Positions 1 to 23,644 of a stretch of DNA of 23,644 bases are shown here, piece after piece (the stretch's first letter is position 1; the number at the start of each line of letters is the position of its first letter). This DNA is from a virus. The notes beneath the pieces are model-generated. The model ran no database searches. It was not told where the DNA came from and saw only the letters and a program-made list of their open reading frames with translations. The position numbers were made by a program, and so were the translations under genes. The stretch spans positions 1-23,644 of the IMG/VR virus record IMGVR_UViG_3300045996_000993; one strand, given 5' to 3'.

Positions 1-2
1 TC

Positions 3-131
3 GAAGATGCGCGCAGCCCCGTTTGGGATCAGGAAGTGGTCCGGATGGTGAACGGGATGAATGCGCAGCACAAGGTGGACATGGCGAGCGGTTCCGTTCT
101 TATGCCGGTTCGCCGCAAAACATTTGGATAG
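3..131 (+). CDS. C-terminal end of an upstream virion-region gene (partial)
   Basis: This frame is open from the window edge and ends at TAG 129-131. The visible 42 residues include VVRMVNGMNAQHKVD and end in SGSVLMPVRRKTFG. It is chosen over the overlapping frame starting at 23 because it stops four bases before the next start codon, which matches the tight packing of the rest of this strand. The other frame runs through the next gene. The 5' part lies outside the window, so no function can be assigned. A virion or tail role is inferred only from position. Confidence 0.6.
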   Translation, partial: EDARSPVWDQEVVRMVNGMNAQHKVDMASGSVLMPVRRKTFG

Positions 132-134
132 ACC

Positions 135-491
135 ATGCCATTAGCAGGATCAGGCGAAGTAGTTGTCCTCGACGCGTTGCTGACGGGTCGGTACTTATCA
201 CTGCACACCGGAACTCCGCCCGGCGTGGAAATACCGGCGGGTGGTTATGCGCGACAGTCTGTCACATTCGCCCAAACTTCTGGGCCGGACCCGACGATCT
301 ACAAGAACACCGCTGTGGTTGAATACCCGGCTGCTACCGCCGATTGGGGAACCGTGACTCATTTCGGGGTGTGGACGGCGGTATCTGGCGGCAATATGGT
401 AGCATACAATACGGTGACAACCCCAAAAGCGGTTACGTCTGGTGACATCGTTCGATGGGACATTAATGCACTTACGGTGGACACCAATTAA
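135..491 (+). CDS. Small conserved phage tail-region protein
   Basis: A 118-residue protein with no signal peptide or membrane segment. The pattern GGYARQSVTF, then WGTVTHFGVW and a GGNMVAYN segment, resembles a widespread small phage protein found beside tail-fibre genes (Gp80-like family, from memory). The predicted fold is beta-rich. The start ATG at 135 follows a GGATAG stretch and lies four bases after the upstream stop. The stop overlaps the next ATG as TAATG, so translation is probably coupled. A minor tail or adhesin-accessory role is inferred from context; no catalytic motif was seen. Confidence 0.7.
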   Translation: MPLAGSGEVVVLDALLTGRYLSLHTGTPPGVEIPAGGYARQSVTFAQTSGPDPTIYKNTAVVEYPAATADWGTVTHFGVWTAVSGGNMVAYNTVTTPKAVTSGDIVRWDINALTVDTN

Positions 492-1207
492 TGGGTCGAA
501 AGTACGGTCGCGGCAAATATGGTGCCGGGACCTACGATCTTGGCACCGGGGGTATTGTATTTTTAGAGGGTGGTTTTGGGTTCTTAATCAACACCCAAGC
601 GGCCCTCCAAGCGACGAGGAATCTAGACGGCGGCTTAACCTTCATAGTAAATACCCAAGCGAGCCTTGGCAGACTCAGGAATCTCGACGGCAGCTTAAAC
701 TTTGTAATCAATCTTCAGGGGACGTTTCAACGACCACAGTTACTACAAGGAACACTTAGCGCCCCAGTTAACTTCCAAGGGGCGCTGCAAGGAATACAGA
801 CATTACAAGCATCGCTGACATTTCCTGTAAATCTCCAAGGGTCCTTAATTCGGGCCGCTGGGTTTGCGGGAGGCCTGAGTTTCCAGGTTGGAATCAATGG
901 CCAGTTAGGTGCGTTCCAGAGTCTATCTGGCGAACTGTCATTCAATACGAATTTACAAGGACAGTTCAACTACATCTATTCGATGCAGGGTCGAGTAGAT
1001 TTCACAGTCAGGATAACGTCTCGAAGGATTGATGCAGGTGAGGATTGGGATTCAATCGACACTATTCCGGGCGAATGGGTACCGGTACCTGGTCTTGACG
1101 ATGGGTGGATCCCGGTTATGGCGGGTTCCGATGGGTGGACCCCGGTTGCAGCGACAACTACTGAACTTTGGGTTCCGATAACAGAAACGAAATGGCCAAC
1201 GAACTAA
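491..1207 (+). CDS. Tandem-repeat virion protein (eight 20-residue beta-type repeats)
   Basis: A 238-residue protein. Residues 1-24 are Gly/Tyr-rich. Residues 25-184 are eight back-to-back 20-residue units with the approximate consensus LxGxLxFxVNxQGxL followed by five variable residues; examples start LDGGLTFIVNTQ, LDGSLNFVINLQ and LSGELSFNTNLQ. Residues 195-233 form a second repeat, W(V/I/T)P(V/I), with Trp at 196, 206, 216 and 227. Alternating hydrophobic residues and regular Asn/Gln fit a beta-solenoid or stacked beta-hairpin rod. It starts inside the upstream stop (TAATG), and the next gene begins directly after its stop. It is probably part of the adsorption apparatus; no enzyme motif was seen. 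Confidence 0.75.
   Translation: MGRKYGRGKYGAGTYDLGTGGIVFLEGGFGFLINTQAALQATRNLDGGLTFIVNTQASLGRLRNLDGSLNFVINLQGTFQRPQLLQGTLSAPVNFQGALQGIQTLQASLTFPVNLQGSLIRAAGFAGGLSFQVGINGQLGAFQSLSGELSFNTNLQGQFNYIYSMQGRVDFTVRITSRRIDAGEDWDSIDTIPGEWVPVPGLDDGWIPVMAGSDGWTPVAATTTELWVPITETKWPTN
563..1042 (+). repeat. Eight 60-bp coding repeats
   Basis: Residues 25-184 of the 491 gene are eight in-register 20-residue units, that is 60-bp DNA units. The DNA copies are diverged, with recurring blocks such as AATCTAGACGGCGGCTTAAC and AATCTCGACGGCAGCTTAAA, so selection acts on the protein repeat. No unit is broken or out of frame. Confidence 0.75.
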
Positions 1208-1618
1208 ATGCCTGACGAATTTACCCCAAATCTCGGACTAACTAAGCCCGACGTCGGAGCTTCCGACGACACTTGGGGCGAGAAGTTGAATATTAACTTC
1301 GACATACTCGATCAGGTCAAGTCGGCGTTCATTTCGGATGACCCACCAGACATCCCTGCTCCTGGCATGTTGTGGTGGCACGCTTCGACCGGTGCCCTCT
1401 ATATTTACTACGACGACACTACGTCGCAGCAATGGGTGGAAGTTGGACGTCCTTCATCTGGTAGTGGTAGTTCTGGTGGGTCTAACGTTACAATCAGCGA
1501 CACCCCGCCAAGTTCTCCGGTAATAGGTGATTTGTGGTGGAATAGCGCTAACGGTGGGATGTACATCTATTACAACGACACTAGTTCGAGCCAATGGGTT
1601 GAGACGGGATCGGCGTAA
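1208..1618 (+). CDS. Small tail-fibre-like protein with shared N-terminal anchor and duplicated 38-residue module
   Basis: A 136-residue protein. Residues 9-35 (LGLTKPDVGASDDTWG and onward to NFDILD) match the same positions of the fibre encoded at 6341, with 21 of 27 residues identical. This is a typical phage fibre N-terminus, probably a docking module. Residues 43-80 and 97-134 are a direct duplication with core LWWxxxxGxxYIYYxDTxSxQWVE, separated by a Ser/Gly linker at 83-92. The aromatic-rich repeats look like small binding modules. The stop overlaps the ATG of the next small ORF. A role as a receptor-binding accessory or decoration protein is inference. Confidence 0.72.
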   Translation: MPDEFTPNLGLTKPDVGASDDTWGEKLNINFDILDQVKSAFISDDPPDIPAPGMLWWHASTGALYIYYDDTTSQQWVEVGRPSSGSGSSGGSNVTISDTPPSSPVIGDLWWNSANGGMYIYYNDTSSSQWVETGSA

Positions 1619-1776
1619 TGGCATTCAACTTTCCGGATAATCCAACCTTAGGTTTAGAGTACGAGCACTACGCTTGGGACGGCGAGAAATGGAATATCGT
1701 GGGAGGCGTGGTTACGCCACCGGACGACGATGCGGGAGAACCGGTCGGACCTTGGCTTTGGCTTTTGAAGGGATAG
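1618..1776 (+). CDS. 52-residue tail-associated small ORF
   Basis: ATG at 1618 overlaps the upstream TAA (TAATG), and the frame ends at TAG 1774-1776, three bases before the next ATG. The product contains FPDNPTLGLEYEH and YAWDGEKWNIVGG, a pattern common in phage tail and fibre proteins (NPTxGxxYxxxxWDGxKW). It ends in a Trp/Leu-rich tail after an acidic Pro-Asp linker. It fills what would otherwise be an empty 160-base gap in a fully packed operon. It resembles a single unit of the aromatic modules in the preceding gene. Function is unknown beyond a likely virion accessory. Confidence 0.7.
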   Translation: MAFNFPDNPTLGLEYEHYAWDGEKWNIVGGVVTPPDDDAGEPVGPWLWLLKG

Positions 1777-1779
1777 AAT

Positions 1780-2352
1780 ATGGTCGATAATTTTGATTTT
1801 ACTCCCGGTACGGGCGCGAAGGGCGCATCCGACGAAATCGGGTTAGTCCATTATCCTAGAGTAAAGCTCAATTGGGGGGTGGAAGGTACGGCAGTAGATG
1901 CCAGTGCGACCGATCCGCTTCCGGTCAATCTCGGAGCGGCGATTAAAGCGGCTTCCACGGCTCCGCTCGCGACTGACGCGGCCTTGGTGGTCAGCGTCAG
2001 TCCAAATTCGCCAAGCATGATCAATGCGGCTGATTCGGTTAGCGGAACCACGAATTCCTCGATTAACGATACTACGCCGCGAGAAATATTACCCGCGCCC
2101 GGCGCGGATTTGCGGTATTACATTACCAACATCATAGTCGGTAATGGAGACGATGATGTTGGTACATTCGTCTACATTATGGATGGTGCAACTACGCTGT
2201 ACGCCATTCCAGCAGCGGCAGCTTATGGCGGAGCCAGTTTGGCGTTTCCAATTCCGCTACGACAGCCAACACTCAACACCAATATTCTGGCGCAATGTGG
2301 AACGACGGCTGCCGCCGTTCATGTTTCGATTTCTGGCTACAAGGCGGCATAA
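1780..2352 (+). CDS. Conserved phage structural protein
   Basis: A 190-residue protein with a good ribosome binding site (GAAGGGA, seven bases before ATG 1780). The N-terminal part (DEIGLVHYPRVKLNWGVEG, then DPLPVN) is a pattern I recognise from phage virion proteins, in which a short conserved head precedes a beta-rich domain. The second half, from about residue 95, has alternating hydrophobic strands (LRYYITNIIVGN, TFVYIMDG) that suggest a jelly-roll or Ig-like fold. No enzyme motif was seen. It lies between small adhesin-like genes and the LamG-like fibre gene and ends directly at that gene's start codon. A tail or head decoration role is inferred. Confidence 0.65.
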   Translation: MVDNFDFTPGTGAKGASDEIGLVHYPRVKLNWGVEGTAVDASATDPLPVNLGAAIKAASTAPLATDAALVVSVSPNSPSMINAADSVSGTTNSSINDTTPREILPAPGADLRYYITNIIVGNGDDDVGTFVYIMDGATTLYAIPAAAAYGGASLAFPIPLRQPTLNTNILAQCGTTAAAVHVSISGYKAA

Positions 2353-3204
2353 ATGAGTCGTTTGGCACTACTCGGAGCGGGGAGAGCGGCGGCAACCGGC
2401 GGTACTTATGTCGGCATTGGCGATATCATGCCGACCGGGGCTTATGGTTATTGGGGGCTGCGCGCTTATAGCAATGCTACCAAAGGCGACGCAATCATCC
2501 GACTGCGCAAAGTAGACAATGCCGAAAGCGACTTCGCCTGCGATGCGGATGGCCACCTCGACAAAACAGCTATCGACGCTTGGGCAGGCGTGGGTGCCTC
2601 ATTGTGGGTTAATCGCCTCTACGACATGACTGGCAATTCGCGGCATATGTTGCAGGCGGTAGCGGCGAGCCAGCCGGAATTATTCTTCAATGTGCTGAAC
2701 GGCCATCCGGTGATTCGGTTTGCCGGTGCGCGCGACAAGTTTCTTGCAACTATTAACATCAGAACGGCTGATCCGCCTACGCTGGCTCCTATGATTTCAC
2801 AGTCGTTGACTTTATCATCCGTTTATAAAGTCTTGTACTACGCCGGGTATAGCAGCATGCTTGGTGTGTACATCTATGGTCTGTTTACGGACAGCGTATC
2901 CACTATCGTAAATTGGGGGACGGCCGCGTCTTCTTCGACTGGCGACCGCACTGGATTATGGACGGCGACCAACACCACGGTGAATGGTTCTTCGTCCTTG
3001 ATGAAGGTACAGGGCACCGCAGTTGAAACCAGGAACTGTGGCACGGGGAACAGCCCTGATGGCTTCGGGATCACTATAGCAAATGGTGCCGGGGCGCTAT
3101 TTACTGGCGACATGACCGAAAATATACTCTGGGACGTGGGCTTGACAGCGGGCGAGCTGGATGCCGTCTACGCTAATCAAGCATCATATTGGGGACTGTC
3201 GTAA
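2353..3204 (+). CDS. Tail fibre with LamG/arabinofuranosidase-B-like fold
   Basis: A 283-residue protein. Residues about 34-130 contain the run YWGLRAYS, IIRLRKVDNAESDF, GHLDKTAI, VNRLYDMTGNSRHM, QPELFF and GHPVIRFAG. This is the pattern of phage proteins annotated as alpha-L-arabinofuranosidase B catalytic-like or concanavalin-like (LamG) domains. These are usually carbohydrate-binding receptor modules on virions, and catalysis is not established for most of them. The second half is consistent with the rest of one beta-sandwich. ATG 2353 directly follows the upstream TAA, and the stop abuts the tailspike gene. The likely role is glycan recognition at the host surface. Confidence 0.72.
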   Translation: MSRLALLGAGRAAATGGTYVGIGDIMPTGAYGYWGLRAYSNATKGDAIIRLRKVDNAESDFACDADGHLDKTAIDAWAGVGASLWVNRLYDMTGNSRHMLQAVAASQPELFFNVLNGHPVIRFAGARDKFLATINIRTADPPTLAPMISQSLTLSSVYKVLYYAGYSSMLGVYIYGLFTDSVSTIVNWGTAASSSTGDRTGLWTATNTTVNGSSSLMKVQGTAVETRNCGTGNSPDGFGITIANGAGALFTGDMTENILWDVGLTAGELDAVYANQASYWGLS

Positions 3205-6200
3205 ATGTCTATGGTGCTGCAAGAAATTACGATGGCGGCACCGGACGTGATCCGCATTGAAATTCGCGACCCCAAGATCGTGCGCGGGCGCTACCAGCAA
3301 ATTGCACCCCAACATTCGGCGGGTGGCCCTGCTGTTTCTATTCCGGAGTTTGGCGGGAATTACGGCTGGGTTATTGGTTGGGACGATGATTGGGCCAAGG
3401 AGAGCGATAGCGGGCCTGACCGTTACCTTTATCGCCCCAACATCAGGACAGCTGCGCAGTGGAATACGGCTAACCCTAGCGGAATTGGTGGGCGCACGAT
3501 AACGGGTGTTTATCGCAATCACGAAGCCTACGATTACGGGCAAGGGTTCCGCGCTGGTGTAGGGGACCACAAGAATATCTCGATGGTCCACTACATCTAT
3601 CTGAAATTATCTAGCAATCTCACGGCAGGTACTTACACTATCAATTGGCCTGTTAACGCGGTACGGAGCAAGGCTGGCGGAACCTATGCCCTGTCGAACG
3701 AGCTGGCCTCCACGCCGATTGTGTTTGTCTTTAATGACAAAGTTACCCGTTGTTCCTCAATTAAGAGCACGGCGGTTGGCCACCATCCGAATGACGTCCT
3801 GAAGTTGGCTTACCTTTGTTGTCGCCTGACTGAAGGTCCCAATGAAGGCGCAGTAAATTTTATGGCCGGTGGTTATGGGTTAACGCAGTTTCAACTGCTC
3901 AACTCCAACAAGGAACCGTTGTACTACGGGTCTATCGCTCTGCGCTTAGGCGCAACCGAAGTGGACGCCGGATCGGGTTACGTCGAGTTGAGCCATCCCA
4001 CGGAGGCGAATTGGTACAGCGGCTGGACGACGCGACCGGATGGTGTAGCGCTGGCCTCGCAGACGACTAAGTGGCGCATCACGGCAGCGAACAACAACGC
4101 AACTTGCACCTTCACCACCGACAATGCTACTGGACTTACCGAGGGAATGCGGGTGCGAGCCTACAGTCCGAGTTGGTATCAGCTTCACAATGCGTCCCAG
4201 TATTACATCGTCCGCAACTTGTCGGGCTTGACTTTTAATCTCGAATACCACAACGGTCCCAGCGACCCGCTTAATGGCACGCTGGCCAACAGCAGCACAT
4301 GGCCAGTGTTCCAAGCGGTGAAGGGCTATGGTGAGTATTCCGGCCACTCCTTCATTGCTGCGTTGCATGAGACCAACCTCGTCGGCACCAATGTCTACGG
4401 CCTCGACTATAGCTCCTTTGACGACGATAATGGTACTGAATCAATTTATTATCTCCATATTCCCGGTATGGGCATCAGCGACCCATTTCATATCGACTAT
4501 ACGGCACATTATCGCACCGCACGCAATGCCGCTGCCGGGAATTACCACCAGTGGAATGGCTGCGAGGTGGATGGACGCTTCGGTTATACGCGCCCGGCGA
4601 CATTCAGGCAGGGGGTGAACAACGTCAATATTACGCGGTCCAAACTTCCAAAATTGTGGACTAATTATGATGGTGGATTATCCAACTACGGCGCGATTCC
4701 GGTAAGCTCGCGCGTACAAATTACCCGTGTCCATGATGCGCCTTGGGATACAGGTGTTTCCATCCCGTCGAACGCTTTTGGCGGTTACAAAGACGCCGGA
4801 GATTGGGACGACTCCATCGGAAGCAGTCCCTCCCACTTGCCGGGTCCCTACTCGATGCTGGATGTGTGGGAGATGCTGCCAGAGGCGGGCCGCGCTCAGG
4901 ACTTCGGCATTCCGAAGGTCCACGAAATGCGGGGCAACAGCTTCTACGCTGGCACCGACGGCATTGGCGATCTGATCCACGCGGCGCTCTGGTATGCGGA
5001 CTTTTACCGCACGACGCAGAAGCCGAATGGCAGCATCGTTAGCGGCCTTACTTATGGCGAGAAAAACGCGGCTAACACTGGCATAGCGGATCAGGCTTGG
5101 TGTTGGCCGGAAGTCGGAACTAGTTGGCACCCGGCCAAGTCGGGCGGCAAGGATATTGGTATCTCCACTTATGGTGAAGACCACATAGCGACTCTGGAGT
5201 ATTGCGGGCTGGCCGGAAAAATATCTGCCATTTTTACCAAGCTGGGATTCACGGCGGCGGCGACAGTCTGGCGCGACAGTGCGCAGGCGGCGTGGGATTG
5301 GGCCAATCCTATTCAGGTGGACGACGCCGGGCAATTCGATGCCTTCTATAACCCGCTGATGGATTTGGTTACCGGCCCGTCGTGGACGACGCAACAGAGA
5401 GCCGACGTCAAAAACGTTATGAAGACCTACCATGGCGTGTTGGCGCGGGAGCATGCCGCCATCGGCATGTTCCGTTGCACCGGTAATACGGCCTACGAGA
5501 CGATTGCGTTGGCGCGTTACTACCCCGTCAATACCGTGGATTTCGGTGGTGAAGGCGGCTGGGTGCCGCAGGAGTATCTCCTGTCGGATGGTGCCAATAC
5601 CGCCGCCAAGGATTACTTCCGTACCTTGTGGATAGAGGCGGCAGAGGTTTTTCCGCTAATTCGTTCGGAGGCCGACTGCTCATTCCGCCGCATTCGACGC
5701 GGGCTAATGCACATCTGGGGTGGACAGGGATTTTGGACGATCTTTGAGGGTACGGCGCTAATTCGCGGCTGGTATCATTCCAGCGATCCCACCTTTAAGA
5801 ACAGATGCCTCGCGGCAGTGCAGGCAGGCGTCAATTGGCTCGATGGGGCCAATTTTAATGGCTTCGCTTACACGACCGGCATCGGCCCGCGCAATGTGCA
5901 ATGCACGCTTGACGTTGATCACAAAAATGGTCCACCGTTGGCGCAGCAGCCCATCGGCAAAACCATTTACGGCCACGGACACGTTGGATCAACGCCAGGT
6001 GGTGGTTTACAATTCCAATTCGGTGCTGGTAGTTCGCTTGTCGCTATTGTAGAATACCCTTTAACCGATCTTGACGCCACCTGGCCCGACGAACAGCGCG
6101 AATGGTATCCATGGCGCAATTCGCAAGGTCCGCTAGAATTTCTGCCCCAGAACTGGTGGGCCATCAGCATGAACGAGTACACCGTTACACAGACGATTGA

Positions 6201-6330
6201 CGGTAAGTTCGTGATGACAGCATTTCTCCAGGGCCACGACGGGCTGGGTATTGCGCCGGATGATCCACCAGTCGCGCCGAAGCCATCATATATTCGCTCG
6301 CCTTATCGCCGCAGAGGCGGATTAGTCTAG
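3205..6330 (+). CDS. Large tailspike with glycoside hydrolase family 9-like module
   Basis: A 1041-residue protein. Residues about 413-475 resemble the Ig-like domain that precedes GH9 catalytic modules: YYLHIPGMGISDPFHI, then NYHQWNG and TRPATF. Residues 526-536 read GGYKDAGDWDD, the GH9 DAGD motif with its catalytic-base Asp (D530 and D533). TDGIGDLIHAALWYADF at about 590 corresponds to the GH9 GIPD-LDE helix. WLDGANFNGFAYTTGIG at 878 corresponds to the GH9 C-terminal GxNPxxxSFVTGxG motif, and MNEY at 989-992 supplies E991 as the candidate acid. The first 400 residues are beta-rich and unassigned. The likely job is to degrade host capsule or exopolysaccharide during adsorption; the substrate is unknown. 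The first of three nearby ATGs (3205, 3211, 3232) was taken. Confidence 0.75.
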   Translation: MSMVLQEITMAAPDVIRIEIRDPKIVRGRYQQIAPQHSAGGPAVSIPEFGGNYGWVIGWDDDWAKESDSGPDRYLYRPNIRTAAQWNTANPSGIGGRTITGVYRNHEAYDYGQGFRAGVGDHKNISMVHYIYLKLSSNLTAGTYTINWPVNAVRSKAGGTYALSNELASTPIVFVFNDKVTRCSSIKSTAVGHHPNDVLKLAYLCCRLTEGPNEGAVNFMAGGYGLTQFQLLNSNKEPLYYGSIALRLGATEVDAGSGYVELSHPTEANWYSGWTTRPDGVALASQTTKWRITAANNNATCTFTTDNATGLTEGMRVRAYSPSWYQLHNASQYYIVRNLSGLTFNLEYHNGPSDPLNGTLANSSTWPVFQAVKGYGEYSGHSFIAALHETNLVGTNVYGLDYSSFDDDNGTESIYYLHIPGMGISDPFHIDYTAHYRTARNAAAGNYHQWNGCEVDGRFGYTRPATFRQGVNNVNITRSKLPKLWTNYDGGLSNYGAIPVSSRVQITRVHDAPWDTGVSIPSNAFGGYKDAGDWDDSIGSSPSHLPGPYSMLDVWEMLPEAGRAQDFGIPKVHEMRGNSFYAGTDGIGDLIHAALWYADFYRTTQKPNGSIVSGLTYGEKNAANTGIADQAWCWPEVGTSWHPAKSGGKDIGISTYGEDHIATLEYCGLAGKISAIFTKLGFTAAATVWRDSAQAAWDWANPIQVDDAGQFDAFYNPLMDLVTGPSWTTQQRADVKNVMKTYHGVLAREHAAIGMFRCTGNTAYETIALARYYPVNTVDFGGEGGWVPQEYLLSDGANTAAKDYFRTLWIEAAEVFPLIRSEADCSFRRIRRGLMHIWGGQGFWTIFEGTALIRGWYHSSDPTFKNRCLAAVQAGVNWLDGANFNGFAYTTGIGPRNVQCTLDVDHKNGPPLAQQPIGKTIYGHGHVGSTPGGGLQFQFGAGSSLVAIVEYPLTDLDATWPDEQREWYPWRNSQGPLEFLPQNWWAISMNEYTVTQTIDGKFVMTAFLQGHDGLGIAPDDPPVAPKPSYIRSPYRRRGGLV

Positions 6331-6340
6331 GAATCAACCA

Positions 6341-7729
6341 ATGGCCGATACCATCACTCCTAAGTTGGGCCTAACGAAGCCGGAGATTGGCGCGTCGGCT
6401 GATACTTGGGGCAACAAGCTCAACGAAAACTTCAACATCCTCGATTTGAAGGTCATTCAGAGCACTACCCAATGGTCATTCACATTGGGCGACGATAACC
6501 CAGAGAGCACTGCCGGACCGTTCATCATTACGCGGTACGCCAATTCCACGCTACGGATTGATGATCCGCTTACGATCAACCGGCAGACCGGCGATGTGAC
6601 TATCCCCAACAATTTATCGGTCAAGAATATTACGTCGACGGAGAAACAGACCGCCAACCAACTTGTATCACAGAAGGGAGCGATTCTCGGGTCGGGCAAC
6701 GCTACCTTCATTCCGACGCTGAACAGCAATAATTTGACCTACGTTGCTAGTCATATTCAGCAAGTGTCTAATGACGGCTTTATGGCCAACGGGTTCAATA
6801 CTTATCACGACGGCGCAAATTGGAAAAATTACGTAGCGGGTTGGAGCGCTCAGGTAAACTTCAACGCGGTCAACGGATTCATAAATTTTGGTACTACGGA
6901 TGCTTCCGTAGCTAAGGATGCCGTTCCTACTCACCCTGTTCGCTTCCAAATACATCCCACTGGAACGACGACTACAGGTAACCACATAGTTACCGGTTCT
7001 TCAACTCTCGCCGCAGTTCAAACCTCTGGCGAAATAAAAGTTGGTTACAATACTAGCGTCGGTACTATTCGCTTTACTAACATCGCCGATAATACTCGTT
7101 ATCTGCATCACGACGGGACTAATTTCACTTTTAATGGTGGAACTGTTCACGCTCCCAGCCTATTTGCCAATGGTTCTATTCTAGCCGGGTTGGGCCGTGT
7201 TACATGTCACGATCTGTGGACCTACAATTGGGGCAATAAAGGCGGCGACGGCATCTTATTTATGGGGAGCAGCCGCTCCCATTATTTGTTCTTCAATGGT
7301 GATATTAATAGATTTAGCCTTACTGCTAGACTCGGCATTGGTGAGCCTGCGGAAGGCAGCGATGCCGCTACCGTCAATTACGTAATTGGCAGAACGTCAT
7401 TTACCCCGGTACAGCAAGGCGGCGGCGCATTTCAAGCCATTAATAAAGTCTATTTGGGTTGGGACGGTATCGGTCTTCGTGCTCAGGTTGACGCCACCGA
7501 CCTCGGCAGATTCGTCATGGAGGGCGCAGGCGTAATTGGTGCGACATGGATTCACGCTGGGGACATTAGCTTCAATTTTTCTCCAGTTAACGTATTCAAT
7601 GAACCTCTCGGTGCTAACGCTGTATGTATATCTTTTCGAAGATCTACAGGCGGTCTTGACGCAACAAGGCATAGGTATCTACAGCTAAACATAGCTGGCG
7701 CTTTTTACACGGTTGGTGCATCTTCGTAG
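6341..7729 (+). CDS. Second tail fibre protein
   Basis: A 462-residue protein with an AGGAA ribosome binding site seven bases before ATG 6341. Residues 9-35 (LGLTKPEIGASADTWG and on to NFNILD) repeat the module of the 1208 gene. The central part is Asn/Thr/Gly-rich and beta-type (NNLSVKNITS, GGTVHAPSLF), as in fibre shafts. Residues from about 354 read FTPVQQGGGAFQAINKVYLG, then LRAQVDATDLG, a very common phage fibre segment. No S74 chaperone or glycosidase motif was seen. It most likely docks to the same site as the 1208 product and carries a receptor-binding tip. Confidence 0.8.
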   Translation: MADTITPKLGLTKPEIGASADTWGNKLNENFNILDLKVIQSTTQWSFTLGDDNPESTAGPFIITRYANSTLRIDDPLTINRQTGDVTIPNNLSVKNITSTEKQTANQLVSQKGAILGSGNATFIPTLNSNNLTYVASHIQQVSNDGFMANGFNTYHDGANWKNYVAGWSAQVNFNAVNGFINFGTTDASVAKDAVPTHPVRFQIHPTGTTTTGNHIVTGSSTLAAVQTSGEIKVGYNTSVGTIRFTNIADNTRYLHHDGTNFTFNGGTVHAPSLFANGSILAGLGRVTCHDLWTYNWGNKGGDGILFMGSSRSHYLFFNGDINRFSLTARLGIGEPAEGSDAATVNYVIGRTSFTPVQQGGGAFQAINKVYLGWDGIGLRAQVDATDLGRFVMEGAGVIGATWIHAGDISFNFSPVNVFNEPLGANAVCISFRRSTGGLDATRHRYLQLNIAGAFYTVGASS

Positions 7730-7737
7730 GTAAGAAC

Positions 7738-8151
7738 ATGACGGTCATTGATCACGGTCATTGGGTCCAGTACAAACCAGATCGCCCCCAGAAGGTGATG
7801 ATATGGGAAGTACAATATGTCAAGCGCAAGAATGACGACAAAGACTGGTACGACTACGTACACAAGGAAAACCCTTTCAAAAAGGGTAGCGTAATGATGA
7901 CGGTCCGGAAGGAAGGTGAGTCGACAGTTATAAGTACCGCTACTCGCAATGCCCCGGATCTGTTCCCTGCCAATCACCAAGTAATTGAAATCACCGATTA
8001 CAAGGGCAAGAATCCGATCGACGAATTTGCCAGCAAGATTATCGACATCAAGACGGGAAAGATATCGGACCCGCCGCAACCAGAAAATCCGATGGATAAG
8101 ATGTTGGCGCGGATCGAGGAGCTTGAGAACAAACTAAATGCTCGCAGTTGA
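7738..8151 (+). CDS. Hypothetical phage protein with a C-terminal helix
   Basis: A 137-residue protein of unknown function. ATG 7738 is preceded by AGGTAAGAAC. The N-terminal two thirds are charged and beta-rich (HGHWVQYKPD, VMIWEVQYVKRK), followed by a Pro-rich linker (SDPPQPENP) and a short helix, MDKMLARIEELENKLNARS, with Leu/Met heptad spacing that suggests a coiled-coil oligomerisation tail. The 3' end overlaps the next gene by 14 bases. It lies between a fibre gene and the predicted nozzle protein. A structural or assembly role is possible but not shown. Confidence 0.6.
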   Translation: MTVIDHGHWVQYKPDRPQKVMIWEVQYVKRKNDDKDWYDYVHKENPFKKGSVMMTVRKEGESTVISTATRNAPDLFPANHQVIEITDYKGKNPIDEFASKIIDIKTGKISDPPQPENPMDKMLARIEELENKLNARS

Positions 8152-9646
8152 ATTTCCAGCCGGGGTTACAACCCTCCTGTCGCGCAACGCCAAGATAACC
8201 AATTGGCGTGACAGCAACCTTGTGCGTTGGGACGAAGGAACCACGCTCCGACCGGTTGGTGGATGGGAGAAGCAGGCATATTCCGGGGCGGTATTCGCCT
8301 CTAAGGTGCGCAAGATTCACCGCTGGGTGTCGCTAACCAACATCATCTATACCGCGTTCCTGTGCGAGAGCCATGTTTATATTGACACCGGAGGCAGCCT
8401 ATCTGATATTACGCCAATCGGGGGAATGGCAGCCTTACCTGCCGGAATCCCCGGTTACGGTGAAATGGACTTTGGCGAGCATACTTACGGCACGCCTCGC
8501 CCCGGCACTTCTACCATGGCGAAGTTTTCCCCGGCGTGGTCGCTAGACAATTGGGGTCAAGACCTGTTGGTTATGACCAGCTACGATGGCAGACTTTTAC
8601 GCTGGTCGCCTGCAACGCCAACAACTTTGCTCGTAGCGGTAACTGGCGCTCCGACCAACAATCGCCAGTTCGTAATTACCCCCGAGCGGCATTGTATGCT
8701 GTTCAGCATGGGCGGCAATACTTCCGACTTCGGGTGGTGCAGCCAAGAGGACTTAGAGGACTGGGATTTCGCCAGTACCACCAATACTGCGGGAATGTAT
8801 ACGGTCGACCCTTATTCTCCGATTATCTCGGTGCATCTATCAAGCGCCGGTATTCTTATTTTTACGCCCGCGATGTCCCATTTGGTGGATCACATCGGGC
8901 TTCCTTACGTGTATCGCATTCGTCCAGTTGGCAGGGTGCCAATCCCAATCAGCGCCTCTTCCGTGTCCGCGATCCCGGAGGGGATCGTTTGGGTGTCGGT
9001 GGAAGGTTGCTGGATATTTAACGGCTCGTCGGTCGGCACAGTTCCCTGCCCGATCTGGGACCAAATATCCAAGGATATGGACTTCGACCGAACTGTCCGC
9101 GAATCTCACATCGTGAGCATGACGAACCGTGGCGAGATTTGGTGGTTCTGGGTCGACAAGAATCTGGGACCATTGACCAGTCGTTACCTCGCTTTGGCTT
9201 ACCGCTCCAGGATCTGGATGCCGGGTTATCTTAGCAGAACATGTGGACTTACGTACGGCAATGAGCGTAACCCAATTATGTCGGATGGGTGGACTATCTG
9301 GAAGCACGAATCCGGGGTGGTTTACCCCGATGCGCGTTATATGCCGTATATAGAATCCCAGACGCTCAATATCGCGGGCGGGGAGAATTGGATTACTATC
9401 ACCAAGATACTTCCCGACATCGCGGGGGAACGGACCGCCGTTGCCTTCCGGCTGGCGATGAACACCGATCGGACCAAATACGGCGAAGAAAAGTACTCGC
9501 CGCAACGCGCGGTGAATGGGCACGGCTGGGTGGATATTCGCGAGACGGCGCGCGACGTCCGGTTGCGCATAGACATGGTTAAGAATGTAGATTGGTCTAC
9601 GGTCGGACCGATTATATTCGACGCCAAAGCACGGGGCAAGAAGTGA
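8138..9646 (+). CDS. Predicted tail-nozzle / packaged-DNA stabilisation-type protein
   Basis: A 502-residue protein made of Trp/Gly-rich beta strands with propeller-like repeats (DLLVMTSYDGRLLRW, SAGILIFTPAMSHLV, EGIVWVSVEGCWIFNG, EIWWFWVD). It opens with LAVEFPAGVTTLLSRN and ends with a strand pattern around VDIRETARDVRLRIDM. This layout resembles podoviral stabilisation/nozzle proteins of the P22 gp10 type, which close the portal channel after packaging. The identification rests on layout and position next to the tail and internal-protein genes, not on a single diagnostic motif. The start overlaps the 7738 gene, and its TGA overlaps the GTG of the next gene. Confidence 0.6.
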   Translation: MLAVEFPAGVTTLLSRNAKITNWRDSNLVRWDEGTTLRPVGGWEKQAYSGAVFASKVRKIHRWVSLTNIIYTAFLCESHVYIDTGGSLSDITPIGGMAALPAGIPGYGEMDFGEHTYGTPRPGTSTMAKFSPAWSLDNWGQDLLVMTSYDGRLLRWSPATPTTLLVAVTGAPTNNRQFVITPERHCMLFSMGGNTSDFGWCSQEDLEDWDFASTTNTAGMYTVDPYSPIISVHLSSAGILIFTPAMSHLVDHIGLPYVYRIRPVGRVPIPISASSVSAIPEGIVWVSVEGCWIFNGSSVGTVPCPIWDQISKDMDFDRTVRESHIVSMTNRGEIWWFWVDKNLGPLTSRYLALAYRSRIWMPGYLSRTCGLTYGNERNPIMSDGWTIWKHESGVVYPDARYMPYIESQTLNIAGGENWITITKILPDIAGERTAVAFRLAMNTDRTKYGEEKYSPQRAVNGHGWVDIRETARDVRLRIDMVKNVDWSTVGPIIFDAKARGKK

Positions 9647-9849
9647 AACTACTTGTACCACAGTTTCAAGATAATGCTCTCACCCAATTCCTGGTCAATA
9701 TGGTCCGGGAATTGGACCGAGAGAGGAAGGACGTACTCAGCTCCAACTCGGGCAACCGGTCGGTTCTACTGTACTCCCCGAGCAAGTACGTGTTTGAACT
9801 GACGGTGAGCGACACGGGAGTGTTGTCGATAACGAAGGTGTCGGGATGA
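9643..9849 (+). CDS. 68-residue conserved phage protein, GTG start
   Basis: GTG 9643-9645 overlaps the upstream TGA (GTGA), giving MKLLVPQFQDNALTQFLVN and, further on, SVLLYSPSKYVFELTVSDTG. This compact pattern, including LLYSPSK and VSDTGVL, recurs in many podovirus-like genomes next to nozzle and internal-virion genes, from memory. The longer frame from 9592 was rejected because the added residues overlap the previous gene and have no support. The stop overlaps the next ATG as ATGA. Function is unknown; a small virion or assembly protein is likely. Confidence 0.75.
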   Translation: MKLLVPQFQDNALTQFLVNMVRELDRERKDVLSSNSGNRSVLLYSPSKYVFELTVSDTGVLSITKVSG

Positions 9850-10202
9850 AGATCACCGATCCCGTAATGAAAAGAAAGATGGACAAGGCCCTCAAACTAG
9901 ACGGGGGACTGTTCACTTTGGATGATATCGAAGAGCACCTTCGCAGTGGCAAGATACAAGGTCATGTGGAAGGTGATACCTGGGTCCTTACCCAGATACA
10001 CGATTGGCCACGGCGCAGAGCGGTCAATATAATGTATCTGGCGGGATCGATGGAAAATGTATTGAAGCTGGAACCCAAGCTGGAATGCTGGGCCAAAGCA
10101 AACGGCGCTAATCTTCTCACCGCAATGGGGCGGGAAAGCTGGACCGAATTCAAGACCCCCGGCTGGAAGAAGATCGGCTCTCTGTTCTCGAAGGATATAT
10201 AA
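9846..10202 (+). CDS. Conserved phage protein, possibly acetyltransferase-like
   Basis: A 118-residue protein translated from an ATGA overlap with the previous gene (AAGGTG lies five bases upstream). The sequence LDDIEEHLRSGKIQ, WVLTQIHDWPRRRAVNIMYLAG, then CWAKANGANLLTAMGRESW and TPGWKKIGSLF is reminiscent of GNAT-like small proteins seen in phage internal-virion gene clusters. In those the C-terminal GR-x-W and GW motifs are typical. I do not see a convincing acetyl-CoA binding loop, so activity is doubtful. It probably acts in virion assembly or ejection. Confidence 0.6.
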   Translation: MKITDPVMKRKMDKALKLDGGLFTLDDIEEHLRSGKIQGHVEGDTWVLTQIHDWPRRRAVNIMYLAGSMENVLKLEPKLECWAKANGANLLTAMGRESWTEFKTPGWKKIGSLFSKDI

Positions 10203-10203
10203 G

Positions 10204-11556
10204 ATGCCCCCTTCCAATAACCAGCCGTCCACAACTACCCAGATTAGTAAGGTAGAACTTCCTGAGTGGGTTGAGAAAGGCTCACAGGAGAATTACCAAT
10301 TTGCCAAAGACGTGGCAGGAAGGCCGTTCGAGCAATACCAAGGTCAGCGTGTTGCCGACACTTCTCCATATACCGCCCAAGGCAACCAGCTAATCCAATC
10401 AAATATTGGGGCGGCCAATCCATACATAGACAAGTCGACGGCGGCGTTGGACAGTTCCCAGACTGTCTTTAACAATATGTTGGCCAAGCTGAAGGAGGCC
10501 GACCCCCAATATGCCGCCGCTAATGCGATGCAGGCGAAGGCATCCGGGGTATTGGACCAGACCAATCCGCTCCTTGCTGAATCTGCCGACATGTTCCGAC
10601 AGGGGACCGGCGAACTCGACATCCAGAAGTTCTTGAATCCATACATCAATGAGGTTGAGAGCCGGGCAATTACCAATGCCAACGAGGCGTTGGACAAGCG
10701 ACTGTTGGGTGTAACCGACGCGGCCCAGAAGGCGGGCGCATTCGGTGGATCTCGCTCCGCCATCGAACGCGGCGTTACGGCAGGAGAGGGTGCCGCTGGT
10801 ATCGGGGACTTATCCGCAGCCCTTAGGAAGGCAGGTTTCGATACCGCTACCGCAACGGCATTGGCCGACCGCGACAAGTATTTCAAGGGCGGGCAGGGGC
10901 TATTGGGAACCGTCGGCGGAATGCAAAACACCGCGACCGGCTATGGTAATGTCGGCCAAGGGTATCTCAACACGGCGGCGGGAATCCGAGACAGCGCTTC
11001 CGGGATGGGCGCGGCTGGAACCGGGCTGCAGAATGCCAGCGCGGGGTATCTGAACGCCGCCGGGACCAAGCTGGCGGGGAATGCTCAAGACGTTCAATCC
11101 CTTATGTATGCGGGGCAGCAAGATCAGACGCAAGCCCAACGAGGTCTCGACGCCGAAATGCAAAAGTGGGGCGAGGCACGTAATTATCCGGTGGAGCAGC
11201 TGAACTTGCGGCTGGCGGCATTGGGTATGTCGCCATACGGCAAGACCGAGACGACAACCAAAACCGGCACCAGCGAAGATAAGGGTCCGGACTGGTCCAC
11301 TATTGGACTGGGCGCACTAAAGACACTTCCAGCGCTGCTGGCATTGTCGGATCGAAACACCAAAACCGACATCAAGAAGTTGACGGACGGCGATATCCCG
11401 ATGTATTCGTATCGGTACAAGGGTGACCCCAAGAGCTACCCAAAGATAGTCGGTCCGATGGCCCAAGACATTGAGAAAAAATTCCCGTCTGCCGTCAGCA
11501 AGGTGGGCAAGCACAAGGTCGTCAATTACAGTAATTTGATGGAGGTATTGTCTTGA
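10204..11556 (+). CDS. Internal-virion-type protein with truncated S74 chaperone domain
   Basis: A 450-residue protein. Residues 1-370 are helical and rich in Ala/Gln/Gly, with a Gly/Asn-rich stretch at about 240-290 (TATGYGNVGQGYLNTAAG and similar), typical of phage internal or ejection proteins. Residues 382-450 match the start of the intramolecular chaperone auto-processing domain (peptidase S74). SDRNTKTDI carries the Ser/Lys pair S382 and K387, followed by YSYRYKGDP and GPMAQDIEKKFPSAV. In tail fibres this domain is longer and is cleaved off; here only about 70 residues remain and the gene ends. The start follows GAAGGA, and the stop overlaps the next TTG start. Confidence 0.75.
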   Translation: MPPSNNQPSTTTQISKVELPEWVEKGSQENYQFAKDVAGRPFEQYQGQRVADTSPYTAQGNQLIQSNIGAANPYIDKSTAALDSSQTVFNNMLAKLKEADPQYAAANAMQAKASGVLDQTNPLLAESADMFRQGTGELDIQKFLNPYINEVESRAITNANEALDKRLLGVTDAAQKAGAFGGSRSAIERGVTAGEGAAGIGDLSAALRKAGFDTATATALADRDKYFKGGQGLLGTVGGMQNTATGYGNVGQGYLNTAAGIRDSASGMGAAGTGLQNASAGYLNAAGTKLAGNAQDVQSLMYAGQQDQTQAQRGLDAEMQKWGEARNYPVEQLNLRLAALGMSPYGKTETTTKTGTSEDKGPDWSTIGLGALKTLPALLALSDRNTKTDIKKLTDGDIPMYSYRYKGDPKSYPKIVGPMAQDIEKKFPSAVSKVGKHKVVNYSNLMEVLS

Positions 11557-12434
11557 CCAGCATACCTCAACACATCAAAGCCATCATCGATAAGTACGCG
11601 CCTCCGGGGGATCGAGAATATTACTATAATCTGGCGAGAAAAGAAAGCAGCTTTAACCCCAACCTCACATCTTCGACTGGTGCCGCCGGTCTCTTCCAAT
11701 TCACCAAAGGCACCGGCAGAAAATACGGGCTGCTCGATTACCAAGGCGACAGGCGAGCGAACGTCGATGCGAACGTTGCCGCTGCCGTTCGTCTTACTGA
11801 GGATAATCGCAATGCTCTTCGTCGGACTTTGGGCCGCGAGCCAACTCATGGCGAACTAGCATTGGCACACCAACAGGGAGCCGGAACCGCCGCGTTGATG
11901 CGAACCGGCGCGGGTAACGCTGCCCCCAATAATCTAGTGGTAAATAGGATCGACCCCAATTTGCCCGGCCCCAAGGCGGCGGAAAAGATAATGCAATATT
12001 ATGGGTATGGTCCGAATGGGATGTCGCTGATGTCTAATCAGATGACCGCCGCTCCGGTAGCGACAAGGGACCAACTATTCAACCCGGCGTCGACGACAAC
12101 CACGGCTCCGCCCATGGTCGCGCCAAACCCTAACCCTCCCATTGCGTCGGCGGCTAATACCGGGGTTACTCTCAATACCGCCCCTACTCCGCCTCCGGTG
12201 GACAATTCCCTACTTGGCGCGGATGGAAAGGGCGGGAAGGGCACCCCATTCGCCTCAGGACTGGAAGGATTGGGGGAGATGGCGAAGGGTATAAACCCAG
12301 CCCCTCCAGCCCCAGAACCATTACTTCCCACTGGCGGCGCTACAGTAGATCACCGAATTATGGCGCAGCAACAACTAGCCCAACAGCTTATGTCTCAACT
12401 GCTGTTGGCTAAGCGTCCGCAAAGGCCAATGTAA
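11553..12434 (+). CDS. Virion-associated lytic transglycosylase
   Basis: A 293-residue protein. The start is TTG 11553, chosen because GGAGG lies seven bases upstream and the codon overlaps the previous TGA. Residues 20-130 form an SLT-type domain: the catalytic Glu is E31 in LARKESSFNPN, followed by the GAAGLFQFTKGTGRKYGL motif and GELALAHQQG. Residues about 155-270 are Pro/Ala/Asn-rich and probably disordered. Such enzymes cleave the glycan strand of peptidoglycan and help ejected DNA cross the cell wall. It sits among internal-virion genes, which fits a role carried in the particle rather than in lysis. Confidence 0.85.
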   Translation: MTSIPQHIKAIIDKYAPPGDREYYYNLARKESSFNPNLTSSTGAAGLFQFTKGTGRKYGLLDYQGDRRANVDANVAAAVRLTEDNRNALRRTLGREPTHGELALAHQQGAGTAALMRTGAGNAAPNNLVVNRIDPNLPGPKAAEKIMQYYGYGPNGMSLMSNQMTAAPVATRDQLFNPASTTTTAPPMVAPNPNPPIASAANTGVTLNTAPTPPPVDNSLLGADGKGGKGTPFASGLEGLGEMAKGINPAPPAPEPLLPTGGATVDHRIMAQQQLAQQLMSQLLLAKRPQRPM

Positions 12435-13999
12435 TGGAAATGTATCAGATTCTTGAGGCGATTAAGCGCGGGATGGACCCCAACGCAGCCATACAGACGG
12501 CGTTGGGCGGGAGCGGGGGGCCGGATGGTGCTGCCACCAACCCGGCCAACCCCCAGCCTCAGCCCGATCCCAATACTGCACCGCAGGGGGCCAAGACTCC
12601 CCTTACTAATCCGGCTGATCCAAAGACCACGCCGAAGATGCAGCAGTCGCCTCCCGATCTGGCGAATATGTACATCGAATTGATGAAGAAGAGTCAGAAT
12701 GCGGCGGCATTGGACTCCGGCCTTACCACTATCGCGGCAGGCTTTTCCAAGTATCCGGAGAATCGTGCGGCCCTGCTTAGAACAGCGGGCGCAGGGGGCG
12801 GGTCATTGGGCCTTACCCCCACCGATATCCTTAATTTCGATGCGCGGAGATCCCAGCAGCAAGCTGCACTAGTTCGTCAGCAAGCGCTACCAGCCTTGAT
12901 GAAGCAGTACGGAATGTCTCCGCAGCAAATTCAATACCTGGAGAGCAGCGGCAAGCTGGACGAAGTGATCAAGCATTATTCAACCGAGAATTTGGGTTCA
13001 GCGACCGATCAAGCGACCGGCAAGACTATTCTATACAATCCGCGCACTGGCAAGTCGATCGTAGAATTGGGCGGGGTGAAGCCAGAGGAAGGCGAATTCC
13101 AGGATACTCCGGAAGGAAGGGTACTGGTCAGCAAGCGAACCGGCGATCCAATGGGTGCTCCACTTGGGGCGATCCCTCCCGTTCTTGTTAAGGAATATGA
13201 GGGCATCAACGCGATCAGGGCAAAGCGCGGCGAACCGCCGCTGTCCGTCGAAGAGTACATGAAGCTGAAGCACCCCGGTACGAATGTTACCGCCACAGCT
13301 AATACGGCGGATACCGGGGCTAAGCTGCCTCCTCCGGAGCCGGGGCATGATTATATTCGGCATACAGACGGTCCTAATGCCGGTCAACCCAAGATATTCG
13401 AGGATGGCAAGCCGAAGCAGTATAAGATCGAAGGTTCTAAGGCCGCCGATGTTAAGGCGGCGGCGGATAAGGAGACGGTGGAGAAAGAAAAGGGCGAGCG
13501 CATGAAGAAGGCGAATGCCGCGTTCGCCGCAAGCAACGTGTCGACTGCGGTAGATAAGGCATTTTCGGTGGCTGACAAGTGGGGAGTAACCGGATTTGGA
13601 TCCAATTGGGCCAGGATGATTTCGCCCGGCGGATTGCCCACGGACACATTCGACTCCGCAAGGAACACTATTGAGGCCAACGCAGCGTTCCAACAACTGA
13701 AGCAGATGCGAGCGGAGGCTATGGGTGGGGCATCTGGTCTGGGCCAAGTGACCGAGAAGGAAAACCGAATGCTATCGGCGGTCATTGCTGATCTCCGTCA
13801 TAGTCAGGATCCCGTTGAAGCAAAGAAAGCGTTGGCTCGTGTCAAGGCAGCGATGATTATAATGGCGGCAGAAGACATACCCGAAGAGCAAATGAACAGT
13901 CGCATCAATGCCTATGCCGATCAGATATTGGTGGAGCAGGCCAACAAGGCGAATGCAGCCAAAGGTAGCGGAACTACTATTAGACGGATAAGTCCATGA
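12434..13999 (+). CDS. Large internal virion / ejection-type protein
   Basis: A 521-residue protein that starts inside the upstream stop (TAATG) and ends in an ATGA overlap with the next gene. The N-terminus is a short helix followed by a Pro/Asn/Gln-rich linker (about residues 28-75). The rest is largely helical and highly charged, with a Lys/Glu/Ala-rich stretch at about 335-360 and a helical C-terminal region containing MRAEAMGGASGLGQVTEKE. That Gly-containing pattern is common in phage internal proteins. No enzyme motif was recognised. An ejection-protein role is inferred from size, composition and neighbours. Confidence 0.65.
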   Translation: MEMYQILEAIKRGMDPNAAIQTALGGSGGPDGAATNPANPQPQPDPNTAPQGAKTPLTNPADPKTTPKMQQSPPDLANMYIELMKKSQNAAALDSGLTTIAAGFSKYPENRAALLRTAGAGGGSLGLTPTDILNFDARRSQQQAALVRQQALPALMKQYGMSPQQIQYLESSGKLDEVIKHYSTENLGSATDQATGKTILYNPRTGKSIVELGGVKPEEGEFQDTPEGRVLVSKRTGDPMGAPLGAIPPVLVKEYEGINAIRAKRGEPPLSVEEYMKLKHPGTNVTATANTADTGAKLPPPEPGHDYIRHTDGPNAGQPKIFEDGKPKQYKIEGSKAADVKAAADKETVEKEKGERMKKANAAFAASNVSTAVDKAFSVADKWGVTGFGSNWARMISPGGLPTDTFDSARNTIEANAAFQQLKQMRAEAMGGASGLGQVTEKENRMLSAVIADLRHSQDPVEAKKALARVKAAMIIMAAEDIPEEQMNSRINAYADQILVEQANKANAAKGSGTTIRRISP

Positions 14000-15099
14000 C
14001 CGTATACAAGTTTAATGAAGGCGGCGTAGAGTACGAAGTCGACGCGCCCGACTTCGACACGGCGCAGAAGGACCTAAAACGCTTCCGCCAGGATGAGCAC
14101 ACGGCGGCGAGCCAAAAGCAGTTCCAGGAAGCCCCGATATGGGCCAAGCCATTCTCCGCCATGGGCGATGTTGCGATGCGTGGAATAGACGTTGCATCGG
14201 CGGGCACAGTTCCGGCATTGGTGGATAAGTTAACCGGCACCGATGAAGCGACAATGAACGCCGAGACGGCCAGGCGAAACATGGGGTGGGCCGGAGTCCC
14301 GCTAGACATTGGCATGGCGGCGCGCTATATTCCGAGCGCGATTGGGCGAGTAGCCAGATGGGGTGGAGGCCCCGCTGCCAGAAAGGTGGTTCAGGGAACC
14401 GTGGGCGCGGCAGAAGGTGGACTTTACGGAGGCGTTGACGCCGCAACTCATGGAAAGGATATATCTGAAGGAGGCATGCTTGGCGCGGCTGGCGGAGCTA
14501 TTGGCCAAGCTGCGGGCGATCTGTTCAACAAGGGAGTAAAATGGTATCGAGGCATCGATGATTCGGTACCCAGATCTTCAATTATGAGAGTTCCGGCGGG
14601 GCAAACGCCGACACGGGTGCAACGTGCCGACATAGCGCAGAACCAAGCCTTGAATGCATCTGCCGGTAAAGGAGTGGCAGCAGAGCAAAGAGCATTGCAA
14701 GATGCCTTCCGCGACATAGGGGGCGCTAATATGTCGTCGTTTCAGCCCGGTGCACAACAAGCCGCGCTGAAGAAAATTTACGAAGGGGATCCGGTCACTA
14801 GGTTCACCAGAGGCGCGGCCAATGTGCTGGAGAACCGAATAGTTGGTGCCGGACTTGGCACTACTCTGGGGTTTACTACGGGAAGTCCTGCGGCGATGAT
14901 GGGCGCTTTAGCGGCCACCGAAATTGGCGCTCAGGGGGCGAAAAGATTGTCAGCGGGCGGAACCAAGGAAGCAGTAGAGGATCTCCGTCGCCTGTTGGCT
15001 GGCCGTAGAAAATTCGAAGGTCCGATGACACCAATCGCTAAGAGAAGACTGGGTAAGGGAACAACGCGTGGGTTGTTGGACTACTACAACGAGGAGTAA
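13996..15099 (+). CDS. Gly/Ala-rich internal virion / ejection-type protein
   Basis: The last gene of the + strand block, 367 residues, translated from an ATGA overlap. An N-terminal module (MTVYKFNEGGVEYEVDAPD) looks like the small beta-hairpin found at the N-termini of other phage ejection proteins. It is followed by a charged helix and long Gly/Ala-rich segments (AAEGGLYGGVDAATHG, GGMLGAAGGAIGQAAG, LGTTLGFTTGSPAAMMGALA) that could insert into or cross membranes. The C-terminus is strongly basic. Its last 16 bases overlap the end of the helicase gene on the other strand, with no clear terminator between them. Confidence 0.62.
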   Translation: MTVYKFNEGGVEYEVDAPDFDTAQKDLKRFRQDEHTAASQKQFQEAPIWAKPFSAMGDVAMRGIDVASAGTVPALVDKLTGTDEATMNAETARRNMGWAGVPLDIGMAARYIPSAIGRVARWGGGPAARKVVQGTVGAAEGGLYGGVDAATHGKDISEGGMLGAAGGAIGQAAGDLFNKGVKWYRGIDDSVPRSSIMRVPAGQTPTRVQRADIAQNQALNASAGKGVAAEQRALQDAFRDIGGANMSSFQPGAQQAALKKIYEGDPVTRFTRGAANVLENRIVGAGLGTTLGFTTGSPAAMMGALAATEIGAQGAKRLSAGGTKEAVEDLRRLLAGRRKFEGPMTPIAKRRLGKGTTRGLLDYYNEE

Positions 15100-16481
15100 T
15101 TTTTCCCGAAGTGTTGAAATACTGCTTGCGCTATGCTTTCTTTTGCTTGCAACGCCATCGTTATCTTACGGTCCAATTGGGTACCCCAAAGGTCAATGTA
15201 CAAACAGTGTGAAGCAGTCTGGCCATGGCGATGCATTCGATCTTCTATTTGGCTTCGGTCGTCCAGAGAGTACGAATTCTCAGCGAATAACATTGTACTG
15301 CATCTATCGGTCGGCGAAGCGCCGCCTAACAAGGTATGACCGTACTTTCCCGCTTTGGACTGCAATAGGATTACCCGGCAGTCACTGTGATTGTTGAATT
15401 TTTCCTTCTCCCACTCGATCTCTTCCGGCCGCATGTTGCCGCGAATGATCGCGGGGTTGGATTCGCTCAGCGTGTCGAGCAGTATGTTCAGCGTATGGCG
15501 GTGAACATATGGGATAATTATCTTGCTGGTGGATTCTTCCACTATCTCCTTGACCAGCTGGAACCTGGGATTTTGGTCGGGCGGAACTAAATCCTCGGTG
15601 GTCCCATCTTCCTTGATGATGAATCCGGATTGGATCTGCGCCAATTTGATGTACTTCGTGATGAAGGCGTCGACCGACACGTTCTCTATCTCATTGAGCC
15701 AGATTACGAAGTCGTCCTCCATACTCTGATACATTGACCGCAGCTTGGGCGTCAGTTCGTATTGCCGCGAAGTGTACATTTTGGGCGGGAGGTCGGTCCA
15801 CTCCGCCTTGGAGGCCCGGAATACGTACTTATCTATCTTGGCGGCGAGCAATTCTTCATTCTGGGTGCCCACCACCTTCTTAGCTTTGAACCCGCCCATC
15901 TTACAGAACGTGGTCTTGAAGGGAAAGTATTTGTCGGTGATCGCCCCGATGAATTTCATCTGTGCCCAAAGATCATGAGGTCCTTGGGTGACGGGCTTGC
16001 CCGACAGGATGCGCCGAATCTTGAACAGCGGCGCTAGGGTAAGCGCGGCCTTGGTCTGCTGGCTGTTATAAGTCTTGATTTGGATTGACTCGTCGAGGAC
16101 GATCATTGCGCCGCGCCCTTGAACGAATTTGGTGATGTAATTTCGCGTCTCTTCCTTGCGGATCGCCTCGTAGTTGACTATGAGAACCGGTGGGCGCTCG
16201 AATTTTCTCTTCAGGAAATTGTCGTTATTCCAAGCGCTCCCCGATATGAAGATATAGGGGTCCACGTCGATGTTATGCTTGTTGATCTCTTCAACCCACC
16301 CCGCTTTGAAGGAGTTGGGGCAGATCACCACTAAGCGAGTAACTCGCCCATCGTCCACCGCTCGCACGAATTCAGCCAATGCCGTAAGGGTCTTGCCTAA
16401 CCCCATTTCCATGAAGTAAGCAAACCCCGGTATCCCATTGGCTTCCTTCAGCGCTTTGCGCTGGACGGTCAAGAGGTCCAC
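15084..16481 (-). CDS. SNF2-like DEAD/DEAH superfamily 2 helicase
   Basis: A 465-residue protein from GTG 16481. Motif I is EMGLGKT (K30), motif II is LDES (D130-E131) followed by IQIKT, motif III is SGKP (S160-P163), and motif VI is QIEDRMHRHGQ (residues 411-421). The order and spacing are those of short phage SNF2-type ATPases that translocate on duplex DNA. GTG was chosen because GAGGG lies five bases upstream and a Q-motif-like DLLTVQRKAL follows at once. The longer frame (ATG 16568) adds low-complexity residues and overlaps a better ORF. Motif III has Lys where SNF2 proteins usually have Thr (SGTP). It is probably involved in replication or recombination. Confidence 0.85.
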   Translation of the reverse strand: MDLLTVQRKALKEANGIPGFAYFMEMGLGKTLTALAEFVRAVDDGRVTRLVVICPNSFKAGWVEEINKHNIDVDPYIFISGSAWNNDNFLKRKFERPPVLIVNYEAIRKEETRNYITKFVQGRGAMIVLDESIQIKTYNSQQTKAALTLAPLFKIRRILSGKPVTQGPHDLWAQMKFIGAITDKYFPFKTTFCKMGGFKAKKVVGTQNEELLAAKIDKYVFRASKAEWTDLPPKMYTSRQYELTPKLRSMYQSMEDDFVIWLNEIENVSVDAFITKYIKLAQIQSGFIIKEDGTTEDLVPPDQNPRFQLVKEIVEESTSKIIIPYVHRHTLNILLDTLSESNPAIIRGNMRPEEIEWEKEKFNNHSDCRVILLQSKAGKYGHTLLGGASPTDRCSTMLFAENSYSLDDRSQIEDRMHRHGQTASHCLYIDLWGTQLDRKITMALQAKESIAQAVFQHFGKNYSSL

Positions 16482-16645
16482 GGATCCCTCATCTTCAGGG
16501 GTTGCGCACCGTCCTGACGGCGTATCTCCACTTCGTTCCGAATGTGCTGTTGAATTCGTTTGATCCATGATGTGTTGTACACCTTCTCCAACCATAGGCA
16601 ATCATCCTCATTTAGCAGCAGAGTAACTTTCCTTGTCTTGCTCAT
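16469..16645 (-). CDS. Hidden 58-residue ORF between the MazG-like gene and the helicase
   Basis: ATG 16645 to TGA 16469. The product begins MSKTRKVTLLLNEDDCLWLE and continues with YNTSWIKRIQQHIRNEVEIR and KMRDPWTS. Its composition is that of a real soluble helical protein, while the helicase frame in the same place is low complexity. It overlaps the end of the MazG-like gene by 38 bases and the helicase GTG by 13 bases, similar to other overlaps on this strand. AAGG is present upstream of the ATG. No family recognised. It may be a small regulator or a partner of either neighbour. Confidence 0.6.
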   Translation of the reverse strand: MSKTRKVTLLLNEDDCLWLEKVYNTSWIKRIQQHIRNEVEIRRQDGAQPLKMRDPWTS

Positions 16646-16931
16646 GTTGCACGCCTTGCATTCTCAATGCGGCGTAGGCCAGGAATGAGAAGTTGGCCTG
16701 ATCCGCTAGTTCTATCAGCGAGTTTTCGTCGAACTTGTCGACTATCAGCTGCTCTTCAAACTCCGTAATCTCGCAGCGGAGTAGATCCATGATGGAGGGG
16801 AGGGATTCTTTGGTCGGCGTCTCCTTGTGAGAGTTCTTGTCCAGCTTCATGATCATGGTTCTGAAGAATCCATGCAACATGTCCTCGTACATCTTCAATG
16901 ACGGCGGAACATTAACTACCATTAGAGTCAT
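16608..16931 (-). CDS. MazG-like nucleotide pyrophosphohydrolase (candidate MazZ)
   Basis: A 107-residue all-helical protein. It contains the MazG signature ExxE-(16)-ExxD as EITE (54-57) and ELAD (74-77), followed by N80, within LLRCEITEFEEQLIV and LIELADQANFSFLAYAALR. These acidic residues bind the Mg ions in MazG-type all-alpha NTP pyrophosphatases. In aminoadenine phages the MazG homologue MazZ turns dGTP into dGMP, the substrate of PurZ. The gene directly follows purZ with a 20-base overlap, and GAGGA lies eight bases before ATG 16931, so the two are probably co-translated. Substrate specificity for dGTP is inference. A general phage MazG-like protein is the alternative. Confidence 0.68.
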   Translation of the reverse strand: MTLMVVNVPPSLKMYEDMLHGFFRTMIMKLDKNSHKETPTKESLPSIMDLLRCEITEFEEQLIVDKFDENSLIELADQANFSFLAYAALRMQGVQHEQDKESYSAAK

Positions 16932-17976
16932 AAATCATGTCCTCCTCTCTGCGCACATCGTTTATGGTTGGACCGAATGACATTAAGATTTCGAACCTCA
17001 TATTCGCTCGATGCCCAAACTCTTTTATATCGTCCAACAAGGACCGCTGGTCGGTTCTGGACAGATAATCCATGTGGCTGATAAACACTATATCGGGGTG
17101 ATTGGCGTGGCAGGCATCGCTGAATTGATCCATGGAGAATGTGGCAACGCGCCGCACCCGCTTCGTGACCGTGGTCAGCTCGGGTTCCCTGTCAAGGCTG
17201 TCCCAATCTGTCTCCACTTGGTCATTGTACCAATCCCCACTGGAATACCCGTCCACGTTACCCACCCGAATTGGATATGTTCGGATGGCCATGTAAGTAC
17301 GCATCAAATGGGCAGGAGCGATGCGAGCGTCGGCCAATCCTTGCATCACGGTGCATTCGCGGCTGGTGACTTTGGGGTAAAAGTGAGAGTTGATCCCCAA
17401 GCTGAACCCCTGCGCGACTTCCATAAAATAGGCGTTGCGCTCCGGTTTCAGCCGGTGATCTTGTATTACTACATTGGGCGCGACGTTGCCAAGCGATCTT
17501 CTAGCAATCGCGGATGGTACTCGCATTACCTTGCGGGCCAACGCGGCTCCGGTTCCGCTCCGGGTCCCAGCTACTTCTGCTATAGAACCAGACTCTTCGG
17601 CCTTTTTGTCCTCGTCCGTCACGATGGCTGCATTGGGGTGCACAAAGATGGGTATATTGGGAAACTCGTCAGCTTCTTGCCTAAGAACCTCGCGGTCAAT
17701 CACCGCGCCAGCCGACAGGTACGTTCGCATCCGAATGTTGTGGAGCGAAAGATGGACACTGAAGGTAGGCAGCTGCTTCAGCACTATCTTCCGCCCCTCG
17801 AAATAGGAAGTGTGTCCGCTGTTCGGGCCGCCGCTGTAAATCGCGCCGCCAAAATACTGTACATTGTCCCGCTTGGTCACTTGCTCGGCCAAGTAGGAAC
17901 TCAGAAGTCCCTTTCCAGTCGAGCCAAATTGACCATCCACGACGCAATGCACGCCACGGGGTCTGAACAGCTGCAT
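16912..17976 (-). CDS. purZ: PurZ: N6-succino-2-amino-2'-deoxyadenylate synthase (PurA homologue)
   Basis: A 354-residue protein, shorter than PurA (about 430). The P-loop at residues 18-23 is GSTGKG, where PurA has GDEGKG, so the catalytic base Asp13 (E. coli numbering) is Ser19. This replacement is the known mark of PurZ. PurA features that are kept include GGPNSGHT (H55), GTRSGTGAAL, EVAQGFSL, then YPKVTS, and TVTKRVRRV. PurZ condenses dGMP with aspartate using ATP or dATP, and host PurB then yields 2-amino-dAMP (dZMP). ATG 17976 is supported by GAGG six bases upstream and lies one base after the previous stop. The longer frame to 18084 overlaps that gene and was rejected. Confidence 0.92.
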   Translation of the reverse strand: MQLFRPRGVHCVVDGQFGSTGKGLLSSYLAEQVTKRDNVQYFGGAIYSGGPNSGHTSYFEGRKIVLKQLPTFSVHLSLHNIRMRTYLSAGAVIDREVLRQEADEFPNIPIFVHPNAAIVTDEDKKAEESGSIAEVAGTRSGTGAALARKVMRVPSAIARRSLGNVAPNVVIQDHRLKPERNAYFMEVAQGFSLGINSHFYPKVTSRECTVMQGLADARIAPAHLMRTYMAIRTYPIRVGNVDGYSSGDWYNDQVETDWDSLDREPELTTVTKRVRRVATFSMDQFSDACHANHPDIVFISHMDYLSRTDQRSLLDDIKEFGHRANMRFEILMSFGPTINDVRREEDMIYDSNGS

Positions 17977-17977
17977 G

Positions 17978-18292
17978 TTATTCCTCTTGTTGTATCTGCA
18001 CGGGGGTAAGCATCGCAGCGAGCGCGATGTAACCAGCTGCATCTGTGTAGTTGTCAGGCGAATAACCATAGACCGACCGGGCAATCTTCACCATAGTCAT
18101 CATTTGGGCTACGTCGTAGGGGCGCAACTTTTCTTCTCTCCGCATGGTGTAAGCATGGGCTATGTAGTTACTCCACATTTCGGCGATCATACGGAACGAA
18201 TCTTCGGTGTGGCCGTGTTGTCTGTGCCGTTCTCGAATTGTGTGGCTAGCTTCCGCCAGGACGTTTTCCGAGATAGTGAGGGGATCTGTCAT
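17978..18292 (-). CDS. DUF6378-like all-alpha protein (MazG-superfamily candidate)
   Basis: A 104-residue protein. The pattern E14-A, HGHTEDSF (26-33), AEMWSNYI, DVAQMMTMVKIAR (60-72) and DNYTDAAGYIALA (81-92) matches the small phage family I know as DUF6378. That family is considered related to all-alpha NTP pyrophosphatases, with conserved Glu, Lys and Asp residues lining the site. ATG 18292 overlaps the upstream TGA (ATGA), with AAGGAC in front. The stop is one base from the purZ ATG. It is a second candidate for the dGTP-to-dGMP step feeding PurZ, or another nucleotide-pool enzyme. The family link is from memory. Confidence 0.68.
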   Translation of the reverse strand: MTDPLTISENVLAEASHTIRERHRQHGHTEDSFRMIAEMWSNYIAHAYTMRREEKLRPYDVAQMMTMVKIARSVYGYSPDNYTDAAGYIALAAMLTPVQIQQEE

Positions 18293-18687
18293 TTTAGTCC
18301 TTTTATTGAGTAGTAGTACAACACCAATTGACGGTAGAACGGGGCCTCCGTGGTTGTAACCGAGAAGCACTCGGTGCGTTGGATCTTGGATTGGGGCTTG
18401 TGGAAGTAGAATATTCCGTCCTTGTAGCCAATCATGACAGGGATAACGTGGCCCCCGTCCTTTGCTACTTCGGATATTCGGTGCAGCTCGACTGCTTGTC
18501 TCGGCGTCGGTCCAAACATGTCGTGCTGGATGATCTTCACTTCGGCACAAAATACCGGCAGCCCGACCGGGATGAGAATCATGTCGAAAATACCCACGGC
18601 ATATTGGTCTTCGATGCGGCGGGCATAACCCCCGTGCTCCTTCATCGAATTGACTATGTACCGCTTGACGTTGGACTCAGACTTCAT
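18289..18687 (-). CDS. VRR-NUC-type PD-(D/E)xK nuclease
   Basis: A 132-residue protein. The core is GIFDMILIPVGLPVFCAEVK with D35, E49 and K51 forming D-(13)-ExK, then PTPRQAVELHRI with Q64, as in VRR-NUC domains of phages. Such stand-alone domains cut branched DNA (Holliday-junction-like) and need a divalent metal. The start ATG 18687 overlaps the TGA of the upstream gene, and the end overlaps the DUF6378-like start, so the three are probably one mRNA. The longer frame to 18792 overlaps the upstream gene and was not used. The probable role is recombination or processing of replication intermediates. Confidence 0.82.
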   Translation of the reverse strand: MKSESNVKRYIVNSMKEHGGYARRIEDQYAVGIFDMILIPVGLPVFCAEVKIIQHDMFGPTPRQAVELHRISEVAKDGGHVIPVMIGYKDGIFYFHKPQSKIQRTECFSVTTTEAPFYRQLVLYYYSIKGLK

Positions 18688-18899
18688 TCCACCACACCGG
18701 CCTGTCTTGCCCACCATTGCGTAACCACGAACTGACGGTTTCCGTGTTCGTCCGGTTCGCCCATAGCGACAGTCTGTGACTTGGGCAACCACACCTCTTC
18801 CTTCGGCCCCATCGTGGGGTGGATAAGGTAGGCTTTGGCCGTCGTGACCTCAACTTTCGCCTCGAGTTCAACTGTAGGGTCTCCATCCCTGTATGGCAT
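18684..18899 (-). CDS. 71-residue small conserved phage protein
   Basis: ATG 18899 to TGA 18684. It contains VELEAKVEVTTAKAYLI, GPKEEVWLPKSQ, GNRQFVVTQWWARQAG. The KAYLI-x-EVWLPKSQ pattern and the closing V-x-WWA-x-QAG recur in small proteins of phage replication regions, often beside nucleases. Their function is unknown. The ATG overlaps the -10 box of the promoter just upstream (18898-18903), so either the mRNA comes from an earlier start or initiation differs; the N-terminus is therefore uncertain. It is translationally coupled to the VRR-NUC gene. The overlapping frame starting at 18919 is Arg-rich and looks like a shadow. Confidence 0.65.
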   Translation of the reverse strand: MPYRDGDPTVELEAKVEVTTAKAYLIHPTMGPKEEVWLPKSQTVAMGEPDEHGNRQFVVTQWWARQAGVVE

Positions 18900-18950
18900 C
18901 GTACCACGCCCCCGTCCACCTGTCAAGGTGTCTTTCTATTGTTCTGAATA
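18898..18950 (-). promoter_or_regulatory. Sigma70-type promoter A with conserved upstream element
   Basis: On the - strand: -35 TTGACA (18926-18921), a 17-base spacer ending in TGG (extended -10), and -10 TACGAT (18903-18898). The upstream stretch to about 18950 shares AAAGA and a TCAGAA/TCTGAA-like element with the other two copies. It sits directly after an intrinsic terminator. Its -10 overlaps the start codon of the 71-residue gene. Confidence 0.7.
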
Positions 18951-18980
18951 CGAAAAAAGGCAGTACCTTTCGATACTGCC
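18951..18980 (-). terminator. Intrinsic terminator after the PEP-CTERM gene
   Basis: On the - strand, stem GGCAGTA (18980-18974) pairs with TACTGCC (18965-18959) across an 8-base loop, and TTTTTT follows at 18958-18953. It begins seven bases past the stop of the exported-protein gene and ends the polymerase unit. Promoter A follows at once. Confidence 0.88.
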
Positions 18981-18987
18981 CTAGGTC

Positions 18988-19533
18988 TTACGCACGCCTG
19001 CGACGACGTGCAAACCAAGCGAGGCCGAGCGCCCCGAGAGGAACAGCCAATGCCATACCGGGAACTGGCACTAAGCTCGCGGTGGTTAGATTGCCGCCGT
19101 AACCTGCAGTTCCGCCGCCGATGCCGCTAATCGTTAGATAATATCTGCCGGGGGCCAAGGTGGCGCTTCCGGCAAGGATTTGGCACCCGGTTGGATTTTG
19201 CTGGCAAGGCACCGCTTGCACTGCGGTATTTTGCTCGAAGTCATCCGCATCGCCTAGAACTGCTCCAACCTGCCGCCACAACTGTCCGGTGAAGTTGGTG
19301 ATGAAGTCAGAGGGCGCCGTGTAGACATTAGTAGCGCTTGCGTATGTCACACTTAGCGGACCACCACCAACGATTTGGAAGGAGTAAAAGTCGGCGAATA
19401 GTCCCCCTCCAACACTGTTATTGAAGTTGCCAGTCGAAGACACTGGGTTGATGCCCAGATCTCGAATTAGAGCAGCCTGCGCGGGTAGAACCAACGCCGC
19501 GAGTGCGACGGTGGCAAGTAGCATCTTTTTCAT
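18988..19533 (-). CDS. Exported FxDxF-like PEP-CTERM-type protein
   Basis: A 181-residue protein. Residues 1-20 are a classic signal peptide (MKKMLLATVALAALVLPAQA). F46-D48-Y50-F52 (FADFYSF) resembles the FxDxF motif. Residues 127-150 (LAPGRYYLTISGIGG, then YGGNL) match the C-terminal half of that family. Residues 155-181 are the sorting tail: VPVPG, a hydrophobic segment to 175, then RRRRRA. In bacteria such proteins are processed by exosortases and sent to the cell surface. C110 and C117 could form a disulfide. ATG 19533 lies two bases after the polymerase stop, with GAGG in that gene's last codons, and a terminator follows. This location is unusual for a phage. Confidence 0.82.
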   Translation of the reverse strand: MKKMLLATVALAALVLPAQAALIRDLGINPVSSTGNFNNSVGGGLFADFYSFQIVGGGPLSVTYASATNVYTAPSDFITNFTGQLWRQVGAVLGDADDFEQNTAVQAVPCQQNPTGCQILAGSATLAPGRYYLTISGIGGGTAGYGGNLTTASLVPVPGMALAVPLGALGLAWFARRRRRA

Positions 19534-19535
19534 TT

Positions 19536-21329
19536 TTAATCCTCATACTTGTCTAGCTTCTCACCATAAGAAGCCCTCGCCCAATTTGCACCACTACCAA
19601 GCCCGAACGGAATGGGCACCGCCAGTTCGAGTTCCTCCGCGACGTGTTCGATGGCGTGAATCAAGTCGCTAACATCGTGTCCTGGGTTCCGTTGCCACAG
19701 CAAGCTATCGTGAATGGTAAGCAGGACCTGTAAGTCATTGGGGTAGGCGTCCTCATATTTACACGCGGCGAGCAGGCACATCTTCAGGTGTTCCCCGCCC
19801 ACGTTCTGGATGATGCGCGATACAGCTCTATAGGCGAACTGTGGATTATCGCAGTAGGCCCGCCGCCCAAGGAGGGTCTTGACATAGCCCCTCCTCTTAA
19901 ATACCTGGACCGCCGTGTCCTGAAACACCTTGATATCTGGGAAGGCGTCAGTTAGAAAAGTCTTGTGGGCAGCCCGCGCCTTTTCCAGGGGCCAACGCAT
20001 GTGCCCCGCCAAGGTGGGTGGAGACATCATAGTTAGCATTCCCATCGACATTCGCTTGGCGGTGTCGCGGTCTAAGTTGAGGATGTCGGACGCTCTGTCA
20101 TGAATATCCATAGTTCCACGTCGGTATCCTTCGACGAGGATGGGGTCGCCTGAATAATGAGTGAAGAGTCTTGGCTCTTGTTGTTTAGCATCAGCCTCCT
20201 CGATGGCGAATCCTTCGTCAGGAACAACAAGCCTTCGAACCACTCGGCCAACCTCAATATTCCTTTTTGGGAAAGCTTGTAGGTTAGGCTCTGAACAGGA
20301 AAACCTGACGCCTGCCACTCCGTAATCATCTGATTTAGACTGATTAAGGATTGGGTGGACCCTTCCTTTGATGTTGTGGGTGTCGATGAGGGGGGTAATG
20401 AAGCTGTCTCTTGCTTTTTCGAGCCGCCTGACTGCCAGTATGGCTTGCCCGATTTCGTTGGTTTCGAGCCACTTTTCGGTGAACGAGAATGCGCCCCCGT
20501 CCGTTTTGGCGAACCTTTCTTCGGTGTATCCGTTGGCACGGTATAATCCCTCCACTGCTTTGGGTGAACGAACGTTGAAGCCAGGCACGAATACCTTGCT
20601 GGCCTCTGCGATGGCCGCCGCGACGTCCGGAATTATCCGCTCTGCGTATTCGGGATCGATTCGTAATCCCCGACCATGAATCCGTGCAACGTATGGCAAG
20701 AGATCGCACTCCAATTGCCATGGTTTCCGCAACCCGTCTCCATCGAGGATGGGTTGTTGTTTCGCCCACAATTCCAGCGTAGATATACCATCGCCCGTGG
20801 CGTAGTCGACAACGAGGGGGTGATCTCCTTCAATCCGCCAGAAATTACCGATCTGTTTTCGGTCGGGTAGTCCACCAAACCTACGGGCAATCTCAGCGTA
20901 TAGATCGGACCCGCGCTTAGGTGTAACACCGCGACGCAGACATGAATCATCGAGGCCGTATCCTTGCGTTATGTCGCTGATGATCGCTTCATTGATCATC
21001 GTATCTTCTAGCGGGCTAGTAAGCCTAACACCATGCCTAAGGCAAATACGCAAATCAAAGCCCAAATTATGACCAACAGTTCTAAACGATTGTCTTCCAC
21101 GGTCCCGAAAATTTCGACCAAGTTCCGCTTCAAATTGTTCCACATTGGGGATATTGCCTCCTGCCTCGTGGCGGACTGGCACGTATATTGAATACTCGTC
21201 ATTCGTGATGACGTAACCGCAGATCCTATCCTTCACCGTCAACCCGGTGGTTTCAGTATCAAATGCGATTGGCTTAGGGCAGCTGCGAACGATGTCGAGC
21301 GCCAACTGTGGGTCTACTAGTTGTTTCAT
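19536..21329 (-). CDS. dpoZ: Family A DNA polymerase with 3'-5' exonuclease (DpoZ-like)
   Basis: A 597-residue protein. The exonuclease domain has DTE (D24, E26), HNLGFD (N88, D92) and YATGD (Y176, D180). The polymerase domain has motif A around D380 (EADAKQQEPRLF), motif B around K425 (AKRMSMGMLTMMS) and motif C IHDSLLW (D541). Motif B differs from Pol I: the Phe762 position is Met429 and Tyr766 is Thr433. In motif C, Ser replaces the usual Glu. ATG 21329 overlaps the HNH stop (ATGA). With purZ nearby, this is probably the DpoZ polymerase associated with aminoadenine phages. The Z preference itself is inferred, not read from sequence. Confidence 0.85.
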   Translation of the reverse strand: MKQLVDPQLALDIVRSCPKPIAFDTETTGLTVKDRICGYVITNDEYSIYVPVRHEAGGNIPNVEQFEAELGRNFRDRGRQSFRTVGHNLGFDLRICLRHGVRLTSPLEDTMINEAIISDITQGYGLDDSCLRRGVTPKRGSDLYAEIARRFGGLPDRKQIGNFWRIEGDHPLVVDYATGDGISTLELWAKQQPILDGDGLRKPWQLECDLLPYVARIHGRGLRIDPEYAERIIPDVAAAIAEASKVFVPGFNVRSPKAVEGLYRANGYTEERFAKTDGGAFSFTEKWLETNEIGQAILAVRRLEKARDSFITPLIDTHNIKGRVHPILNQSKSDDYGVAGVRFSCSEPNLQAFPKRNIEVGRVVRRLVVPDEGFAIEEADAKQQEPRLFTHYSGDPILVEGYRRGTMDIHDRASDILNLDRDTAKRMSMGMLTMMSPPTLAGHMRWPLEKARAAHKTFLTDAFPDIKVFQDTAVQVFKRRGYVKTLLGRRAYCDNPQFAYRAVSRIIQNVGGEHLKMCLLAACKYEDAYPNDLQVLLTIHDSLLWQRNPGHDVSDLIHAIEHVAEELELAVPIPFGLGSGANWARASYGEKLDKYED

Positions 21330-21598
21330 TCCGTATAGTGCCGTATTATATGGCAATTGGCGCACAGAACGTCACATTGGGACATGTATTTGAGTAGTGT
21401 CTTCCAACTACTTGTCCTAACCATGTGCGGGACCCTTACTTTCTTGCCATTAGGAAGTTTTTTGATGCTATCGGGGTCCTTATGGTGGAATTGCAGCACC
21501 CGGTGATCCCGGATGCCACAATCCATGCACAACAGAGTTTTCTTGTACTCCGTGAATTGTATCGCTCTGTTGCGTCTATTTGCCTTGTAGTCGTACAC
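21326..21598 (-). CDS. HNH endonuclease
   Basis: A 90-residue protein from GTG 21598, which overlaps the upstream TAG. Zinc ligands are C24-C27 (CMDC) and C79-C82 (CANC). The HNH core is H38-H39 (FHHKDPDS), N81 and H83/H87 (NCHIIRH). This is a minimal stand-alone HNH domain of the size of free-standing homing or packaging-associated nucleases. It overlaps genes on both sides, including the polymerase start, so it is either long resident or coupled to the unit. Possible roles are a homing endonuclease or a replication nuclease; the sequence does not separate these. Confidence 0.82.
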   Translation of the reverse strand: MYDYKANRRNRAIQFTEYKKTLLCMDCGIRDHRVLQFHHKDPDSIKKLPNGKKVRVPHMVRTSSWKTLLKYMSQCDVLCANCHIIRHYTE

Positions 21599-22419
21599 TA
21601 GAACTTACCAGCTACCTTTTCATCAATATTCTTGGGGTTGGCCTTATCGAATACTGGTTCATCCTCAGCTTCGTCATTGGCCACCCATCCTCCCTTGCCG
21701 AACTGTTCGTACAAGGCACTGGCGTATGTTGCCTGCTGTTGATCCGCAAATCCTTGCCCAGTGTACGTGAAATTAAAGTATGGACCTTCAGCTCCGCGTT
21801 GCTGGACTGTACCAATCTCATATACTTGACAATAGTGCGGCACCGGTTTAGAATCAATCCTGGACAGCAATTGCTGCATTGGTTTAATACTAGACCGGGT
21901 ATTGATTATTATAGATGGGCTGAGTTCCGGGTAGTCCACTAGAAGCCACATCATATTATAGGTGAGGCTCGCTGCCGGGGGCGAATTGGGGTCCCCCGGA
22001 ATACTGGTCCCGAATTGGTCGAGGCCGGACTCCGCCACCGTGTTCCGCGTGCGGTAGGTCACCTGTTGTGGGGACCCCTTTGGCTTCACCGTGAACTCCG
22101 CATTCGGCGGATCCCAATGAATGCCGTCCATCGCGCGAGCAAGGATTCCTCGATCATCGCTTCGGGGTGCCCACAGGATGAATGACTTGCGGATCACGAT
22201 TGGGATCGCCTTGAGTGACGGCCCCAGGTTCTCCTGCGCGATGGTGTGCCAGAACTGGCCCGCCTTGGCGCTGTCGAATGACTCCAATTCCGGGCTGATC
22301 GCTTGGATCAGCTTGATCCTCGGGATTATGCGATCCGAGGAGTCGACGTTTCCGATGCTGGCCTTCTTATATTGGGCTAGATGGGATGGCAGCCCTTGCG
22401 TCGTGGTGATATCGCTCAT
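21598..22419 (-). CDS. Conserved phage replication-region protein (possible ssDNA-binding)
   Basis: A 273-residue protein. ATG 22419 overlaps the upstream TAA (TAATG), with AAGGTG six bases before it; the longer frame to 22581 overlaps the preceding gene and was rejected. Recognisable segments are RIIPRIKLIQAISPELESF, AGQFWHTIA, LKAIPIVIRKSFILWAPRSD and an acidic C-terminal tail (NDEAEDEPVFD). This layout is known from proteins next to phage polymerase genes, and the acidic tail recalls ssDNA-binding proteins. I see no OB-fold signature I could defend, so the function remains unproven. Confidence 0.65.
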   Translation of the reverse strand: MSDITTTQGLPSHLAQYKKASIGNVDSSDRIIPRIKLIQAISPELESFDSAKAGQFWHTIAQENLGPSLKAIPIVIRKSFILWAPRSDDRGILARAMDGIHWDPPNAEFTVKPKGSPQQVTYRTRNTVAESGLDQFGTSIPGDPNSPPAASLTYNMMWLLVDYPELSPSIIINTRSSIKPMQQLLSRIDSKPVPHYCQVYEIGTVQQRGAEGPYFNFTYTGQGFADQQQATYASALYEQFGKGGWVANDEAEDEPVFDKANPKNIDEKVAGKF

Positions 22420-22910
22420 TATTTCACCTTGGTGATGCTTGTGTACGTCATGACGTTCGTTGTGAAGGTTGGGGCTGGCAGTTCCGTGCCTTCCTCGCCC
22501 AGTTCCTTGGCGAGTGCGCCGAGGGTCTGGGCGTTCACCGTCTCGATGATAACCCCGCCGTGTCCGTTCTTGCGGAGCCAATCAAACCCAGCTCCCTTGT
22601 CGGGCATGGTTGCAGACCAGCGCGTCCCAAGGGACACCCGGCCAACACCCTCGACGGTGATGGAGCGCACGTTGTGCTTCCGCATCACGTCGGGCACCTG
22701 CTCGCGCGAGAGCTTTTCCTCCAATTGGGTGAGGGCCTCGCGGGACTCCTTGATCAGGGCCGTTAGGGTGCGGAGATCGTTGTAATGCCGGATCACTGCA
22801 ATGTGATCGTCGCTGGAGACTACTTCATCAGTCTCGTTTCGTATGATGCCAGCCAACCAGGTCAATTCCTGACATGTGTTGCTAAGCTGCTTGATTGTCT
22901 CTTCTCTCAT
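22419..22910 (-). CDS. Conserved phage replication-region protein
   Basis: A 163-residue protein. ATG 22910 follows GAGGT closely and lies about 35 bases after the predicted start of the mRNA from promoter B. The N-terminal half is helical (coiled-coil-like LIKESREALTQLEEKLSRE). The second half has VEGVGRVSLGTRWSATMPDK and GFDWLRKNGHGGVIIETVNA, ending in MTYTSITKVK. This combination recurs in phages directly before the preceding family (the 22419 product), suggesting they work together. The domain order, coil then small alpha/beta module, suggests DNA or protein binding. The function is unknown. The first gene of the polymerase transcription unit. Confidence 0.7.
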   Translation of the reverse strand: MREETIKQLSNTCQELTWLAGIIRNETDEVVSSDDHIAVIRHYNDLRTLTALIKESREALTQLEEKLSREQVPDVMRKHNVRSITVEGVGRVSLGTRWSATMPDKGAGFDWLRKNGHGGVIIETVNAQTLGALAKELGEEGTELPAPTFTTNVMTYTSITKVK

Positions 22911-22926
22911 CACTACCTCGTTGCAC

Positions 22927-22944
22927 CGGCACTGTCGTGTGCCG
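22927..22944 (-). other. 5' leader hairpin downstream of promoter B
   Basis: CGGCAC (22944-22939 on the - strand) pairs with GTGCCG (22932-22927) around a 6-base loop, right at the predicted 5' end of the transcript. No T run follows, so it is not a terminator. It may protect the mRNA end or be coincidence. Confidence 0.4.
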
Positions 22945-22951
22945 TGGAGAT

Positions 22952-23002
22952 AGTGTACCACGCCGCCGCGCGGCTGTCAAGATATCTTTGCATATTCAGA
23001 TA
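22952..23002 (-). promoter_or_regulatory. Sigma70-type promoter B with conserved upstream element
   Basis: On the - strand: -35 TTGACA (22980-22975), a 17-base spacer ending in TGG, and -10 TACACT (22957-22952). The element ATCTGAATA lies 11 bases beyond the conserved CTTGACA, exactly as in promoter C. It drives the 22910 gene and, presumably, everything through the polymerase and the exported protein. Confidence 0.8.
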
Positions 23003-23034
23003 CAGAAAGACCCCCGGTGGCGAAACCGGGGGTC
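23003..23034 (-). terminator. Intrinsic terminator after the 23501 gene
   Basis: A 10-bp stem, GACCCCCGGT (23034-23025) with ACCGGGGGTC (23018-23009), and a 6-base loop, followed on the - strand by TTTCTG. It closes the short 23501 transcription unit, and the upstream element of promoter B begins right behind it. The T run is short, but the stem is strong. Confidence 0.8.
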
Positions 23035-23075
23035 CTGCTTACCTAATCAAACCTGCGGAGGGCCGCTCAACAGGC

Positions 23076-23501
23076 TTAGGCAGCAGAGGCGGCACCCGTA
23101 GACGACTTTTCAGCCGCTGCCTTAGCAGCGCCCGTCAAAGCCGCCTTGGGGAGCGAGATCTCTACGTCCCGCCCGTCCAGTCCGGTTGCCTTGCCTTCCT
23201 TGCGCACGATGGTGGCGAGCATGTTGCGAAGGGTCATGCGAGCACGACCTTCTGCGCCATGGCGCTTTTCGGCGACTTGTCCGCGATAGTGCTCAACCTT
23301 CTCCTGCGGAACTCCGTTCTGAGCCATCAGCTGGAAGAACCGGTCAAAGGAGAAGTTGCCGTCCTGCACGCACTGTTGCTTGATGAACTGTGCGAGCGCA
23401 TCCTCGCCGCCATTCTTGTAGCGGCCGGAATACTTGGACGGAACGATGGACTTCGTGGTCTTGGTCTCGGCTTCGCCCGAGCCATTGGTGGGATCACTCA
23501 T
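23076..23501 (-). CDS. Conserved phage protein of unknown function
   Basis: A 141-residue protein from ATG 23501, with AGAGG seven bases upstream. The middle (GEDALAQFIKQQCVQDGNFSFDRFFQLMAQNGVP, split here only for reading, residues about 33-66) is helical. RMTLRNMLATIVRKEG follows, then a low-complexity Ala/Lys/Ser tail. The pattern is of a small DNA-associated or scaffold-like protein, but I recognise no named domain. It is transcribed alone between promoter C and a strong terminator, which would allow high early expression. A nucleoid- or replication-associated role is speculation. Confidence 0.65.
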   Translation of the reverse strand: MSDPTNGSGEAETKTTKSIVPSKYSGRYKNGGEDALAQFIKQQCVQDGNFSFDRFFQLMAQNGVPQEKVEHYRGQVAEKRHGAEGRARMTLRNMLATIVRKEGKATGLDGRDVEISLPKAALTGAAKAAAEKSSTGAASAA

Positions 23502-23543
23502 ATACTTACCTCTCGGTTGTGGGCCTTGACTAACCCATCGTGC

Positions 23544-23595
23544 ATCCTACCACACTCACCGTATCCCTGTCAAGTAGTCCTTAGGTATTCAGATT
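23544..23595 (-). promoter_or_regulatory. Sigma70-type promoter C with conserved upstream element
   Basis: On the - strand: -35 TTGACA (23573-23568), an 18-base spacer ending in TGG, and -10 TAGGAT (23549-23544). ATCTGAATA sits at the same distance upstream as in promoter B. The predicted transcript starts about 35 bases before the 23501 start codon. Confidence 0.75.
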
Positions 23596-23642
23596 CCGAA
23601 ACGCCCCTTGGTGTTACCCTTCCATGGCTTCGCACCCATAAG
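23589..23642 (-). CDS. Possible 3' end of a further minus-strand gene (partial)
   Basis: Reading in from the window edge on the - strand gives LMGAKPWKGNTKGRFGI and then TGA (23591-23589). The basic, Gly-rich tail looks like a protein C-terminus, and the stop falls just before promoter C, where the upstream gene should end. The fragment is too short to identify, and the other two frames are open for similar lengths or less. Confidence 0.35.
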   Translation of the reverse strand, partial: LMGAKPWKGNTKGRFGI

Positions 23643-23644
23643 TT

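Follow-up and report, generated by a model that had tools for sequence, protein, structure and literature searches.

In other purZ phages dATP is removed by DatZ, which was reported earlier as a part of the Z-cluster, and further enzymes lead to the modified nucleotide. For relatives of the genes considered here it has been established that MazZ makes dGMP, that PurZ makes dSMP, and that host enzymes finish dZTP (PMC8342488, PMC12884076). The described systems vary around this core. Cyanophage S-2L has purZ, mazZ (of the MazZ-1 kind), datZ, and PrimPol, and relies on DatZ in the absence of a family-A polymerase. Phages phiVC8 and SH-Ab 15497 have a PurZ with a catalytic Ser, a MazG-like partner, DatZ and, next to purZ, a family-A polymerase with an exonuclease domain (phiVC8-like DpoZ). 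The PurZ0 phages Wayne, Ghobes, and Greenhouse have no DatZ; they carry a PurA-like synthetase with Ser, dutZ/dmtZ/DUF5664, and a polymerase without insertion 2 that has Phe at the helix-O site. The module of Ochrobactrum phage vB_OspP_OH (OH; Wolominvirus) was read in its isolation paper as nucleotide metabolism genes (PMC7139368). Czernecki and colleagues treated OH as a Z-cluster phage with MazZ-2 (PMC8342488), and thus this kind of system is already known.

We analyzed a 23,644-nucleotide stretch of viral DNA (IMG/VR record IMGVR_UViG_3300045996_000993, hereafter the window), which is a fragment of a genome. Its minus strand encodes a module with the gene order of OH from polymerase to helicase, including MazZ-2 and DUF6378. 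From the sequence we consider it likely that the window derives from a Wolominvirus-like podophage with a true purZ, whose DNA carries Z (2-aminoadenine) wholly or largely instead of A. The order of transcription is polymerase, PEP-CTERM protein, gp29-like protein, nuclease, DUF6378 protein, PurZ, MazZ-2-like protein, and SNF2 helicase, and the features of the region are as follows.

21326 to 21598, minus strand: HNH endonuclease of 90 aa, directly upstream of the polymerase gene (phrog_2255, 2e-17).
19536 to 21329, minus strand: family-A DNA polymerase with a 3'-5' exonuclease domain (NF038380, 7pbk, motif alignment, tree).
18988 to 19533, minus strand: secreted PEP-CTERM-type protein (FxDxF family, NCBIfam 3e-10, below cut-off).
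18684 to 18926, minus strand: 80-aa protein, homologue of OH gp29 (phrog_8389, 1e-9; tblastn to OH gp29).
18289 to 18687, minus strand: small (VRR-type) nuclease, homologue of OH gp30, which is annotated as a putative nuclease (tblastn 35% identity, 5e-11; weak match to phrog_93 endonuclease).
17978 to 18292, minus strand: DUF6378 protein of about 104 aa (PF19905, 4.6e-22), whose ATG overlaps the preceding stop.
16912 to 17976, minus strand: purZ, for a predicted 354-aa PurZ-type succino-2-amino-deoxyadenylate synthetase with Ser19 and His55 (NF038379, phrog_1211, 6fm1, tree, residue map).
16608 to 16931, minus strand: putative MazZ-2-like pyrophosphohydrolase of 107 aa, overlapping the purZ 3' end (synteny with OH gp33).
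16602 to 16607, minus strand: site of datZ/gp34 in OH and other relatives; the gap between the MazZ-2 and helicase ORFs is just 6 nt, and no datZ is present.
15084 to 16601, minus strand: SNF2-type helicase at the end of the module, start codon uncertain (PF00176, 8e-23; phrog_62, 2e-91; OH gp36, 48% identity).

Dozens of metagenomic contigs carry the same module. Compared with the window proteins, the OH PurZ is 54% identical and the OH polymerase, which likewise lacks insertions 2 and 3, is 61% identical. The two loci differ in that gp34 and DatZ, both lacking from the window, stand between MazZ and the helicase in OH, and in that the PEP-CTERM gene of the window is absent from the OH order. 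This gene sits between the polymerase gene and the purZ module, and a complete relative (G006) encodes a different PEP-CTERM protein in the same place (PF07589, 1.4e-5; L039, 12681-13331, plus strand); to our knowledge, exosortase substrates are unusual in phages. A scan of the early region for promoters and terminators returned counts near chance. For a 1041-aa protein encoded among the tail genes of the window (3205-6330, plus strand), searches of Pfam, PHROGs, NCBIfam, and the PDB gave no match at the thresholds applied.

The original prediction, made from the sequence, had placed a PurZ gene at 16912-17976. The open reading frame is present there on the minus strand, with its ATG at 17976, from which residues are numbered here; a plus-strand gene was ruled out, as the translation of that strand is no gene. 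The protein begins MQLFRPRGVHCVVDGQFGSTGKG, and its P-loop stretch reads VDGQFGSTGKG. In the alignment and residue map Ser19 occupies the column of the catalytic Asp13 of E. coli PurA and His55 aligns with the catalytic His41, both as predicted. The other PurA motifs that were expected to remain are conserved as well (Gly18, Lys22, Gly23, Asn52, Gly54, Thr56, Arg152, Gln189, Thr271, Arg275, and Arg276). The chain is short, at 354 aa versus 432 aa for E. coli PurA, and so falls within the PurZ range (about 340-390 aa, compared with about 430 for E. coli PurA). Most contacts to dGMP and ATP in the S-2L PurZ structure, taken from the list in PMC8342488, are kept (Ser19, Asn52, Gly54, His55, Thr56, Thr138, Arg152, Gln189, Arg237, Val238, Thr268-Thr271, and Arg275), so that the window protein has the substrate-pocket residues in common with S-2L as well as the PurZ family. 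The contact positions that differ in the clade of the window protein are A136/G137 and K202/V203. The protein also has Asp14, Thr20, and Thr268, which are specific to PurZ.

Searches with the whole protein agreed with these residues. Its best solved relative was the phiVC8 PurZ (6fm1; phmmer E 8e-48; 36% identical), and the S-2L PurZ (7odx) was matched at 1e-37. The top NCBIfam match was the PurZ model NF038379 (E 7e-64, 216 bits), with 125 bits for the competing PRK04293 and 79 bits for purA. Pfam returned adenylosuccinate synthetase (1e-21), and PHROGs returned phrog_1211, named 2-aminooxy adenylosuccinate synthetase (4e-55). The 300-bit cut-off of the PurZ model, a naming threshold that reflects no biological feature, is passed by S-2L (350 bits) and phiVC8 (397 bits) and missed by the window protein and by OH (241 bits); since both miss it, the cut-off was evidently set without this lineage. 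A maximum-likelihood tree of PurA, PurZ0, and PurZ proteins, with few outgroup sequences on long branches, placed the window protein inside PurZ (support 100/99) together with OH and metagenomic phages, and a 98-row tree agreed. The phylogeny that had been suggested as a check on the prediction, with PurA as the contrary grouping, thus came out for PurZ.

One element of the prediction has to be narrowed. The Asp-to-Ser change, along with short length, had been taken as a mark that distinguishes PurZ from PurA; it is present, but it is not exclusive to PurZ, as PurZ0 and a synthetase on a Sinorhizobium plasmid also have it. For this reason the assignment draws on the complete sequence, the tree, and the neighboring genes together. 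The Sinorhizobium protein could suggest that the window enzyme is likewise a PurA-like adenylosuccinate synthetase serving ordinary adenine nucleotides, with an incidental Ser, and OH gp32 was indeed first annotated as an adenylosuccinate synthase of nucleotide salvage (PMC7139368). However, the Sinorhizobium medicae protein scored higher on a PurA-like model, whereas the window protein scored clearly higher on the PurZ model, and the tree position, Asp14/Thr20/Thr268, and synteny with Z modules all speak against such a role, which we regard as very improbable. A PurA in disguise was excluded by the tree, the residues, and synteny. PurZ0 was excluded by the tree, in which the window protein groups with PurZ; the PurZ0 partner genes (dutZ/dmtZ/DUF5664) were not seen in the module, and the polymerase of the PurZ0 phages, with its Phe, is unrelated to that of the window. 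Together, the tree, most of the substrate-contact residues, the MazZ-2-like and family-A polymerase neighbors, and the OH-like gene order support the PurZ reading, and on this sequence evidence we consider the gene to be a true purZ that adds a member to an established family.

As in other Z-clusters, a mazZ candidate lies beside purZ, here in the MazZ-2-like ORF that overlaps it, in contrast to the MazZ-1 of S-2L. The protein alone had no match in Pfam or PHROGs, and hhalign of MazZ-2 against MazZ-1 gave none. Four acidic residues (E54, E57, E74, and D77) are invariant across 19 relatives. An AF2 model (pLDDT 87) was nearest to the MazG-like protein AF_0060 (2p06; TM 0.61-0.72, E 0.1-0.3) and also resembled other MazG/HisE-type proteins, and a profile of the family matched 2p06 at E 0.004. 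Synteny, the invariant acidic residues, and the moderate match of the model underlie the MazZ-2 assignment, and the evidence for the fold is moderate.

The DUF6378 gene is conserved next to purZ: a profile matched at 26 of the 27 DatZ-less loci of the present type, and the remaining one has another ORF at the same place. Comparisons with MazG and DUF5664 by hhalign and Foldseek yielded no usable matches, and we tentatively consider the protein a candidate nucleotide-pool enzyme. DUF6378 proteins (phrog_474 and phrog_1167) are labeled "phosphofructokinase" both by PHROGs and in the RefSeq annotation of phages; they are small four-helix proteins, and the label is almost certainly a misannotation.

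No DatZ was detected in the window by searches with PF12917, the OH DatZ, and a ten-sequence DatZ profile, and the same searches were negative in ten relatives, all of them contigs of 42-45 kb (G002, G004, G006, G009, and G011-G016). All positive controls (OH, L009, and three other DatZ-bearing contigs) were found, and a DatZ hidden elsewhere in the window or in these contigs was rejected. In five of the ten contigs (G004, G006, G011, G012, and G016) the ends carry direct repeats of 69-127 bp, in keeping with complete genomes; the repeat of OH is 55 bp. Among the 87 scorable PurZ loci in the tree, 52 have DatZ and 35 lack it, a distribution that needs five changes, four of them forced by well-supported branches alone. 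When three DatZ-less genomes were compared with other DatZ-less contigs and four DatZ-bearing genomes, no replacement gene was shared by all the DatZ-less sequences while missing from every DatZ-bearing genome.

Without DatZ, the exclusion of A must come from selectivity of the polymerase or exonuclease or from another pool enzyme, or else be incomplete. Incomplete exclusion would mean that dZTP is made and that both A and Z are incorporated, leaving the DNA only partly substituted. The genome-wide absence of DatZ in complete relatives fits this outcome, as does a polymerase without insertions 2 and 3 of phiVC8 DpoZ, and the S-2L Z-cluster, when expressed in E. coli, brought about partial conversion (PMC8342488). 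Yet PurZ and MazZ-2 have remained intact through repeated changes in DatZ, and the polymerase is substituted at the same site as known DpoZ proteins, which points to some other means of keeping up selectivity. We consider partial substitution unlikely.

Unlike S-2L, the window has a family-A polymerase and no DatZ. The best named family of this polymerase is DpoZ (NF038380; 3.8e-73, 247 bits, below the 500-bit cut-off), and its best solved relative is the phiVC8 enzyme (7pbk; 1.7e-44). It lacks two of the three insertions of phiVC8 DpoZ (2 and 3), has Thr433 in helix O in place of Phe459 (Ser in OH), Met in place of Leu455, and Ser in motif 6 in place of Gly548; because of these differences we did not file it as a phiVC8-like DpoZ. 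Elsewhere this helix-O residue is a strictly conserved Tyr, and Phe in its place is the only substitution that the two DpoZ subfamilies have in common (PMC8599892).

This position varied with purZ. Thr or Ser was found in 70 of 81 PurZ-linked polymerases (67 with Thr and 3 with Ser, all without the insertions), and the others had Phe with both insertions (9) or Tyr (2). When the polymerase, instead of PurZ, served as the seed, the search recovered five loci with Thr, all with PurZ, 73 with Tyr, all without it, and one with Asn and no PurZ; both samples are best matches to this lineage, so the draws are not independent. In a polymerase tree the phiVC8-type enzymes (support 100), the Tyr-type phage polymerases (99), and the Thr/Ser group (100) were separate, and the last included the contig with Asn and one Tyr member at its base. 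These groupings support a third PurZ-linked type of polymerase, defined by sequence, besides the two DpoZ subfamilies. The contig with Asn (L134, IMGVR_UViG_3300026121_000018) encodes a polymerase 40% identical to that of the window, and no PurZ was found anywhere on its 41 kb. The position of this polymerase within the Thr/Ser clade points to a possible loss of PurZ, or another base modification may be present.

Z carries its 2-amino group on the minor-groove side, and PolA has its helix-O Tyr near the nascent pair, which makes a smaller residue at this site a plausible adaptation. We infer that the small Thr or Ser in helix O is adapted to Z:T pairs. Alternatively, the polymerase might use A in the ordinary way, with Thr/Ser as the product of drift within the lineage and without bearing on Z. 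In favor of drift, most of the Thr/Ser loci form a single clade, which means that few independent events lie behind the link to PurZ, and one PurZ locus of that clade (L130) has Tyr. Against it, no other position is altered in both of the known DpoZ subfamilies (PMC8599892); the residue is otherwise Tyr in all 73 PurZ-free loci in which it was sampled and in the reference polymerases, and the clade member without PurZ has Asn and not Thr. We regard drift as possible, if somewhat doubtful. It is our tentative proposal, which we hold to be quite possible, that a third, independently adapted Thr/Ser polymerase, alone or together with DUF6378, keeps A out effectively enough for DatZ to have been lost more than once.

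The Z reading is favored by PurZ being the best assignment by family model, solved structure, and tree, with MazZ-2 and the polymerase adjacent. It is weakened by the absence of DatZ, by a polymerase without two insertions and the Phe of dZTP-preferring DpoZ proteins, and by PurZ and DpoZ scores below the curated NCBIfam cut-offs. On balance a Z-containing genome, as originally predicted, is likely. From the membership in PurZ, the neighborhood, and the relatives, we infer the enzyme activities and the presence of Z in virion DNA: MazZ-2 would convert dGTP to dGMP, PurZ would form dSMP from dGMP and aspartate with ATP or dATP, host PurB and host kinases would finish dZTP, and the phage polymerase would place Z opposite T. 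In a phage without DatZ, dATP would most likely be kept out by polymerase/exonuclease selectivity and a second pool enzyme, with DUF6378 as the first candidate. The resistance to restriction that had been predicted would presumably follow. Neither the missing DatZ nor the departure of the polymerase from the described DpoZ types had formed part of the original prediction.

In the openly accessible literature we found no description of a DatZ-less module with a third polymerase type. With such modules, Z-DNA would no longer be confined to a few isolates but would reach into a large phage lineage, most of it uncultured. They also offer natural variation for the question of how a polymerase comes to favor Z above A, as the helix-O position singled out by the structural study of phiVC8 DpoZ is Thr or Ser in a separate PurZ-linked clade. 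Relatives with and without DatZ allow a direct test of the contribution of dATP removal, and polymerases of the Thr/Ser kind could serve in making Z-DNA.

Two plasmid loci with PurA-like synthetases were also observed. On Sinorhizobium medicae plasmid pMl5 (CP140912; L053, 2995-5057) the synthetase has QFGSEGKG, with Ser at the catalytic site, and the next gene is weakly dCTP-deaminase-like (PF22769, 2e-4), an arrangement that recalls purZ0 and dutZ in Arthrobacter phages; a direct BLASTP comparison with the Greenhouse protein matched over just 37 residues. On Rhizobium leguminosarum plasmid pCC283b_4 (L054, 2363-6993) a synthetase with GDEAKG is clustered with folE, purB, queE, and IMP dehydrogenase, which looks like purine- or deazapurine-related biosynthesis.
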